64,000 bases of DNA, from positions 1,426,001-1,490,000 of the forward strand of contig NZ_CP024047.1 in the NCBI RefSeq assembly GCF_003430825.1. The letters are read 5' to 3'. This document shows, in pieces, positions 1 through 64,000 of this stretch. Made by a program: the position numbers and the translations under genes. The DNA comes from Natrarchaeobaculum sulfurireducens. Its GTDB lineage: Archaea > Halobacteriota > Halobacteria > Halobacteriales > Natrialbaceae. The stretch's first letter is position 1; every line of letters starts with the position of its first letter. The notes below the pieces were generated by a model that made no database searches, was not told the DNA's origin, and saw only the letters and a program-made list of their open reading frames with translations.

Positions 1-2
1 GA

Positions 3-614
3 TCACTCGAGCGCCGACCAGGCGTAGAAAAAGCGTTGTAGCGCGGTCAGGTGGCCGACGACCGCGAGGAAGACGAGCAGCCAGCCGACGAGTGCCAGCC
101 CGCCGTACGTTCCCGAAATCGGGTAGGCGAGAAAGCCGACGACGCCGATGATCGCCAGCCGGTCTGCTCGGCCCACGAGGCCGCCGTAGACGCGGTCTAA
201 GCCGACAGCCTGAGCCTGGGTTCCGAGGTAGGAAGTCATCACGACGCCGGTGACGGCGAGAAAACCGAGGAAGTAATCCCCGATCCCGGCCGCGATGCCG
301 CCGATAACGACGATGTCGGCGTACCGGTCGAGGACGTGATCGAGGAGGTCACCGGCCGGGGAAGCGACCTCCTGTTCGCGGGCGAGGGCACCGTCGACGA
401 CGTCGAGCCAGCCGTTCAGAAAGACCAGTGCCGCCGCCGCAACGTACCACACGGGATCGGCACGGCCACCGAGGAAGAACGCACCAGCAGCGAGAACGGC
501 CATTCCGAACGCCAGCAGGCTCACTCCGTCGGGACTCATCCCGACGCGGTCGAACCCCTTTACGAACGGGTCCAGAAAGCGCGAGACGTACGGTCTGAAC
601 TTATCGAGCGTCAT
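3..614 (-). CDS. CDP-alcohol phosphatidyltransferase family membrane protein
   Basis: This 203-residue integral membrane enzyme should transfer a phospho-alcohol head group from a CDP-activated lipid or alcohol, in archaeal membrane lipid synthesis. The family signature is complete: Asp71, Asp74-Gly75, Ala78-Arg79, Gly88, Asp92 and Asp96, with the expected spacing. Several hydrophobic helices follow. The start overlaps the stop of the upstream kinase gene by 4 bases, so the gene is the last of a hisC-kinase-transferase operon. The acceptor (inositol phosphate, glycerol phosphate or serine) cannot be told from the sequence; archaetidylinositol-phosphate synthase is one possibility. The stop codon is at the very edge of the window, so the gene is complete. 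Confidence 0.85.
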   Translation of the reverse strand: MTLDKFRPYVSRFLDPFVKGFDRVGMSPDGVSLLAFGMAVLAAGAFFLGGRADPVWYVAAAALVFLNGWLDVVDGALAREQEVASPAGDLLDHVLDRYADIVVIGGIAAGIGDYFLGFLAVTGVVMTSYLGTQAQAVGLDRVYGGLVGRADRLAIIGVVGFLAYPISGTYGGLALVGWLLVFLAVVGHLTALQRFFYAWSALE

Positions 615-1153
615 TCGAGATACCCCACGAAGTCGACGTCGCCCGCAGTCGGCTCGCGCTCGCCCGCGACGACCGCCCCGAGCGCGTCGGCCACCGCCTC
701 GGGATCGCGGTCTGTCGTATCGATCTCGTAGACCGACTCGAGGCCGTGTGTCTCGACCGCCTCGGCGAGAAGGACGTCGAGGGCTTCACTCTCGGCGTTC
801 TCCCTGGCTTTGGCCTCGCGTTCGCCGCGCTCGAGTAGCCGCTCTTCGAGGTCGGTCGGCCGACACCGGAGGACGGCGACGCGGTCGACGTCGAAGTGGT
901 GGGCGAGGTGGGATTCGATAACGGCGTCGTCCCGTCCCTCGAGCCAGTCGGCGAGCGCCTCGAGGTCGGCGACCTTGCTCTCGCGGTCGGCGTCGACCTC
1001 GGTGTAGAGACCCTCCTCCTCGAGCACCTCGTTGAGGTGGATCACCTCGAGCGCGGGCTCCGAGTCGGCGTCTTTGTCCGCGAGTCGTGACTCGAGCAGT
1101 TCGGTCGCGGTTGTCTTCCCCGTTCCCGGGGTCCCGGTGACGGCGACCCTCAC
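611..1153 (-). CDS. AK6/Fap7-type adenylate kinase family protein
   Basis: A 180-residue P-loop NTPase with an N-terminal Walker A motif GTPGTGKTTAT at residues 7-17, and a size and layout typical of the archaeal/eukaryotic AK6 (Fap7) group rather than classical adenylate kinase. Family members interconvert adenine nucleotides and act in small-subunit ribosome maturation with uS11. The gene overlaps hisC upstream and the phosphatidyltransferase downstream by 4 bases each (ATGA junctions), which indicates translational coupling in one operon. The ribosome role is inferred from the family; nothing in the sequence proves it. Confidence 0.85.
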   Translation of the reverse strand: MRVAVTGTPGTGKTTATELLESRLADKDADSEPALEVIHLNEVLEEEGLYTEVDADRESKVADLEALADWLEGRDDAVIESHLAHHFDVDRVAVLRCRPTDLEERLLERGEREAKARENAESEALDVLLAEAVETHGLESVYEIDTTDRDPEAVADALGAVVAGEREPTAGDVDFVGYLE

Positions 1154-2298
1154 GTGTCGGGCACCTCACGTTCGGCGTCCGCGTCGGCACCGTCGGTCTC
1201 GAGGTCGAGGTCGGCGAGTACCTCGTTCAGGGTGTCGACGGCGCGGTTGGTTTCGGCGTCGGTGCCACAGGTAATTCGGATACACTCCGGGAGGCCGAAA
1301 CTCGAGCAGTCGCGGACGATGACGCCGCGTCGTTGCATCGCGTCCGCGACGGCTGCGGCGTCGCCGACGTCGGCGAGGACGAAGTTCCCTTCGCTCGGCC
1401 AGACGTGGGCGTCGATCGCCTCGCGCATGTACTCGCGGGCCTCCCGGGCCGTCTCGACGGTCAGGTCGACGTGTTCGTCGTCGTCGATCGCGGCCAGCCC
1501 GGCCCGGCAGGCGAGTTCGCTCGCGGCAAACGGCGTGTTCACGCGGGTGTACGCGTCCGCCCACGCCTCGGGGACGACGGCGTAGCCGAGGCGAATCCCG
1601 GCCAGTCCGTAGGCCTTCGAGAACGTCCGGAGGACGGCCACGTCGTCGCGGGCGTCGAACCCGTCGCGGCCCTCGAGCAGGGCAGTGGCGCTCTCGCGGT
1701 CGGCGAACTCGCCGTAGGCTTCGTCGACGACGACCAGCGTCTCGTCGGTCGTCTCCTCGGCCAGCCGTTCGATCTCAGAGAGCGAAATCGTCGAGCCGGA
1801 GGGGTTGTGCGGGCTCGTCAGCCAGACGATCCGCTCGCCGTCGTAGGCCTCGAGGATGTCCTCGGCAGACTGGGCGAAGTCGTCGTCCGTAGAGAGGGGA
1901 TACTCGCTGATCTCGCCGTGGTGAAAGCGAGCGCTCATGCCGTAGTAGGCGAAGCCGGGCGTCGGCACGAGGATCGACTCGCCGGGCTCGAGGGTCGCCC
2001 GGTGGAGGTAGTCGATCGCGCCGTCGCCGCCGTTCGCGAGCCAGACTTGTGCGGGCTCGACGTCCCAACGGTCGGCGATCGCCGCGACAAGGTCGGCGTG
2101 GGCGGCTTTCGGGTAGGAACTGACGCTCGAGGCGGTCTCCCGGATCGCCTCGGTCGCCGCCGGCGAGGGGCCGTGGGGGTTCTCGTTCGACGCGAGTTTG
2201 ACGAACGTCGAGGGGTCCCGGTCGAGTTCGCGAGCGACTTCCTCGATACCCCGACCCGCCTCGTAGGCGACGTGATCGGACAGGTCACGCGGTTGCAT
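1150..2298 (-). CDS. hisC: histidinol-phosphate aminotransferase
   Basis: A PLP-dependent class I/II aminotransferase of 382 residues, catalysing imidazole-acetol phosphate to L-histidinol phosphate in histidine biosynthesis (cytosolic). The N-terminal KLASNENPHGPSP segment, the YGMSARF region, SPHNPSG, VVDEAYGEF and the PLP-lysine motif TFSKAYGLAGIRLGY (Lys near 228) are all present in the family order. An upstream in-frame TTG exists, but the ATG at 2298 is preferred: a TATA-like CTTAAG (2323-2328) is centred 27 bases before it, as in leaderless haloarchaeal transcripts. It is first in an operon with the AK6-like kinase and the phosphatidyltransferase. Confidence 0.93.
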   Translation of the reverse strand: MQPRDLSDHVAYEAGRGIEEVARELDRDPSTFVKLASNENPHGPSPAATEAIRETASSVSSYPKAAHADLVAAIADRWDVEPAQVWLANGGDGAIDYLHRATLEPGESILVPTPGFAYYGMSARFHHGEISEYPLSTDDDFAQSAEDILEAYDGERIVWLTSPHNPSGSTISLSEIERLAEETTDETLVVVDEAYGEFADRESATALLEGRDGFDARDDVAVLRTFSKAYGLAGIRLGYAVVPEAWADAYTRVNTPFAASELACRAGLAAIDDDEHVDLTVETAREAREYMREAIDAHVWPSEGNFVLADVGDAAAVADAMQRRGVIVRDCSSFGLPECIRITCGTDAETNRAVDTLNEVLADLDLETDGADADAEREVPDT

Positions 2299-2322
2299 AC
2301 CGACATGCAAACGGTCGTGGCT

Positions 2323-2328
2323 CTTAAG
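2323..2328 (-). promoter_or_regulatory. TATA-like box of hisC
   Basis: CTTAAG on the minus strand, centred 27 bases upstream of the hisC ATG. The spacing fits a leaderless transcript and supports the shorter HisC start. Confidence 0.5.
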
Positions 2329-2474
2329 GGTGCTTACCTATCCTCGCGGCCGGCGCCGAGCGTGCAAGCAGCTGGCTCTGACTATGGAACGACCCGGACC
2401 GGGTCGCCACGCGGCGATGCTCGATCGAGGACCGGCCGTTCGAGCCGACGAGCCGAGACCCTCGGCCGGGAGCG

Positions 2475-4229
2475 TTACGGCTCCCGTAGCCGCTCGAGTC
2501 GCTCGAGCGTCTCCGCATCCTCGGGGTCCTTGTCGTGGCGGACGCCGAGGAATCGCGGGAATCGCAGGGCGTAGCCCGACGAGTACGTCGGCGAAGTCTG
2601 GATCTCCTCGTAGCCGACCTCGAAGACGATCGCGGGCGCGATGTCGACCGCCTGCCCGTCTTCGTTCGCGACGTGGGGCTCGAGTAGGTCCGTCAGCTCC
2701 GCGAGTTGTGCGTCCGTGATTCCGGTCGCGACCTTGCCGACGGTCTCGAGGTCGCCCGTCGTCTCGTTCCGGACGGAGAGTTCGAAGGTGCCGAGGAACG
2801 TCGCCCGGCGGCCCTCGCCCCACTCCGCACCGGTGACGACGCAGTCGAGCGTCTCCACGTCGGGTTTGCGCTTGCGCCAGTGTTTTCCGCGTCGACCCGG
2901 CGAGTACGTCGAGTCGGGGTTTTTGAGCATGATCCCCTCGTGGCCCGACTCGAGCGCCTCGGCGTCGATCGCCTCGATCTCGGCTGGGTCGTCGGTGAGC
3001 CACAGCAACGAGAGGCCGTCGACGTCCCCAGGATCGGGGCCGTCAGGCTGAGCCGCGGCTAACAGGTCCTCGAGTCGGTCGTGACGGTCGGCCAGCGGCT
3101 CCTCGAGCAAGTCCTCGCCATCGGCGTGCAGACAGTCGAAGAAGACGGGGCGGACGGCCACGTCCTCGCGGGCTTTCGCCACGTCGTGCTTTCGTCGGAA
3201 CCGTTTTAAGACCTCCTGGAACGGGAGCGGCTCGCCAGCCTCGTCGACGGCGACGACCTCACCGTCTATGATCGCCGGACGCTCGAGGGTCTCGGCGGCG
3301 TACTCGACGACCTCCGGCAACGCGGCGGTGACGTCTTCCATGTTCCGGGAGTAGACGCGGGTCGACCCCGCCTCGCCCGCTGTCGTCTCGGTTTCGATCC
3401 CGTCGGGATCGTGGTGTAACTGGATTCTCGCGCCGTCGTACTTCCACTCGACGGCGGCCTCGTCCCACTCCTCGAGCGCGTCGGTGACGGTGCCGGCCTG
3501 GGCGAGCATCGCCTGGACGGGCCGACCCACCGCGAGGTCGACCGCGTCGAGACCGTCCAGCCCCTCCTCGCGGGCGATCCGCGCGACCTGTCCGTAATCG
3601 TTGGTCACCTGCAGGGCGCGCTCGACGTTGTCGACCGGGACGTCGAACGCCGCAGCGATAGCGTCTCTGACGGTGCCCTCGCCGACACCGATGCGCATCT
3701 CCGAGAGGACGAGTCGGGCGAGATACCGGGTTTCGTCGCTCGAGCAGCGGTTGAACAGCCCGAAGAGCAGGTCGACCTTGCGGTCCTGGCTCCCCGATCC
3801 GTCCGCGGCGGCGAGGTCGACGAGCGTCTCGTACACTTCGCGGACGGTGAGCCCGCCCGTGCCGTCGTCACCGCCAGTCGTGAACGCGTTCAGGCCTTGC
3901 TGGCCGCCGAAGTCGTAGCTCGCCGCCACGTCGCCGATCTCCCCGCGCTCGGCGAGTCGGTTCTCGACGTCGTCGGCGCTCACGTTCGTCCCAGCCGCGC
4001 GGGCGATTGCCTCGTAACAGGTGCTCGGCCCGATGTCGAGCGTCGTCGAGTCCCACGCGGGAACGACCCGTCCCTGGACGAACCGGGCGACGATCTCGAG
4101 AGTCTGCGGTTCGCCACGGTCGTCGTCGCTCGCGTCCTCGAGCAGGGCACGCACGTGGTCGACGATTTCCAGGTCGGCAGGCTCGGCTTCGATGGCGGCG
4201 GCTCGGTCGGCGAACGTGGCGAACTCCAT
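2475..4229 (-). CDS. lig: ATP-dependent DNA ligase
   Basis: A 584-residue archaeal/eukaryotic type (ligase I-like) ATP-dependent DNA ligase that seals nicks in replication and repair. The N-terminal helical DNA-binding domain spans about residues 1-210. The nucleotidyltransferase core holds motif I EWKYDGARIQ with the adenylated lysine at 263. The later motifs include HEGIMLKNPDSTY and RKRKPDVETLDCVV. A C-terminal OB domain ends the protein. The length is normal for haloarchaea. It stands alone on the minus strand. A T-rich TATA-like stretch (minus-strand CGGTTTTACTCC) lies about 28 bases before the ATG. Confidence 0.95.
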   Translation of the reverse strand: MEFATFADRAAAIEAEPADLEIVDHVRALLEDASDDDRGEPQTLEIVARFVQGRVVPAWDSTTLDIGPSTCYEAIARAAGTNVSADDVENRLAERGEIGDVAASYDFGGQQGLNAFTTGGDDGTGGLTVREVYETLVDLAAADGSGSQDRKVDLLFGLFNRCSSDETRYLARLVLSEMRIGVGEGTVRDAIAAAFDVPVDNVERALQVTNDYGQVARIAREEGLDGLDAVDLAVGRPVQAMLAQAGTVTDALEEWDEAAVEWKYDGARIQLHHDPDGIETETTAGEAGSTRVYSRNMEDVTAALPEVVEYAAETLERPAIIDGEVVAVDEAGEPLPFQEVLKRFRRKHDVAKAREDVAVRPVFFDCLHADGEDLLEEPLADRHDRLEDLLAAAQPDGPDPGDVDGLSLLWLTDDPAEIEAIDAEALESGHEGIMLKNPDSTYSPGRRGKHWRKRKPDVETLDCVVTGAEWGEGRRATFLGTFELSVRNETTGDLETVGKVATGITDAQLAELTDLLEPHVANEDGQAVDIAPAIVFEVGYEEIQTSPTYSSGYALRFPRFLGVRHDKDPEDAETLERLERLREP

Positions 4230-4459
4230 CGGCGGTCTCTATCGCTGGCAGGAGTAAAACCGTTCTGTGATCTCGCGGGTTGGCGGTCGGACGCTGCGGC
4301 ATTGGTATCGACGGTCCACCCTAACCGCTCGCTGCGGTGTCACTCGGCTTCGTATCGGACGTCCTTACGCCGGGGAAAAGCGAGTCGTTCGACTGGCTCG
4401 AGCGCCGTGGCGTCTCGAGTAGTGTGTTTTAAAGACCGTCGGGCCCGCATCCGGGGTGT

Positions 4460-6010
4460 ATGAGTGAGCCGGAACTCGCGAAGCGAGTCGCTGACGTGCT
4501 CGAGGTCGACGCCGAGGGCTTTCGGCAGCGAGCCGAGGAGGACGCCGAGGTGCTCAAAGACGCGGTCGAGGACGGGGCGTTCGACAACCCACAGGCGATC
4601 GTCGGCCTCGAATACGAGTTTTACGCGGTCAAAGCCGACGACGGCTCGTTGCGTCGCGTGCCGCGGCGACTGCTCGAGCTGATCGGCTTCGAGAAGGAAC
4701 TGGGGCTGCACAACGCGGAGATGACGACCAGTCCACAGCCACTCAACGCCCACGGGCTTCGGGCCCAGGAGTCCGAGGTCAAATCCCAACTCGAGGCGGC
4801 ACTCCGGGTCACCGAAACAGAACGCATGCGACTGGTCAGCGACGCGCTCTGGACGATTCCGCCGGAAGGCGAGCCCGCATCGTCGTATCTCACCGACAGC
4901 GTCGAGCGGTCGGTGACCGACGGCGCTGGCCACGAACGACCGATCCGAATCGCGACGAATATGAGCGGGTCCGCCCGGTACCACGCGATGGCGAACACGG
5001 ATCGTGCCGACGCCGCGGGCATGTGCCTCGACGCACCGAACGTCTCGCTCGAGGCCGATACCGTCATGCCCGAGAGCCTCATCACGTCGATTCAGCCACA
5101 CTATCAGGTAGCCCACGCCCCCGATCTCCCGCTGTATTTCACCTACGCGCTCCGGATCGCTGGACCGCTGCTCGCACTCGGCGTCAACTCGCCGTTTTTC
5201 CCCGCCGACCTCTACGACGACGTGCCAGCCGAGCGGATTCTCGAGGAGGCCTGGATGGAACACCGGATCAGCGTCTTCGAGACCGTGTTGAACGACCCGA
5301 CGACCGGCGAGGGGAAAGTCAGATTCCCGCGAGACCTGACGGACGTCGACGAAGCCATCGACCGAATCGCGGCCGACGACACGATGGTGCCGATGCCCGT
5401 CGAACCCGGTGAGCGCTTCGACGATCAGTTCCCACACTTCCGACGCAAACACGGCACCTACTGGCGGTGGGTCAGGCCGGTGTTCGACGGGTCGACACGG
5501 TCGGCTGCGAACGCCCGGATCGAGTTCCGACCGATCCCCGCCCAGCCGACCGTCCGCGACAGCGTCGCCTTCCTCGCGGCCTTCGCGGGGCTGCTCGAGA
5601 GTCTGACCCGCCTCGAACACCCCGTCGTCGAACTCGAGTGGGAGCGTGCCCGTGAGAACTTCTACGCCGCGATGCGCGACGGCCTCGAGGCCGACCTGAC
5701 GTGGATCACGAACGACGGCGAGGAGACGACCGACGCGTTCACACTGTACGACGACCTGCTGGCCCACGCCGAAGACGGTCTGCGAAACCGGGGTCTGAGC
5801 AACGAGGAGGCAGCCAAGTACCTCTACCCGCTCCGGCGGCGCGTCCGCCAGGCGGTGACCCCGGCCGACTGGAAGGTCACACAGGTCCGCGAGGAACTCG
5901 AGGCGGGCGCTCCCTTCGATGAGGCGCTCGAGACCATGCAACGGCGCTACGTCGACCGCCAGCGGGAGACGCTGCTCGAGGGGAGTTTCGCCGACTGGAT
6001 CGGCGACTGA
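4460..6010 (+). CDS. glutamate-cysteine ligase family (GCS2-like) protein
   Basis: A 516-residue soluble protein that I place in the glutamate-cysteine ligase/carboxylate-amine ligase superfamily. The motif VGLEYEFYAV (Glu51, Glu53) resembles the acidic ATP/Mg-binding start of GCS2 proteins. ALGVNSPFFPADLYD near 240-253 matches the conserved asparagine-serine-proline segment of that fold. It would join a carboxylate to an amine at the cost of ATP, possibly gamma-glutamylcysteine formation (the main haloarchaeal thiol), but the protein is longer than the characterised haloarchaeal GshA and its substrate is unknown. The gene is monocistronic, with a TATA-like TTTTAAAG about 30 bases before the ATG. 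Confidence 0.6.
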   Translation: MSEPELAKRVADVLEVDAEGFRQRAEEDAEVLKDAVEDGAFDNPQAIVGLEYEFYAVKADDGSLRRVPRRLLELIGFEKELGLHNAEMTTSPQPLNAHGLRAQESEVKSQLEAALRVTETERMRLVSDALWTIPPEGEPASSYLTDSVERSVTDGAGHERPIRIATNMSGSARYHAMANTDRADAAGMCLDAPNVSLEADTVMPESLITSIQPHYQVAHAPDLPLYFTYALRIAGPLLALGVNSPFFPADLYDDVPAERILEEAWMEHRISVFETVLNDPTTGEGKVRFPRDLTDVDEAIDRIAADDTMVPMPVEPGERFDDQFPHFRRKHGTYWRWVRPVFDGSTRSAANARIEFRPIPAQPTVRDSVAFLAAFAGLLESLTRLEHPVVELEWERARENFYAAMRDGLEADLTWITNDGEETTDAFTLYDDLLAHAEDGLRNRGLSNEEAAKYLYPLRRRVRQAVTPADWKVTQVREELEAGAPFDEALETMQRRYVDRQRETLLEGSFADWIGD

Positions 6011-6171
6011 AACTGTCAGACAGAGCGCCGAAGCGGATTCGTTGGACGGGAGCGGCGACTTCTCACACTGTCCGACAGTATGAGTCGAACGGCCACCCGA
6101 GGGAGTTGCCGACCGCCCCGTTGGCCGGATGAGCGACAGCGGTTAAGTATCCAGCCTCGAGACAGTAGCGT

Positions 6172-7164
6172 ATGGTAACGTTCCTCTCCGGTGGCACCGG
6201 AACCCCCAAACTGCTCGACGGTGCTGGTGTGGCGTTCTCGCCGGAGAACACCACCATCGTTGCGAACACGGGCGACGACATCGAACTCGGTGGGCTGTTC
6301 GTGTCGCCGGACGTCGACACGCTCCTCTTTCAGGGTGGTGGTGTTCTCGACCGCGAGACGTGGTGGGGTATCGACGGCGATACGCATCGGACGAATGCGG
6401 CGCTGATGGATCTCGCGTCGGCGGCGGATCTCCCCGAGGGACCGCAGTATCTGCCGGAAGACCAGCAGACGGCCGGACGCGACCTTGCGAACTGGCGACG
6501 GTTTTCGGGCATCGCGGAGTTCATGACGATCGGCGACCGAGACCGAGCCGTCCACATTACGCGAACGAGCCTCATCGACCAGGGCTACACCCTGAGTGAG
6601 GCAACCGAGCGGCTCGCCAGCGCGTTCGGTCTCAGCGTCGACCTCCTCCCGATGAGTGACGATCCGGTCGCTAGCCTCGTCCACACCGACGAGGGAATGA
6701 TGCACTTCCAGGAGTACTGGGTCGGCCACCGGGGCGAGCCGACCGTCGAAACCGTCGAGTTCCGTGGGTCTTCGAACGCCGAGCCCGCTCCCGGCGTCCT
6801 CGAGGCCCTCTCCGACACCGTCGTTATCGGTCCGTCGAACCCAGTCACGAGTATCGGTCCGATGCTCGCACTGCCCGGCGTCGCCGACGCACTGGCACAG
6901 ACGACGGTCGTCGCGGTGTCGCCGTTTCTCGGCGACGAGGTCTTCTCGGGCCCGGCTGGCGACCTGATGGAGGCCGTCAACGCCGAGCCGAGCACCGCCG
7001 GACTCGCAACCGCGTACCCGTTCGCCGACGCGTTCGTGATCGACGAGGCCGACGACACCACGTTCGACCGACCCACGTTGCGGACGGACGTCACGATCGA
7101 CAGCCCCGAGGACGCAAAACGGGTCGTTCGAACCATCGAAGACGCCATCGAAACCGTCAACTGA
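6172..7164 (+). CDS. cofD: 2-phospho-L-lactate transferase (CofD), F420 biosynthesis
   Basis: A 330-residue CofD enzyme that joins the lactyl (or related) phosphate moiety to the deazaflavin Fo to give F420-0, in coenzyme F420 synthesis. The N-terminal [14 protein letters not shown] (about residues 4-17), [17 protein letters not shown], and [19 protein letters not shown] are hallmark segments. A TATA-like GGTTAAGT is centred 27 bases before the ATG, so the transcript is probably leaderless. The next gene follows by 23 bases and is probably co-transcribed. Confidence 0.95.
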
Positions 7165-7187
7165 GTCCGTCCCGTCGACCACGGCCA

Positions 7188-7940
7188 ATGGTCTCGTTTC
7201 GGCCCCGACTCGCACTCGCGAGCCTGAGCGGCGAGGCCGACGCCGACTGGGCTCGAGCGGGCGCGACGTACGCTGGAGCCGCGTTTCTCGGCGGTATCGC
7301 ACTCGACGACGCCTCGAGAGCGGCTGCTCGCGACCTCGTTGAACGCGACCGAGCCGAGTTCCTCCCGCCGGATCCCCTCGCGTTCGTCGACGATCAGCTG
7401 GCCGCCCTCACGGACGTCCCCATTCAGCCGGCGTTCAACGTCCGGAGCGCGACGCCCGGCCCGGTCGTCGAGGCCGCCCGCATCTGTCGCGACCGGGATG
7501 CGTTACTCGAGATCAACGCCCATTGTCGACAGAACGAACTGTGTGCGGTCGGCTGTGGCGAGACGCTGCTCGCGGACGCCGACCGACTCCAGCGGTACGT
7601 CGAGCAGGCGAGCGCCACCGGCGCGACCGTCGGCGTCAAGGTCCGTACCGAGGTGCCGGGCGTCGACCTGGCTGCTCTCGCATGCGACCTCGAGGACGCC
7701 GGCGGTACCTTCGTCCACGTCGACGCGATGGACTCGGAGTCGGTGATCGCCGACGTCGTCTCGACGACCGATCTGTTCGTGATCGCCAACAACGGCGTTC
7801 GTGACGAGCCAACCGTTCGCGAGTACGTCGAGTACGGCGCTGACGCCGTCAGCGTCGGTCGTCCCAGTGACAACCCAGTCGTGCTCGAGCGGGTTCGCGA
7901 CGCGGTGGATCGACATCTGGGCGTCGAGGCGACCCGGTGA
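7188..7940 (+). CDS. Dus-related TIM-barrel protein (nifR3-like archaeal family)
   Basis: A 250-residue protein resembling the archaeal branch of dihydrouridine-synthase-related TIM barrels found beside cofD. LEINAHCRQNELCAVGCG matches the family segment around the Dus catalytic region, and ANNGVRDEPTVREYVEYGADAVSVGRPS is a typical C-terminal flavin/phosphate-binding barrel end. It is much shorter than true Dus enzymes and lacks an obvious C-terminal tRNA-binding domain, so tRNA dihydrouridylation is doubtful. It lies 23 bases behind cofD, which hints at a role in flavin or deazaflavin metabolism, but this is inference from position. Confidence 0.7.
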   Translation: MVSFRPRLALASLSGEADADWARAGATYAGAAFLGGIALDDASRAAARDLVERDRAEFLPPDPLAFVDDQLAALTDVPIQPAFNVRSATPGPVVEAARICRDRDALLEINAHCRQNELCAVGCGETLLADADRLQRYVEQASATGATVGVKVRTEVPGVDLAALACDLEDAGGTFVHVDAMDSESVIADVVSTTDLFVIANNGVRDEPTVREYVEYGADAVSVGRPSDNPVVLERVRDAVDRHLGVEATR

Positions 7941-8009
7941 GATACCGCGACGCGTCGACGGTCGGCAAACCACGAAAGGCCTAACCTCCGGGCCCGCTTG
8001 CACCCTGCC

Positions 8010-8333
8010 ATGAGCCTCGAGGAGTTGACCGACGAGATGGCACAGCAGTATACGGACTTCGACGACGAACTCGCAGTCTCGCTCGACCGTGAGACCAGAA
8101 ACGAACTCGCGTTGCTCGAGACCGCCCTCGAGCCCGAGGAGACGGACGAACTCGTCCGACGGGCGATTCACATGCTCTTTCAGACGACCGTCGAGACGGG
8201 GAAACTCGACTTTCACCTCCGGTCGGGCTTCGACGTCACGTACGACGAGTACTTATCTGGGATGACGTTCGGCGAGATGACCGGCGCAGACCAGTACCCG
8301 AAACTGGACGACGAGCGCCGTTACAGGTTCTGA
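8010..8333 (+). CDS. conserved haloarchaeal hypothetical protein
   Basis: A 107-residue acidic, largely helical protein that I recognise only as a conserved haloarchaeal hypothetical. No transmembrane segment, metal motif or known domain is visible. The C-terminal half (HMLFQTTVETGKLDFHLRSG and the tyrosine-rich segment after it) looks best conserved in character. The ATG at 8010 is chosen over an upstream TTG at 7998. It stands 69 bases behind the Dus-like gene. Confidence 0.6.
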   Translation: MSLEELTDEMAQQYTDFDDELAVSLDRETRNELALLETALEPEETDELVRRAIHMLFQTTVETGKLDFHLRSGFDVTYDEYLSGMTFGEMTGADQYPKLDDERRYRF

Positions 8334-8423
8334 TCCAGTTCTGGACCAGCTATCCGACGGCGGTCGACCGAGTCTGGATAAATATTATCCCAATAATATA
8401 CTCAAGTCTTGATAATAGGTCAG

Positions 8424-8430
8424 CTTATTA
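8424..8430 (+). promoter_or_regulatory. TATA box for the 42-residue zinc finger gene
   Basis: CTTATTA is centred exactly 27 bases before the ATG at 8454, inside an unusually AT-rich stretch (8376-8432) that carries further TATTAT/AATAAT motifs. It supports a leaderless small gene. Confidence 0.6.
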
Positions 8431-8453
8431 TCTCTCGTCCCCCGGCTACAGTC

Positions 8454-8582
8454 ATGGCAATCAGTCAGTCCCCGACCGAACCACGATACTGCTGTCCCGA
8501 ATGTAGCGGCGACGTCACCGCAACCCACGAGTCACTCGTCTGTACGGACTGTGGCTACACCCCACGCCACGGTTCGGACTGA
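8454..8582 (+). CDS. small CPxCG-type zinc finger microprotein
   Basis: A 42-residue protein with two cysteine knuckles, YCCPECSG at the N-terminal side and VCTDCGYTPRHG at the C-terminal side, i.e. a minimal zinc ribbon of the kind abundant in haloarchaea. A TATA box sits 27 bases before the ATG, so it has its own promoter. Function is unknown; such proteins may modulate transcription, translation or motility in haloarchaea. Confidence 0.8.
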   Translation: MAISQSPTEPRYCCPECSGDVTATHESLVCTDCGYTPRHGSD

Positions 8583-8944
8583 GGCGGATCGCCCCCTGAT
8601 AGGGCCTAGGTAAGTCATTTCCGACCCAACCACACCTGTCCGGCGGTTGCGCCGGTAAATCGTTCCAGTAATCCGGATGAGTCCGGCGTCCAGTCGACTA
8701 CACGACCCTCCGAGAAATTCTCTCGAAATGTCGAAGGCGGATACGCCGAGGCACACGCACAGCTACGAGGTTGGTCAACGCATATCGGCGGATTCTGCTC
8801 TCGTCCCCTGACCCGCACGGTTCAAGAGGGGTCCAAGGAGTCCAGGGGGAGAAGAAGCGACCGGGTAAGAGAAGCAGCCGAGTCGTCCGTTTTCCGCCCC
8901 GTCTCATCTACCGTCGTGGGTCAACCGACAACGCGCCCGGTGGC
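8583..8944. other. 362-base gene-free stretch with several short perfect hairpins
   Basis: No convincing coding frame is present. The plus strand can form CCCT/AGGG (8594-8604), CCGGCG/CGCCGG with a GTTG loop (8640-8655), CCGGA/TCCGG (8673-8686), CGAGA/TCTCG (8711-8725) and CCCCTG/CAGGGG (8805-8848). These may be part of a structured non-coding RNA or of transcript ends. I could not match it to tRNA, SRP RNA or RNase P RNA. Confidence 0.4.
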
Positions 8945-10846
8945 TCAGTCGTCGATCGGCGCTGCACTCGAGAGCGCTTCGTCGATCTCGGCGTCTTCCA
9001 TCTTCTCGACTAGGGCGTCGATCACGTCCTCGCGCTTTCCTTTGACGAACTTGATCGAGCCGACAACGAGGTGACCGCCACCGGAGACGCCGCCGCCTGG
9101 AACCTCCTCCTCGAGTTCCGAGACCATCCGCGGAATGTCGAGGCGAACGCCGTCACTGCGCAACACGGCGAAGTCGGGACCGTAGCCGACAGTGATGACC
9201 GGGTCGCCAGTCTCTTCGATCTTGCGGTCGTGGATCTCACCCGTCGTCTTGCCCGGTGCGGGGAACGTAAAGCGGTGAGCGAAGTTCTCGACGTCGATCC
9301 GGTAGAGGTGAGCACCGTTGTCCAGATCCTCGTGTTCTAGATGGGCCATCGCGGCGTCGAGTTGCTCGTCGACTTCCTCGCGGGCGCGTTCGGCGAAGAA
9401 CTCGATGAGTTCCTCGTGGCGCTCGTCGTCGTCGCTGTCGACCTGGAGGACGTCCTGGATGAGCTGATCGCCGGAGTTGTATCGCAGCCAGAAAGCAGCG
9501 TAGTCGAGTGCCTCGCTAACGTCCTGAAGCCGCTCCTCGTCGAAGCCTTCCTCGGCGGCGAGCTCGAGGTAGTCGCCCATCGCATCGGCTTTCGAGCGGT
9601 CCGAGAGACCGGCGACGGCGGGGACGTGACGAAGTTCGTCGGTGAGGTCGGGGTAAATCATCCGCGCGAGTTCGACACAGCACATTCCCGTCGTGATGCG
9701 GTAATCCTCGTCGTGGAGGTACGGGTTGACGTGGGCGTCGAGCAGATCTTCGACGGCCTCGGGGTCGGGGTGGTGGTGGTCGACGACGGCGATGGGGATG
9801 TCGTAGTGAGCCAGCGTCTCGTAGGCTGGTACGTCCTCTGCAGTCGAACCGTTGTCGAGCATCAACAACAACGGCAGTTGCTGACCGTGTTTCTCGCGGT
9901 CCTCGAGGGCGAAGTTGAGGTCGCGGGTGGCGTCTTCCATCTCGTAGAACGGTGCCTTCGCGGGCAGTCGCTTGACGAGGTGGCGTGGGGCGTCGTCGTT
10001 TTCGTGGACGTCCGCGATGAACCGCTCGAGGGCGATCTGGACGGGGACGGCCGCACACATGCCGTCGCCGTCGGCGTGGTGGCGAACGCGGATCGGGCGA
10101 CCCTCGAGTACGGTTCGACGGAGCAGTTGTGCGACTTCTTTGAGGTCCGGTCGGAGCTTCTCGAACGCCGGCCAGTCGATCAGCGGCTCGACGTCGTGCG
10201 GTTCGGCGCGCGCTTCGATCGCTGCCTCGATACGCTCGCGGGCGTCGGCTGCGACGTCGTCGTCGAGTTTCGAGAGGCCGTCGACCTCGATCTGGACGGA
10301 CCCGTCGCGGTGTTCCGGGGTGCCAGTGATCCGGACGACGTCGCCGACTTCGACCTGTGGGTAGGCTCGAACGCCTGCCTCTTCGAAGGCGGCACAGGGA
10401 ACGACGCCGTACTCATCGGCGATGTGGAAGATGGTCGGGCCACCGGTCTGTTTGACCTGGACGACCTCGCCTTCGAGGTGGATCTGCTCGCCGACGTTGG
10501 CCTCGAGTCGGTCGGTTCCGGTCAGGGCGTAGTCGTGAGAGACCGCCTGGACGGCGTAGTCGTCGACGTCGATCGGCTCGAAGGCGACGTCGCCGTTGTC
10601 GCGAACGGTTTCGAGTTCGACGACGAGTTCATCGCCGACGGCGTAGGTGCCCTCGAGGACGGATTCGTGGACGAGCCCCGAGACCTCGTCGGAGAGATCG
10701 ACGAAGACGCCGTAGTCGACGATGCCGTTGATCTCGGCGAGATACGGCGTGTCGTGGGAGATGTCATCAACAGTACAGTCTGAATCAAGATCGTAGACGA
10801 CGGAATACCCGTCGTCGCCGGAATTCCCGGCGGACTCACGCGTCAT
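8945..10846 (-). CDS. recJ: RecJ-like single-strand exonuclease (S1/OB-DHH-DHHA1)
   Basis: A 633-residue archaeal RecJ/GAN family phosphoesterase. In order it has an N-terminal S1/OB fold (YGVFVDLSDEVSGLVHESVL, about 45-64), a second OB-like region (about 118-190), the DHH domain with RHHADGDGMCAA (about 255-266) and AVVDHHHPDPEAVE (Asp-His-His 356-358), and a DHHA1 domain whose glycine-rich end GGGVSGGGHLVVGS is near the C-terminus. It should degrade single-stranded DNA or RNA in repair or at the replisome. The ATG at 10846 is chosen because a GGGAG Shine-Dalgarno stands 5 bases upstream. An upstream in-frame TTG adds only a basic stub. Confidence 0.92.
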   Translation of the reverse strand: MTRESAGNSGDDGYSVVYDLDSDCTVDDISHDTPYLAEINGIVDYGVFVDLSDEVSGLVHESVLEGTYAVGDELVVELETVRDNGDVAFEPIDVDDYAVQAVSHDYALTGTDRLEANVGEQIHLEGEVVQVKQTGGPTIFHIADEYGVVPCAAFEEAGVRAYPQVEVGDVVRITGTPEHRDGSVQIEVDGLSKLDDDVAADARERIEAAIEARAEPHDVEPLIDWPAFEKLRPDLKEVAQLLRRTVLEGRPIRVRHHADGDGMCAAVPVQIALERFIADVHENDDAPRHLVKRLPAKAPFYEMEDATRDLNFALEDREKHGQQLPLLLMLDNGSTAEDVPAYETLAHYDIPIAVVDHHHPDPEAVEDLLDAHVNPYLHDEDYRITTGMCCVELARMIYPDLTDELRHVPAVAGLSDRSKADAMGDYLELAAEEGFDEERLQDVSEALDYAAFWLRYNSGDQLIQDVLQVDSDDDERHEELIEFFAERAREEVDEQLDAAMAHLEHEDLDNGAHLYRIDVENFAHRFTFPAPGKTTGEIHDRKIEETGDPVITVGYGPDFAVLRSDGVRLDIPRMVSELEEEVPGGGVSGGGHLVVGSIKFVKGKREDVIDALVEKMEDAEIDEALSSAAPIDD

Positions 10847-10851
10847 CGTAG

Positions 10852-10856
10852 CTCCC
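10852..10856 (-). promoter_or_regulatory. Shine-Dalgarno site of recJ
   Basis: GGGAG on the minus strand, 5 bases before the ATG at 10846; decides the start against the upstream TTG. Confidence 0.55.
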
Positions 10857-11044
10857 TTTTTGCGGTGGTCGCGTATAACCCTTGTCAAGAAGCGAGACGC
10901 GCCTCAGAAAGGGAACCGGAAGACGGCGTTTCGATAGGGGAGCTGGCGTTTGGGTACGGGTCCGACTGATCGATCCGCTGGTCGTCGCGTGCGACGGCGG
11001 CTGGCATCGGAACGTTTAGCAACCGCAAGCACCGACAATCTGCT

Positions 11045-11542
11045 ATGGGGTTGCTCGACGCGCTGTTTCGCTCGAACGAGATCCTCGGCATCGCCGAGGA
11101 GACCCTCGAGTTTGCCCTCGAATCCTCGGAGGCGACCCATCCACACGAGTATATGGGCTTTCTGCGAGGAACGGAGGCGGACGAACTCGGGCTCGACCAG
11201 GACGGCCTCGTCATCACGGACATTCTGGTCGTCCCGGGAACGGAGGTCAACAGCGTCAGCGCGACGGTGCGGACGAGCCAGATTCCGAACGACGTCAAGG
11301 CACTCGGCAGCGTCCACTCCCACCCAAACGGCGTGATCGAACCCAGCGGCGCGGACCTCGGAACGTTCGGCCGGGGGAGCGTCCACATCATCATCGGCGC
11401 GCCGTACCGACGGAACGACTGGCGAGCGTTCGACTCCGAGGGCAAACCGACGACCCTGAACGTCCTCGACGTCGAACTGCCGGACGAAGAGGAGTTTTTC
11501 GATTTTACCCAAGACGACATCGACGAGGATCTACGGCGATGA
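11045..11542 (+). CDS. JAMM/MPN+ metalloprotease (putative desampylase)
   Basis: A 165-residue JAMM domain protein with an intact zinc-protease signature: Glu35, then His91-Ser-His93 followed after seven residues by Ser101 and Asp104. JAMM proteases in haloarchaea remove ubiquitin-like SAMP modifiers from proteins or from molybdopterin synthase and thiolation intermediates. This one probably has such an isopeptidase role. A TATA-like CGTTTAG lies about 28 bases before the ATG. It is divergent from recJ and is followed by ribL. The two known Haloferax JAMM proteins differ in activity, and I cannot say which this one matches. Confidence 0.85.
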   Translation: MGLLDALFRSNEILGIAEETLEFALESSEATHPHEYMGFLRGTEADELGLDQDGLVITDILVVPGTEVNSVSATVRTSQIPNDVKALGSVHSHPNGVIEPSGADLGTFGRGSVHIIIGAPYRRNDWRAFDSEGKPTTLNVLDVELPDEEEFFDFTQDDIDEDLRR

Positions 11543-11633
11543 CGACAGGATCGACTCACCCGCTCGAGCGACGACACGGCCACCGCGAACTGCCATCTGA
11601 CTACCGGGCGACAGCAGCTGTACCCACGGCGAC

Positions 11634-11640
11634 GAGGAGG
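11634..11640 (+). promoter_or_regulatory. strong Shine-Dalgarno for the GTG start of ribL
   Basis: GAGGAGG stands 5 bases before the GTG at 11646. It fixes this GTG as the start codon of the FAD synthase gene. Confidence 0.7.
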
Positions 11641-11645
11641 CAGTC

Positions 11646-12077
11646 GTGACCCGGACCGTCATCGCCCAGGGGACGTTCGACATCGTTCATCCGGGCCACG
11701 TTCACTACCTCGAGGAAGCGGCGGCGATGGGGGACGAACTCTACGTCATCGTCGCCCGCCGATCGAACGTCGATCACAAGGAAGCGCCCATCTGCCCCGC
11801 GACGCAGCGACGGGAGGTGATCGGCGGGCTCGAGGCCGTCGACGAAGCCATCCTCGGCCACGAAGCGGACATCTTCGTCCCGATCGAAGAACTCGAGCCT
11901 GACGTGATTGCGCTGGGCCACGACCAACACCACGACGCGGAGGCCATCGAATCGGAACTCGAGCGCCGCGGGATCGACTGCGAAGTTAGACGCGTCAGCG
12001 GCCGTGAACCCGCCACGGAGGACGAAATCCTCTCGACACGACTCATCATCGATCGGATTCTCGAGCGTCGGGGTTGA
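11646..12077 (+). CDS. ribL: FAD synthase (archaeal RibL-type nucleotidyltransferase)
   Basis: A 143-residue member of the HxGH nucleotidyltransferase superfamily, with [14 protein letters not shown] at residues 9-22 (His15, Gly17, His18) and a C-terminal STRLIIDRI in place of the usual ISSTxIR. The size and motifs fit archaeal FAD synthase RibL, which adenylates FMN with ATP. Glycerol-3-phosphate or other cytidylyltransferase activity is less likely but cannot be excluded. The start is a GTG with a strong Shine-Dalgarno. The gene lies 103 bases behind the JAMM gene, probably on the same transcript. Confidence 0.8.
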
Positions 12078-12325
12078 GTCGGTCGCCGCTCCAGGGAGGT
12101 TACGATATCCAACGTAGCTAGCGGCGATATTTGCCAGTACCGACGACACCACGCCGACCTCACTGCCCGTCAAACGACGGGTAGGCGGCGCTATCGGGAG
12201 ATCACTCGAGTGTGGCTATCGACCTGCGGCAACCGTTTCCTCTATCTGCCCTAAACACCGAAATTTGCCGCCGAGAGGGCCTGTAACCCGCATACTTTTG
12301 ATTGTGCAGTCCTGATCGATGAGAC

Positions 12326-13738
12326 ATGGAGTTGGACCCAACACGACGGACGTTTCTCGCGGGAAGTGCAACGGCTGGCGTCATCGCCGTTGCCGGTTGT
12401 ACCGGCGGCGAGGAGGACCCGGAGCCCGACCCCGATGAAGACGAGGATCACGACGACCCGGACGATCACGACGACGAGCACACTGACGAAGAGCCAGACG
12501 ACGAACCGGACGACGACGCAACCGCCCAGTATGAGATCTGGGCGCTCGATCAGGGCCGAGATAACATTCACATTTACGAGCCGGGCGACGGGGACGACGA
12601 GTTCGACCACGTCGAGGAGATCGACGTCAACGGTTTCGAAGACGTCCCGGACGAAGGCGTCGTGCCCCACATGATGGACTTCAGTTCCGACTACGAGTAC
12701 GCGGCCATCGCCTGTACGGCCGGAGGCGGTCAGGGGGCCGGAACACTCGTTTTCCGAACCGAAGACCGAGAACTCGTTGGTGTGATCGACACCGGACCCG
12801 GCTCACACATGGCCTCGTTCGATCCGTCCGACGAGTACCTCCACGTCGACGTCATGGGCGACCGGAAGATCGTCCGCGTCGATGCCGACCTCGAGGACGA
12901 GACGTTCGAGGTCGTCGACTACATCGAGATCCACGAGAGCGACGTCGTCGCCGAAGCCGGGATCGACTCCGGCGAACCGATCTGTCATCAGTACGACGGA
13001 CACGGTCGGACGCTGCACACGCTGGGACCGAGCTACCACGACGGCGCGCTCGTGATCGTCGACCACGACGAGTTCGCGGTCGAACGCGCCTACTCCGGCG
13101 ACGAACTGCCGACTAACTGTGGGACGATGCCCCACCCGACCGAGGACAAGTTCTACCTCACCGCGGGCCTGCCGTCCGATCCCGACGCCGAGGAGGGGAC
13201 GCTCGAATACGAGGGCGTCGGTGACTACTACGTCTACGACACCGCCGAAGACGAGATCCTCGTCGACGGCGAGAGCACCGACGGGATCGACGCCCACGGC
13301 TTCTGGTTCACCCCAGATGGCGAAGAGCTGTGGGTCCTGAACCGCGAGACGAACGACGGCGTCATCGTCGACCCCGAGACCGACGAGGTGATCGAAGAGA
13401 TCGACGCGTACGGCGAGCACCAGTCGGACGATCCTGACGAGCGCGACGCCCCCGACATCATGTGGGCCTCACCGGACGGCGAGTACATGTTCGTCACGCT
13501 CCGCGGCCCGGAACCAGTGTCCGGTGACCCCCACGCTGCGACCGGCGTGATCCCCGGTTTCTCGGTGCTCGACGTCGAGAGCCGCGAGATCGTCGACGTC
13601 ATCGAACCCGATCCGATCGCAGACTACGATGACGAGGACCTCGAGGACGAGTCGATCCACACGCCGGACTTCCACGGAATCGGCGTCCGACCGACAGCGG
13701 AGTTCGACAGCGAGATTCCGAACTCGCCGCCGTTCTAA
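12326..13738 (+). CDS. Tat-exported lipoprotein with YncE-like beta-propeller
   Basis: A 470-residue secreted protein. Residues 1-25 form a Tat signal (RRTFLAGS) ending in a lipobox VAGC with Cys25, so it is lipid-anchored outside the cell. Residues about 27-68 are a linker of Asp, Glu and His. The rest has repeats of the type HMASFDPSDEYLHV, GFWFTPDGEELWVLN and IMWASPDGEYMFVTLRG, as in seven-bladed YncE/YVTN propellers. Ligand or partner is unknown; such proteins may bind metals, quinone or cell-surface partners. A CATACTTTTG promoter element sits about 30 bases before the ATG. Confidence 0.8.
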   Translation: MELDPTRRTFLAGSATAGVIAVAGCTGGEEDPEPDPDEDEDHDDPDDHDDEHTDEEPDDEPDDDATAQYEIWALDQGRDNIHIYEPGDGDDEFDHVEEIDVNGFEDVPDEGVVPHMMDFSSDYEYAAIACTAGGGQGAGTLVFRTEDRELVGVIDTGPGSHMASFDPSDEYLHVDVMGDRKIVRVDADLEDETFEVVDYIEIHESDVVAEAGIDSGEPICHQYDGHGRTLHTLGPSYHDGALVIVDHDEFAVERAYSGDELPTNCGTMPHPTEDKFYLTAGLPSDPDAEEGTLEYEGVGDYYVYDTAEDEILVDGESTDGIDAHGFWFTPDGEELWVLNRETNDGVIVDPETDEVIEEIDAYGEHQSDDPDERDAPDIMWASPDGEYMFVTLRGPEPVSGDPHAATGVIPGFSVLDVESREIVDVIEPDPIADYDDEDLEDESIHTPDFHGIGVRPTAEFDSEIPNSPPF

Positions 13739-13776
13739 TCGACGCAATCCCCCACTCGTCCGAACTGCTGTTGGTC

Positions 13777-13932
13777 TCAGTTTTCGATCGCGATCGGTGG
13801 CGGAAGCCGTAGTGACTCGACCGTGTGTCCCGTCGCGACGAAGTGTTCGATCGCTCGTTCCGACACCTCCTGTTCGGAGTAGCCCTCAGCCGTCGATAGA
13901 TTCCACCCACACTCGAGGCAGTACTTGTACAT
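13777..13932 (-). CDS. small C-C-H-H zinc-binding microprotein
   Basis: A 51-residue protein beginning MYKYCLECGW, with Cys5 and Cys8 as a knuckle and a C-terminal HFVATGH (His30, His36) that could complete a zinc site. This Cys2-His2-like layout with a TGHxxES segment is a recurring haloarchaeal small-protein family of unknown role. It is convergent with the propeller lipoprotein and is otherwise free-standing. The frame has a clear ATG and TGA, and the motif would be hard to get by chance. Confidence 0.7.
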   Translation of the reverse strand: MYKYCLECGWNLSTAEGYSEQEVSERAIEHFVATGHTVESLRLPPPIAIEN

Positions 13933-14133
13933 TCGTTGTTCGGGAGTCCATCCGTGGTAGACAGTAGAAAGGCCGATGCAGGAACTCGAAGGGAACGGTA
14001 CGGACCGCTCGAGATCCGTAAGCGTCGATTACTCGCAGTTTGCGATGAAATTGGTGCTCACGGAAGGATCAACGTGTCACAGTCGAACGCCGTTCGACCA
14101 CGTGAAACGCCGTGAAACGTCGCAGGAATCCCT

Positions 14134-15858
14134 CTATTCTCGCTTTGCAGCCGGATTCGTCACCGCACCGTTAGCTGCCGAATCGAAGTCGCGGCCGTAT
14201 TTCGCCAGCACGCCGCTGTCGTAGGTCGGCTCGGGATCGTACGCCTCGAGTCGTTCGTCGATCTCCTCGTCGGTGAGGTCGACCGACAGCTCGAGGTCGT
14301 CGACGTCGATGGTGACGGTGTCGCCGTCCTCGAGTGCGGCGATGGGGCCGCCATCGAACGCCTCGGGAGCGACGTGGCCGATGGAGAGCCCACGCGTGGC
14401 GCCGGAGAAGCGGCCGTCGGTGAACAGGGCGACGTCGTCGGCGTGACCCTGCCCGGCAACGGCGCTCGTGACGCCGAGCATCTCGCGCATACCGGGGCCA
14501 CCCTGGGGACCTTCGTTGCGGATACAGAGAACGTCGCCTTCCTCGACGTTCCCCTCCTGGACGTAGGCCATCGCGTCTTCTTCCTGCTCGAAGACCCGAA
14601 CGGGGCCCTCGTGATGGAGGTGGTCCTCGCCGGTGATCTTGATGACCGCACCGTCGGGCGCGAGGTTGCCCGTGAGGATACGGATCGCGCCGCGTTCGTG
14701 GATGGGGTCCTCGACAGTATGTAAGAAGTCAGCATCGATGTCAGCAACCCGGGGTGGGTCATCACGCTCGAGCGCTTCGGCCATCGTCTCGCCCGTTACG
14801 GTCAGTGCGTCACCGTAGAGCAGGTCGGCCTCGAGCAGTTCACGGAGGACGACGGGGACGCCGCCGACCTCGTGGAGGTCGTTCATGACTTTCTTCCCGC
14901 CGGGCTGGAGGTCGGCGATCTTCGGGGTCCGGGCACTGATCTCGTTGAAGTCCTCGACCTCGAGATCGATACCGGCTTCGGCGGCGAGTGCGAGCAGATG
15001 GAGGACAGCGTTGGTCGATCCGCCGACAGCGACCTGTAACGCGATCGCGTTCTCGAAGGACTCTCGGGAGAGGAAATCGGAGGGACGAAGGCCGTTCTCG
15101 ACGGCTTCGACGGCGAGTTTTCCGCTCTCGCGGGCGACCGTATAGCGGCCGTGGTGTTCGGCTGGCGGAGACGCCGAGCCAAGCGGCGCGAAGCCGAGCG
15201 CCTCGGAGATCGACGACATCGTGTTCGCGGTGAACATGCCGCCACAGGAGCCCGCACCGGGGCAGGCGTGACGTTCCATCTCGTCGAGTTCTTCCTCGGA
15301 CATCTCGCCGTCGGCGACGGCGCCGACGCCCTCGAAGACGTTCTGGATGGTGACCTCGCGGCCGTCGTGTTCGCCGGGCATGATCGAACCGCCGTAGAGG
15401 AAGACGCTCGGGAGATCGGTGCGGATGGCGGCCATCATCATGCCGGGCATGTTCTTGTCACAGCCGCCGATCGTCACGAGGCCATCCATGCGTTCGCCGA
15501 AGGCGACCAGTTCGACGGAGTCGGTGATCACTTCGCGGGAGATCAACGACGCTTTCATTCCCTCGGTGCCCATCGAGATCGCATCGGAGATGGTGATCGT
15601 CCCGAACTCGATCGGCATGCCGCCGGCCTCGTCGACGCCCTCGATGGCCGACTCGGCGACGTCGTCTAAGTGAACGTTACACGGTGTGATATCCGCCGCG
15701 GGGTTTGCCACGCCGATCATCGGCGAGGAGAGGTCGTCGTCGTCGAAGCCCATCGCCCGGAACATCGCCCGGTGTGGAGCTTTCTCGGCGCCCTGGGTCA
15801 CCTCGTGGCTCTGTAGGCTCTCGTCTTTACCGTAATCGAACGGATCATCGCTGCTCAT
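14134..15858 (-). CDS. ilvD: dihydroxy-acid dehydratase
   Basis: A 574-residue Fe-S dehydratase that converts 2,3-dihydroxy-3-methylbutyrate or -valerate to the 2-keto acids in valine, isoleucine, leucine and pantothenate synthesis. The cluster cysteines are visible: Cys60 (DITPCNVHL), Cys133 (GGCDKNMPG) and Cys205 ([14 protein letters not shown]). The C-terminal [19 protein letters not shown] is also typical. The ATG at 15858 has a minus-strand TAACTTATGA box centred 28 bases upstream. A longer frame from 15918 is rejected because its 20 added residues are not family-like. Not clustered with other ilv genes here. Confidence 0.95.
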
Positions 15859-16020
15859 GCACGGATCTTGGGACGGGCCATCATAAGTTACCCTTTCTTG
15901 GCGGAGTTTGTAGTTCACATCTCACATGATGCCGAGCGTCACTGTCGTCACGTAACGGTCGCTTCTCATTGAGTAGGAATATCCTGTGACCTCTTGTCCG
16001 ATCTGTTCGGATCTCTACTC

Positions 16021-16638
16021 ATGAAGGGTCAGCTAAGGGATAAGTTCACGGAAGATAATGACGGGCAACGGAATTTGCGAGCAGAGATAGCAGTTAGCAC
16101 AGGCCATTGCCCCTGTCCATTAGAAGAGATCAGCAACAGTTCAGTTATCTCGCATAAGATACTGGGCGATTGCTGTCACATCCTTGCAGAGGGAGGACGA
16201 GACGAGCCATGTCCTGAGCAAGTACAGACTGACGTATCGCCGGAGTGTCTCTGTGCCGTGTTTATGGATTACAACTGCGTACCGATCCTGGAAGGGACAC
16301 GAGACGACGGCATCGTAATTAGCACCTATCTCCCGAATCGGGACGTCCTAAAGGATATCGTGAGTGATCTGCGGGAAGTCGCCGATGACGTCTCGTTGAG
16401 GCGGCTCTCGGTACCGACTGACCGGGAGACGAGCGACGTCAGATCTGTCAACCTTTCGGTGTTGACCGAACACGAACAACACACGCTGACAGTGGCGATC
16501 GAATCGGGGTACTACAGTTCCCCCCGACAGATCAGTTTCGACGAGTTGGCCTCGAAACTCGAGGTCTCGAAATCGAGCCTCTCGCAACGACTCAGTTCTG
16601 CCGAATCGAAGCTTCTTCTGGACCTCCTCGAGCGGTAA
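16021..16638 (+). CDS. dmsR: Bat/HTH_10-type regulator of the DMSO reductase operon (DmsR-like)
   Basis: A 205-residue cytoplasmic regulator. The C-terminal part (LTEHEQHTLTVAIESGYYSS onward, with FDELASKLEVSKSSLSQRL) is the helix-turn-helix of the bacterio-opsin activator type. The N-terminal part holds eight cysteines (30, 32, 51, 52, 64, 76, 78, 86), suggesting metal, Fe-S or redox sensing. It stands just ahead of dmsEABCD on the same strand, as in the dmsREABCD locus known in Halobacterium. Base composition is visibly less GC-rich than in its neighbours. The ATG at 16021 is preferred to a TTG at 15994; no clear TATA box is seen at 27 bases. Confidence 0.8.
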   Translation: MKGQLRDKFTEDNDGQRNLRAEIAVSTGHCPCPLEEISNSSVISHKILGDCCHILAEGGRDEPCPEQVQTDVSPECLCAVFMDYNCVPILEGTRDDGIVISTYLPNRDVLKDIVSDLREVADDVSLRRLSVPTDRETSDVRSVNLSVLTEHEQHTLTVAIESGYYSSPRQISFDELASKLEVSKSSLSQRLSSAESKLLLDLLER

Positions 16639-16709
16639 CTTTCGTTTCGACGTTGCAGCAGGCTGTGGGTCCTGTTCGTTATCTCCAATCCATCGTTCCG
16701 ATCAGATGC

Positions 16710-16717
16710 TTATAAAG
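16710..16717 (+). promoter_or_regulatory. TATA box of the dmsEABCD operon
   Basis: TTATAAAG in the 142-base gap between dmsR and dmsE. A transcript starting about 26 bases later would have a leader of roughly 40 bases carrying a GGAGGG ribosome site (16770-16775) 5 bases before the dmsE ATG. The separate promoter allows DmsR to control the structural genes. Confidence 0.6.
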
Positions 16718-16780
16718 TGCTAAATTGTTCGCCAACGGGCGGAGGGCCGAATCGATCGTAGGAGTAACTGGAGGGTGCCA

Positions 16781-17041
16781 ATGGAAAACGAACCGAGTCA
16801 AGCGGCGATCGTCGGGGACGTCGACGGGATCGACCCCTCGATATGGGGAGAGACTGCCGACGAGATACTCGACCTGGGACCGCACGATGCGGAGCTCGGG
16901 AAACGGATGAGTCGTGACGCCGTTCGCGTGACTCTCGGACACCTGTCCGAAGCGGCGTTCTACGAGAAGTACCACGATGTCGTGGTCGACGAGTTCGGCA
17001 TTGACGAACGACCGGTAGGAGGAGACGATACACATGAGTGA
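16781..17041 (+). CDS. dmsE: DmsE-like small protein of the DMSO reductase operon
   Basis: An 86-residue acidic protein without cysteines, opening the structural-gene operon. DPSIWGETADEILDLGPHDAELG and the following helix are characteristic of small haloarchaeal proteins encoded just before DmsA (sometimes annotated as a ferredoxin N-terminal domain). It may be a small subunit or assembly factor; no function can be read from it. GGAGGG stands 5 bases before the ATG at 16781 and decides this start over a GTG at 16775. It overlaps dmsA by 8 bases. Confidence 0.65.
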   Translation: MENEPSQAAIVGDVDGIDPSIWGETADEILDLGPHDAELGKRMSRDAVRVTLGHLSEAAFYEKYHDVVVDEFGIDERPVGGDDTHE

Positions 17042-19505
17042 CAACGATAAAAACGGCTTGAGCAGGCGTTCCGTACTGCTATCCGCTGGTGCAACAGCTG
17101 GCGTACTGGGGTATGGTGGAACGAACGTCCTTCGATCGCTCGGAGAGGGCGAGGAGGTCCACGACGTCGAGCGGTTCCTCGACGAAAACACGGTGGTTAG
17201 CGGCTACTGTTCCCCGAACTGTCGGGGACACTGTCCGCTCGACATTCACGTTCGAGATGGGCAGATCAGAAAAGTCGAACCGCAGGTACCCGAACGCGAG
17301 GAATTCAGGCGTGCGTGTACCCTCGGGCAGAGCCACGTTCACCGAACCTACAACCCGAATCGGTTGAAGTACCCGATGGTCCGCAGCGACTGGTCGCCGA
17401 ACGATCCGAACCCGGGAGGACGAGGCCCCGACGCCGAGTTCGAACAGATCTCCTGGGACGAGGCGCTCGATTACATCGCCGACGAAATGGACCGCGTCCG
17501 CGAGGAATACGCGCCCGAAAGCGTTTACTTCGAACTCGGTTCCGGTGGCAGCGGTATCAACGGGACCGTCTTCTCACGGCTCGCCAACCTGTTCGGCGGG
17601 ACCATGAAGGAGTGGTCGATCGACATCAACGTCGGCCTCGGGTTCAACCGGATCACGGGTGAGGGCTTTTTCAACACGCCCACGAACATGCGGACCGACA
17701 TCAAAAACGCCAACACGATCATCATCTGGGGCGGAAACGTCTTCCGGAGTCGGCTCAACCCCGACGCACGATTTCTCCTCGATGCGATCGAAAGCGGGGC
17801 GAAAGTCGTCGCCGTGGATCCTGTCTACAACCAGACGACGGCCAAGTCCGATCTCTGGCTTCCGGTCAAGCCGGGCAAAGACATCCACCTCGTGATGGCG
17901 ATGATTCACACCGTACTCGAGGAAGGACTCGAGGATCGCGAGTTTCTGCGCGAACGCACGCTCGCACCTGCGCTGGTCCGTTCCGACACGGACGAACTCC
18001 TCAAGACCGGCGACGTCTTCGAGGACGGCGACGACGAGACGCCGGTCGCGATCGACGAAGAAACCGGCGAACCGGTCCCGCTCGAACCCGAGACCTACGG
18101 CGAGTACGCGCTCTTCGGCGAGTACGAGGTCGACGGCTACGACGTGACGACCGGGCTCACCGAGATCGAAGCCGCCGTCGCCGACTACTCCCCAGAAGCC
18201 GTCGAAGACACGGTCGGCGTCAAGGCAGGGAACATCCGCCAGACCGTCCGCTGGCTCACGTCTCGCGGTCCCGGCGGCATAATGACCGGGCTGGGCGTCG
18301 ACCGCTACGTCTACGGTCACATCTTCGGGCAGGCATATGCAATCTTGCTGGCGCTGACTGGCGACTACGGCCGAAGCGGTTCGATCACCGGTGGGCGGTT
18401 CGCTGGCTCCGGGTTCGACAGCGATTACGGCACGGTCGAGGGGAGCCCAGGAGCACGCAACATCCAGCAAAAGAGCATCCTGTCGGCGATGGAAGGCGAC
18501 GAGGACCCGCCGATCAAGATGATGTACGCTCAATCATCGAACTTCGTGGCCAACCAGATGCCGGATCGCCAGCGCTGGCTGGACGCACTCGAGAACCTCG
18601 ATCTCGTCGCCGTCGCCGACATCCATCACACGCCGAACATTCAGTACGCCGACATCGCGTTGCCGGCCTCCCACTGGACGGAACGCGAGGACGTCACCGG
18701 TGCGGGCGAACACCCGCACGTGATGTACCGCGAACCGGCCCACGAACCGCTCTGGGACTCGAGGAGCGACAACTGGATGCTCGCTGGTCTCGCTGAGCGT
18801 CTCGGCTACGGAGAACACTTCACGCGCGATCGGACCGAACTTCTCCGTGAGATCCTCGAGGCCGAGGATCGGTTCACGTTCGAGGAACTGCAGGAGAAGG
18901 GGACGGTCCACGTCGAAACCGACGAGGTCGTCTTCACCGGCGAGTTCGACACGCCAACCGGCCGCCTCGAGATCTACGACGAGGACGCACCCTCGGAGGG
19001 CGACGTCTCGCTCGAGGTTCCGGTGCCGATGGAGGATCGGACGGCCGACGATCACGAACTCGCAGACGAGTATCCGCTGCTGTTCATCCAGGGCCACTCG
19101 AGATGGCGAATCCACTCACAGTGGGCAGAAAACCCGGCTATTCGGGAGATCAACCCCGAACCGCAACTCGACATCAATCCGAAGGACGCCAAAGAACGTG
19201 GCATCGAGGACGGTGACTACGTCCGGGTTCACAACGAGCGCGGCGAGATGGTCGTGAAAGCGAAGTACAACGACGGGTATCGGCCAGGGCTGGTCAACAC
19301 CGACCAAGGATGGTGGGGCGACGACTTCGTCGCCGGGCACCTCAACGACCTCACACACACGGACGTCAGCGACGCGATCGAGAATTTCGCGTTCTACGAT
19401 ACCCGCGTCGAAGTCGAGCCAGCCCCCGAGGCCGACACGAGCAGATACGACGACCCGGAGCCGACGGAGTGGCTCGAGGAACTTCCAACCGGAGGTGACG
19501 ACTGA
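17034..19505 (+). CDS. dmsA: molybdopterin oxidoreductase, DMSO/TMAO reductase catalytic subunit
   Basis: An 823-residue Mo-bisMGD enzyme. A Tat signal (SRRSVLLSAG, residues 10-19) predicts export, so S- or N-oxide reduction takes place outside the membrane. Cys59, Cys63, Cys67 and Cys95 should bind the FS0 [4Fe-4S] cluster. The segment WSIDINVGLGFNRITG (195-210) is where the Mo ligand is expected, with Ser196 or Asp198 as candidates. The C-terminal domain ends near GWWGDDFVAGHLNDLTHTD. The gene overlaps dmsE and touches dmsB. Terminal reductase for DMSO/TMAO is inferred from the operon; other oxyanions remain possible. Confidence 0.85.
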   Translation: MSDNDKNGLSRRSVLLSAGATAGVLGYGGTNVLRSLGEGEEVHDVERFLDENTVVSGYCSPNCRGHCPLDIHVRDGQIRKVEPQVPEREEFRRACTLGQSHVHRTYNPNRLKYPMVRSDWSPNDPNPGGRGPDAEFEQISWDEALDYIADEMDRVREEYAPESVYFELGSGGSGINGTVFSRLANLFGGTMKEWSIDINVGLGFNRITGEGFFNTPTNMRTDIKNANTIIIWGGNVFRSRLNPDARFLLDAIESGAKVVAVDPVYNQTTAKSDLWLPVKPGKDIHLVMAMIHTVLEEGLEDREFLRERTLAPALVRSDTDELLKTGDVFEDGDDETPVAIDEETGEPVPLEPETYGEYALFGEYEVDGYDVTTGLTEIEAAVADYSPEAVEDTVGVKAGNIRQTVRWLTSRGPGGIMTGLGVDRYVYGHIFGQAYAILLALTGDYGRSGSITGGRFAGSGFDSDYGTVEGSPGARNIQQKSILSAMEGDEDPPIKMMYAQSSNFVANQMPDRQRWLDALENLDLVAVADIHHTPNIQYADIALPASHWTEREDVTGAGEHPHVMYREPAHEPLWDSRSDNWMLAGLAERLGYGEHFTRDRTELLREILEAEDRFTFEELQEKGTVHVETDEVVFTGEFDTPTGRLEIYDEDAPSEGDVSLEVPVPMEDRTADDHELADEYPLLFIQGHSRWRIHSQWAENPAIREINPEPQLDINPKDAKERGIEDGDYVRVHNERGEMVVKAKYNDGYRPGLVNTDQGWWGDDFVAGHLNDLTHTDVSDAIENFAFYDTRVEVEPAPEADTSRYDDPEPTEWLEELPTGGDD

Positions 19506-20266
19506 TGGTAAACTACGGGATGGTAATCGATCAGGAACGGTGTATCGGCTGTCACGCCTGCGCCGTGGCCTGCAACGACGAGAACAACGTCTCGATGGGG
19601 AACGCCTGGAACCGGATCCTGACCGTCGGCGGTGACGGGATGGATACACCGAACGGTGAGTTCCCGGAAAACGGCGGTGACGGAACGCTGTCGATGGACT
19701 ACCAGCCGACGGCGTGTCAACACTGTCAGAACGCCCCCTGTGTGAAGGTGTGTCCGGTCAACGCGACCTACACGCGCGACGACGGCATCGTCGAAGTCAA
19801 CTACGACAAGTGTATGGGCTGTCGCTACTGTATGAGCGCCTGTCCGTACAACGCCCGCGTGTTCAACTACGACGAACCAGAAACCGTTCCCCCGGACGGC
19901 ACCGGTAACGTCGAAGAGCGCGAGCAGGGCGTCGTCGAGAAGTGTACCTTCTGTAGCCACCGCCTCGAGGAGGGGCTCGATCCGGCCTGTACGATCGCGT
20001 GTCCGTCGAGCGCCCGCATCTTCGGCGACCTCGACGATCCGGACAGCACCGTCTCGCGGTACGTCAAGCAGTACGACACGGACCAGTTGCTCGAGGAACT
20101 CGACACCGAGCCGAACACCCACTACGTCAACGGTGAGATGACGCCTGGACGAAACCACCTGGGCAACGAGATGGAAAGTGAACTCGAAGAGCCACCCCAG
20201 CGCCGCGAGGAGATCACGTACGAGCCGCCGGGTGGTACCGAGGACGAAACGGGAGGTGAAGCCTGA
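19505..20266 (+). CDS. dmsB: four-cluster ferredoxin subunit of DMSO reductase
   Basis: A 253-residue electron-transfer subunit with four [4Fe-4S] cysteine sets: CIGCHACAVAC near residue 13, CQHCQNAPCVKVC, CMGCRYCMSAC, and CTFCSHRLEEGLDPACTIAC. It passes electrons from the membrane subunit DmsC to DmsA. It has no signal peptide, so it would be co-exported with DmsA by the Tat system. The start shares a base with the dmsA stop (TGATG), and the dmsC start shares a base with its own stop. Confidence 0.93.
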   Translation: MVNYGMVIDQERCIGCHACAVACNDENNVSMGNAWNRILTVGGDGMDTPNGEFPENGGDGTLSMDYQPTACQHCQNAPCVKVCPVNATYTRDDGIVEVNYDKCMGCRYCMSACPYNARVFNYDEPETVPPDGTGNVEEREQGVVEKCTFCSHRLEEGLDPACTIACPSSARIFGDLDDPDSTVSRYVKQYDTDQLLEELDTEPNTHYVNGEMTPGRNHLGNEMESELEEPPQRREEITYEPPGGTEDETGGEA

Positions 20267-21636
20267 TGAGTTCGTCCGAGAAACGAGCCGAGGCGGGCGT
20301 CGTCGTTCCCGAGTTCGGCACTCGCGGGAAGGCCTGGCTGGGCGTGCTCGTGCTGGCGATCGTCGTCGGCTTCGGCGCGTGGGGCTATCAGCTCAGCCAG
20401 GGGCTCGCAGTCACCGGGATGAACAACGTCTTCTCCTGGGGACTGTACATCATGCTGTTCGTCCTCTTCATCGGTCTCTCTGCGGGTGGATTGATCATCT
20501 CGAGTGCACCGAAGTTCTTCCACTCGGACCGGTACGCGACGCTGGCGCCGCTGGGGATCCTGCTGAGCCTGGCGTGTATCGTCGTCGCCGGGCTGTTGAT
20601 CCTGCCGGACCTGGGTCGTCCGAGCCGCGTGATCGGCTTTCTCACGTCGCCGGACTTCAGGTCGCCGATGGTGTGGGACTTCGGGATCGTGCTCGTCTAC
20701 GGGCTGTTCAGCGCCGGCTACCTCTGGCTGCTGACGCGGCGCGACCTCGCGAAGATGGGCTCGCGCCTCGCGTTCGGCACCGAGGACACGGAAGAGGGGC
20801 GCAAGAAAGACCGTAAACTGGCGTTCTGGGCCGCCGCAGTGGCGATTCCGCTCGCCATTGCGCTGCACTCGGTGACCGGCTGGATCTTCGCGACCCAGAT
20901 CGGTCGTGGCGACTGGTTCAACCCGCTAGTCGCGCCGATGTTCATCATGAAGGCGCTGGTCTCCGGGCTGGCGCTGCTGGTCGTGACGGCGATTCTGGTC
21001 GATCGGTTCACTCGGTTCCGGTTGCCACAGAAACTCGTCCCCGAGTTAGGGAAGGTCCTGGGTGTGTTCGTCGCGATTCACGTCGTCTATCTGGTCGCAG
21101 CCGAACGGCTCCCCCACGCGTGGGCATCGGAGTTCGAATTCTGGGCGATCACGAGCGCGTTCTTGGTGGGCGACTCCATCCACTTCTGGCTGTGGACGGT
21201 CGTCGGCGGGGCGGTGCCGATCGTCCTGCTGGCGGTCCCGTCCTTGCGCCGAAAACTGTGGGTAGTGTTCGTCGCGAGCGTACTGGCGATCGTCGGCATC
21301 CTCTTCGAGGGCGTCTACCTGCTCTTTACGGGCTATCAGGACCTGAACATCGACGCGGCACCGGGCGTGACCAGCGGCACCGACTACGTCGGAGTCGGCT
21401 CGGACGTCTGGGTGACCGCAGGCTACTACACGCCGACGCTGGTCGAACTGCTGGTGACGATCGGGATCGTCGCACTCGGTGCGCTGATCGTCACGCTCGG
21501 GCTCCGATTCGTGCCGATCCAGCCCGGTGGCGGTGAAGCCGTCCGAGTCAGCCGGACCGAACAGCAGACGACGGACACCGACGCGTCCGTCGCCACTGAT
21601 GGTGGACGGGACACTCCTGGTGGTGGCCCACGATGA
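20266..21636 (+). CDS. dmsC: NrfD/DmsC-type membrane anchor subunit
   Basis: A 456-residue polytopic membrane protein of the NrfD/PsrC family with about nine or ten hydrophobic helices between residues 20 and 440. It should oxidise menaquinol and pass electrons to DmsB. Characteristic stretches include FSWGLYIMLFVLFIGLSAGG and DLGRPSRVIGF near the start, the usual quinone-side region. The C-terminal tail after the last helix is polar and acidic. It overlaps dmsD by 4 bases. Confidence 0.9.
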   Translation: MSSSEKRAEAGVVVPEFGTRGKAWLGVLVLAIVVGFGAWGYQLSQGLAVTGMNNVFSWGLYIMLFVLFIGLSAGGLIISSAPKFFHSDRYATLAPLGILLSLACIVVAGLLILPDLGRPSRVIGFLTSPDFRSPMVWDFGIVLVYGLFSAGYLWLLTRRDLAKMGSRLAFGTEDTEEGRKKDRKLAFWAAAVAIPLAIALHSVTGWIFATQIGRGDWFNPLVAPMFIMKALVSGLALLVVTAILVDRFTRFRLPQKLVPELGKVLGVFVAIHVVYLVAAERLPHAWASEFEFWAITSAFLVGDSIHFWLWTVVGGAVPIVLLAVPSLRRKLWVVFVASVLAIVGILFEGVYLLFTGYQDLNIDAAPGVTSGTDYVGVGSDVWVTAGYYTPTLVELLVTIGIVALGALIVTLGLRFVPIQPGGGEAVRVSRTEQQTTDTDASVATDGGRDTPGGGPR

Positions 21637-22172
21637 GTACGTCCGCACTGTCTCCGACCGACGAACAGGACCGAACGGTGCTAGCTGGCGGCTACGCCGT
21701 GCTGGCAGCGTGCTGGCGACAGCCAACCAAAACCCTGCTCGAGGACGTGGCGGTCGAAACGCTGGCCGACGTGGATCCAGCGGTTCGGGACGCCGACATC
21801 GAGTCCCTGCGTGTCGAGCACGCACGGCTGTTCGTCGGTCCGGAAGAGCCGAAATGTCCGCCCTACGAGAGCGTCTATCGTGACTCGAGGGACTCCGTCC
21901 TCGGCCCGACGACGCGGGCGGTCGTCAAGTGGTACCAGACTTACGGACTGGGGTTAGATCCCGACTGGCCCGATCTACCGGACCACGTCGCGACCGAACT
22001 CGAGTTCGCGGCGTACCTGCTCGAGCACGAGGACGTCGAGACCTGCGAACAGTTCCTCGACGAACATCCCCGTCAGTGGATGACTGCGTTCCTCGAGGGC
22101 GTTCGTCGGGAGACTCGTGAGCCGTATTACCGGGCGCTTGCGGAGTTGACTGCTGCCGCGATCGAGCAGTAA
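21633..22172 (+). CDS. dmsD: TorD/DmsD-type maturation chaperone
   Basis: A 179-residue all-helical protein of the TorD family that binds molybdoenzyme precursors and delays Tat export until the cofactor is inserted. EHARLFVGPEEPKCPPYESVY matches the family region that ends in the conserved Pro-x-x-Ser/Tyr segment, and DHVATELEFAAYLL is the conserved helix after it. It closes the dms operon (4-base overlap with dmsC) and should serve DmsA. Confidence 0.88.
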   Translation: MSTSALSPTDEQDRTVLAGGYAVLAACWRQPTKTLLEDVAVETLADVDPAVRDADIESLRVEHARLFVGPEEPKCPPYESVYRDSRDSVLGPTTRAVVKWYQTYGLGLDPDWPDLPDHVATELEFAAYLLEHEDVETCEQFLDEHPRQWMTAFLEGVRRETREPYYRALAELTAAAIEQ

Positions 22173-22410
22173 AGTGAGCGGTTGGCACTCGTATTTCGTC
22201 TCGGGCGGCCGGATCTTTGACCCCACCCATCCACGCTCGGATCGACACCGGTGTGAGCGATCACATCCACTCGTTGTACCGATCCGCATGAGCCCGTTAA
22301 TACGTGATTGGAGCCGGGGACCGGGCCCGGCGTCGAAACGCACCAGTCAGTTTCCGGTGACTGCTCCACCCTCGGTTACGACTGCCACCACTGTCGTGTT
22401 CTCGGTGAGG

Positions 22411-24303
22411 CTATAGTAACAACTGCAACGATTCGCACACTGATCGCCGACCCGTCTGGTGATCAGGTGCACATTGACGTGCAGTGGCTACTCTACTGAG
22501 GCCGAGTCGCTCGAGCGTTTCGGGGGCGATACCGTCGTCGGTCCACCCACGGCGGTCGTAGTAGTCGCGTTTCATCGCCTCGAGTTCCTCGCGGTCGAAC
22601 GACGCCGGCGGCAGGTCGGGTCCGCCTGGATCGTCAGCGAGTGGCTTCCGGAGCCGTTTTGGCAGCGAGTCGTCGGTGATCGAAAAGCCCTCTCTGGCTG
22701 CGAACAGCTTCCCGAGCGCGTAGTTTCGTTCGCCGATTTCGAGTGCCGTCTCGACGGACAGCTCGAGGCCGGTGGCTGCGGCGGCGAGAGCACACAGCGA
22801 CTCGAAATTGCGGTCCGGTCCGACGGTGACGACGACGTGCGAGCAGAACACGAGCGAGTTGACGAAGCTCTGTGCGTTCTCGAAGGTGACGACGGCGTCG
22901 GGTTTGCCGTCGGTCGCGTCCGCGGCGAGGCCAGTTTCGACCGGCAGGTCGGTCTCGACGTGGTGTTCGACCAGCGTATCGTGAAAGCCCTCCATGTGCG
23001 TCGCACCGCGGGGCGAGGTCGCGGCCGAGAGCCCCAGTCCTTTCTTCCCGCGCGGATCGTGCATCCCCGCGGGCGCACCCTTGACCGTGGCCGCGTCGTC
23101 GATGCCCAGCGCCTCGGCGGCCGCGTCCGGGCCGTCCGCGAGCACGTCGCCGATCCCCTCACGGGTGGCGATTTGCTCGACTAGCCCGAGTATGGCGTCG
23201 GCGTCGCCCCACTCGACATGGCCGGCTTCCATCGCAGCAGCGATCACGTGGCCGACGCCGATCGTGTCCATGCCGAGGGCGTTACAGCGCTGGTTCGCCA
23301 GCGCGATCGCCTCGAGGTCGTCGTTACAGAGCAGGCTACCGAAGGCGGCGAGCGTCTCGTACTCCGGGCCGGAGGCGTCGTCGATCGAGACGCCGCGACA
23401 CTCGCCGCGGACGACGGGCTTACACTCGAGCGGACAGCCGAGACAGCCGCGCTGGCCGACCTGAAGGGACGCGTTGAGCGCTCGAGCGCCGATCTCGTCG
23501 GCCCCCTCGAACCGGCCGCGTTCGAAGTGTTTCGTCGGAAGCAACCCCTGCTCGTGGAGGATCTCGACGGCAGCGGTGGTACCGAAGGTGGCCCACTGCT
23601 GGAGGCGCTCGTTTTCCGCGAGCCCACGTCTGAACGCTCGAGTGAGTCTCTCGAACCGCTCGGGCTCGGCCAGCGGCGGCGGGCTGTCACCGCCGACGAC
23701 GACTGCCTTGAGCCGTTTGGCACCCATGACGGCTCCGAGGCCGCGGCCGCCCGCGGCGTGGCCGCTGTCGTTGATGATCGAAGCCAGGTGGACCTCGTGT
23801 TCGCCGGCGGGACCGATTGCAGCGACAGCCCGGTTCGGACGGCTCGCCAGCGCGTCGTCGACGACGTCCGTCGGCTCGCCCCAGCAGTCGCCCGCGGGCT
23901 CGAGCGTGAGGTCGCCGTCCGTCACTCTGAGTACGACGGGGTCGTCGGCGCGTCCCTCGACGAGGATCGCGTCGACGCCGGACCGGGCGAGGAAGTGGCC
24001 GAACGAGCCGCCGGAGTACGACTCGCCGAGGCTCCCGGTCAGCGGCGAACGGGCACCCACCCAGTATCGCGAACTGCCGGGGACGGAGTAGCCCGAAAGC
24101 GGCCCCGCCGCGAACACGAGTCGGTTCTCGGGGCCGAGCGGATCGACTCCCGCTGACATCGACTCGAGCAGCAGGCGGATACCCAGTCCCCGACCGCCGA
24201 GGTGGCGCTCGAGCCACGAGTCGGGGATCGGACACGTGGCTACCTCACCGGCGTCGAGGTCGGCGACGGCGACGCGGCCGTGGAGTCCGTCCACGGCGAT
24301 CAC
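22411..24303 (-). CDS. aldehyde ferredoxin oxidoreductase (AOR family)
   Basis: A 630-residue tungsten- or molybdenum-pterin enzyme of the AOR family, which oxidises aldehydes to carboxylates with ferredoxin or runs in reverse. The start GLHGRVAVADLD and HLGGRGLGIRLL are typical. GQRGCLGCPLEC (Cys287, 290, 294) with Cys487 should hold the [4Fe-4S] cluster. The GTG at 24303 overlaps the polyferredoxin stop by 4 bases and gives a family-like N-terminus; a GTG at 24339 adds a doubtful 12 residues. The last 28 residues after RLGLS look atypical for the family. As last gene of the formate dehydrogenase operon, it may share electrons with it. Confidence 0.88.
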   Translation of the reverse strand: MIAVDGLHGRVAVADLDAGEVATCPIPDSWLERHLGGRGLGIRLLLESMSAGVDPLGPENRLVFAAGPLSGYSVPGSSRYWVGARSPLTGSLGESYSGGSFGHFLARSGVDAILVEGRADDPVVLRVTDGDLTLEPAGDCWGEPTDVVDDALASRPNRAVAAIGPAGEHEVHLASIINDSGHAAGGRGLGAVMGAKRLKAVVVGGDSPPPLAEPERFERLTRAFRRGLAENERLQQWATFGTTAAVEILHEQGLLPTKHFERGRFEGADEIGARALNASLQVGQRGCLGCPLECKPVVRGECRGVSIDDASGPEYETLAAFGSLLCNDDLEAIALANQRCNALGMDTIGVGHVIAAAMEAGHVEWGDADAILGLVEQIATREGIGDVLADGPDAAAEALGIDDAATVKGAPAGMHDPRGKKGLGLSAATSPRGATHMEGFHDTLVEHHVETDLPVETGLAADATDGKPDAVVTFENAQSFVNSLVFCSHVVVTVGPDRNFESLCALAAAATGLELSVETALEIGERNYALGKLFAAREGFSITDDSLPKRLRKPLADDPGGPDLPPASFDREELEAMKRDYYDRRGWTDDGIAPETLERLGLSRVATARQCAPDHQTGRRSVCESLQLLL

Positions 24304-26102
24304 CCCAGGATCGACGACCGGCGACAGGCCGGACAGCACTCGAGCTCGAGCGACGACGCGCTCGTCCCCTCGAGTGCGTCGCGGACGTGCTCGACGCCCG
24401 CCGCACTGGCGAACCGGTCGCCACAGCGTTCACAGACGATGCCGTCCGGTTCGACGACGCGCTGGCGATCTCCGAGCGGGACGGCGACCGTCTCGTCGAC
24501 CTCGATCGCGTCCTCGGGACAGACGACACAGATGCCACAGCCCGTACACGCGGCGGGATCGACCGACAGCGCGTCGGCACCATGCTGAACGATCGCACCC
24601 GTCGGACAGAGGTTGTCACAGGCACCACACAGCGTGCAGGCGTCGGCGTCGACCGAGATGCTCCCGAGTGCCGGGACCGAGATCCCTGTCTGCGGGCCGT
24701 CGGCGAGCGCGTCGACGGCCCCCGCCGAGAGCGCTGACGCCGTCGTCCCGTGAGCCAGGATCGGATCGGGATCGTCGACCAGCGGCTCGTCACGAGCGAC
24801 CGCCTCGAGCGTGGCCGCGACCGTCGCCGGATCGGCCGACGCGACGCGTTCGACGGGTGCGTCGCCGGCGAGGTCCTCGAGCGTCGCTCGAGCTGCCTCG
24901 GTGGGCTCGTCGACGGCTGCTGCGGCTTCGTCGGGGTCGGCGACGACGGCGACGCCACCGGCGCCGGCGGCGACCGTTCCCAGCAGCTGGGCTGCCGGAA
25001 CCCGTCCTGCGTTGGGGACGGGAATCGGGACCGTCGGCGGGCCGTCGACGGCCGCTTCGACGACTGCGGGAAGCACCGACCGGGCAGTGAACGCGATCAC
25101 GACCGGCTCGGGATCGCTCCCGACGAACGGCAGGCGTGAGCCACCGCTCGAGACCGTCTCGAGTGCGGACCGCGTCGCCTTCCCGAGCCGCCCGAGCGAG
25201 GGGGCTCGCGGCGACGTGATGGCCTCGGTCGGGCACGCGCCGAGACAGACGCCACAGTCCGTACAGGCGTCGGCGTCGATCGTCACCGACCCGTCGCCAT
25301 CGCTCGATATCGCGACCGCGTCGTGCGGACAGACGACCTCACAGGCCCGACAGCCAGCCGTGCCGCGGCGACCGACGGTACATCGTGAGGCGTCGACGGC
25401 AACCGGGGCTCGAGCTCGTTCGCGGGCGACGCGAGCCACGGCGCTGACGGCCCCTCGAGCCTCGGCGTGGACGTCGAACCGATCTGCGAGTGGGCCGTCG
25501 TATCCCGGCCAGACGATCTGGTCGGCCGCGAGTCGGTCCGTCGCTCCGTCGCGGTCGACGAGGACGGTGATCTCGCCGCCGTCGCCCTCGAGCAGATCGA
25601 GTGCCCGACCGCGCACCGGGCTGACGTCAGGGAGTCGCCGGCCGAGCGGCTCCGGGGTGACGAGCGCGACAGGAAGCGCAGTCGCGAGGTCGCTCGCCAG
25701 CGCCGGATCGCCGACGACGACGACCCGATCCTCGTCGGGATCGGGACGCTCGGTCGACGACTCGGGTGCGAGCGTCAGGGCGGCGTCCGTCGCCGCGGCG
25801 ACGATCCGACCGCGTTCATCGTCGGAACGACCCCGCCCGAGACGTGGGTCGATCCAGGCGACGTACTCGACGCCTGCCGCACGGAGATCGGCCTCGAACC
25901 GGTCGCGTTCGTGAGTCGGGTTGCGGGCCGCCGTCGAGACGATCGCGACCCGGTCGCAGGGCTCGCCGCTCGCGGTGTCCGTCGCCGTCTCGAGGACGCT
26001 CTCGAGCGACGAACCGGTGATCGACCGACCCTCGAACGCGTCGGCGACAGCGCGCCGATCGAGGCTCGTTCCCGCATCACAGACCAGCGCGAGCGAGGTC
26101 AT
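24300..26102 (-). CDS. polyferredoxin with cysteine-less FlpD-like middle domain
   Basis: A 600-residue soluble protein. Residues about 1-235 are a Rossmann-like region without cysteines. Next come two [4Fe-4S] sets (CTVGRRGTAGCRACEVVC and CTDCGVCLGAC), then a middle domain with PIPVPNAGRVPAAQLLGT and GAGGVAVVAD that recalls the FlpD/MvhD hydrogenase-linked domain but without its cysteines. Two further sets follow (CTLCGACDNLC and the one-residue-shorter CTGCGICVVC), and a C-terminal zinc-ribbon-like CERC...CCPAC. It should carry electrons between formate dehydrogenase and AOR. It overlaps the genes on both sides by 4 bases. The FlpD assignment is by eye. Confidence 0.75.
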   Translation of the reverse strand: MTSLALVCDAGTSLDRRAVADAFEGRSITGSSLESVLETATDTASGEPCDRVAIVSTAARNPTHERDRFEADLRAAGVEYVAWIDPRLGRGRSDDERGRIVAAATDAALTLAPESSTERPDPDEDRVVVVGDPALASDLATALPVALVTPEPLGRRLPDVSPVRGRALDLLEGDGGEITVLVDRDGATDRLAADQIVWPGYDGPLADRFDVHAEARGAVSAVARVARERARAPVAVDASRCTVGRRGTAGCRACEVVCPHDAVAISSDGDGSVTIDADACTDCGVCLGACPTEAITSPRAPSLGRLGKATRSALETVSSGGSRLPFVGSDPEPVVIAFTARSVLPAVVEAAVDGPPTVPIPVPNAGRVPAAQLLGTVAAGAGGVAVVADPDEAAAAVDEPTEAARATLEDLAGDAPVERVASADPATVAATLEAVARDEPLVDDPDPILAHGTTASALSAGAVDALADGPQTGISVPALGSISVDADACTLCGACDNLCPTGAIVQHGADALSVDPAACTGCGICVVCPEDAIEVDETVAVPLGDRQRVVEPDGIVCERCGDRFASAAGVEHVRDALEGTSASSLELECCPACRRSSILG

Positions 26103-26797
26103 CGATCCACCTCCACTGGGAGCTCGGGGTCGACGCCCAGCCGCTCGGCGTCGAACGCGACGAGTCCGGCAGCCAGTTCGGCGACGGCGCGGTAGAACGC
26201 GTCATCCTCGCCAGCGACGTCGTCGACGTCGGCTGCGAACTCGTCCCACCACCAGCCGTGTTCGCCGAGGAACCACGACTTCGCCGTCGGCTCGTCGGCT
26301 TCACGTCGCGTGAGCAACGCGAGCACGCGGAGTTCGACGGCCGCGTGGTCGGCTTCCTCCCGGAGGTCCGATGCCGGCTCGAGGCCGAGTTCGGCGTAGC
26401 TGCCGTGGACCCGGGCAAGTGGCTCGCCGAGGAAGTCGCCGGCGTAGTACGATTCGTGAGCCTGGAGCTTCGGCCGCGGGCCGACGAACAGCTGCGTGTG
26501 GCTGCGCTCGAGCACCGCGGCCGCCGCCTCGGGGTCGTCGACCTCGCGTCGCCACCGCTCGAGTCCGGCGAAGCCACGCCGAAGACGGTCGGTGGGTGCG
26601 AGGTCGTCGTCGGCTGCGCCGAGAGCAATGAGCTGTTCGACCGCCTCCGGACTGGGGGGGTCGGCAAACACGTCTGCTGCGAACTCATAGAGGCCGGCGA
26701 TCGTCTCGCGCTCTGCCTCGAGTGGGTCGTCATGTGCGCCGACTGGTCGGCTGTCGATGCCGTCGGCCGTCGGGTCGTCGGGTGTCGTATCGGTCAT
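26099..26797 (-). CDS. TorD-family chaperone for the formate dehydrogenase
   Basis: A 232-residue, helical, acidic protein of the TorD family. ERSHTQLFVGPRPKLQAHES is the conserved core, followed by DHAAVELRVLALL as in DmsD from the neighbouring operon. It lies between the cytochrome b gene (start and stop share a base) and the polyferredoxin gene (4-base overlap). It should escort the Tat-exported catalytic subunit FdhA, and possibly help with metal cofactor insertion in AOR. Confidence 0.85.
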   Translation of the reverse strand: MTDTTPDDPTADGIDSRPVGAHDDPLEAERETIAGLYEFAADVFADPPSPEAVEQLIALGAADDDLAPTDRLRRGFAGLERWRREVDDPEAAAAVLERSHTQLFVGPRPKLQAHESYYAGDFLGEPLARVHGSYAELGLEPASDLREEADHAAVELRVLALLTRREADEPTAKSWFLGEHGWWWDEFAADVDDVAGEDDAFYRAVAELAAGLVAFDAERLGVDPELPVEVDR

Positions 26798-27837
26798 CAG
26801 AAGTCACCTCGGAGTCGCTTCGCCAGGCCGTAACAGATCGCGAGCACGCCCGCGACGATCAGGAGAACGGCGACGTTCAGGCCGAGGAAGAAGACGACGC
26901 TGGCGGCCCCGTGCGTGACCGGATCGAACGGCAACGCGAGCAGGTACTCCCGGGTCGGCAGCGGCGAGAGGACCGCCGCGAACAGCGTCGAAAGCAGGAC
27001 GACCGCGAAAAACGCGAGCAACGCGAGCGTGATCACAGCCAGCGTCCGTCGCGACGGCACCGGCGTCTCGTCGTGTCCGGCGTCGGCGTCGCCCTCGAGT
27101 TGTTCGTCGGCCCAGTCGGCCCAGTGATGTTTCGCTCGGCTCGCCGAGACGTCGCCGGTGAACATCGTCCGGTTGAACGGGAATCGCTCTTTGACGTTCA
27201 CCATGTAGAGGTGAAAGGCGATTCCCATCAGCATCGTCAGCGCGACGACGACGTGGATGTCCCGGACGATCAACAACAACACGTCGGCGAGGTGTTCGTG
27301 GCCGCCGAGTGCCGCACGGAACTCCGGCGAGACGAACAGCCCGCGATACCACAGCAACAGGCCGGTGACGCTGAGTACCAGTAACTCGACGCCCAGCACC
27401 CAGATCTCGCCCTTCTGGAGCCAGGTGTACTTGTCCGCAGCGGGCTTTTCGCCCCGGCCCAGCAGGTACTTGACATAGCCAATCGCCTCGCTCACGTCCT
27501 GGCGGGTCGGCAGCGCCGCAATCCGTCCCGGCCCGAAGAGGCCGGTCAACGCGACGTACAGCAGATAGTAGGTCGCGACCGTGATGAACACGACGCCAGC
27601 GGCGACGTGGAGAAATACGATGTTGCCGTAGCCGAAGATGGCAAACAGCCAGCCGAGGTGGTCGGCGAACGTCATCGGTAGTCCCGTGAGATAGAGGACG
27701 AAAATACAGAGTGCAATCGTCCCGTGGACGTACACCTGCACGCTCGAGAAGCGCTCGAGCCGTCGCTCTCCGGTGGCGGCCTCGGTCGCGTCGGCTCCGC
27801 CGGGCATCTCGCCGGGTGTGTCGGTGCTTGTCGCCAT
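26797..27837 (-). CDS. formate dehydrogenase cytochrome b subunit (FdnI-like)
   Basis: A 346-residue membrane protein. The first hydrophobic block begins at VQVYVHGTIALCIFVLYLTG, and further helices carry candidate haem ligands: HVAAGVVF, and a pair in RDIHVVVALTMLMGIAFHLYM. It should anchor the complex, bind haem b and pass electrons from formate to menaquinone. Two additional C-terminal helices after about residue 270 are separated by a short acidic cytoplasmic stretch. The ATG at 27837 shares a base with the upstream stop codon; the longer frame to 27936 is an artefact. Confidence 0.85.
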   Translation of the reverse strand: MATSTDTPGEMPGGADATEAATGERRLERFSSVQVYVHGTIALCIFVLYLTGLPMTFADHLGWLFAIFGYGNIVFLHVAAGVVFITVATYYLLYVALTGLFGPGRIAALPTRQDVSEAIGYVKYLLGRGEKPAADKYTWLQKGEIWVLGVELLVLSVTGLLLWYRGLFVSPEFRAALGGHEHLADVLLLIVRDIHVVVALTMLMGIAFHLYMVNVKERFPFNRTMFTGDVSASRAKHHWADWADEQLEGDADAGHDETPVPSRRTLAVITLALLAFFAVVLLSTLFAAVLSPLPTREYLLALPFDPVTHGAASVVFFLGLNVAVLLIVAGVLAICYGLAKRLRGDF

Positions 27838-28160
27838 CACGCCATCACCTCTCGTGCGCTCGCGAGTGCAAACAGCGAGATCAGGCCGGCGACGAAGACG
27901 ATGTAGACGCCGAGGAGCGCCCGTACGGCCAACCACAGCCCCTCGTAGGCGTTGTACGTCATCTCGCCGCCGACGATCGCCACGCTAGTTTCGCGCAAGA
28001 CCGGCGCCTCGGCGAGCGGGACCGAAAGCGACTCGAGCCAGACCAACAGCCCGATGACGATCCCGACCGCGAGGACGCCAGCGATCGCCGAGCGATGCCG
28101 GTAGAGCACGCTCGAGGCGTCGCCGCCGGAGCGCGTCGTCGTCGATTGTTTGGTTGCCAT
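27837..28160 (-). CDS. small two-helix membrane protein of the formate dehydrogenase operon
   Basis: A 107-residue protein with a polar basic N-terminus, one hydrophobic helix at about 24-42 (IAGVLAVGIVIGLLVW) and a second at about 78-100 (LLGVYIVFVAGLISLFALA). The stretch between them is exposed and charged. I know of no named family for it. Its place between the Fe-S subunit and the cytochrome b subunit, with a stop-start overlap to the latter, suggests an accessory subunit that links the two. The ATG at 28160 is chosen over a GTG 9 bases upstream. Confidence 0.7.
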   Translation of the reverse strand: MATKQSTTTRSGGDASSVLYRHRSAIAGVLAVGIVIGLLVWLESLSVPLAEAPVLRETSVAIVGGEMTYNAYEGLWLAVRALLGVYIVFVAGLISLFALASAREVMA

Positions 28161-28202
28161 CGTGATCACCCGTGGCTGCCTCGACAGCCCGCTGTCGCGG
28201 GA

Positions 28203-28757
28203 TTACTCATTGCCGAACACCACCTGCTCGAGGTCGCCGTCGAAGAGGTCGTCGGAGCGGTTCTCGCGGAACTGCTCGGAGAGTTCCGCAGGCGTCCCGA
28301 ACACCAGCGCGTCCGTCGCACACTCGGAGACGCAGGCGGGTTCCTCTCCCTCCTCGAGACGAGGTGCACAGAGCGTACACTTGTCCATGACGCCCGCGTT
28401 GCCCGTGGAGTTCTCCTCGTCGGGGAACTGCGGTGCGCCGAACGGACACGCCCAGGCGCAGTAGCTACAGCCGAGACACGTGTCCTCGTCGACCTGGACC
28501 AGTCCATCGTCGTCGCGCGAGATGGCGTCGGTCGGACAGACGTCTTCGCAGGGGGCCTCCGCACAGTGGAAGCAGGTCATCGGGACGGCGGTTTCGCCGT
28601 CGTCGAATCGGCTGCCTGCTGTGCCCTCGTTGTGGGTAACGACCCCGATTCGGTCGCTCTCTTCGGGGAGCTCCCAGGTTCGCATACAGGCGACTTCGCA
28701 GCCGCCACAGTCGATACACGCCTCGACGTTCGGAATGACTCGTGGTGTGCCGGACAT
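28203..28757 (-). CDS. formate dehydrogenase iron-sulfur subunit
   Basis: A 184-residue four-cluster ferredoxin subunit. Cysteine sets are CIDCGGCEVAC (Cys14, 17, 20, 24), CFHCAEAPCEDVC, CLGCSYCAWAC and CTLCAPRLEEGEEPACVSEC. It is shorter than E. coli FdnH and lacks its C-terminal membrane helix; the adjacent two-helix protein may supply that anchor. It lies 6 bases behind the catalytic subunit gene. It should hand electrons from FdhA to the cytochrome b. Confidence 0.9.
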   Translation of the reverse strand: MSGTPRVIPNVEACIDCGGCEVACMRTWELPEESDRIGVVTHNEGTAGSRFDDGETAVPMTCFHCAEAPCEDVCPTDAISRDDDGLVQVDEDTCLGCSYCAWACPFGAPQFPDEENSTGNAGVMDKCTLCAPRLEEGEEPACVSECATDALVFGTPAELSEQFRENRSDDLFDGDLEQVVFGNE

Positions 28758-28763
28758 GGGTGA

Positions 28764-31694
28764 TCACCTCGTGTAGCCGCGCTGTCGCTGGTAGGATTGC
28801 TGTGCCTCGGGCAGTTCGGGAACGTCAGCGTCAGCAGCCGGCTCGAGCCGGCAGAGGCCGGTCTTCGTCGCCTGCATGTTCGTGACGACGTCGTAGCCGA
28901 CGGAGGTCCCGATGTTCACCGAATCGCCGATCACCAGTGGCTCGGTCCCCTCGGGGTAGCGGTCGGCGTACGATTCACCCTCGAAGATCCCCGCCCAGTG
29001 AAACGGCATGAAGATCTCTTCTTCGTTGACCCGCTCGGTGACCATCGCCTGGACGAGCATCGAGCCCGGTTCGGCGTGGACCCAGACCCAGTCACCCGTC
29101 TCGAGGGCGTGTTCGTTGGCGACCCTGGGGTGCATCTCGGCGTACATCATGGGCGACCGGTTGGCCGTCCCGACGGTGTTTCGCGTCTCGTAGCCGCCGC
29201 CGTGATGTTCGACCTGTCGACCGCTCGTCAGGATCAGCGGGAACTCCTCGGCCAAGTCCCGGAACGCCTCCTGGTGACCACGGTTGTCGAGGTCGAGTCG
29301 GTAGAAGTCCTCCTGTTTCTCGTAGTTCGGATACTCGTCGATCAGATCCGGCCGGGGCGTCTCGACGGGTTCGCGGTGGACCGGCACCTCGTCCGGCTGG
29401 TCCCAGACGGCCGCTCGAGCCCGGCCGCGCCCGGTCGGGGCGTCGGGTTGTGGGTTGTCGAAGGCCTCGAACTCCTCGGGATCGACGTCGTAGCCGTCCT
29501 CGGCGAGTGCGACCGCGGCGTCGTATACCGAGCGGTCCTCGCTGAGGGCGTACTCGATCGGGATCGTCTTCGCGGCAGGCGTCTCCGGATCGGGTAACAC
29601 GGTGGTGTACGCCGGGTACTGCGGGACGCCTTCGACTTCGCCGTCCCACCAGTCGGGCTCGTAGGGGGCACGCAACATCGACTCGCCGTCGGGGGCTTCC
29701 GGCCCCCAGTTCGCCCGGAAGTCGTGGCCACCCTCCTCGGGATGGACGTCGTCCCGGTAGAGGATCGGCGTTCCGGGGTGCTCGTCGTGCCAGCACGGCC
29801 ACGGCAGCCCCCAGAACTCGCCGGCGAGGTCGTGGTCGTCCGTCACCTCCGCCTGTCTCGTCTCCGGATCGAAGACGTGGCTGTTCTCCATGTGGGCTTT
29901 GATCCGCTCCGGTGTCTGCCCGATCAGCCCGATCGAGCGCACCCCGAGGTTGATCTCGCGGAGGACGTCCTCGACCGAGTCGTAGTCGAAGTGCTCACCG
30001 AAGCCAAGGCGGTCTGCGAGGTCCGTCAACAGCTCGAAGTCCTGGCGCGAGTTGTGTCGCGGCGTGACCGCCTGATAACGCCACTGGACCGACCGACTCG
30101 TATCCGTGACGCTCCCCTCGCTCTCGTGGTTCGTCGCCGCCGGCAGCAGGATGATGCCGTCCTCGCGTTCCGGCAGCGCCCCGTGGACCCCTGGGAACGG
30201 GTCGACGCCGATCACGATCTCGACGTTCTCGAGCGCTTCCTTGACCCGCTTCATCTCGCTCAGAGAGTTCAGCGAGTGGCCCCAGACGACGAGGGCTTTC
30301 ACCTGTTCGGGCTGGTACAGTTCGCCTTTGCGCTCGTCGTCGTCGAGTGCGCCCTCGAACCAGCGACTCACCGTCAGCCCGTTTTTCTCCATCAGCTCCT
30401 GGGACTCGAAGCGCTCACGCATCTCGTCGTACGTGATCGAGCCGCTCGTCTGCGGTGACTGGTCCCAGACGTTCGTCCAGTGTTCCCACGCCCCCTGACC
30501 GAGGCCGTAGTAGCCGGGCAGGTTGTGCGAGAGGATGCACATGTCCGTCGCCCCCTGGACGTTGTCGTGCCCGCGGACGGGGTTGTTCCCGCCACCCGGC
30601 TGTCCGGTGTGGCCGAGCGCCAGGTTGAGGATCGCGTACGATCGGATGTTCTGCGTTCCGACGGTGTGCTGGGTCGACCCCATCGACCACTCGACGGAAC
30701 TCACGTCGGCGTCGACCAGCGCCTCGGCGACCTCCTCGAGTGTCTCGACCGGTACCCAGGTGATGTCTTCGACCGTCTCGAGGTCGTAGTCGGCGATGGT
30801 CTCCTTGACTCGTTCCCAGTCGTAAACTCGGGACTCGAGGAAGTCCTCGTCGTGGGCCTCGAGGGTGTAGACGATGTGATACAGGAGGCCGTTGATGAAG
30901 GCGATGTCCGTTCCCGGCCGGAACCGGGCGAAGATGTCGGCGTGGGCGGCCGTTTTCGAGAAACGCGGTTCGGCGACGATGACGGTTCCGCCGTTTCGTT
31001 TTGCCTCCTGTACGTATCGCATCATCACCGGGTGTGCTTCCGCGGGGTTGTGTCCGATGATGAGGTTCGCGTCGGCGTTCGCGACGTCGTTGACCGACTG
31101 TGTCATCGCACCGAAGCCCCACGTCGCGGCCAGACCGGCAACGGTCGTCGAGTGACAGATCCGGGCCTGGTGGTCGACGTTGTTCGTGCCGTAAAACGCC
31201 GCCAGTTTTCGGAACAGGTACGCCTCTTCGGTGGCGATTTTGGCCGATCCCATCCACATCGTGCTGTCGGGGCCGTACTCCTCACGGACGCGCGTCAGTT
31301 CGTCGGCGACCTCGGCCATCGCCTCGTCCCAGTCGAGACGAACCCACTCGCCATCTTCTTTCTTCATCGGCTCTTTCAGCCGACGCTCGGAGTTGACAGT
31401 CTGTGTCAGACTCGCCCCCTTCGAACAGAGCCCGCCCTGATTGATCGGATGGTCTGTCCAGGCCTCCTGGCCGACGAGCGCATCGTTCTCGACGACCATC
31501 TTCAGACCACAGCCGACCGCACAGTGTGAACAGATCGTCTTCACTGACTCCCGTTCGCCTTCGGAGTCGTCGCCAGCCGACTGTGACGGCTGTACCAGTG
31601 ATCGTCCCCCGATCCCCGTTCCGAGGGCAGCGATCCCACCCGCTTTGACGAAGTTTCGACGATCGACGTCGAGTGACTGTGATCCATCAGTCAT
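28764..31694 (-). CDS. fdhA: formate dehydrogenase catalytic subunit (FdnG-like, Cys type)
   Basis: A 976-residue Mo/W-bisMGD oxidoreductase. A Tat signal (DRRNFVKAGG, residues 11-20) predicts an extracytoplasmic enzyme. The FS0 cluster ligands are Cys55, Cys58, Cys62 and Cys90. The motif ARICHSTTVAGLAATWGFGA places Cys180-His181 where E. coli FdnG has selenocysteine-histidine, so this is a cysteine-type formate dehydrogenase. The C-terminal cofactor domain includes FPLILTSGRQVEHHGGG and RVANEHALETGDWVWV. It opens a seven-gene operon. Direction in vivo is most likely formate oxidation to menaquinone. Confidence 0.9.
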   Translation of the reverse strand: MTDGSQSLDVDRRNFVKAGGIAALGTGIGGRSLVQPSQSAGDDSEGERESVKTICSHCAVGCGLKMVVENDALVGQEAWTDHPINQGGLCSKGASLTQTVNSERRLKEPMKKEDGEWVRLDWDEAMAEVADELTRVREEYGPDSTMWMGSAKIATEEAYLFRKLAAFYGTNNVDHQARICHSTTVAGLAATWGFGAMTQSVNDVANADANLIIGHNPAEAHPVMMRYVQEAKRNGGTVIVAEPRFSKTAAHADIFARFRPGTDIAFINGLLYHIVYTLEAHDEDFLESRVYDWERVKETIADYDLETVEDITWVPVETLEEVAEALVDADVSSVEWSMGSTQHTVGTQNIRSYAILNLALGHTGQPGGGNNPVRGHDNVQGATDMCILSHNLPGYYGLGQGAWEHWTNVWDQSPQTSGSITYDEMRERFESQELMEKNGLTVSRWFEGALDDDERKGELYQPEQVKALVVWGHSLNSLSEMKRVKEALENVEIVIGVDPFPGVHGALPEREDGIILLPAATNHESEGSVTDTSRSVQWRYQAVTPRHNSRQDFELLTDLADRLGFGEHFDYDSVEDVLREINLGVRSIGLIGQTPERIKAHMENSHVFDPETRQAEVTDDHDLAGEFWGLPWPCWHDEHPGTPILYRDDVHPEEGGHDFRANWGPEAPDGESMLRAPYEPDWWDGEVEGVPQYPAYTTVLPDPETPAAKTIPIEYALSEDRSVYDAAVALAEDGYDVDPEEFEAFDNPQPDAPTGRGRARAAVWDQPDEVPVHREPVETPRPDLIDEYPNYEKQEDFYRLDLDNRGHQEAFRDLAEEFPLILTSGRQVEHHGGGYETRNTVGTANRSPMMYAEMHPRVANEHALETGDWVWVHAEPGSMLVQAMVTERVNEEEIFMPFHWAGIFEGESYADRYPEGTEPLVIGDSVNIGTSVGYDVVTNMQATKTGLCRLEPAADADVPELPEAQQSYQRQRGYTR

Positions 31695-31787
31695 ACATGA
31701 AAGTTAATCGTTCAGTCCCATGACCTCGCCTCTCCATATTTCAGGTTTTAAGAGGATTAGACCGTTTTTTCAGACATTTGATCTCCT

Positions 31788-31807
31788 CCCACGGCTAACG
31801 CCGTGGG
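31788..31807 (-). repeat. perfect hairpin resembling the right end of an IS200/IS605-IS1341 element
   Basis: CCCACGGC-TAAC-GCCGTGGG is a perfect 8-base stem with a four-base loop. Read on the minus strand it is CCCACGGCGTTAGCCGTGGG followed by AGGAGATC, a pattern I associate with the right ends of haloarchaeal IS1341-type (TnpB) elements. No tnpB frame adjoins it; mobA lies upstream on that strand. It is probably a solo end or relic. As a terminator it is unlikely because no T-tract follows. Confidence 0.45.
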
Positions 31808-31974
31808 CTTTCTCCTGTATTCCGTGTAATCCGCTACCGGGACGACAGCATTACAAAAACAAACTTACTCAACGGTTCCGCCTGTGGTCGCGAGCCGAAG
31901 CGGACCTCCTACCGGATCACGCTGCGAGGCAACCGCCCCGCGGAGAGGCCAGTATACGAGAACAGTTGACTGGC

Positions 31975-32619
31975 TCAGGGCTCGATCGTCACAGCCTCGA
32001 GCGCCCTTGGCGTGTCGATGCTCTCGAACGTCCGCAGGGCGGTCCGGTCGAGTTCATCCTCGTCGACGGTCTCGAGGTCGAGCGAGCCGATCGCCGAGAC
32101 GACGCTCGGTTCCCCATGGATGAGCGCATCGATACAGGCACGGCGCATCGCCTCGGTCCGGTAGACGGCACCCATTGGCTGGACGTGGCCCGCAGCACAT
32201 CGAACGATCGCGCCATCGACACCGCCAGCCAGCCCCGCCAGTCGCTCGAGCAGCGATGGATCGAGAAACGGCGTATCACAGGCAACGACCGCAGTGTATG
32301 CGTGGTCGACGCTTTCGAGTCCGGTCCGGATGCCGGCGACGGGGCCGCGATCGGGAACGGGATCGACGGCGAATCGACACGGCTCGACCCCTTCGAGCGC
32401 CGCCCGAATCGTCGGAACCTGTTCAGCTCGACAGTTGACGACGAGTTCGTCGACGACCGACCAGAGCCGGTCGACAGCCAGCCGGATCATCGGTGTCCCA
32501 GCGAGTCTCGCGACAGCTTTATCGGTCGTCCCGAATCGTCTCGAGTAGCCACCAGCGACGACTAATCCTGCGAGCGGGCTGGAAGACGACACAGTCGCGA
32601 GTCGTTCGGCTCGCAGCAT
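31975..32619 (-). CDS. mobA: molybdenum cofactor guanylyltransferase
   Basis: A 214-residue cytosolic nucleotidyltransferase that adds GMP to molybdopterin to give the MGD form used by the DMSO reductase family. The N-terminal GLVVAGGYSRRFGTTDKAVA holds the GTP-binding loop and lysine; VACDTPFLD is the metal-binding aspartate segment, and GHVQPMGAVYR the substrate loop. It lies 280 bases upstream of the formate dehydrogenase operon on the same strand, which fits supply of cofactor to FdhA and DmsA. The fold also occurs in other nucleotidyltransferases, but this context makes MobA likely. Confidence 0.85.
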   Translation of the reverse strand: MLRAERLATVSSSSPLAGLVVAGGYSRRFGTTDKAVARLAGTPMIRLAVDRLWSVVDELVVNCRAEQVPTIRAALEGVEPCRFAVDPVPDRGPVAGIRTGLESVDHAYTAVVACDTPFLDPSLLERLAGLAGGVDGAIVRCAAGHVQPMGAVYRTEAMRRACIDALIHGEPSVVSAIGSLDLETVDEDELDRTALRTFESIDTPRALEAVTIEP

Positions 32620-32751
32620 AAGTCCTATCGCAACTCCCAGTCGGTGGGGAAGTCGACGGATCGAACCCGTTCAGGGTAGACTGATGATCACCCGAATTTA
32701 CACACGTGACCGTCTAATTCCCGCGTTCTTACCGATTCGCGAGGAAGAAAG

Positions 32752-32758
32752 CTTATAC
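32752..32758 (+). promoter_or_regulatory. TATA box of the 109-residue hypothetical gene
   Basis: CTTATAC is centred 27 bases before the ATG at 32782. The spacing supports a leaderless transcript. Confidence 0.6.
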
Positions 32759-32781
32759 GCCCCTGTTCGACTCATCGAAGT

Positions 32782-33111
32782 ATGGCACGCGACGTTCCGG
32801 TACGCAGCCAACACGCACAGACCGATGACGATCCGCTTCCAAACCTCGTGACGATCGTTGGACGCGGCGTTCCCTCGAAGTTCGAGATCGCCGTCGACGG
32901 CGAACTCGAGATGGTCGGCGACGATCCACTCGCACAGGCCACAGTCGTCACCAGACAGGTCGCGGAGGGAACGATCGACGTCGGCGTCCAGCGCTTCCGT
33001 TTCTCTGGCGAGATGGCCAACGTTCGTCTCGTCGACTGGAACGGAGTGGCCGCACCCGACTCCCCGAGTACACCGACCGTCCACGTCGATTACAACGTCC
33101 CGGACCGATAG
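32782..33111 (+). CDS. conserved haloarchaeal hypothetical protein
   Basis: A 109-residue acidic protein predicted to be mostly beta strand (VTIVGRGVPSKFEIAVDGEL, then EGTIDVGVQRFRFSGE and PTVHVDYNVPD). No cysteines, signal peptide or membrane helix are present. I recognise no family with a known function. It has its own well-placed TATA box and is divergent from mobA. Confidence 0.7.
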   Translation: MARDVPVRSQHAQTDDDPLPNLVTIVGRGVPSKFEIAVDGELEMVGDDPLAQATVVTRQVAEGTIDVGVQRFRFSGEMANVRLVDWNGVAAPDSPSTPTVHVDYNVPDR

Positions 33112-33303
33112 CGTCGTCCGTTCTGGACCGCCGTCTCGACAGGACCATCGTGGGTTCTCCGTGTGATCGGAAAGTCACACGGGACTGCTGGGAGAGAGGC
33201 CATCCGCAGGAAAGCGCTACACAGTCAAGCGGTACGAAACGAAGCAGCACGCGATAAAGCGGTACGTCGCCACCCGGTCTCACCGACGACAGCGGTAGAC
33301 ACT

Positions 33304-33519
33304 CTAGCCGTGTAGCTCCCGTTTCGCCGTATGGTAATCGACCCCGAACTGCAGTCGGTCGTTTCTCGAGAGACCGATCTCGTGTTCCGCCAGTAACTCG
33401 AGCATCTGTTGGACGTCACACTCGTACCACATCGCCAGGAGCCACACGTTCTTCTGTGCGTAATCGTAGTTGCGCTCGAGGACTTGCGGATTCAGCGGAT
33501 CGACGTCGAGCGAACTCAT
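33304..33519 (-). CDS. short conserved hypothetical protein
   Basis: A 71-residue protein with NYDYAQKNVWLLAMWYECDV and QQMLELLAEHEIGLSRNDRL, rich in aromatic residues and predicted helical. It contains one cysteine only. It starts at a clear ATG (33519). No function is recognised; the sequence character (acidic, aromatic, no low complexity) is that of a real gene. Confidence 0.6.
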   Translation of the reverse strand: MSSLDVDPLNPQVLERNYDYAQKNVWLLAMWYECDVQQMLELLAEHEIGLSRNDRLQFGVDYHTAKRELHG

Positions 33520-33732
33520 TTGCCCAATCTACGCTCTCCAGCATTGTAAAGGGAGGCCGTCGTCACGCTTGACTATCTCGCAGGCAACGATAAACCGGTG
33601 ACCGGTCGGTTCCCCTGTCTCTCTCCCACTGAGTGCGAGTCCGAGCGGCTCGAATGGATCGAGACCTGACTCCTTCGTCGCCGTTGAACCGTCGAAATCG
33701 CCAGGCGTTGCCACCGTCGAAACCCCCTTTCG

Positions 33733-34743
33733 ATGGGGGCTCCTACGGGAGCCCTACACGTGCCGAGCGCGACTGTCACCACCGGCGGACGACTGCACGT
33801 CGGCTTTCAGAACCTTTCGCTGGCCCGAAGGCGCATCTACGGCGGAATCGGGATCGGCCTCGAGGAGCCACGCGTCTCCGTCGTTGCCGAACCCGCGAGG
33901 GCAGTCGAGTCTGTTGATCCGCTGGCCAAAACCTACGCGAAGCGTGCCGTCGAGGCGCTCGAGGTTCCCGGCGTCTCGATCACGGTCGACGAGCAACTCC
34001 CTCGACACGTTGGTCTCGGAAGCGGCACCCAGCTCGCGCTGGCAGTGCTCGCAGCGACCGCACGGGTCCATGGACTCGACGCGCCGGTTCGAACGCACGC
34101 ACCGGCGATGGGCCGCGGCGGCCGCAGCGGGATCGGCGTCGCGACGTTCGAGGCCGGCGGCTTCGTCGTCGACGCGGGCCACCCCACGAACCGGTTTACG
34201 ACCGAGCCGCCGGCGGAAGGCGACTGGACGGTTCCGCCGGCCGTCGCCCGTCACGACCTTCCCGACGACTGGCGATTTCTCGTCGTCGTGCCCGAGGCCG
34301 AGCCGGGCCGTTGCGGCGAGAACGAGGACGCGAGCATGCGTGCGGTCGTCGAACGAGCCGATCCCGCAGTCGCCGACGAAATCGCCGGCATCGTCACGCG
34401 AAAACTGCTCCCCGCGGCTGCCGAGGGGCGACTCGAGGCCTTCGGCGAAGCGATCACCGAGATCGGCCGGAAGAACGGAACCTGGTACACCGACGTCCAG
34501 GGTGGCGTCTTTCGGCCGCCCGCAGGCGTTCTCGTCGAGGCGCTCGAGGCCTGTCCCGTCCTTTCCGGCGTCGGCCAGTCGTCGTGGGGACCGGTCGTCT
34601 ACGGCGTCACGAACCGTCGCCATGCCGCGGATGCACGAGTCGCCGCAGTCGACGCGCTCGAGGACCACGACCTCGAGGGCCGGATCATCGTGACGACGGC
34701 CGCGACGAGCGGTGCGACGATCACGGTCGACGGCAAGGAGTGA
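33733..34743 (+). CDS. beta-ribofuranosylaminobenzene 5'-phosphate synthase family protein
   Basis: A 336-residue protein of the GHMP-kinase fold. TTGGRLHVGFQNLSLARRRIYGG and the glycine loop PRHVGLGSGTQLALA (about 90-104), then GRGGRSGIGVATFEAGGFVVD, match beta-RFAP synthase, which condenses 4-hydroxybenzoate or p-aminobenzoate with PRPP in methanopterin synthesis. Haloarchaea are generally held to use folate-type C1 carriers, so the pterin made here is uncertain. The ATG at 33733 gives nine extra residues; a GTG at 33760 would give MPSATVTTGGR, closer to the family start. Confidence 0.8.
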   Translation: MGAPTGALHVPSATVTTGGRLHVGFQNLSLARRRIYGGIGIGLEEPRVSVVAEPARAVESVDPLAKTYAKRAVEALEVPGVSITVDEQLPRHVGLGSGTQLALAVLAATARVHGLDAPVRTHAPAMGRGGRSGIGVATFEAGGFVVDAGHPTNRFTTEPPAEGDWTVPPAVARHDLPDDWRFLVVVPEAEPGRCGENEDASMRAVVERADPAVADEIAGIVTRKLLPAAAEGRLEAFGEAITEIGRKNGTWYTDVQGGVFRPPAGVLVEALEACPVLSGVGQSSWGPVVYGVTNRRHAADARVAAVDALEDHDLEGRIIVTTAATSGATITVDGKE

Positions 34744-34797
34744 ACGGTCGCCGGTCGCTGCCACAACAGGTAAACGGTTGCCACCGAACTGATCGGT

Positions 34798-35634
34798 ATG
34801 GAGCGGATGCCTCTCGGGGTCTCTCGACTCGACGGGATGGTCGGTGGCGGCGCGCCTGCCGGAAGCGTCGTCTTGCTCGCCGGCGAGTCGGGTGCTGGTG
34901 CTCGAGAGTTCTGTTATACGAGCGCCGTCATGAACGGCCTCGCCGCGACCGACCACGAACTGTTCGACCTCCACTACGGCGAACTCGAGTCAGAAGCGGT
35001 GCTTCCCGACCGAATCCACTATCTCTCGTTTACCGACGAGCGCCGGGCTGTGACGAACGAGATGTCGATCGTCATGGACGGCGAACTCGTCCGCGGCGGG
35101 ATGGCCGACGTCGAGTTCGTCGAACTGGCCGACGAGTACTTTCGACTGACGCCGGTGCCGAGTGAGTGGTACGTCGACGGGCCGACGACCATCGCCGACC
35201 TGGACACCAATGCCAGCCGAAGCAACGTTCTGGAGGCGCTTGCGTCGTATCTGAACGAACACGCCGCCGGCAACCTCGTCGTCGTCGATTCACTGACCGA
35301 CCTGGTCGCCGTCGCCGACGACCGGCTCGAGTGGTCCGACCTGACAGTGCTGTTGAAAGGGCTCGCACGCGCCTCTCATCGCTGGGGTGGCGTGATCCTC
35401 TTGCTCGTGAACTCGGAGGTCCTCTCGCCGACCCAGCTCGGTCGGCTCAAAGAAGCCACCGACGGGACGTTCCGCTTCGAGTGGGAAAGCGGCGGGTCAG
35501 AACGCGCCCGCACGCTCGTCGTCGAACAGTTCCGTGGCGTCCTCTCGCGGCTCGAAGACGAGAACATCGTTCAGTTCGAAACCGAGATCCACGACAGCGG
35601 CTTCGACATCAGCAACGTCCGCAAGATCCGGTAG
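34798..35634 (+). CDS. RecA-superfamily (RAD55/KaiC-like) protein with altered Walker A
   Basis: A 278-residue protein with the KaiC/RAD55 layout: LGVSRLDGMVGGGAPAGSVV, then the P-loop position GESGAGAREF (residues 29-38), and a Walker B-like NLVVVDSLTD. In haloarchaea these are often called HTR-like. The canonical Lys-Thr/Ser of Walker A is replaced by Ala35-Arg36, so ATP hydrolysis is doubtful. It might act as a regulatory partner of an ATPase or sensory protein. A TAAACGG element lies about 25 bases before the ATG. Confidence 0.75.
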   Translation: MERMPLGVSRLDGMVGGGAPAGSVVLLAGESGAGAREFCYTSAVMNGLAATDHELFDLHYGELESEAVLPDRIHYLSFTDERRAVTNEMSIVMDGELVRGGMADVEFVELADEYFRLTPVPSEWYVDGPTTIADLDTNASRSNVLEALASYLNEHAAGNLVVVDSLTDLVAVADDRLEWSDLTVLLKGLARASHRWGGVILLLVNSEVLSPTQLGRLKEATDGTFRFEWESGGSERARTLVVEQFRGVLSRLEDENIVQFETEIHDSGFDISNVRKIR

Positions 35635-35675
35635 GATCACTCGAGTCGCGGGCCGACGGCGATCGTGGCAACAAT

Positions 35676-35682
35676 CCTTATC
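35676..35682 (+). promoter_or_regulatory. TATA box of the coiled-coil zinc protein gene
   Basis: CCTTATC is centred about 28 bases before the ATG at 35708, which decides this start against a long upstream frame that overlaps the previous gene. Confidence 0.5.
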
Positions 35683-35707
35683 AGCCGTTCGATCCAATCT
35701 TCGTCAA

Positions 35708-36580
35708 ATGGTCGGCGAGGATCAGGATGGGGGAGGAGTATCGTTCGCTCTCCCGGCCGACGTCGACGACTGGATCGCACAGACGGCCGCCGAGCGCGGC
35801 GAAACGCGCGAGGAAACCTGCCAGCGGCTGCTGACGGCTGCACACGCCGTCGCCACCGACGACGGCACCGTCACGACCGACCCGGACGCGTTCGAGCAGT
35901 TCGAACGAGACCTCGAGGACCAGCGCGAGGAGTTTCTCGACCTGATCGAAGACGTCCGATCGCGCGTGATCCAGGTCAAACGCGAGGCCGACACCAAGGC
36001 ACCGGCCGACCACGATCACACGTCCTACGTGAGCGACGACGACCTCGAGGCGGTAAGGGCGGAACTGGACCGACTCGAACGGCGACTCGAGGCCGGCTTC
36101 GACGACTTCGAGGGCGTACTCGAGCACCTCCTCGACCGGGCCGACGATATCGACGAGCGCGCGTCAATCCTCGGGAGTGCGCTGCTCGAAGTCCGTGATC
36201 GACAGGAGATGATCCTCGAACGCGAACAGGCTCGAGCGACGGTCGAACAGCTCAAACTCGCCGCCTCGCAGCTAGGTGTTCGGTCGGCGACCTGTGACGA
36301 GTGCGGGACGAGCGTCGACGTCTCGATGTTGACCGCACCCGAGTGTCCGGCCTGTGCGAGTTCGATCGCCGACGTCGAGTCGAAGTCCTCGTTTTTCGGC
36401 TCGCACACGCTCGTGACCGGGACGCCGCCGGCGCTCGAGGGTGACGTCGGCGATGCCGTCGCCTCGTCGGTTGACCTGACGCGAGTCGAGACCGGCTCCA
36501 CCGTGTCCGCGGACGCCGACGCCGACGGCGACGGCGACGGCCCATCGGATTCGTCGCCGTCGACGGAGGCGTCGCGATGA
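35708..36580 (+). CDS. coiled-coil protein with RHH-like start and zinc knuckles
   Basis: A 290-residue acidic protein. Residues about 12-45 (FALPADVDDWIAQTAAERGE) resemble a ribbon-helix-helix motif of CopG type. A long coiled coil spans about 55-195. CDECGTSVDVSMLTAPECPAC near 197-217 forms a zinc ribbon, and the tail is rich in Asp, Ala and Ser. No known function. It overlaps the next gene by 4 bases, so the two are co-expressed. Confidence 0.7.
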   Translation: MVGEDQDGGGVSFALPADVDDWIAQTAAERGETREETCQRLLTAAHAVATDDGTVTTDPDAFEQFERDLEDQREEFLDLIEDVRSRVIQVKREADTKAPADHDHTSYVSDDDLEAVRAELDRLERRLEAGFDDFEGVLEHLLDRADDIDERASILGSALLEVRDRQEMILEREQARATVEQLKLAASQLGVRSATCDECGTSVDVSMLTAPECPACASSIADVESKSSFFGSHTLVTGTPPALEGDVGDAVASSVDLTRVETGSTVSADADADGDGDGPSDSSPSTEASR

Positions 36581-37035
36581 CACAACGCGACGACGAAATT
36601 CGCAGCGACGAAGACAGAGCGGACAGCGAAACCCGAGAACGCGGCGACGACGGAGCAAACGGCGGCGACGAGGTCGCCAGTCCGCTAGCCGATCTCGCCG
36701 GGCGGGTCGCCGAACACGAGGCACGCTCGAGCACGGACGATTCCATCGACGAGCTGTTCGATCGGGAGGCCGTCACCGAGATCGATAGCGACCGCCTCTG
36801 GGAGCGCCTCGAGAACGGGGAAGCGCCCGAGCCGGGTCCAGACGAGCGTGAGCGCGATGTCCGTGAGATCGACGCCCATCGGTACTGCCACCAGTGTGAA
36901 CACTTCGCCGAGCCACCCCAGGTCGGCTGTACGCGAGACGGGACCGAGATACTCGAGTTGACGGCCCTCGAGCGGTTTCGCGTCGTCGACTGTCCGGTCG
37001 TCCGCGAGGACGAAGAGCTCGAACGGGAGTACTGA
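36577..37035 (+). CDS. acidic hypothetical protein with a C-terminal cysteine motif
   Basis: A 152-residue protein. The N-terminal half is charged and probably disordered. The C-terminal half holds YCHQCEHFAEPPQVGCTRDG and VVDCPVV, which could form a Cys-rich metal site. The start overlaps the preceding coiled-coil gene by 4 bases, so the pair is translationally coupled. TFS follows 54 bases later. No family with known function is recognised. Confidence 0.65.
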   Translation: MTQRDDEIRSDEDRADSETRERGDDGANGGDEVASPLADLAGRVAEHEARSSTDDSIDELFDREAVTEIDSDRLWERLENGEAPEPGPDERERDVREIDAHRYCHQCEHFAEPPQVGCTRDGTEILELTALERFRVVDCPVVREDEELEREY

Positions 37036-37089
37036 TCGGCTGCACGACGAGACCTGAGTATTTTTGCCGTCCACCGTCTACGAATTAGT

Positions 37090-37419
37090 ATGCAATTTTG
37101 CGACGAGTGCGGCTCGATGATGAAAGCCGACGGTGATCGAATGGTCTGTGCGAGCGACGACTGCGGTGCCTCGATCGAACGGGACCGAGAGCGTGAGGAC
37201 GCCTTCGTCACGACGGAGGCCCAGACCAACGCCGACGTGATCGAATCGAGCGAGGACGCGAACTTCGAGGGGAAACCGAAGTCGACCGACGTGGTCTGTG
37301 ATGAGTGTGGCACCCAGGAGGCGTGGTATACGCTCAAGCAGACGGCCTCGGCCGACGAACCGCCGACGCGGTTTTTCAAGTGCACCGACTGTGGCCACCG
37401 CTGGCGGGAGTACAACTGA
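37090..37419 (+). CDS. tfs: transcription factor S (TFS), RNA cleavage factor
   Basis: A 109-residue homologue of TFIIS and RPB9/RPA12 that restarts backtracked RNA polymerase by stimulating transcript cleavage. The N-terminal zinc ribbon uses Cys4, Cys7, Cys20 and Cys25. The C-terminal ribbon uses Cys70, Cys73, Cys98 and Cys101, and its tip carries the catalytic Asp89-Glu90 (QTASADEPPTRFFKC). All key residues are present. A GTATTTTT element lies about 28 bases before the ATG. Confidence 0.95.
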   Translation: MQFCDECGSMMKADGDRMVCASDDCGASIERDREREDAFVTTEAQTNADVIESSEDANFEGKPKSTDVVCDECGTQEAWYTLKQTASADEPPTRFFKCTDCGHRWREYN

Positions 37420-37489
37420 TACGGAACGTTGTGTCGGGTTCCCGACGCGCCTTCTCTCGAATCGCCGGTGGACCGATATCGATGCTGGC

Positions 37490-38854
37490 TCAGTCGTCGT
37501 CGTCCGCTGCCGCCTCGGCGTAGGCCTCGAGATCCGGGGAGGCCAGCGGATGGCGGTCCATCTCGCCGTCTTCGCCGGGGATCGTCCGAGTCTCGAGGAT
37601 GTGCAACTCGTCGTCTTCGTCTTCGCGGTCGACGTCGCCGTCCCACTCGCTGTAGTAGTTACCCAGTTCACGCTCCGGATCGTAGAGGGTGAGGTCGTCG
37701 GCGGGGAACGTCGAGAGGTCGCCGCTGTCGGTCGTGATCCGGACGTCGCCGCCGAGGAACGCGTTCAGGTAGATGTCGGTCGCCGGCGCGCCGTCGATGA
37801 TATAGCGGGTGCTCGAGGGGACGTCGAAGACGTTCAACTCGAAGCGCTCGATGTACGAGCCGTCCTGGTTCGAGCGAACGCTCCCGCGGATCTCCGATTC
37901 GGTGATCGCCACGTCGTAGGAACTCGAGATCGAGATGGCCTGGCTGCTGTCTGGGAACGACTCGATAACACAGCTTTCGACGCGACCGTTGCCGGTGACG
38001 TTCAGGCCGGCGTTGAGTTCACACCGGATCATGGTCATGCTGTTCAAATTCGTCGTTCCCTCGATCGTGCTGTCGAGGACGTACCCTCCCTCGCTCCGAA
38101 GCGCGCCGTCGAACTGACACCGGCGGGCGGTGATCCGTGAGCCGCTGACGTCTGCGCGGAACTGACAGTTCGTCGGCGAGAGTTCGTGTGAGAGTGAGTC
38201 GTTGAACGTCGTCTCGTAGGCATCGACGGGGCCGTCGAACGTACCGTTTATGATACAGTAGTTGACGTCGGACTGGGTCTCGGAGTAGTCGTCTTCGTAC
38301 TCGTCGATCCGGTCGAACGAGACGTCGTCGGGGAGCTCGAGTGTGAGATTCCAGAATCCCGGCGGGCCGTCTTCCGGACGGAATCGCTGTGGGCCGCGGA
38401 CGACGAACGAGTCGGCATCGGGCTTGACGAACTCGATGATCGTCTCCTCGTCGGGATCGCCGACGTACGTGTACGTCTTGATCAGGTCTTCGCCATCGCC
38501 AACCTCGGCGTTGTCGACCTCCGGCTGGAGCGTGTGTGTACCGGGTTCCAAGCCGATGACGTCGCCTGACTCGAGTGCGGCGTAGGCTTCCTGAATCGTC
38601 TCGTAATCGGCGTCGTCGCTCTCGCCGACGACGAAGTCGGGCTCCGGTGCTTCCGGTTCGGTCAACGAGCCTTCCCCATCGCCATCGCCGTCATCATCAC
38701 CGTCGTCGTCATCGTCGCCACCGGTATCACCATCGTTGTCGATCTCTTCGGCCGGCTCGTCGTCTAAACAGCCGGCAAATCCGGCGACGGCGAGCCCTGA
38801 ACCGAGGAGAACCGACCGCCGACGAAGCCGCGTTCCCTCCAGCAATTTTGGCAT
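37490..38854 (-). CDS. Tat-type lipoprotein with predicted right-handed beta-helix
   Basis: A 454-residue secreted protein. RRRSVLLGSGLAVAGFAGC at residues 11-29 is a Tat signal ending in a lipobox cysteine. An Asp/Gly-rich linker covers about 33-70. YETIQEAYAALESGDVIGLEPG starts a pectate-lyase-like domain, and short repeats such as SRITARRCQFDGAL and NGRVESCVIES fit stacked beta-helix turns. No catalytic site is evident, so a surface binding or polysaccharide-related role is only a guess. The ATG at 38854 is fixed by a TATA box 27 bases upstream. Confidence 0.75.
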   Translation of the reverse strand: MPKLLEGTRLRRRSVLLGSGLAVAGFAGCLDDEPAEEIDNDGDTGGDDDDDGDDDGDGDGEGSLTEPEAPEPDFVVGESDDADYETIQEAYAALESGDVIGLEPGTHTLQPEVDNAEVGDGEDLIKTYTYVGDPDEETIIEFVKPDADSFVVRGPQRFRPEDGPPGFWNLTLELPDDVSFDRIDEYEDDYSETQSDVNYCIINGTFDGPVDAYETTFNDSLSHELSPTNCQFRADVSGSRITARRCQFDGALRSEGGYVLDSTIEGTTNLNSMTMIRCELNAGLNVTGNGRVESCVIESFPDSSQAISISSSYDVAITESEIRGSVRSNQDGSYIERFELNVFDVPSSTRYIIDGAPATDIYLNAFLGGDVRITTDSGDLSTFPADDLTLYDPERELGNYYSEWDGDVDREDEDDELHILETRTIPGEDGEMDRHPLASPDLEAYAEAAADDDD

Positions 38855-38877
38855 ACATTCTCCATGTGACGACTGTG

Positions 38878-38884
38878 TAATAAG
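38878..38884 (-). promoter_or_regulatory. TATA box of the beta-helix lipoprotein gene
   Basis: CTTATTA on the minus strand, centred 27 bases before the ATG at 38854. It excludes a much longer frame that begins at 39085. Confidence 0.6.
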
Positions 38885-39019
38885 CCTTGTTCGTCTGAAA
38901 ATTCTGCACAGAGGACGCCCAAGAACTGCGCTCCCGGCAGAATTGCCGACTCCAACACACACTCCATGGACGAGGCCCGGAACGTTCACAACCGTTCGGA
39001 CGAACCGGCCACTAGACGA

Positions 39020-40303
39020 ATGGGCGACGCGTCGCGCTTGCCGGGGGTCGAATGCGAGGACGACGATGAGCGGATCGTCCTCCACGTCGACGCGGACTGC
39101 TTTTATGCCTCCTGCGAACGGCTTCGCGAGTCAGCGCTGCGCGGTGAACCCGTCGTCGTCGGCATGGGCTACGAACCCGGCGAAACCATCGGTGCCGTCG
39201 CCACCGCGAGTTACGAAGCCCGCGAGTTCGGTGTCGAAAGCGCCCAGGCGATCTCCAGTGCGCTCGAGCGACTCCCCAGACGAGCGGCGCTCGAGCCCGA
39301 CGCCGACGACTACGATCCCGAGCTAACGCGCGAGGAGACCGGCTTCTACCGGCCGGTGGACATGGGTTACTACGAGTCGGTCGCCAGCGAGGTCAGCGAG
39401 ATTCTCCACGACTGTGCCGACGTCCTCCGCGAGGTAAGCATCGATGAGGCCTACCTCGACGTCACCGAACGCACGGCCTGGGAGGTCGCCGGCGGCTTCG
39501 CCCGCCACGTCAAAGATCGCATCCGCCGCGAGGTGGGCGTCACGGTCAGCGTCGGCGTTGCCCCGACGATGAGCACCGCCAAGATCGCCAGCGATTTCGA
39601 CAAACCCGACGGGCTGACCGTCGTCGAGCCCGGCGAGATCCGATCGTTCCTCGAGCCGCTCGACGTCGACCTCCTCCACGGCGTCGGCCCCGTCACCGCC
39701 AGAGCACTCCGCGGGATGGGCCTCGAGACGGCGGGCGACGTGGCCGCGGCCGATCCGGAGCCGCTGGTCGACCGCTTCGGCGAGCGCGGCCGGGAGCTAT
39801 ACGACCGCGCTCGAGGCGACGACGATCGCCGCGTCGAACCGAAAGGCGAGCCAAAGAGCTTCTCCCGTGAATCAGCGTTCACAGAGCCAGTCAGCGAGCC
39901 GGAGCCGAAGTACGAGTTGATCGAGACGCTCGCGGCGGCCGTCGCCGACCGCGCCCGCCGTGAGGGTGCGCTCTACCGGACCGTCGGGGTCAAGGCGGTC
40001 TTTCCGCCGTACGACGTCAACACGCGTGAACGGTCCCTTCCTGGGCCGGTCGACGATCCGGCGCTCGTCGAGGAGATCGCTCGAGAGCTCTTCGAGGAGT
40101 TCGACACCGACGCCGTGCGTAAACTCGGCGTCCGGGTGGCGAACCTCGAGTTTGTGGCCGCGGACCAGGCCAGTCTCGATAGCTGGGAAGCGGAGTCTGC
40201 GTCCGTCGAATCGGCCGTCGGCGGGCCGGAAGACGACCCCAAAACCGACGACAACGGAACCGACTGCTCGAGCGGTCAGGCGTCGCTCACCGACTTCTCC
40301 TGA
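39020..40303 (+). CDS. dinB: DNA polymerase IV (Y family)
   Basis: A 427-residue translesion polymerase. HVDADCFYASCERLRE carries the first catalytic acidic residue. GVESAQAISSALERLP, the SIDEAYLDVT motif with the Asp-Glu pair, and SVGVAPTMSTAKIASDFDKPDGL follow in order. The C-terminal little-finger domain ends in QASLTDFS, which looks like a PCNA-binding peptide. The ATG at 39020 is chosen because haloarchaeal homologues begin close to the LPG segment after it; an ATG at 38966 would add 18 residues. Divergent from the lipoprotein gene. Confidence 0.93.
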   Translation: MGDASRLPGVECEDDDERIVLHVDADCFYASCERLRESALRGEPVVVGMGYEPGETIGAVATASYEAREFGVESAQAISSALERLPRRAALEPDADDYDPELTREETGFYRPVDMGYYESVASEVSEILHDCADVLREVSIDEAYLDVTERTAWEVAGGFARHVKDRIRREVGVTVSVGVAPTMSTAKIASDFDKPDGLTVVEPGEIRSFLEPLDVDLLHGVGPVTARALRGMGLETAGDVAAADPEPLVDRFGERGRELYDRARGDDDRRVEPKGEPKSFSRESAFTEPVSEPEPKYELIETLAAAVADRARREGALYRTVGVKAVFPPYDVNTRERSLPGPVDDPALVEEIARELFEEFDTDAVRKLGVRVANLEFVAADQASLDSWEAESASVESAVGGPEDDPKTDDNGTDCSSGQASLTDFS

Positions 40304-40545
40304 GACAACACAGTGTACCGGACTCGGTGCAATCGCCGACCAGGTCGTGGTTGTACACGAACCGACGTCCAGCGGCCAGTATTGACGCACGGGTCTGGGC
40401 AGATCGTGCCGACGACGTCGAGACGGCCGAAACGAATAGGCAACTCGAGTCTAGATACGGGGTCGAACCTCGTGATCCGGCTGGAACAACGAACCTATAA
40501 GATTTCGTCTATAAGTCCGGAGCAACTGACGGTGTCCCCGTTCCC

Positions 40546-42060
40546 ATGACTGACGACTTCTACGACCTTCTCGGCGTTTCTCCCGACGCTTCTCAGCGCG
40601 AGATAAAAGACGCGTACCGCGAGAAGGTACGGCGCTATCACCCCGACGTTAACGACGACGACCGGGCACGGGCGCAGTTCACCGCGATCACGAAAGCCAA
40701 CGAGATCCTGAGCGATCCGGTCGAACGTCGTGCGTACGATCGTCTCGGACATCAGGACTACGTCTCAAAACGAACGAGTGGGATCCCGTCTCCAAGTGTC
40801 TGGACGACCGACGACGAGTCGGACGCAAACGACGCGAACACGGACGACACGACGGCCACCAGTTCGTCGGGCAGAACGCGATCGTCCAGCACCACGCGGT
40901 CGTCCGGTACATCGCGATCGTCCAGCAGTTCGAAGACGAGTCGGTCCTCGAACCGAACGAGCGGGGGCGACTCCGCCTCCGAATCGAATTCGACTGGGCG
41001 TGGCTCTTCCAATCGAACGAGTACGACGAACACGACGAACACGAGGAACACCACGTCGACGGGGACGGGGTCGCAGTCACGAACTCGCTCGAGCGATAGG
41101 AACGAAAGGAAGACGAACACGAGCGAAACGGGAGGGACGAGTCGATCCACGGGCGGACGGACCGGCACCGGCCGGCGGACGTCGACCGGACAGAAGTCGA
41201 CCGGATCGAGTCGAACCGAAACCACCGCGACGGCAACGGGGTCGGCCGCCGGTACGCCTGGGACCGCAACCGCGACTGCTGCCTCGAGCGACGCCGCATC
41301 AGGCGCTGCGGCCGGAAGTTCCGGCACGGGGGCCGTCGGCAGTTCACAGACGTCTCGAGAGCATCGGGCCGACTCGACGGGACTACTGTATGGCGTCGTC
41401 GACTGGTGGCGTCGGCGAAACTTCGCGATGCCGTTACTCTGGAGTTCGTTGCTGGTCTATCTCACCGGCCTCATCCACTTCGGACTCGAAAACGAGTCCG
41501 GGGTCCGGTCGGTGTTGGAACCGCTGGTCGCAGCCGGAATCGCACCGGATCAACTCCTGACAGTGCTCACGAGCAGTCGCTACGGGATCCAGACGCCGAC
41601 CAGTTACGTCGTCGGAGTCGAGCCGGTCGCACCGCCGCTCGACCCTCTCGAGTGGTACCTCGCGCTTGCCGGTATCGTCGCTGGCGCGGTAGTGATCGTG
41701 GGACTCACTCGAGGTACGTGGCGGTCTGAGCCACTGGGTCCGATCACGATCGACGAGACGATCGTGCTCGCGCTCGCGCTGGGACTTTCGACCTGGCTGC
41801 TCGGCGGCCCGTTGCTCGCCGGAGCCATCCTCATGCCGTTTCTCTTCGGCGTGATCGTCCACCACACTCGACGCAGACCCGGCTGGACGCCGTCGTATCT
41901 CTACGTCGTTCCGACGATGGCCCCACTCGCCGGGCTCGCGGTTGACTACGTGGGATACACGACGCTTGCACTCGAGTTGCTCGCGTTCGTCGTCTTGCCG
42001 CTCGCCGGCGGGCTCGCGTTGCCGTTGCGGGCAGCGATCAGGAAGCAGTTCGGTCGGTGA
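40546..42060 (+). CDS. membrane J-domain protein with basic Ser/Thr-rich linker
   Basis: A 504-residue protein. Residues 4-70 form a J domain with the HPD tripeptide at 32-34 (RRYHPDVN), which would stimulate DnaK. Residues about 90-275 are low-complexity Ser, Thr, Arg, Asn and Gly. From about 288 on there are roughly six hydrophobic helices (LLWSSLLVYLTGLIHFG is the first). It lacks the zinc and client-binding domains of DnaJ. It probably recruits DnaK to the cytoplasmic membrane face. Two CTATAAG elements (40494-40500, 40509-40515) lie upstream. Confidence 0.85.
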   Translation: MTDDFYDLLGVSPDASQREIKDAYREKVRRYHPDVNDDDRARAQFTAITKANEILSDPVERRAYDRLGHQDYVSKRTSGIPSPSVWTTDDESDANDANTDDTTATSSSGRTRSSSTTRSSGTSRSSSSSKTSRSSNRTSGGDSASESNSTGRGSSNRTSTTNTTNTRNTTSTGTGSQSRTRSSDRNERKTNTSETGGTSRSTGGRTGTGRRTSTGQKSTGSSRTETTATATGSAAGTPGTATATAASSDAASGAAAGSSGTGAVGSSQTSREHRADSTGLLYGVVDWWRRRNFAMPLLWSSLLVYLTGLIHFGLENESGVRSVLEPLVAAGIAPDQLLTVLTSSRYGIQTPTSYVVGVEPVAPPLDPLEWYLALAGIVAGAVVIVGLTRGTWRSEPLGPITIDETIVLALALGLSTWLLGGPLLAGAILMPFLFGVIVHHTRRRPGWTPSYLYVVPTMAPLAGLAVDYVGYTTLALELLAFVVLPLAGGLALPLRAAIRKQFGR

Positions 42061-42081
42061 CCACCAGTCTTGTGGGTTGTG

Positions 42082-42720
42082 CTAGCCGACCATCGTCGCG
42101 ACGCCTTTGGTCTGACGGTAATCGCGCCCGAGAATCGACTCGAGCCGTGAGACGATGCCTTCGTGATCGGCCGCGTCCCACTCGGACGGGTCCCTGATGG
42201 GGACGACGAGGAAGCCGCGGCCGCGGATCTCCTCGGCGTGCAACGACGACAGATCGAGGGACGCATCGAATCGGTGGCGCTGAGTCGTATATTCACGAAG
42301 CAAGTGATCCGTGGCCCGTTCGCCGACAGGAAGCAGGATGTGTGCATTGATCGCCCGAAGCTCCGCGTCGAAAAAGCGCTCGAGCGTCTCGTAGTCCTCC
42401 GGGGTCGGCTCGTGGCCGTTCGGCAGGGAACACGGGTGAACGTAGCTCAGAAAACAGTTCTCGAGTGTCGGCTCGTCGGCTGGGCCGCTGGCGAAGCCGA
42501 CATCCCGAAGGACCGTCTGAATCGCACGTCCAGCCGCGGTTTCGGTGAACGGGACGCCGGTTCGCTTGCCGCCGTGGACGCCCGGATGGTCGCCGACGAC
42601 GTGGAAATCAGCGTTGGCGTCACCGTAACCGAAGACGGCCGCCCGGTCGCCCGCGGCGCTCCGGTCGAACGGCGGTCTGAGTCCGAACGGATTGGTCATC
42701 CTGTCGGTGACGTTTTTCAC
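42082..42720 (-). CDS. uracil-DNA glycosylase superfamily protein
   Basis: A 212-residue protein of the family 4/5-type UDG superfamily. ADFHVVGDHPGVHGGKRTGVPF corresponds to motif 1 (the GEAPG-type loop of the family), and VYPHPCS-like SYVHPCSLPNG and ILLPVGERATDHLL follow. No Fe-S cysteine set is obvious, so it may be a distinct subgroup. The GTG start at 42720 is supported by a TTATAC box centred 28 bases upstream; an ATG at 42699 would remove seven family-like residues. Confidence 0.75.
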   Translation of the reverse strand: MKNVTDRMTNPFGLRPPFDRSAAGDRAAVFGYGDANADFHVVGDHPGVHGGKRTGVPFTETAAGRAIQTVLRDVGFASGPADEPTLENCFLSYVHPCSLPNGHEPTPEDYETLERFFDAELRAINAHILLPVGERATDHLLREYTTQRHRFDASLDLSSLHAEEIRGRGFLVVPIRDPSEWDAADHEGIVSRLESILGRDYRQTKGVATMVG

Positions 42721-42805
42721 GGCTGAGGGGTTAGGCCAGACAGCGTATAACGGTCGCGATTGCAGGCGACTCCTGCGTCGTCAGCCACACCACCGCTCGA
42801 GACGC

Positions 42806-43504
42806 TCACCGATCGGTTCCGGTGGCACTTTCCGAGGCGTCCGGGTCGGTCACCGACGCGGTCTCGAGTGTGAGCGTCGACTCGATCAACGTCGTCAGCC
42901 CGCGTCGTAACCGCTGGGAAACCGCGGAATCGGAGACGTCGAGTCGATCACCGAGTTCGACGAGGGTCGTCGTTCGGGGAACGTCGAAGTAGCCGAGTTC
43001 GTACGCCTCGACGATGAGATCACGCTGTGGGCGCGTCAGTCCAAACCGACGCTCGAGTGCCGGGCTGACGGCTTCGTGCAACTGAACGAGTTCGATCGGG
43101 ACGTCACGCTCGAGACACTCCGAATAGAACGCAGAGAGGTCCGCTGACGTCGGGAATCGGGCTCGAAGCGTCCACCGATCGGCGGTTCCCACGGCACTGA
43201 TGACGATCGCTTCGTGTCGGCGGATCGCCTCGAACAGACCGTTGACACGGCCGTCCCACTCGAGTTTCAGCAGAACGCTGTCGTCTAGCTCGTCGACGGT
43301 GGTTACGGACGCGACGCTCGAGTTGCTCTCGAGGGTGTCGACGACCGAGCTGGAGATCGATGAAGGAACCCATAAATAGGGGATGATTCCTTCGCTCGTG
43401 GGGACGGTAGTCTCGACGGTGACGGTGTCGTCGGCGTCCGGGTCGACGATCGAGCCCAGCGGAAACGACGCCGCTGGCACTGCAACGGTCGCGATGACGC
43501 TCAT
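42806..43504 (-). CDS. Bat/HTH_10-type transcriptional regulator
   Basis: A 232-residue cytosolic regulator. The N-terminal two-thirds (MSVIATVAVPAASFPLGSIV onward) is the sensor-like region common to these haloarchaeal proteins, and the C-terminal LTRPQRDLIVEAYELGYFDVP with LVELGDRLDVSDSAVSQRLRR is the HTH_10 domain. No cysteine cluster is present, unlike DmsR. The ATG at 43504 is preferred; an in-frame ATG at 43603 adds 33 basic residues and cannot be excluded, since a GGTATAAAC element lies at about 43669-43677. The target genes are unknown. Confidence 0.8.
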   Translation of the reverse strand: MSVIATVAVPAASFPLGSIVDPDADDTVTVETTVPTSEGIIPYLWVPSSISSSVVDTLESNSSVASVTTVDELDDSVLLKLEWDGRVNGLFEAIRRHEAIVISAVGTADRWTLRARFPTSADLSAFYSECLERDVPIELVQLHEAVSPALERRFGLTRPQRDLIVEAYELGYFDVPRTTTLVELGDRLDVSDSAVSQRLRRGLTTLIESTLTLETASVTDPDASESATGTDR

Positions 43505-43769
43505 GAGTTCGATTCGACTGGGAGGTTCCAATCGGACTGCGGTCGGTTTACTATCGGTTCGAGTAGTCTCGGTCGGCTTCGAACGGTACCTCGGACGCCG
43601 CATTCCATGATCGAGTGACGGACGTACATTCTTCGGCAGTTACAAGAAGCAGGTGGTTAGATATCGAAGCCGTTTATACCAACCTCGGTTGTACGTGATT
43701 GCTCGAGGACGCCCATCGAGCGCCCGAAACGAGGACCTCTCAGAACATCGAGCCACTCGAGCGTACCGA

Positions 43770-44165
43770 CTAGTCGCTGTCTGACCGCAAGAGCATGACG
43801 GACACTCGACCGACGGCGTCGAAGTCTTTCAACCGATAGACGAGCGAACGAATCTCCGACGCCTCGCCGTCACAGAAGATGGTCTCGAGACACCACTCCC
43901 CGTGGTGGACGTGACAGGTCGTATCGATCTGGTCCTGAAACTCGTGTTGGATCTCGTGGAGGTCCTCGATGACCTCGTCGTGGACGTAATCGAAGACGAC
44001 CGTCGCGGCGACGGTACCGCGGGACTCCTCGAGTCGGTGATGCGACTCGACGTATTCCTGGATCGCCTCGCGGAGTGCGCGGGACCGAGAGTCGAGGCCC
44101 TCGGCCTGCCAGGTCCGGTCGAACTCCTCGAGCATCGCCTCCGGGACGTTCAGACTGGTTCGCAT
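43770..44165 (-). CDS. nikR: NikR-type nickel-responsive ribbon-helix-helix regulator
   Basis: A 131-residue protein with an N-terminal ribbon-helix-helix (MRTSLNVPEAMLEEFDRTW) and a C-terminal ACT-like metal-binding domain. The NikR nickel ligands can be placed: His74, then His85 and His87 in TCHVHHGEWC, and Cys92. The spacing from the second His to Cys is one residue shorter than in E. coli NikR. It should repress nickel uptake or similar genes when metal is bound. It lies 59 bases behind ctaA on the same strand and may be co-transcribed, with no nickel transporter in the window. Confidence 0.8.
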   Translation of the reverse strand: MRTSLNVPEAMLEEFDRTWQAEGLDSRSRALREAIQEYVESHHRLEESRGTVAATVVFDYVHDEVIEDLHEIQHEFQDQIDTTCHVHHGEWCLETIFCDGEASEIRSLVYRLKDFDAVGRVSVMLLRSDSD

Positions 44166-44224
44166 GGCTGATGATTCGGGCGGTGAAGGAAAAGGTGCGA
44201 CGGTCGCGTCTTCAGCCCCGGCGA

Positions 44225-45073
44225 TTAGCGTCGGCTGCGGGCGATTCCGACGGCAAGGGCCAGGATCAGCGCGCCCGCGAGCACGAGATACAGCCGGTCG
44301 AGTAGCATGCTGTTGGCCATCACAGCCTGTCGCCCGAGGTAGGCAACGGCGAGAGCGAGCCCGGTGGAGCCGTAGATGAGCCCCAGCAGCCCCCGGTCGT
44401 CGAAGTGCCATCGGCCGACCATCGTCGCGACGATGAGCGCGCCGAGCAGCGAGAGCGTCACGCCGTACTGGAAGAGCTGGACGGTCGGTGAGTAGCTAGT
44501 GACGACTCCCAGATCGGTGGGACTGAGTGCGACGTGCAGCGGCAGCGAGACGAGGCCGACCGCAAGCGCCGTGGTGACCGACCCAGCCGTCAGCGACGAC
44601 TGCCAGACGAGGACGGTGGCAACGACGAACATCGCGAAGATCAGGATCGCCGTCCAGAAGTGTAACGAGAGGATCTCCATCTCGTACTGCAGGACAGTCT
44701 GGCCACCCAGGTAGACCTGGATCGGCGTCAGAATCATCCCCAAGACGACGAGCGAGGCGACCCGGTTGTCGATATCCTCGAGCCTCCAGGCGGCCAGCGC
44801 GGAGCCGATGATCGCGAAGCCGGCGAACATCGCGACGAATCGGTGGACCCACTCGTAGAAACTCGGGAGATTCGCCGGGAGCAGGTTGTACGGGCCGGCA
44901 TCACACTGCGGCCAGTTTGCCTCACAGGCAAGTCCGGAGCCCGTCGCCTTCGCAGCGACACCAAGGAGGATAGTCGCGGCGACGAGCACCAGCGTCGTCG
45001 CAAGCAGGTGTGGGAAGCCGAACCGGTCGATCAGCGATCGGAGTGTCGGGCGGTTGTGACTGTCGGACGACAC
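44225..45073 (-). CDS. ctaA: haem A synthase (COX15/CtaA family)
   Basis: A 282-residue integral membrane protein with about eight helices that oxidises haem O to haem A for terminal oxidases. The conserved extracytoplasmic segment GLACEANWPQCDAG holds a cysteine pair, and haem ligand candidates are His in SFYEWVHRFVAMF and ILSLHFWTAI. The start is uncertain: GTG at 45073 gives MSSDSHNRPTL, with a TAAATAC box about 33 bases upstream; GTG at 45100 would add nine residues. nikR follows on the same strand. Confidence 0.85.
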   Translation of the reverse strand: MSSDSHNRPTLRSLIDRFGFPHLLATTLVLVAATILLGVAAKATGSGLACEANWPQCDAGPYNLLPANLPSFYEWVHRFVAMFAGFAIIGSALAAWRLEDIDNRVASLVVLGMILTPIQVYLGGQTVLQYEMEILSLHFWTAILIFAMFVVATVLVWQSSLTAGSVTTALAVGLVSLPLHVALSPTDLGVVTSYSPTVQLFQYGVTLSLLGALIVATMVGRWHFDDRGLLGLIYGSTGLALAVAYLGRQAVMANSMLLDRLYLVLAGALILALAVGIARSRR

Positions 45074-45243
45074 GGTCGTTCGCTCGGGGCTTAGGACCAC
45101 CTGTATTTAGGCTTCCCGTGTCGTTCTCGAGTTGTTGGAACGGGCGTCGGCCTCCCGCGAGCGGGCCCTCTTGACTCTCGATGGATCGATTCCGACTGTC
45201 CGTCCTTCGCCGGATTCAAGACCCGGCCACGCCAGCACGCCAC

Positions 45244-46362
45244 ATGGAAAAACGCGAGCGACTCGAGCGCTACCTCGAGGTCTCCGACCTCGAGTCGGTC
45301 TGGTTCGCACGACCGAACGCCTTTGCCTGGCTCACCGGCGGCTCGAACGTGGTCGACCGCGAGACGGATGCCGGGGTTGCCGCCGTCGGCTACGACGGGA
45401 CCGACATCTGCGTCCTCGCGAACACCATCGAAGCCGAACGGATCGTCGAGGAAGAACTGCCCGACCTCGAGTCGGAGTCGATCACCCTCGAGCAATTTTC
45501 CTGGTACGACGCATCGCTCGAGGAGGCGATCGCCGACCGGGCAGGTGACGGGCGAGCGGCCGCAGACATCGACGTCACTGGCCTCGAGCGCGTCGATTTG
45601 GCCAACCTCCGACAGCCATTGACTCGGCGAGACCGCGAGCGGTACCGCGAACTCGCCAGGGAAACGACGGTCGCCGTCGAGGCCGTCTGTCGCGAGCTTC
45701 GACCCGACGACACTGAACACGAGGTCGCCTCAGCCCTGCAGGTCGCCCTCTCTGGACGAGAGATCGAGGCGCCGGTCGTCCTCGTCGGTGGGAGCGAGCG
45801 GGCCCAACGGTACCGACACTACACGCCGACTGACGCCCAACTTGACGCGTACGCCCTCGTTTCGGTGACCGCCGAACGAGGCGGCTTACACGCCAGTTGC
45901 ACCCGAACCGTCGCGTTCGATCCGCCGACGTGGCTCGAGAAGCGACACGAGGCCGCAACACGGGTCGAGACGACGGCCCTTGCGGCAACACAGGAGGCCG
46001 CTGCGCGAAGCGACGATGCGGACACCGGAACGGCTGGCGACGTCTTCGCGGCGATCCAGGGGGCCTACGAGGCCGTCGGCTACCCGGGCGAGTGGGAACG
46101 ACACCACCAGGGCGGCGCAGCGGGCTTCGCCGGCCGGGAGTGGATCGCGACCCCAGAGCACGACGCACCCGTCGAACGGCCGATGGCCTATGCGTGGAAC
46201 CCAACGGTCCAGGGAGCGAAGAGCGAAGGAACAGTGTTGCTCACCGAGAACGGGCTCGAACCACTGACGACGACCGGAGACTGGCCGACGACGACCGCCT
46301 CGGCCGTCGACCGCGAGCTCGAGCTCGAGCGACCAGGAGTGTTGGTACTCGACGCGGAGTGA
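45244..46362 (+). CDS. M24 family peptidase-like protein without metal ligands
   Basis: A 372-residue protein with the creatinase/aminopeptidase P layout. An N-terminal domain (ESVWFARPNAFAWLTGGSN) is followed by a pita-bread domain. Of the five M24 metal ligands only part remain: the usual Asp pair is replaced in ALVSVTAERGGLHASCTRT, while HHQGGAAGF and EGTVLLTENG keep a His and Glu. Peptidase activity is therefore doubtful; a binding or regulatory role is possible. The ATG at 45244 (MEKRERLERYLE) is preferred to that at 45181. Confidence 0.7.
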   Translation: MEKRERLERYLEVSDLESVWFARPNAFAWLTGGSNVVDRETDAGVAAVGYDGTDICVLANTIEAERIVEEELPDLESESITLEQFSWYDASLEEAIADRAGDGRAAADIDVTGLERVDLANLRQPLTRRDRERYRELARETTVAVEAVCRELRPDDTEHEVASALQVALSGREIEAPVVLVGGSERAQRYRHYTPTDAQLDAYALVSVTAERGGLHASCTRTVAFDPPTWLEKRHEAATRVETTALAATQEAAARSDDADTGTAGDVFAAIQGAYEAVGYPGEWERHHQGGAAGFAGREWIATPEHDAPVERPMAYAWNPTVQGAKSEGTVLLTENGLEPLTTTGDWPTTTASAVDRELELERPGVLVLDAE

Positions 46363-46372
46363 CGAACTCGAG

Positions 46373-47014
46373 TTACGCGTCAGCTTCGTCGTCTTTGTCG
46401 GCTGTGTCCGACAGGTTGGTCGTCGACTCGTCGGCTACCGAGTCGCCAGTAGATTCGTTCATTTTGGATTCGGCTTCGTCAGCCCGGTCGGCCGCCTCGA
46501 GCACGTCGATCTCGTCGACCGTGATCGTCACTGGCTCGACGTCAGCACCCAGTTCCGGTTCGGCCTCGGCTTCCCGGTCGAGAACGCGGTCGAGCGTGAA
46601 GATGGTGTTCAGTTCCTGCTGGACCTGATCGACCACACCACCGACGAGTTCGCTCGGCTGGATCGCTGTGTACTCATAGGGGTTGTTGCCGGCCCCTTCG
46701 CTGGCCCGCTTTTCGCGCGTGACGCGGTCTTCGTCGTGGAGTTCCGCGAGGGCCTCCCGAACCGTACTCGGATAGAGCCCCGTTCCCGTGGCAACCTCTT
46801 CGGAGGTGCTTCCGGGATTGTCGAGTAAGTGGACGTAGATCTTCGCCCGCGTCTCGGTGTCGAGGATCCACGAGAGTAAGTCGACGATCCGCTGGTCGAC
46901 TTCCTCGGCCGCCGCCGTTCGGACGCCGTCATCACCATCGACGAGGGCGTCGTCATCGGGTGGCTGGTCTGGCCCGTCGTCCGTCCGGTAGTCGTCGGTG
47001 TCGTCTCGAGCCAT
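46373..47014 (-). CDS. winged-helix transcriptional regulator
   Basis: A 213-residue acidic protein. Residues about 38-110 form a winged helix of the TrmB/ArsR kind (TRAKIYVHLLDNPGSTSEEV, then GLYPSTVREALAELHDEDRVTRE). The flanks are rich in Asp and Glu and likely disordered. It is divergent from the topoisomerase VI operon with a 145-base gap, which makes regulation of top6 conceivable but unproven. No ligand domain is visible. Confidence 0.75.
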   Translation of the reverse strand: MARDDTDDYRTDDGPDQPPDDDALVDGDDGVRTAAAEEVDQRIVDLLSWILDTETRAKIYVHLLDNPGSTSEEVATGTGLYPSTVREALAELHDEDRVTREKRASEGAGNNPYEYTAIQPSELVGGVVDQVQQELNTIFTLDRVLDREAEAEPELGADVEPVTITVDEIDVLEAADRADEAESKMNESTGDSVADESTTNLSDTADKDDEADA

Positions 47015-47159
47015 ATGTCTCGGCTAAGAGGAAGTTTCGAGCGACGTTAAACCTTTGCGCGGGAAATCCCCTCGCCACTCGAACGAGAGCCACGGGGGCG
47101 AGATCACTTTCGCTGCGGTAGCGTACACCTTTTAGCCCCACCGCTAATACAGGGAGGTG

Positions 47160-49610
47160 ATGACGTCGTTCCAGTCGACACTCGGTGAGGAGTCGGGGAT
47201 CGCCGAGGAGCTGGCCGAAAACCAGCAGGCGATCTCCATCGCCGAGTTCTTCGAGAAGAACAAGCATATGCTCGGCTTCGACAGCGGCGCTCGAGGCCTC
47301 GTGACGGCCGTCAAGGAGGCCGTCGACAACGCCTTAGACGCCGCCGAAGAGGCGGGCATTCTCCCGGATATCTACGTCGAGATTCAGGAAGCAGGCGACT
47401 ACTATCGCCTGATCGTCGAAGACAACGGGCCGGGGCTCACGAAGGAGTCGCTCCCCAAAGTCTTCGGGAAACTGCTCTATGGCTCGCGCTTTCACGTTCG
47501 CGAGCAAAACCGCGGCCAGCAAGGGATCGGGATCTCCGCGGCCGTTCTCTACTCACAGCTGACCAGCGGCAAACCGGCGAAGATCACCAGCCGAACCCAG
47601 GGTGAAAGCGAGGCACAGTATTTCGAGCTTATCGTCGACACCGACGAGAACGAACCCGAAATTAGCGTCGAGGAGACGACCAGCTGGGACCGACCCCACG
47701 GGACGCGCATCGAACTCGAGATGGAAGCCAACATGCGCGCTCGCAACCAGCTTCACGATTACGTCAAGCACACGGCGGTCGTCAACCCCCACGCTCGCCT
47801 CGAGTTGCGCGAACCCGACGCACACTTCAAGTTCGAGCGGGCGACCGACCAGCTTCCCGAGGAGACAGAAGAGATCCGCCCGCACCCCCACGGCGTCGAA
47901 CTCGGGACGGTGTTGAAGATGCTCGCGGCGACCGACTCACACTCCGTCTCGGGATTCGTTCAGGAGGAGTTCACCCGTGTTGGGAAGAAGACGGCCGAGT
48001 CGATCATCGACGAGTTCCGCGACCGCCACGACGGACGCGAGATGCGCTGGCGACCGCCTGCAAGCCAGGAGGAAATCGACCTTCGTGCCGTCGTCGCCGA
48101 CGCGACGGCGAACAAGGGCCAGGAGGCGACGAGCGCGTTCGCCGGTGCCATCGCCGACGCCGTCGACGAGCGCGACCGAATCGCCCACCACGAACTGCGC
48201 GAAATGGTCGCAGACGCCGCAGAGGCTGCCGAAGCCGACCACGGAACGACGTTCGGCGATACCGTCCAGGAAAACGCGCTCGAGGCGGTCTGGCTCGCAC
48301 TCGTCGATGCGACGGACGACGACGAGGCCGACAGCAACGACGCCGACTCGAGGCTCGTCGGTGAACTCTACGACCTCGCCGACGAAGCGACGAGCACGCG
48401 GAAAGACGATGCGGTCGTCCACGCGTTCGCCGATCGGCTCGCGGGAATGTTCACCGATGCGCTCGACGAGGATGTCCGCCAGCGACTGACCCAGCGAGAA
48501 CTCCGAGAGTACGTCGACCGCGCTGCGGACCTCACGGAAGAGTACGACGACGTCGCGTTCGGAGACACCGCCCGTGAGAACGTCGTCGAGACGATCTGGG
48601 GCGTGATGGCGACGGTTCCGGACGAGCCGCCGCTGGTCCGCGAACTGGCCGACGACCGCGACGCCGCCAGCGATCTCATCGACGCCATGCGCGAGACCGA
48701 CATCATGGCACCGCCCACGCGGTGTCTCTCCCCCATCACCGCCGATCTCGTCGAGGCCGGACTGAGAAAGGAGTTCGATGCCGAGTTCTACGCTTCTGCA
48801 AGCCGCGATGCGGAGGTCCACGGCGGCGACCCGTTCATCGTCGAAGCTGGCATCGCCTACGGCGGCGACCTGGGTGCCGAAGGGAGCGTCGACGTGCTCC
48901 GATTCGCCAACCGCGTGCCGCTGGTCTATCAACGCGGCGCGTGTGCGACGACCGACGTGGTCAAGTCGATCGGCTGGCGCAACTACGGGCTCGACCAGCC
49001 CGGCGGCTCTGGCCTGCCGAACGGTCCGGCCGTTATCATGATCCACGTCGCCTCGACGAACGTTCCGTTCACGAGCGAGTCGAAAGACGCCGTCGCGAAC
49101 GTTCCCGCGATCGAAGACGAGATCGAACTCGCCATCCGGGAGGCCGCCCGCGAACTCAAACGCTTCCTTAACAAGCGTCGGTCGATGCAGAAACGCCGGA
49201 AGAAACAGAACGTCCTCGGGAAGATCCTCCCCGAGATGGCCACGAAAGTCGCCGAAGTCACCGGACGCGACGAACCCGACATCGACGACGCCATCGCCCG
49301 GATTATGAACAACGTCCTCGTCGAACGCGAGGTCGAAGCGAACGGCGACGCAAAGGCAGTCTCGGTCGTCGTCGAAAACAACTCGAGTACGGCCGAGCGA
49401 CTCGAGATCACCGACATCGTCACGGCCGAGCCGACGGCCCTTCCCGACGACGTCACCGTCGTCGAGATGGACGGCGAGTGGTTCGTCAAGTGGGAGCCCG
49501 ACGTGGGGAGCGGTGACGAGGCGACGCTCGAGTACGAGGTCACGACGGACGCATCGTTTGACCTGAGCGTGAAAGGCGTCGAAACCGAGAAACTGACGGT
49601 GAAACAATGA
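47160..49610 (+). CDS. top6B: DNA topoisomerase VI subunit B
   Basis: An 816-residue GHKL-type ATPase subunit of the type IIB topoisomerase. [23 protein letters not shown] and [15 protein letters not shown] are the nucleotide-binding motifs, and a transducer domain with switch lysine follows. A large insert (about residues 310-515) is absent from short archaeal homologues and contains two copies of a roughly 60-residue unit ending FGDTxxENxxExxW. A C-terminal Ig-like domain follows. A CCTTTTAGC element is about 28 bases before the ATG; a GTG directly before it is not used. Overlaps top6A by 4 bases. Confidence 0.95.
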
Positions 49611-50698
49611 GCACGGACGCAGACCAGCAGGCACGAGAACAGTTGATCGATCTCGCGGCGCAGTTTTACGACCAGTTCGAACTGGGCGAGATCCCGCACA
49701 TGTCGGTCCCGACCCGGACCAAAAACAACATCGAGTACGACGAAGACGAGAAGGTCTGGGTCTACGGCGATCGGGAGTCGACCCGGTCGGCCAACTCCGT
49801 CCGCGGAGCCCGGAAGCTCCTGAAGGCGGTGTACACCATCGAGTTCCTCGCCGACCAGCTCGAGCAGGATCGCTCGTCGACCCTGCGTGAACTCTACTAT
49901 CTCTCCGAAAGCTGGGATAACACGGAGGCGCAGTTCAACGACCAGGACGAGTCGAACAGCCTGGTCGAGGACTTAGAGATCGTTTCGGGTGTCACCCGCG
50001 AGGACTTCCACATGCGCCCGGAGGAGTCTGGGGCGACGATTATGGGTCCGTTACACCTCCGCGAACAGACCCGTCGTGGCGAACGCGAGATTCACTGCCA
50101 GGAGGACGTCGGTGAAGGTGGCTATCAGATTCCGAACAACCCCGACACGATCGAGTTTCTCGACTGCGACGCCGATTTCATCCTCGCCGTCGAGACCGGT
50201 GGGATGCGTGACCGACTCGTCGAAAACGGCTTCGACGAGGAGTACAACGCCTTGATCGTCCACCTCAAAGGCCAGCCCGCCCGAGCGACCCGTCGAATCA
50301 CCCGCCGACTCCACGACGAACTCGGCCTGCCGGTGACCGTCTTCACCGACGGCGACCCGTGGTCGTACCGGATCTACGGCTCGGTCGCCTACGGCTCGAT
50401 CAAATCCGCCCATCTCTCGCAGTATCTGGCGACGCCCGAGGCGCAGTTCATCGGCATCCAGCCCGCCGACATCGTCGAGTACGACCTGCCGAGTGACCCG
50501 CTGAGCGACTCGGACATCAACGCACTCGAGAGCGAACTCTCCGATCCACGATTTCAGACCGACTACTGGGAAGAACAGATCGAGTTGCAACTCGAGATCG
50601 AGAAGAAGTCCGAACAGCAGGCACTGGCGTCTCGAGGGCTCGACTTCGTCACGGATACGTACCTGCCCGAACGGCTCGACGCGATGGGCGTTATCTAG
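49607..50698 (+). CDS. top6A: DNA topoisomerase VI subunit A (Spo11-like)
   Basis: A 363-residue catalytic subunit that cleaves both DNA strands through a tyrosine. [14 protein letters not shown] contains the active-site tyrosine (residue 97 or 98), and the Toprim acidic motif appears as [19 protein letters not shown]. With subunit B it forms an A2B2 enzyme that decatenates and relaxes DNA. Normal length. Translationally coupled to top6B by an ATGA overlap. Confidence 0.96.
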
Positions 50699-50755
50699 AG
50701 CCGGACAGCCAGTCACCGTCGCCGTTTTGCGCACCTGAGTTCGACGGACGAGCGC

Positions 50756-51463
50756 TCAGTGCTCGTCGAGGACGACCGGCACGCCTCGACTCGCGACATC
50801 GACGACGAAGGCATCCTGGTCGGTTTCGATCGCCTCGAACGTATCGTAGTGGACGGGCAACACGAGCCCAGGTTCCATCCGTTCGGCGAGGGCTGCGGCC
50901 TCGTGGCGGTCCATCGTGGACGTGCCGCCGATCGGCGCGAGAAGGAGGTCCACCTCGAGGTCCTCGTGGAATGTGAAGGCGTCGGTGTCGCCGGGCCAGA
51001 ACGCCGTCACGCCGTCGACTGTAACGCCGAAGCCACAGCCCTGGCCTTCGGGGTGATACGGCGTCCCACTCTCGTCCGTGTGTGGGCCCGCAGGGTCGTT
51101 AAACGCAGGCGTCGTGTAGAGGTCGAGCGGCCCGAGGATGAACGACTCGTCGTCACGGACGCGTTCGACCTCGTACGGTAGCTCCTCCGGTTGCTCGCTG
51201 ATGCCGTTGTGTTCGTGAGCGTCGACGGACTCGTAGACGACGACGATCGAATCGTCGTGGGCGACCCGATCGATCGAGTCCGGATCGTAGTGGTGGCCAT
51301 GAGAGACGAGAACGAGATCGCCGTCTTCCGGTCGAAAGCCGTCCAGAAGACCGTATCGTTCGGGACCGGGATCGATGTAGATGACGACGCCGGTCCGTCC
51401 CTCGAGTCGGACGCTTGCGAGCCCGAACCAGTCGACCGTTACCGCGCCGAATCTAATAGTCAT
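50756..51463 (-). CDS. MBL-fold metal-dependent hydrolase (UlaG-like)
   Basis: A 235-residue metallo-beta-lactamase fold protein. The metal motif is LVSHGHHYDPDSI in place of the usual HxHxDH; further ligand regions are FWPGDTDAFTFHEDL and LVLPVHYDTFEAIE. The shape and length fit the UlaG/UPF0173 group of cytosolic hydrolases. Substrate unknown. The ATG at 51463 has a CCTTTTTC element centred 28 bases upstream on the minus strand. Confidence 0.8.
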   Translation of the reverse strand: MTIRFGAVTVDWFGLASVRLEGRTGVVIYIDPGPERYGLLDGFRPEDGDLVLVSHGHHYDPDSIDRVAHDDSIVVVYESVDAHEHNGISEQPEELPYEVERVRDDESFILGPLDLYTTPAFNDPAGPHTDESGTPYHPEGQGCGFGVTVDGVTAFWPGDTDAFTFHEDLEVDLLLAPIGGTSTMDRHEAAALAERMEPGLVLPVHYDTFEAIETDQDAFVVDVASRGVPVVLDEH

Positions 51464-51765
51464 CGACGACCCTACGACCGGCCGAATCGAAAAAGGTTCG
51501 ACTCGTTCGATGCCGTTGTGAGAGCTGGTCAATGACTCATTTGGACTCGGGTGGAGATGTTACACTGACGGGCTGGTGTGGAGTCGAGAGGTTCTTGCCC
51601 CATTAATAACCACATAACCGAAATGGCTATATTGTCTTCGGAGGTTTGTTTATAAAGTAGGCGAAACAGTTATATCGTTTTCGGCCTTACTCTATGTTAA
51701 CCGAGGCGACCGGGTTTCTTCTGGTTACCCCACCTGGGAGCCCCGAGTAACCACCCTGAGACACC
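51464..51765. other. 302-base divergent regulatory region before tfb
   Basis: The stretch is AT-rich compared with its surroundings. It holds two good plus-strand TATA boxes, TTTATAAAG (51649-51657) and AGTTATATC (51669-51677), the promoter of the minus-strand hydrolase (near 51487-51494), and an inverted repeat in the tfb leader, GGTTAC (51723-51728) with GTAACC (51747-51752). The tfb leader would therefore be about 65-85 bases, unlike the leaderless genes around it. No gene is seen. Confidence 0.5.
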
Positions 51766-52758
51766 ATGACAGATACGAACCTTCGAGCCTACCGGAACGA
51801 ACGAGCCGACGAACGAACCGACGAACGAGAAGACGAAACGACTGCCCGAGCCGACGAGCAAGAGCACTGCCCAGAGTGTGGCGGGCGACTCATCTCGGAC
51901 ACCGAACACGCCGAGACGCTCTGTGGCGACTGCGGACTCGTCGTCGAAGAAGACGAAATCGATCGCGGCCCCGAGTGGCGTGCGTTCGATTCGGCCGAGA
52001 AAGATCAGAAGAGCCGCGTCGGCGCCCCCACGACGAAGATGATGCACGACCAGGGGCTGTCGACTAACATCGGCTGGCAGGACAAAGACGCCTATGGCCG
52101 GGCGCTCTCGAGTCGCCAGCGTCAGAAGATGCAGCGGCTCCGAACGTGGAACGAGCGGTTTCGCACCCGTGACTCGAAAGAGCGCAACCTCAAGCAGGCC
52201 CTCGGTGAGATCGACCGGATGGCGAGCGCACTCGGACTGCCCGAAAACGTCCGCGAGACCGCCTCGGTCATCTATCGGCGCGCCCTCGAGGAGGACCTCC
52301 TCCCCGGACGGTCGATCGAAGGCGTCGCGACGGCGTCGCTGTACGCCGCCGCCCGCCAGGCCGGGACGCCGCGCAGCCTCGATGAGATCTCGGCCGTCAG
52401 CCGCGTCGAGAAGATGGAGCTGACCCGAACCTACCGGTACATCATCCGAGAACTCGGCCTCGAGGTCAAACCCGCCGACCCCGAACACTACGTCCCACGC
52501 TTTGTGAGCGACCTCGACCTGTCGGACGAGACCGAACGGATGGCCCGCGAACTGCTCGAGTCGGCTCGCAAAGAGGGCGTCCACAGCGGCAAGTCGCCCG
52601 TTGGCCTCGCTGCCGCCGGCGTCTACGCTGCAGCGCTGTTGACCAACGAGAAGGTCACGCAGAACGAGGTCAGTGACGTCGCGAACATCTCGGAGGTCAC
52701 GATCCGAAACCGCTACAAGGAACTGCTCGAGGCCTCGGATTCGGCTGCACCGGCGTAA
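51766..52758 (+). CDS. tfb: transcription initiation factor IIB (TFB)
   Basis: A 330-residue TFB that bridges TBP-bound promoters and RNA polymerase. The N-terminal zinc ribbon uses Cys35, Cys38, Cys53 and Cys56 (HCPECGG and LCGDCGLVVEEDEID). The B-reader region is GPEWRAFDSAEKDQKSRVG, and two cyclin repeats occupy about 125-325. The first 30 residues are highly charged. Haloarchaea carry several TFBs with different promoter sets; which paralogue this is cannot be told. Confidence 0.95.
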   Translation: MTDTNLRAYRNERADERTDEREDETTARADEQEHCPECGGRLISDTEHAETLCGDCGLVVEEDEIDRGPEWRAFDSAEKDQKSRVGAPTTKMMHDQGLSTNIGWQDKDAYGRALSSRQRQKMQRLRTWNERFRTRDSKERNLKQALGEIDRMASALGLPENVRETASVIYRRALEEDLLPGRSIEGVATASLYAAARQAGTPRSLDEISAVSRVEKMELTRTYRYIIRELGLEVKPADPEHYVPRFVSDLDLSDETERMARELLESARKEGVHSGKSPVGLAAAGVYAAALLTNEKVTQNEVSDVANISEVTIRNRYKELLEASDSAAPA

Positions 52759-52949
52759 TCACCGGCTTTCCGGAGGGAAACGGAAGTTACGACCACCGTC
52801 GATGGCGTCCGATCCAGTCGGCTGGTGTACTCACATGGTGTTCGGACTCGAGGCAGAATACCGTCTGCCCCTCACTTGTCGCGGCGTTTCGTGACCCGAG
52901 AGTGCGTACGCGGCAAGGCTTATTGTGCTCTCCCGTGTAACACAATATC

Positions 52950-53129
52950 ATGGATGAAACGACCGTCCGACTGTTGTGCCCCGAGTGTACGAAAAACTGG
53001 CAGGCGTCACCGGGCAAGCTTCCAGAATCCGCCGAAATGTTCCATTGTCCGAACTGTCATGCGACCCGGCGGACGGCCGAATTCATGCGAACCGATCACG
53101 ACCTTCAGACCTTGAAACAGCTCGGCTAG
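52950..53129 (+). CDS. small two-knuckle zinc-binding protein
   Basis: A 59-residue protein with CPECTKNW near residue 10 and CPNCHATRRTAEF near residue 33, together a zinc ribbon. A GCTTATTG box is centred about 28 bases before the ATG. It is a recurrent haloarchaeal small protein of unknown function and stands alone between tfb and the UPF0058 gene. Confidence 0.8.
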   Translation: MDETTVRLLCPECTKNWQASPGKLPESAEMFHCPNCHATRRTAEFMRTDHDLQTLKQLG

Positions 53130-53446
53130 TACGTCCCGACTCGTTTCAATCCGCTTTTGTACACTGCAGATCGTCGTTTGCGACCAGTGGCGGTTGCAGT
53201 CAAAGACACAGGAAACGGACTTCGGGAGCCAGTTTAAGATCATCATACCACGACTCCGGTGCTGTAACAGTGGTTTACGAGCGAACGAGAACCGGACACA
53301 GGGACTCCCTATAAACGGTTTCAAGTCGCTAGTCCATCGTGTTCTATTTTCCGGAACTACGGACTGTCACGGCGGTCTGTATGGGGCGTGTGGTAACGCG
53401 GCTCAAGATAATAATATAACCCTGCAGTGGATATGATTGGATGCCT
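53130..53446. other. 317-base intergenic region
   Basis: No coding frame of the local type is present. The right end carries an AT-rich AATAATATAAC element (53410-53420) that probably is the promoter of the UPF0058 gene. The rest, including a region of lower GC around 53200-53360, shows no hairpin or repeat that I can support. Confidence 0.4.
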
Positions 53447-53683
53447 ATGAAGAAGCAGGAGCTCATTCACCTTCACGGCCTTCTTGCCGAAGTATCGAAC
53501 CAGTGTTCGGAGTGGGAAAACTGTCGAATCGACCTCGAAGAGTACGAATCGCTCGGTATTCGACCGACATCGATTCACAAATCGAAAACAGATCATAAAG
53601 CGGCTGTTTTTGCGCTGGCTGGCGGTATCACGGCGAACATGCACGAGGGCGAACAAGAAGCCGTCGCCCCCACTGCTGACTGA
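53447..53683 (+). CDS. UPF0058 family protein
   Basis: A 78-residue protein of the UPF0058 family, conserved in haloarchaea and some methanogens. MKKQELIHLHGLLAEV and RPTSIHKSKTDHKAAVFALA are signature segments. It is helical and cytosolic, of unknown function; the SKTDH segment is the most conserved. The ATG at 53447 is preferred to that at 53441 because the family begins MKKxELIHLH. Confidence 0.85.
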   Translation: MKKQELIHLHGLLAEVSNQCSEWENCRIDLEEYESLGIRPTSIHKSKTDHKAAVFALAGGITANMHEGEQEAVAPTAD

Positions 53684-53809
53684 ACGAAACGACGCATCCT
53701 CCGATCGTACAACGCAAGTACTGGCCAGACGTATCTACGAACCAACCGAAACATCTGCGCTCAGATGATAAACACGGGCAAAACCGAGTGAACCCATCGA
53801 AAGGTCGTG

Positions 53810-54289
53810 TTACTCGACGAGGTCTTCGAATTCAGGAAGGATTTCTTCGTCTTCGTCGGCTTCGCTCTCCGCCGTGGCCTCCGTCTCTTCAGTGGTCGAC
53901 GACTCGTCAGCCTCGTTTTCCGATTCGTCTTCTGTTTCGTTCTCGTCTTCGTCGTCTTCTAACACGTCGACGCGCTCGACCTCGAGCGGGATGTTCTCGA
54001 GGCGCTGGCCGATTTCCTTCCGGGCGATACGCGAGGCGTGTTCCTCACGTTCGACGTTGAAAACGGTCATCTCTAGCTCTAACGCGACGAGCGCTTCATC
54101 GGCCGCGATGAACGCGGGTGGAAGTTCCTCTCCCGATGGAGCGGTGCGTTCTCCCATGTTGATCTCGACGTAGTTCAAATCAGGGTTCAACATCTCTCCC
54201 GTCTTGGAGATGGCGATACGGATCGCCTCGTCTTCTGTCTCAACGTCGAATACCGGCACGGCAGCTTCGACGACAACCCTGCAGTTCAT
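53810..54289 (-). CDS. UPF0212 family protein with acidic tail
   Basis: A 159-residue protein. Residues 1-110 match UPF0212 (DUF555): MNCRVVVEAAVPVFDVETED, ISKTGEMLNPDLNYVEINMG and FIAADEALVALELEM. Residues after about 110 are an almost wholly Glu/Asp/Thr/Ser tail that is not part of the family core and is likely disordered. Function unknown. It lies alone on the minus strand, convergent with the UPF0058 gene. Confidence 0.85.
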   Translation of the reverse strand: MNCRVVVEAAVPVFDVETEDEAIRIAISKTGEMLNPDLNYVEINMGERTAPSGEELPPAFIAADEALVALELEMTVFNVEREEHASRIARKEIGQRLENIPLEVERVDVLEDDEDENETEDESENEADESSTTEETEATAESEADEDEEILPEFEDLVE

Positions 54290-54445
54290 ACCGTGACATT
54301 GTGTCGCCTACAGTATCAAGGTTCGCCTCACTTTATCGGTCGCGTCTGCGCCGGTGGACTCTCGATCCGTTGGAGACGTCGCCGCTGCGCCCTTCGAAGG
54401 TGCGGTTCGAAAGGCACAAGCCGGCGCTCTCGAACTCCCCGATGA

Positions 54446-55327
54446 ATGGAAACCGGGCAGCTCCCGATCGACGACCTCCCAGGTGGGCTCGATCTCTATC
54501 GGACGCTCGAGAGCGGGCAGACCTACCTTTGGCAACGGGACGACGACGGGATGTACAGCGGAACGCCCGACCCTGAGACGTGGTACGTTACGGTCGTCGA
54601 CGGGACCCCAATTCGGGTTCGAGCGCAAAGCGGAATGCTCGAGTGGGAGTCGACAACCGACGTCGATCCGCTCGTTAGGCGGCTGTTACGACTCGAAGAC
54701 GACCTCGAGGAGATCGTTGCTGCTACGCCCGAAGACTCGCTGGTAGCCGATGCCTACGAGGCCCACCGTGGCATGCGACTGGTGGAGGACCCGCCGTTTG
54801 GCTGTCTGATCTCGTTCATCTGCTCGGCACAGATGCGGGTGAGCCGCATTCACTCGATGGTGTCAACGCTGGCACGCGAGTACGGTGACGAGGTCGTATT
54901 CGACGGGCGGACGTACCACGCGTTCCCAACGCCGGACCAACTCGCACGGGCGACCGAAGCCGAACTGCGGGAGCTGGGACTCGGCTATCGGGCCCCGTAC
55001 GTCGTGCGAACGGCAGAGATGGTCGCCGATGGAGAGGCACATCCAGCCGACGCTCGCGACCTCGAGTACGAGGCTGCCCGGACGTATCTCACCCAGTTCG
55101 TCGGCGTCGGCGACAAAGTGGCCGACTGCGTGTTGCTCTTCTCGCTGGGGTTCGACGAAGCCGTTCCGCTCGACACCTGGATCAAGTCGGCGATCGAGGA
55201 GTACTACCCCGACTGTGACCGCGGGTCGTACGCAGAGACGTCACGGGCGATTCGCGACCGGCTCGGCGGCGAGTACGCAGGATATGCACAGACGTACGTT
55301 TTCCACCATCTTCGGACGGCCGAGTGA
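54446..55327 (+). CDS. 8-oxoguanine DNA glycosylase/AP lyase (OGG1-like)
   Basis: A 293-residue base-excision enzyme of the HhH-GPD superfamily. The N-terminal domain includes SGQTYLWQRDDDG. The helix-hairpin-helix and catalytic pair are in LTQFVGVGDKVADCVLLFSL and EAVPLDTWIKSAI: Lys224 would form the Schiff base and Asp243 is the catalytic acid, as in OGG1. It should remove 8-oxoguanine or alkylated purines; an AlkA-like specificity is less likely because of the lysine. Confidence 0.88.
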   Translation: METGQLPIDDLPGGLDLYRTLESGQTYLWQRDDDGMYSGTPDPETWYVTVVDGTPIRVRAQSGMLEWESTTDVDPLVRRLLRLEDDLEEIVAATPEDSLVADAYEAHRGMRLVEDPPFGCLISFICSAQMRVSRIHSMVSTLAREYGDEVVFDGRTYHAFPTPDQLARATEAELRELGLGYRAPYVVRTAEMVADGEAHPADARDLEYEAARTYLTQFVGVGDKVADCVLLFSLGFDEAVPLDTWIKSAIEEYYPDCDRGSYAETSRAIRDRLGGEYAGYAQTYVFHHLRTAE

Positions 55328-55505
55328 CCCGTCGATCCCCTCTGGCGTCGCCCAGTGCCTGCGAGTGGATCACGACCCCGAAGTCGATCGAGAGAGGGGG
55401 GAGGGGTACGTCGCGTGTGTAACCCTCGCACGACAATAGTCAGCCACTCGGCAGCCACGCGTCAGACAAACGGGATTTTTGCCGGTCGCGATCAACGGCT
55501 CGAGT

Positions 55506-55787
55506 ATGACAGACCGAACCCGAGCACACGTGTTCGTCTCCGGGAAAGTACAGGGCGTCTACTACCGCGCGACCACTCGCGATACGGCCAGTGGTCGGGG
55601 CATCGATGGCTGGGTAAAGAACCTCACGGACGGTCGCGTCGAGGCAGTGTTCGAGGGCACCGAGGCCGACGTCGAGGCGATGGTCGAGTGGTGTCACGAG
55701 GGGAGCCCAGCGGCTGACGTCGACGACGTGGAAGTCACAGACGAGGAACCACAGGGCCTCGAGGGGTTCGAGATCCGGTACGAGTGA
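55506..55787 (+). CDS. acyP: acylphosphatase
   Basis: A 93-residue alpha/beta sandwich enzyme that hydrolyses carboxyl-phosphate bonds. VSGKVQGVYYRATTRDTA carries the catalytic Arg21, and GWVKNLTDGRVEAVFEG carries Asn39. Length and both catalytic residues are standard. The ATG at 55506 is preferred, with a GGATTTTTG promoter element about 28 bases upstream; the frame can be extended to 55479 but without family support. Confidence 0.93.
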   Translation: MTDRTRAHVFVSGKVQGVYYRATTRDTASGRGIDGWVKNLTDGRVEAVFEGTEADVEAMVEWCHEGSPAADVDDVEVTDEEPQGLEGFEIRYE

Positions 55788-55803
55788 GCGGCGAGTGGGC
55801 GGC

Positions 55804-56112
55804 TTACCGGGGGCTGAACCGGTTCGTCCGATTTTCGCTGTCGAAGTCGCCACCTTCGTTCGGATCGTCGGTCCCGTCGCCGTGCCACTCGCTTTCATCG
55901 TCGTAGACGTCGATGTGATGGATTGCCGCCGGCGAGAGGAGGCGATTCCCCTCGAGTTCGATCCAACCGTTGGCGTGGACGACGATCGGTCCCTCGTAGA
56001 GCGGGGCATCCGCGTCGACGGCGTCGTAGATGACGACGTCGTGGTAGGCCCGCGTAAGGGGGTTTAGGTCGTCACCAGCGAGCGGTTCAGTGGAGGCAAA
56101 CGGGGGGAACAT
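55804..56112 (-). CDS. conserved haloarchaeal hypothetical protein
   Basis: A 102-residue acidic protein with YHDVVIYDAVDADAPLYEG and NGWIELEGNRLLSPAAIHHI, predicted beta-rich, and a disordered Asp/Glu-rich C-terminus. No cysteines and no membrane helix. The ATG at 56112 has a minus-strand CCACTTATGT element about 29 bases upstream, which excludes the longer basic frame to 56220. Function unknown. Confidence 0.65.
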   Translation of the reverse strand: MFPPFASTEPLAGDDLNPLTRAYHDVVIYDAVDADAPLYEGPIVVHANGWIELEGNRLLSPAAIHHIDVYDDESEWHGDGTDDPNEGGDFDSENRTNRFSPR

Positions 56113-56252
56113 CGTACCGAGATGACAGCCTATGCAGACATAAGTGGTGTGGACGTCGCTCGAGTACGCAGACCACGACGGCCTACGACGTGTCCGAGTA
56201 GACGACCACCCCGTCCGCAATCTTCAACGGTTGGCCGGTCGAACCGTGTCGT

Positions 56253-57680
56253 ATGATTACAGGCGAGCAGATGGCCGCCGTCGACGAGAACGCCGAGGCG
56301 CTTGGCGTGCCACGAAAGCAGCTGATGGAATCAAGCGGTAACGCGGTCGCCCAGCGGGTCCGCGAGATCGCCGACCCGGGCTCGAGGGTCGTGATCGTCG
56401 CCGGGCGGGGGAACAACGGCGGCGACGCGTTCGTCACAGCCCGGTTTCTGGACGACTACGACGTGACGACGCTCCTGCTCGGCCGGGCCGAAACGATCGG
56501 CACCGACATCGCCCGCGATAACTGGGCAGCGCTCGAGCGCGCCGACTACGACGTTCGCGAGGTGACCGACTCACGGACCCTCGGGCTTCCGGACTGCGAC
56601 GTGCTCGTCGATGCGATGCTCGGAACCGGAATTAGTGGCAACCTCCGCGAGCCGGCCGCGACCGCCGCGCGAGCGATCAACGATGCCGAGGCGACCGTCG
56701 TCGCGGTCGACGTTCCGTCTGGCTTCGACGCTGCTAGTGGCGATCACGCCGACAACGGGGTCGACGCGGATCACGTCGTCACCTTCCACGACACGAAGCC
56801 GGGCCTCGAGCACCTCGAGGCCACCGTCACCGTCGCTGATATCGGCATTCCCGCCGCAGCCGAACGGTTCGTCGGTCCCGGCGACGTTCGTCTCGCCCGC
56901 CCCGACGACCGGGCAGGACGGCCGTACGTCATCGGCGGAGGCCCGTACACCGGTGCACCTGCGCTGGCCGCCCAGGCGGCGCTCCGGGCCGGTGCCGAAC
57001 TCTCGTTCGTCGCCGCACCTGAAGTCGTCGCCGGCGAGATCCAGGGCTATTCTGCGGACCTGATCGTCCAACCGTTCGACGGCGACCACCTGGGGCTCGA
57101 CCAACTGGACGACCTCCTCGAGACCGCACAGACGTACGAGAACGTCGTCGTCCTCGGTCCCGGCCTCGGCACCGAAGCCGAGACGCTCGAGGCCGTCCGG
57201 ACGTTCCTCGAGTCGTACGACGGCCAGGTAGTCGTCGACGCGGACGCACTTGCGGTCGTCCCCGACATCGAGACCGATGCGACGCTCGTCTGTACGCCCA
57301 ATCGGGCCGAACTGGCGCGAATGGGCGGGCCGGACGCCGACGACCTTCGATCGGTGGCCGACGAAATCGAGTCCTTCGCGGCCGAGTTAGGTCACGTCGT
57401 ACTCGCGAAAGGCGCAGCCGACGTCGTTACGGACGGCGAACGGACCCGAATCAGCCGCTCGGGAACCGTCGCGATGAAAGTCGGCGGCACAGGCGATACG
57501 CTCGCCGGCATCGTCGCTGCCTTACTCGAGTTCGCCGACCCGCTCGAGGCGGCGGCAGCCGCCGCCCACGTCAACGGCATTGCCGGCGAACGGCTGGCCG
57601 ACGGTCAGGGCCACGGCTACCTCGCCACGGACGTCCTCGAGGAGATCCCCGCGGCACTGTGGGGTGGTGCCGATGAGTGA
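56253..57680 (+). CDS. nnr: bifunctional NAD(P)HX epimerase/dehydratase
   Basis: A 475-residue metabolite-repair enzyme that restores hydrated NADH and NADPH. The N-terminal epimerase half has VIVAGRGNNGGDAFVTARFL and AMLGTGISGNLR. The C-terminal ADP-dependent dehydratase half (ribokinase-like) has VVLGPGLGTEAETLEA and MKVGGTGDTLAGIVAALL. Both halves appear intact. Its end overlaps moaC by 8 bases, an arrangement that couples the two genes. Confidence 0.92.
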   Translation: MITGEQMAAVDENAEALGVPRKQLMESSGNAVAQRVREIADPGSRVVIVAGRGNNGGDAFVTARFLDDYDVTTLLLGRAETIGTDIARDNWAALERADYDVREVTDSRTLGLPDCDVLVDAMLGTGISGNLREPAATAARAINDAEATVVAVDVPSGFDAASGDHADNGVDADHVVTFHDTKPGLEHLEATVTVADIGIPAAAERFVGPGDVRLARPDDRAGRPYVIGGGPYTGAPALAAQAALRAGAELSFVAAPEVVAGEIQGYSADLIVQPFDGDHLGLDQLDDLLETAQTYENVVVLGPGLGTEAETLEAVRTFLESYDGQVVVDADALAVVPDIETDATLVCTPNRAELARMGGPDADDLRSVADEIESFAAELGHVVLAKGAADVVTDGERTRISRSGTVAMKVGGTGDTLAGIVAALLEFADPLEAAAAAAHVNGIAGERLADGQGHGYLATDVLEEIPAALWGGADE

Positions 57681-58206
57681 GACCCCCGACGCCGACGACG
57701 AGGCCGGGACGAACGAGCAAAACGGGGCGACCGACCTCACACACACGACCGAGGAGGGTGACGTCCAGATGGTCGACGTCGGGGACAAGCCGGATAGCGA
57801 CCGCCGCGCCGTCGCAGCGGGCGAGATCCGCCTCCAGCCCTCGACGGTCGAGGCCATCCGCGACGATGGGGTCGGCAAAGGCGACGTGCTCGCCACCGCT
57901 CGCGTGGGTGCGATTCAGGCCGTCAAACACACCTGGGAAACGATCCCGATGTGTCACCAGATCCCGATTACCAATGTCGACACCGACTTTACGCTTCACG
58001 AAGACCGCATCGACCTCGAGGTTGCCGTCGAGACGACTGGGAAAACCGGCTGCGAGATGGAGGCTTTAGAGGGCGTGACGACTGGCTTAAACGTCGTCTG
58101 GGATATGGTCAAAGCCGTCGAGAAAGACGACGGGGGCCAGTATCCCGACACGGGAATCGAAAACGTTCGTGTACTGCAAAAACAGAAACGGAAACGCCAG
58201 GGGTAA
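57673..58206 (+). CDS. moaC: cyclic pyranopterin monophosphate synthase (MoaC)
   Basis: A 177-residue enzyme of the first step of molybdenum cofactor synthesis, acting after MoaA. Conserved segments are VQMVDVGDKPDSDRRAVA, WETIPMCHQIPITNVD and TGCEMEALEGVTTGLNVVWD with its metal and substrate residues. It overlaps nnr by 8 bases. It provides the pterin precursor for the DMSO reductase, formate dehydrogenase and AOR of the 17-32 kb region. Confidence 0.95.
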   Translation: MSETPDADDEAGTNEQNGATDLTHTTEEGDVQMVDVGDKPDSDRRAVAAGEIRLQPSTVEAIRDDGVGKGDVLATARVGAIQAVKHTWETIPMCHQIPITNVDTDFTLHEDRIDLEVAVETTGKTGCEMEALEGVTTGLNVVWDMVKAVEKDDGGQYPDTGIENVRVLQKQKRKRQG

Positions 58207-58314
58207 TCGAACGTCGGTCGCACGGAGTGGCTGCTGGATGGGGTGTAGTCGGCTACATCTTTTGGGACTCGGTCTGCCGTCGAGCGACCGTCTCGAAACT
58301 CCCGAGCCCGACGG

Positions 58315-59058
58315 CTAGAGGTCCATCCCGCCGTTGACGTCGATCACTTCGCCGGTGACATATGAGGAGTCTTCGCTCGCGAGGAATCGGACGACGGCCG
58401 CGATGTCTTCGACCTCGGCCAGACGCTCGAGCGGAATGCCGGCGACGATTCGGTCGAGTACCTTATCCGGAACGCTCTCGAGCATATCGGTCGCGGTGAA
58501 GCCGGGGGCAACGCAGTTGGCCGTCGACCCGCCTTTGGCGAGTTCGAGGGCGATCGTTCGGGTAAAGCCGAACATCCCACTTTTGGCGGCGGCGTAGTTG
58601 GCCTGTCCGAAGTTGCCCTGTTTGCCGACGACGCTCGAGATATTGATCAGGCGGCCCTCGTTGGCGTTCCAGATGTCGTCGTAGAACTCCTGGGTGCAGT
58701 TGAACATCCCGCCGAGATTGACGTCCATGACGCGATCCCACTCTTCTCGGGTCATCGTGGTAAACTGGGTGTCAGCGGTGATTCCAGCGTTGTTCACGAG
58801 TACGTCTGCCGGACCGAAGGCATCGTGGCAGACCTCTCGCATGTGGATAACCTCGTCGCGGTCGGCCACGTCGGCCTGTGCAGCGACGGCCTGCCCGCCG
58901 GCAGCTTCGATCGTTTCGGCGGCTTCGTGTGCCGGTCCTTCAGACGACCGGTAGTTGACGACCACGTTAGCACCCTCGGAACCGAGGTACTCCGCGATTC
59001 CCCGCCCGATGCCGCGTGCCGAGCCTGTGATGACACAGGTGCGTCCGTCCATAGACAT
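58315..59058 (-). CDS. phaB: acetoacetyl-CoA reductase (PhaB-type SDR)
   Basis: A 247-residue short-chain dehydrogenase/reductase. GSARGIGRGIAEYLGSEGANV is the NAD(P)-binding loop, NNAG, INISSVVGKQGNFGQANYAAAKSG holds the catalytic Ser, Tyr and Lys. FabG-like 3-oxoacyl reductases are nearly identical in motif, but the phaEC genes beside it favour reduction of acetoacetyl-CoA to (R)-3-hydroxybutyryl-CoA for PHA. The ATG at 59058 is chosen over a GTG at 59064. An ATTATATACC box lies about 31 bases upstream. Confidence 0.8.
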   Translation of the reverse strand: MSMDGRTCVITGSARGIGRGIAEYLGSEGANVVVNYRSSEGPAHEAAETIEAAGGQAVAAQADVADRDEVIHMREVCHDAFGPADVLVNNAGITADTQFTTMTREEWDRVMDVNLGGMFNCTQEFYDDIWNANEGRLINISSVVGKQGNFGQANYAAAKSGMFGFTRTIALELAKGGSTANCVAPGFTATDMLESVPDKVLDRIVAGIPLERLAEVEDIAAVVRFLASEDSSYVTGEVIDVNGGMDL

Positions 59059-59307
59059 TGTCACTGCCTATTCTACCTCCGTCGGTATATAATGACGTGT
59101 CAACTAACAGAACCTGCACCTGTCGTTATAGAAACAAGTGGAGCGGTTTGTACGCTGACTGCACCGTCCGCGATTCGCACTCGATTCCTCGCTCCGGCTC
59201 GCTCCCCTCGTGCAAACGGGTGTATCTGACGTTTGGTGGCTACTGCAGGCAGTACGGTTTCGAGATTGCCGTGAAAACCCGATGTGGGGGCGGTCAACCG
59301 CAGCGCG

Positions 59308-60708
59308 TTACCGGGTCTGTGCCTGCTCGATCCAGTCTTCGATTCGACTGGGGGAAATACCCGTTTCGGAAGCGAGTTCCGCGACGTTGGCCGCGGCGAG
59401 CTGGCCGAACGTTTCGACGCCAGCCTCCTGAAGGTCCTCGGCGTACGCCTGACCAACACCGGTCAGTTCGGTGAAATCGTCGGTCTCGGTCGCAGACGAT
59501 ACGTCGCCACTAGTAGTTCTCTCGACAGTTTCACCGCCATCAGTGAAGTCACCGGAGCTGGACGCATCACCAGCGACGTCCGCCGCTTTTGGATCGGGCG
59601 AGTCAAACTCGGCCTCGACGTCTGCAACGGACCGCGTTTCGAACCACTCACAGACGTCCGGCCAGAGTTCGGCGTGACTGCGCGAGGAGACGGACATCCC
59701 GATGTGGCCCGTTGCGAACTCCATGATCTCGGTGTCGTCGGCGGAAACGACCTCGTTGAACGGCTTGGACGCCCCCGGCGGGATGAGGTGGTCGTACTCG
59801 GCGACGATCTGGAGGACAGGCATGTCGATCTTCTCGAGATCGACGTGTTCGTCGCCCAGGTGGAGTTCGTTCTTGTACAGCTTGTTCTCCTGGTAGATGT
59901 CACGGATGAACTCCTCGTAGGCGACGCCCGCGACGTCGATGCCCTCCGAGAGCCACCGCTCCATCCGCGCGAAGTTCTCGACGAAATCCTCGTCCTCGAC
60001 GTTGTCGTAGAAGCGGACGTACTTCGTCAGGTTGTTCGCGACGGGGTCCATCAGGGCGAAACCGACGTCCAAGAACTCCGCGGGGACGTTTCCGAACGTG
60101 TCCGTGACGGTCTCGGGGTCGTAGTAGTCTTCAGCGCCCCACAGCTCGAGGACGCCACCCTCACCGGCGAAACAGAGGCCGGCGGCCATCAGGGCGAGGT
60201 TCCTGACCTTCTCCGGGTACAGGGCCGCGTACATGGCCGACATCGTCCCACCCATACAGTAGCCGAGGATGTTGATCGCGTCCTGACCCGAGCGCTCGCG
60301 GACGACGTCGACGCAGTTGTCGATGTACCGGTTGACGTAGTCATCGAGTGAGAGTTTTCGGTCCAGCTTCGAAGGCTCGCCCCAGTCGATCATGTAGACG
60401 TCGAAGCCGGCCTCGAGTAGCGTCCGGATGACCGACCGGTCGGGCTGGAGGTCGAGGATGTACGGCTTGTTGATCAGCGCGTAGGTGACGAGGATGGGGA
60501 CGTCGTACTGCTCTTCGGTCATCGGCTCGTAGTGGAGGAGTTCGAGTTTGTTCTCCTCGTAGACGACCTCGCTCGGTGTCTGGCCGACCTCGACGTTCTC
60601 TAAGGTCTCGGTGCGATCCGGAGCGACCTGGCTCTTCTCGGCGAGGTCGGCGGCGTTCTCCCAGGTCTGTCGCTGGAGTTCGAGTGCGGTTGCGTAGGGG
60701 TTTCTCAT
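59308..60708 (-). CDS. phaC: class III PHA synthase catalytic subunit with HhH tail
   Basis: A 466-residue polyester synthase. The alpha/beta-hydrolase core has the lipase-box variant LGYCMGG with nucleophile Cys151, Asp306 ([10 protein letters not shown]) and His335 (TGHIGM). It works as a heterodimer with PhaE on the granule surface. Residues about 370-410 are an acidic Ser/Asp linker, and 412-466 ([17 protein letters not shown] and after) form a helix-hairpin-helix domain, an addition not needed for the class III core. It overlaps phaE by 4 bases. Confidence 0.93.
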
Positions 60709-61256
60709 TGTTCGTCTTCGAGATGCTCAAGGACGCGGTCGAGTTTTGACTCGACGGCGTGCTGGCGGCGCTCGAGTTCGACGAGTCGGTCGCCGATCTC
60801 GACGACGCCTTCCTCGGTCGCGAACCCGAGCGTTCGCAGTGTCTCCTGGGAGGCCTCGTCGGCCTGTTGCTGGAGTTCGAGGACGTCGCCGACTGTCTCA
60901 CCCGTCATCCGGGCGAAGGCGGTCGTCGACATCACGTCTTTAAACGCTTCGTTGGCCGTGTTGAGCCAGATGTCGCGGAATTCATCGACGTCGACGTCTT
61001 CGCCTTCGAGCGAGTCGTTCATCCGGTCAACCATCTGTTTCGAGGCGTTCATCCACGTCTCGTAGGCTCGAGCGTAGCCTTCGACTCCATCGGATATCTC
61101 GTTTTCCTCGCTCACCTCGCCGACGGTTTCGGACCAGCTCTCGACGAACTGCGCCTGCGCTTCCATGTTGTTCTCGAGTGCCTCGAGTAGCTGTTCGTTC
61201 CACTGTTCGACGAATGCGTTCCAGTTCTGCATCTGGGGCTGTTGTGAGTCTGACAT
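60705..61256 (-). CDS. phaE: PHA synthase subunit PhaE
   Basis: A 183-residue, mostly helical protein of the haloarchaeal PhaE type, required with PhaC for synthase activity. It begins [20 protein letters not shown] and has a C-terminal coiled coil ([22 protein letters not shown]). No catalytic residue is expected. It overlaps phaC by 4 bases and follows an intergenic terminator-like hairpin, so phaEC has its own transcription unit. Confidence 0.9.
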
Positions 61257-61281
61257 TGCGTATAAATTGGGCAGCTTACGT

Positions 61282-61300
61282 AAAAAGGCTGAGCCTTTTT
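61282..61300 (-). terminator. intrinsic-like terminator hairpin between phaP and phaE
   Basis: On the minus strand AAAAAGGC-TCA-GCCTTTTT forms an 8-base stem ending in a T run, beginning just one base after the phaP stop. It would end the phaRP transcript before phaEC. T-rich stretches alone are the usual archaeal terminators; a GC-clamped palindrome is less common. Confidence 0.6.
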
Positions 61301-61301
61301 T

Positions 61302-61787
61302 CTACGCCGAAACGTCGATTTCCTGAGCGGCCTCTTCGACGTTCTCGGCGACAGTCGATACGTTCGCTTCGAGCTGCTCGTGGGCCTCGAGGAAGGCATC
61401 GAACGACGTGTCGACGACCTCGGAGTAGCTCGCGGTGAACTCCTCGAAGGCGGCTTCGGACTCCGTCATGGCCTCGGCCATAGCCTCGAGCGACTGTGAC
61501 TGGGCTTCGGTGGCCGAATCGACGCTCTCGTCGACGAACTCGCGCAGTTCGTCGAAGTTCGCGGCGTCTTCGGGCATCGACGCCTCGAGCGCGTCGAGGT
61601 AGGCGTGGGTGGCACCTTTCGTCAGGTCCGCGTTGGACTCGACGAGCGTGCCCGAGGACTCGACGGCGCTAGTGAACGCCGAAAGCGACGTCGACTGCGC
61701 CTCGAGGGCGTCGTGGGTGAGGTTCTGGGACTGTTCGACGGCGGTGCGCTGTGCGGCGAAGAGTGCGGTGAGTGGGTTCTGGGTCAT
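61302..61787 (-). CDS. phaP: phasin (PhaP), PHA granule surface protein
   Basis: A 161-residue Ala-, Glu- and Ser-rich amphipathic helical protein, cysteine-free, beginning MTQNPLTALFAAQRTAVEQS. This composition and the position between phaR and phaE match haloarchaeal phasins, which coat PHA granules and control their number and size. It lies 2 bases downstream of phaR, so the two are co-transcribed. Confidence 0.88.
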   Translation of the reverse strand: MTQNPLTALFAAQRTAVEQSQNLTHDALEAQSTSLSAFTSAVESSGTLVESNADLTKGATHAYLDALEASMPEDAANFDELREFVDESVDSATEAQSQSLEAMAEAMTESEAAFEEFTASYSEVVDTSFDAFLEAHEQLEANVSTVAENVEEAAQEIDVSA

Positions 61788-61789
61788 GG

Positions 61790-62104
61790 TTAATCTTCTC
61801 GGTTGCGTTTGACTGGGACAACGATCGTCTGGACGATATCGCCCTCTTCGATGTCGAGGGCTTCCCGTTCGGGTTCGGGAATGCTGATCCGACCGCCGCT
61901 CTGGACGCGAGCTTTGAACGTCGCGGTACCCATGTTCATCGGGCCGAACGACGAGAGGTCGTCGAACGGCGACGACGTACTCGCCTGCATCATCTGTCGC
62001 AACAGCTCCTGCTGAGATTCAGCGACTTGCTCGCCTGCCTCCTGCATCTGTTCTGTAAACATCGCAGGCGGGAACCAGGGCGATCGGTCGGAGTCGTCCG
62101 TCAT
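61790..62104 (-). CDS. phaR: PHA regulator PhaR (AbrB-type)
   Basis: A 104-residue protein. The N-terminal 50 residues are Gln/Met/Glu-rich and helical (EQMQEAGEQVAESQQELLRQ), likely for granule or PhaP contact. The C-terminal part (FKARVQSGGRISIPEPEREA) is an AbrB/SpoVT swapped-hairpin DNA-binding domain. Haloarchaeal PhaR links granule binding to repression of its own operon. The ATG at 62104 is supported by a CTTATTATA box centred 27 bases upstream. Confidence 0.85.
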   Translation of the reverse strand: MTDDSDRSPWFPPAMFTEQMQEAGEQVAESQQELLRQMMQASTSSPFDDLSSFGPMNMGTATFKARVQSGGRISIPEPEREALDIEEGDIVQTIVVPVKRNRED

Positions 62105-62560
62105 CAACAGAGACGAGGGGCCCACGTATAATAAGCCTTTCCACCATTCACCATTAGATGGCAGCCAATGGTTTCAAAAGTCAACTACCGGTGTGATCGG
62201 TATTGGGTTCCTTTTAATGGACTGATGAGGATTCTGTCGATCCGCGATGCGGCGAGGAAATCGACTCGTTGTAGCCGTCGATCGGCCCGGCCGCGCAGTC
62301 GGACTGAGACAGCGGTTCAGTTCTCACTCGAGATGGCCATACTGTGATGAATTCACGCATACAGTGTCGGCCAACGATTCGAATCGCCGAGTTACGGGTC
62401 ACTTGCTCGGCGTCGCTGGACGGAAGATGAGCATGCGGCGTTGAATAAATCGGCGGGTCGTTCCAGTCCCAGAAATCGGCGATTATGATCAGGATTCCGT
62501 CGTAAACTATGATTGGCCAAGCCAAAGAAGTCATAATGCTCCCCGCCCAAAGGCGCATAG
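62105..62560. other. 456-base divergent intergenic region between phaR and the PhaJ-like gene
   Basis: Left part: TATA box CTTATTATA (62127-62135, minus strand) of phaR and, just upstream of it, CCATT at 62144-62148, CCATTAGATGG at 62151-62161 and AATGG at 62167-62171, which look like operator half-sites. Right part: CATAATG (62532-62538), the TATA-like box of the PhaJ-like gene. A TGAATTCA palindrome lies near 62345. No gene is seen; the antisense frames there are basic and cysteine-scattered, unlike this genome. Confidence 0.5.
62127..62135 (-). promoter_or_regulatory. TATA box of the phaRP operon
   Basis: CTTATTATA on the minus strand, centred 27 bases before the phaR ATG at 62104; the transcript should be leaderless or nearly so. 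Confidence 0.65.
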
Positions 62561-63193
62561 ATGGGATACAAAAATCCTGGGGAAGACAACCTCGCTGCCA
62601 TCACCTCCGCGTGGTCGGCGATGACTCAGAGCTTCCTCCAGAGTGCGACCGCCGCGAACCGTGCCGCCGTCTCGACGATGTTTCCCGTAGCGTTCGACCA
62701 GAACTCGAACGGCACCAACGTACCGGCACCGATCGACTCCGTCGAATACTCCAGTCTCGACTGGGAGTTCGACCGGACGGTCGACGACGCCACACAGATC
62801 GCCGTCGGTGACACCGTCACCTTCGAGAAGACGATCACTGAATCGGACGTCAAGCGTTTCGCCGAGGTCAGCGGCGACACGAACCGACTCCACCTGGACG
62901 AGGAGTTCGCCGCCGACACCCGATTCGGTGAACGGATCGTCCACGGGACGCTGGTCTCCGGACTCATCAGTGCTGCGCTGGCACGTCTCCCCGGACTCAC
63001 GATCTACCTGTCCCAGGACCTCGAGTTCAGTGGACCGGTCGGCATCGGCGACCACGTCTCCGCCCGCGTCGAAGTCGTCGAAGACCTCGGCAACAACCAG
63101 TACCGCCTCGAGACGACGATCTACAACGACGACGACGATGCGATGGTCATCGACGGTGAAGCGGTCGTCTTGATCGACGAAGTACCGGAGTAG
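62561..63193 (+). CDS. phaJ: MaoC-type (R)-specific enoyl-CoA hydratase with phasin-like N-terminus
   Basis: A 210-residue hot-dog fold hydratase. EVSGDTNRLHLDEEF with Asp106 and His111 (five apart as in PhaJ), then RFGERIVHGTLVSGLISAAL, is the hydratase-2 motif. It would convert trans-2-enoyl-CoA to (R)-3-hydroxyacyl-CoA for PHA. Residues 1-50 (AAITSAWSAMTQSFLQSATA) are an Ala/Ser/Gln-rich helix that resembles a phasin and could target the enzyme to granules. Divergent from phaRPEC with its own TATA-like box 26 bases upstream. Confidence 0.8.
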   Translation: MGYKNPGEDNLAAITSAWSAMTQSFLQSATAANRAAVSTMFPVAFDQNSNGTNVPAPIDSVEYSSLDWEFDRTVDDATQIAVGDTVTFEKTITESDVKRFAEVSGDTNRLHLDEEFAADTRFGERIVHGTLVSGLISAALARLPGLTIYLSQDLEFSGPVGIGDHVSARVEVVEDLGNNQYRLETTIYNDDDDAMVIDGEAVVLIDEVPE

Positions 63194-63397
63194 CCACCAC
63201 CCCATCGCTGGTGGACGCACTCCCCCGCACCGCAACCCTCCACAACCGGCCGATCCGATTTCGTATCGGCCACCACCCTCTCCTCTAGAATCATCGATCG
63301 ACGTACTGCACCGCCTCACTCGAGGGCATCACCGCTCTCGAGGGCGGACCCCCCATGCGTCGTCATCGCGACCTGTCCTCGTAGCGCTCTCCGATAG

Positions 63398-63419
63398 TAT
63401 AAATAGTTCCTCGCGGAAC
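63398..63419 (+). promoter_or_regulatory. TATA box with palindrome, phosphohexomutase gene
   Basis: TATAAAT (63398-63404) is centred 27 bases before the ATG. Directly after it GTTCC-TCGC-GGAAC (63406-63419) is a perfect 5-base inverted repeat between the TATA box and the expected start site, a good place for a repressor. Confidence 0.55.
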
Positions 63420-63427
63420 GACCGGAC

Positions 63428-64000
63428 ATGACGCTGTTCGGTACCGCCGGGATCCGTGGCCCTGTCACAGAGATCACGCCGGCACTCGCGCTGACTGTTG
63501 GGCAAGCCGCCGGCGAACCCGGTGAAACGTTCGTCGTCGGCAGAGACGGCAGACAGACCGGACCTGCGCTCGCCGCAGCGATGGAAGCCGGACTCGAGAG
63601 TGCGGGTGCAGACGTCTTCCGACTTGGGCGTGTACCGACGCCAGCACTCGCGTTCGCCGCTCGCGGGCGCAAGGGTGTAATGGTCACTGCGAGTCACAAC
63701 CCGCCCGCCGACAACGGACTCAAGTTCTTCGTCGACGGCGTCGAGTACGACCGAGACGCCGAACGAGAAATCGAAAAACGAGTCACGGATGACGTCGCTT
63801 CTGTACCGTGGAACGAGTGGGGTCGGTCGGATCGACTCGAGGTCCTCGAGACGTACCGCGACGCGGTGGTTGACTACGTCGAAACGACGTTCGGCGACGC
63901 GGACGCTCACAGCCACGATCTACTGTCGGGGCTCTCGATCGCCGTCGACTGTGGGAACGGCGTCGGTGCGCTCGCAACGCCACAGGTTCTCGAGCGTCTC
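63428..64000 (+). CDS. phosphohexomutase (phosphoglucosamine/phosphomannomutase family), partial
   Basis: The first 191 codons of an alpha-D-phosphohexomutase; the gene runs off the right edge. MTLFGTAGIRGPVTEITPAL is the standard start, TFVVGRDGRQTG follows, and GVMVTASHNPPADNGLKFF carries the phosphorylated Ser89. SIAVDCGNGVGA appears at the end of domain 1. The active-site serine loop is intact. GlmM, ManB or phosphoglucomutase specificity cannot be separated here. A TATA box lies 27 bases upstream. Confidence 0.9.
   Translation, partial: MTLFGTAGIRGPVTEITPALALTVGQAAGEPGETFVVGRDGRQTGPALAAAMEAGLESAGADVFRLGRVPTPALAFAARGRKGVMVTASHNPPADNGLKFFVDGVEYDRDAEREIEKRVTDDVASVPWNEWGRSDRLEVLETYRDAVVDYVETTFGDADAHSHDLLSGLSIAVDCGNGVGALATPQVLERL

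Follow-up and report, generated by a model that had tools for sequence, protein, structure and literature searches.

Proteobacterial FDH3 loci, such as those on Sulfitobacter and Salipiger plasmids, encode an FdhABC enzyme (an FdhA with a Tat signal, an FDH3-like beta subunit and a cytochrome b gamma subunit) together with TorD and a 4Fe-4S protein homologous to the polyferredoxin considered here (PolyF), whose gene is divergent from fdhA; fer4, TorD and DUF3305/3306 have been named as members of fdhGHI operons (PMC4464133). Among haloarchaea, the membrane formate dehydrogenase (Fdh) locus of Halodesulfurarchaeum (G007) has FdhA, FdhB, CytB, TorD and PolyF in the same order as the locus that we describe, with 65% identity in FdhA. 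In strain AArc1 of Natronolimnobius/Natrarchaeobaculum sulfurireducens the membrane Fdh has been reported as three subunits (AArc1_1462-5) found only in anaerobic growth, and the portion of that report available to us discusses neither PolyF nor an aldehyde:ferredoxin oxidoreductase (AOR) (PMC6176080). AORs with a polyferredoxin partner are established in AorAB, Wor1LS and BamBC (PMC12096430), where the AOR-family enzyme is encoded next to a small, AOR-dedicated polyferredoxin, and in methanogens MvhD and HdrA modules link Fdh with other enzymes (7bkb).

Here, we describe a variant of this known kind of Fdh locus. The window (the whole 64,000-nucleotide stretch of Natrarchaeobaculum sulfurireducens DNA that was analyzed) contains at 22411–31694 seven genes, all on the minus strand: FdhA, the molybdopterin catalytic subunit (28764..31694, 976 aa); FdhB, a ferredoxin-like subunit (28203..28757, 184 aa) with 16 Cys in ferredoxin motifs and four [4Fe-4S] expected; TM2, a two-helix membrane protein (27837..28160, 107 aa); CytB, a cytochrome b561-type, Fdh gamma-like membrane subunit (26797..27837, 346 aa); a TorD/NarJ-type chaperone (26099..26797, 232 aa); PolyF (24300..26102, 600 aa); and AOR_W, an AOR-family protein (22411..24303, 630 aa counted from the GTG at 24303 that is most likely its start). 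FdhA and FdhB are separated by 6 bases and FdhB and TM2 by 42; one base is common to the TM2–CytB and to the CytB–TorD junctions (TGATG), and the TorD–PolyF and PolyF–AOR junctions are 4-base overlaps. The preliminary description had these coordinates, gaps and overlaps right, as well as the catalytic Cys180, judging by our junction and motif checks, and its gene families were confirmed by Pfam: Molybdopterin/Molydop_binding for FdhA, Fer4_11 for FdhB, cytochrome b561 for CytB (PF01292, 78 bits), Nitrate_red_del (TorD/NarJ type) for the chaperone, several Fer4 for PolyF, and AFOR_N (227 bits) and AFOR_C (334 bits) for AOR_W, with no match among Pfam families for TM2. Upstream of FdhA, at a distance of 280 bases and also on the minus strand, there is a MobA-like molybdenum cofactor guanylyltransferase (31975..32619).

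The genes of this operon are presumably co-expressed. FdhA has the ARxC-H Cys/Sec motif (Cys180 in ARICHST) and a Tat signal and is encoded with a membrane cytochrome b, as in FDH-N and FDH3, but the scores of the alpha and beta subunits fall short of the curated cut-offs: FdhA reaches 510 bits against the 666 cut-off of the NCBIfam Fdh-alpha model, and the best NCBIfam model for FdhB, FDH3_beta, gives 148.8 bits, under its cut-off of 240. By sequence, the alpha and beta subunits thus resemble FDH3 without curated equivalog membership. The Tat motif of FdhA, RRNFVKA, lies at its N-terminus, and the RR motif is present in 80/83 FdhA sequences; mature FdhA should therefore be outside the cell, away from PolyF and AOR_W, neither of which has an export signal. 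Compared with the proteobacterial FDH3 loci, the window has no DUF3305/3306 or Tat-signal FdhX gene, an AOR has been added, and the cytochrome subunit is separate from TM2. TM2 might be a detached N-terminal portion of the gamma subunit of the bacteria, but blastp and phmmer detected no similarity between the two. Two-helix proteins, for which there is no Pfam family, have a conserved position between FdhB and CytB, where many other haloarchaeal loci encode a protein of 136 aa (e.g., L167:6473-6883), and may help to anchor FdhB.

The PolyF protein carries four [4Fe-4S] motifs. Its sequence, an AlphaFold2 model built from 23 sequences (mean pLDDT 71.9) and the subsequent structural alignment together give a domain order of HdrA-like N-terminus, truncated Rossmann-like domain (124–231), 2[4Fe-4S], MvhD/FlpD-like domain (331–441), 2[4Fe-4S] and C-terminal CxxC...CxxC. 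HdrA chains head the structural matches (Z 12.3–13.2), and the MvhD chain 8rvu_F aligns over 111 residues (Z 12.5, rmsd 2.5); the flavin domain is incomplete, only ~105 residues (124–231) aligning with the FAD/NAD fold. One ~710-aa haloarchaeal homologue matches PF02662 (69 bits). The ~710-aa homologues have the [2Fe-2S] ligand cysteines of the MvhD-like region and one further cluster motif, both absent from the window protein; across PolyF orthologues two diclusters are conserved, and in most genomes the MvhD-like domain has its cysteines.

A contig scan with PolyF as the query gave a single weak match. In Halodesulfurarchaeum (G007 and G001) PolyF stands beside Fdh and TorD in loci from which, unlike the window, the AOR is absent (PolyF being 35% identical in G007), and on a Natronorubrum bangense plasmid (NZ_CP031306.1, L275; 2990–11088) a PolyF homologue is found with TorD, a molybdopterin oxidoreductase, a 4Fe-4S protein and NrfD, adjoining ars genes and with no Fdh or AOR there. 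The co-occurrence of PolyF and TorD in FDH3, Halodesulfurarchaeum and ars-linked loci indicates that PolyF is a companion of TorD and of exported molybdoenzymes rather than of AOR. An assignment as an AOR-dedicated subunit of the AorA/WorS/BamC type was rejected, since homologues occur without AOR; in contrast to those small proteins, PolyF has 600 aa, is HdrA/MvhD-like and is a protein of Fdh/TorD loci. In function, its nearest analogue is NapF, a cytoplasmic protein with four [4Fe-4S] that is encoded with an exported molybdoenzyme, NapA, and assists it before export (PMC10609526), although PolyF is much larger.

AOR_W can be compared with the tungsten-containing P. furiosus AOR (1aor). Both AFOR domains are present, and Cys287/290/294/487, Glu316 and His436 correspond to Cys288/291/295/494, Glu313 and His448 of the P. 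furiosus enzyme, so that the redox site, with four Fe-S cysteines and the catalytic Glu and His all kept, is complete as read from the alignment; AOR_W differs in its placement in an Fdh operon and in changes at Asn93, Arg182 and Asp338. It also has a tail of ~25 residues with two Cys (window 22411–22490) past the region alignable to characterized AORs. AOR_W occurs in only 3/292 genomes (the window genome, G052 and G282), each time inside this operon. A tree of 82 haloarchaeal AORs, which has SH-aLRT support only and some long branches, sets AOR_W, with G052 and G282 only, apart from a large clade (AOR_B) that is the source of the Fdh-linked AOR elsewhere.

The association of an AOR with this Fdh is widespread. 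The FdhA is found in 77/292 genomes of the class, and we collected neighborhoods from 81 FdhA loci besides the window with a distance limit of 12 kb: FdhB is near 80 of these, TorD 78, PolyF 75, AOR 58, CytB at least 70 and MobA at least 23, the last two being lower bounds for genes that are divergent or lie partly beyond the fetched stretch. The AOR is thus the optional part, being near 58 loci where PolyF and TorD are near 75 and 78. The preliminary description had proposed that the gene order be sought in other haloarchaea and had named its absence outside close relatives as a refutation; this refutation does not apply, as the AOR–Fdh link extends well beyond close relatives, to 60/77 genomes, 24/31 genera and 6/8 families with this FdhA, a tally that takes in the window, G053 (AOR ~8.5 kb off) and G282 (whose cluster is interrupted at the end of a contig) and that, like the neighborhood counts, comes from genomes that share kinship and are non-independent trials. 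In the most common layout, CytB–TM2–FdhB–FdhA is divergent from PolyF–TorD, and AOR, often with MobA, lies 1.5–5 kb beyond. In G052 and G282 the genes are likewise arranged as one operon on a single strand, in the window's order through TorD–PolyF–AOR (AOR identity 75% and 73%, respectively), the G282 cluster ending inside CytB at the contig end; with the order kept in these genomes, a chance arrangement of the operon can be excluded. A complete Fdh–PolyF–TorD–DyP-like–AOR cluster is carried by a Haladaptatus salinisoli plasmid (NZ_CP085333.1, L276; 3385–17772). AOR-family proteins and formate dehydrogenases are therefore tied together across haloarchaea, a pairing unmentioned in the literature that we found.

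The AOR_B clade, widespread in haloarchaea, is the more surprising side finding. All four Fe-S cysteines and the Glu313 equivalent are missing from 58/58 AOR_B sequences, yet the His448 equivalent and the pterin-binding segments are kept in every one; 24/24 other AORs compared keep all of these residues. In a model of AOR_B the AOR fold is intact (TM 0.82 to 1aor); the region where the cluster would have been bound is modeled with low confidence. The window genome itself has an AOR_B gene, outside the window (G000:C3:2086700-2088538), between MobA and YqeC. We compared the neighborhoods of 34 AOR_B loci with those of 110 other AORs in 59 genomes: 23/34 AOR_B genes have an FdhA, membrane or cytosolic, no more than 12 kb away (other AORs, 1/110), 24/34 are near YqeC or MobA (3/110), and 30/34 are near any of Fdh, MobA and YqeC (4/110). 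Within this sample AOR_B occurs only in genomes with a formate dehydrogenase (34/34) and always with YqeC; Fdh occurs without AOR_B in 12/59 genomes. Chance is excluded as the source of the AOR_B–Fdh association, although the kinship of these genomes inflates formal p-values. The cytosolic Fdh partners of AOR_B score above the NCBIfam Fdh-alpha cut-off, and we discarded a reading of the ~716-aa FdhA-like neighbors as assimilatory nitrate reductases, for which they fall far under the NasA cut-off. Some AOR_B loci lie near a formate-tetrahydrofolate ligase or a TupA-like tungstate-binding protein, the latter below its curated cut-off. After AOR_B there are often genes for three further proteins, namely a longer DUF7124 protein, a membrane protein of 88 aa and one of ~120 aa (L117:7006-8575, L119:6913-8517 and similar loci). 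DUF7124 was rejected as an AOR-specific marker: a copy is found in 116/116 haloarchaeal genomes, the longer second copy being beside many AOR_B genes.

Two questions can now be kept apart, namely the role of a complete AOR beside a respiratory Fdh and the reason why most Fdh loci have an AOR unable to move electrons by way of the usual cluster. To the first, the answer that we favor, and which we consider about evenly balanced between right and wrong, is that the operon specifies a respiratory formate dehydrogenase of an FDH3-like type, its assembly factors and a co-regulated, cytoplasmic tungsten AOR. Tat-exported FdhA with FdhB would oxidize formate on the outer face and pass electrons to CytB with TM2 and on to menaquinone, and TorD and PolyF would be cytoplasmic helpers of Fdh, PolyF most likely playing its part ahead of export, in the way that NapF assists NapA. 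AOR_W would be a complete tungsten enzyme in the cytoplasm, with ferredoxin or PolyF as its electron acceptor and possibly formaldehyde, or some other aldehyde, as its substrate; its place in the Fdh operon would follow from sharing with Fdh both a metal requirement and the anaerobic conditions in which formate is used. AOR_W would thus be tied to Fdh by metabolism and regulation rather than wired to mature FdhA as a subunit. Two observations weigh against this explanation: the PolyF diclusters and the cysteine-bearing MvhD-like domain of most genomes suit electron transfer equally with assembly, and two distinct AOR clades next to Fdh exceed what a common metal supply alone predicts.

The preliminary description had the conserved association of AOR and Fdh right, but its proposal that PolyF moves electrons between the membrane Fdh and AOR, so that formate drives acid reduction or aldehyde electrons reach quinone, fared poorly and now seems improbable. 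The 4-base overlap of PolyF with AOR_W, the four [4Fe-4S] motifs and the precedents of AorAB and of the methanogen MvhD/HdrA modules speak for such coupling; however, PolyF is retained where AOR is missing, the AORs linked to Fdh have mostly lost the Fe-S ligands required for electron transfer to any ferredoxin, and, with FdhA predicted to be exported, the membrane would stand in the way of any wire that ran from mature FdhA by PolyF to AOR. Acid reduction from menaquinol is, moreover, uphill. On account of the topology and the occurrence of PolyF without AOR, we rejected a direct Fdh–PolyF–AOR wire as the main reading. There is a similarly slight probability that PolyF serves cytoplasmic enzymes (AOR and cytosolic Fdh) in the manner of the methanogen Fdh–MvhD–HdrA assembly, its place in the Fdh operon reflecting regulation: its fold and domain order fit, and HdrA-like and MvhD-like folds are linked to formate dehydrogenase in both, but PolyF is one fused chain with a truncated flavin domain and the MvhD cysteines lost, HdrB/C are absent from the locus, Fdh is predicted to be exported, and the constant TorD neighbor better suits assembly. 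That tungsten-dependent anaerobic genes merely travel together, without functional interaction, is also very unlikely; the entire cluster on the Haladaptatus plasmid and the rarity of AOR_W fit such co-inheritance, whereas the association recurs with two AOR clades and is kept in 24 genera.

For the second question, three features suggest that AOR_B is a bis-MPT scaffold: it has lost the cluster and the Glu, it has kept the pterin site, and it is accompanied by MobA, YqeC and Fdh. The AOR-fold protein YdhV holds bis-Mo-MPT, and MobA turns bis-Mo-MPT into bis-MGD in vitro (PMC9103625). We tentatively hypothesize that the Fe-S-less haloarchaeal clade holds metal-bis-molybdopterin, the form used by MobA, for maturing, probably tungsten, formate dehydrogenases, and that, with the intact AOR of the window, the fold was recruited to an Fdh locus a second time, independently. 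A broader proposal, that Fdh-locus AOR-family proteins generally bind the metal-bis-MPT intermediate and pass it to MobA for bis-MGD, AOR_W perhaps doing so besides or instead of aldehyde chemistry, appears unlikely; the AOR_B residues and neighborhoods argue for it, but AOR_W has its whole redox site, AOR_B beside MobA and YqeC in the same genome makes AOR_W unneeded as a stand-in, and 12/59 genomes have Fdh without AOR_B. In Methylorubrum, a dedicated tungsten maturation route for formate dehydrogenase runs through MoeA1–MobB–MobA–FdhD, with AOR unmentioned (PMC13197769), and our literature search on Fe-S-less AORs, or on YqeC with Fdh, found nothing pertinent. AOR_B makes the holding and hand-over of bis-pterin intermediates before Fdh insertion directly testable in haloarchaea.

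Beyond AOR_W, the plus strand of the window (15994–22172) has a gene for a DmsR-like regulator and an operon of the DMSO reductase type, with catalytic subunit, Fe-S protein, NrfD and chaperone; these genes run towards the Fdh operon, making enzymes for electron donor and acceptor neighbors.
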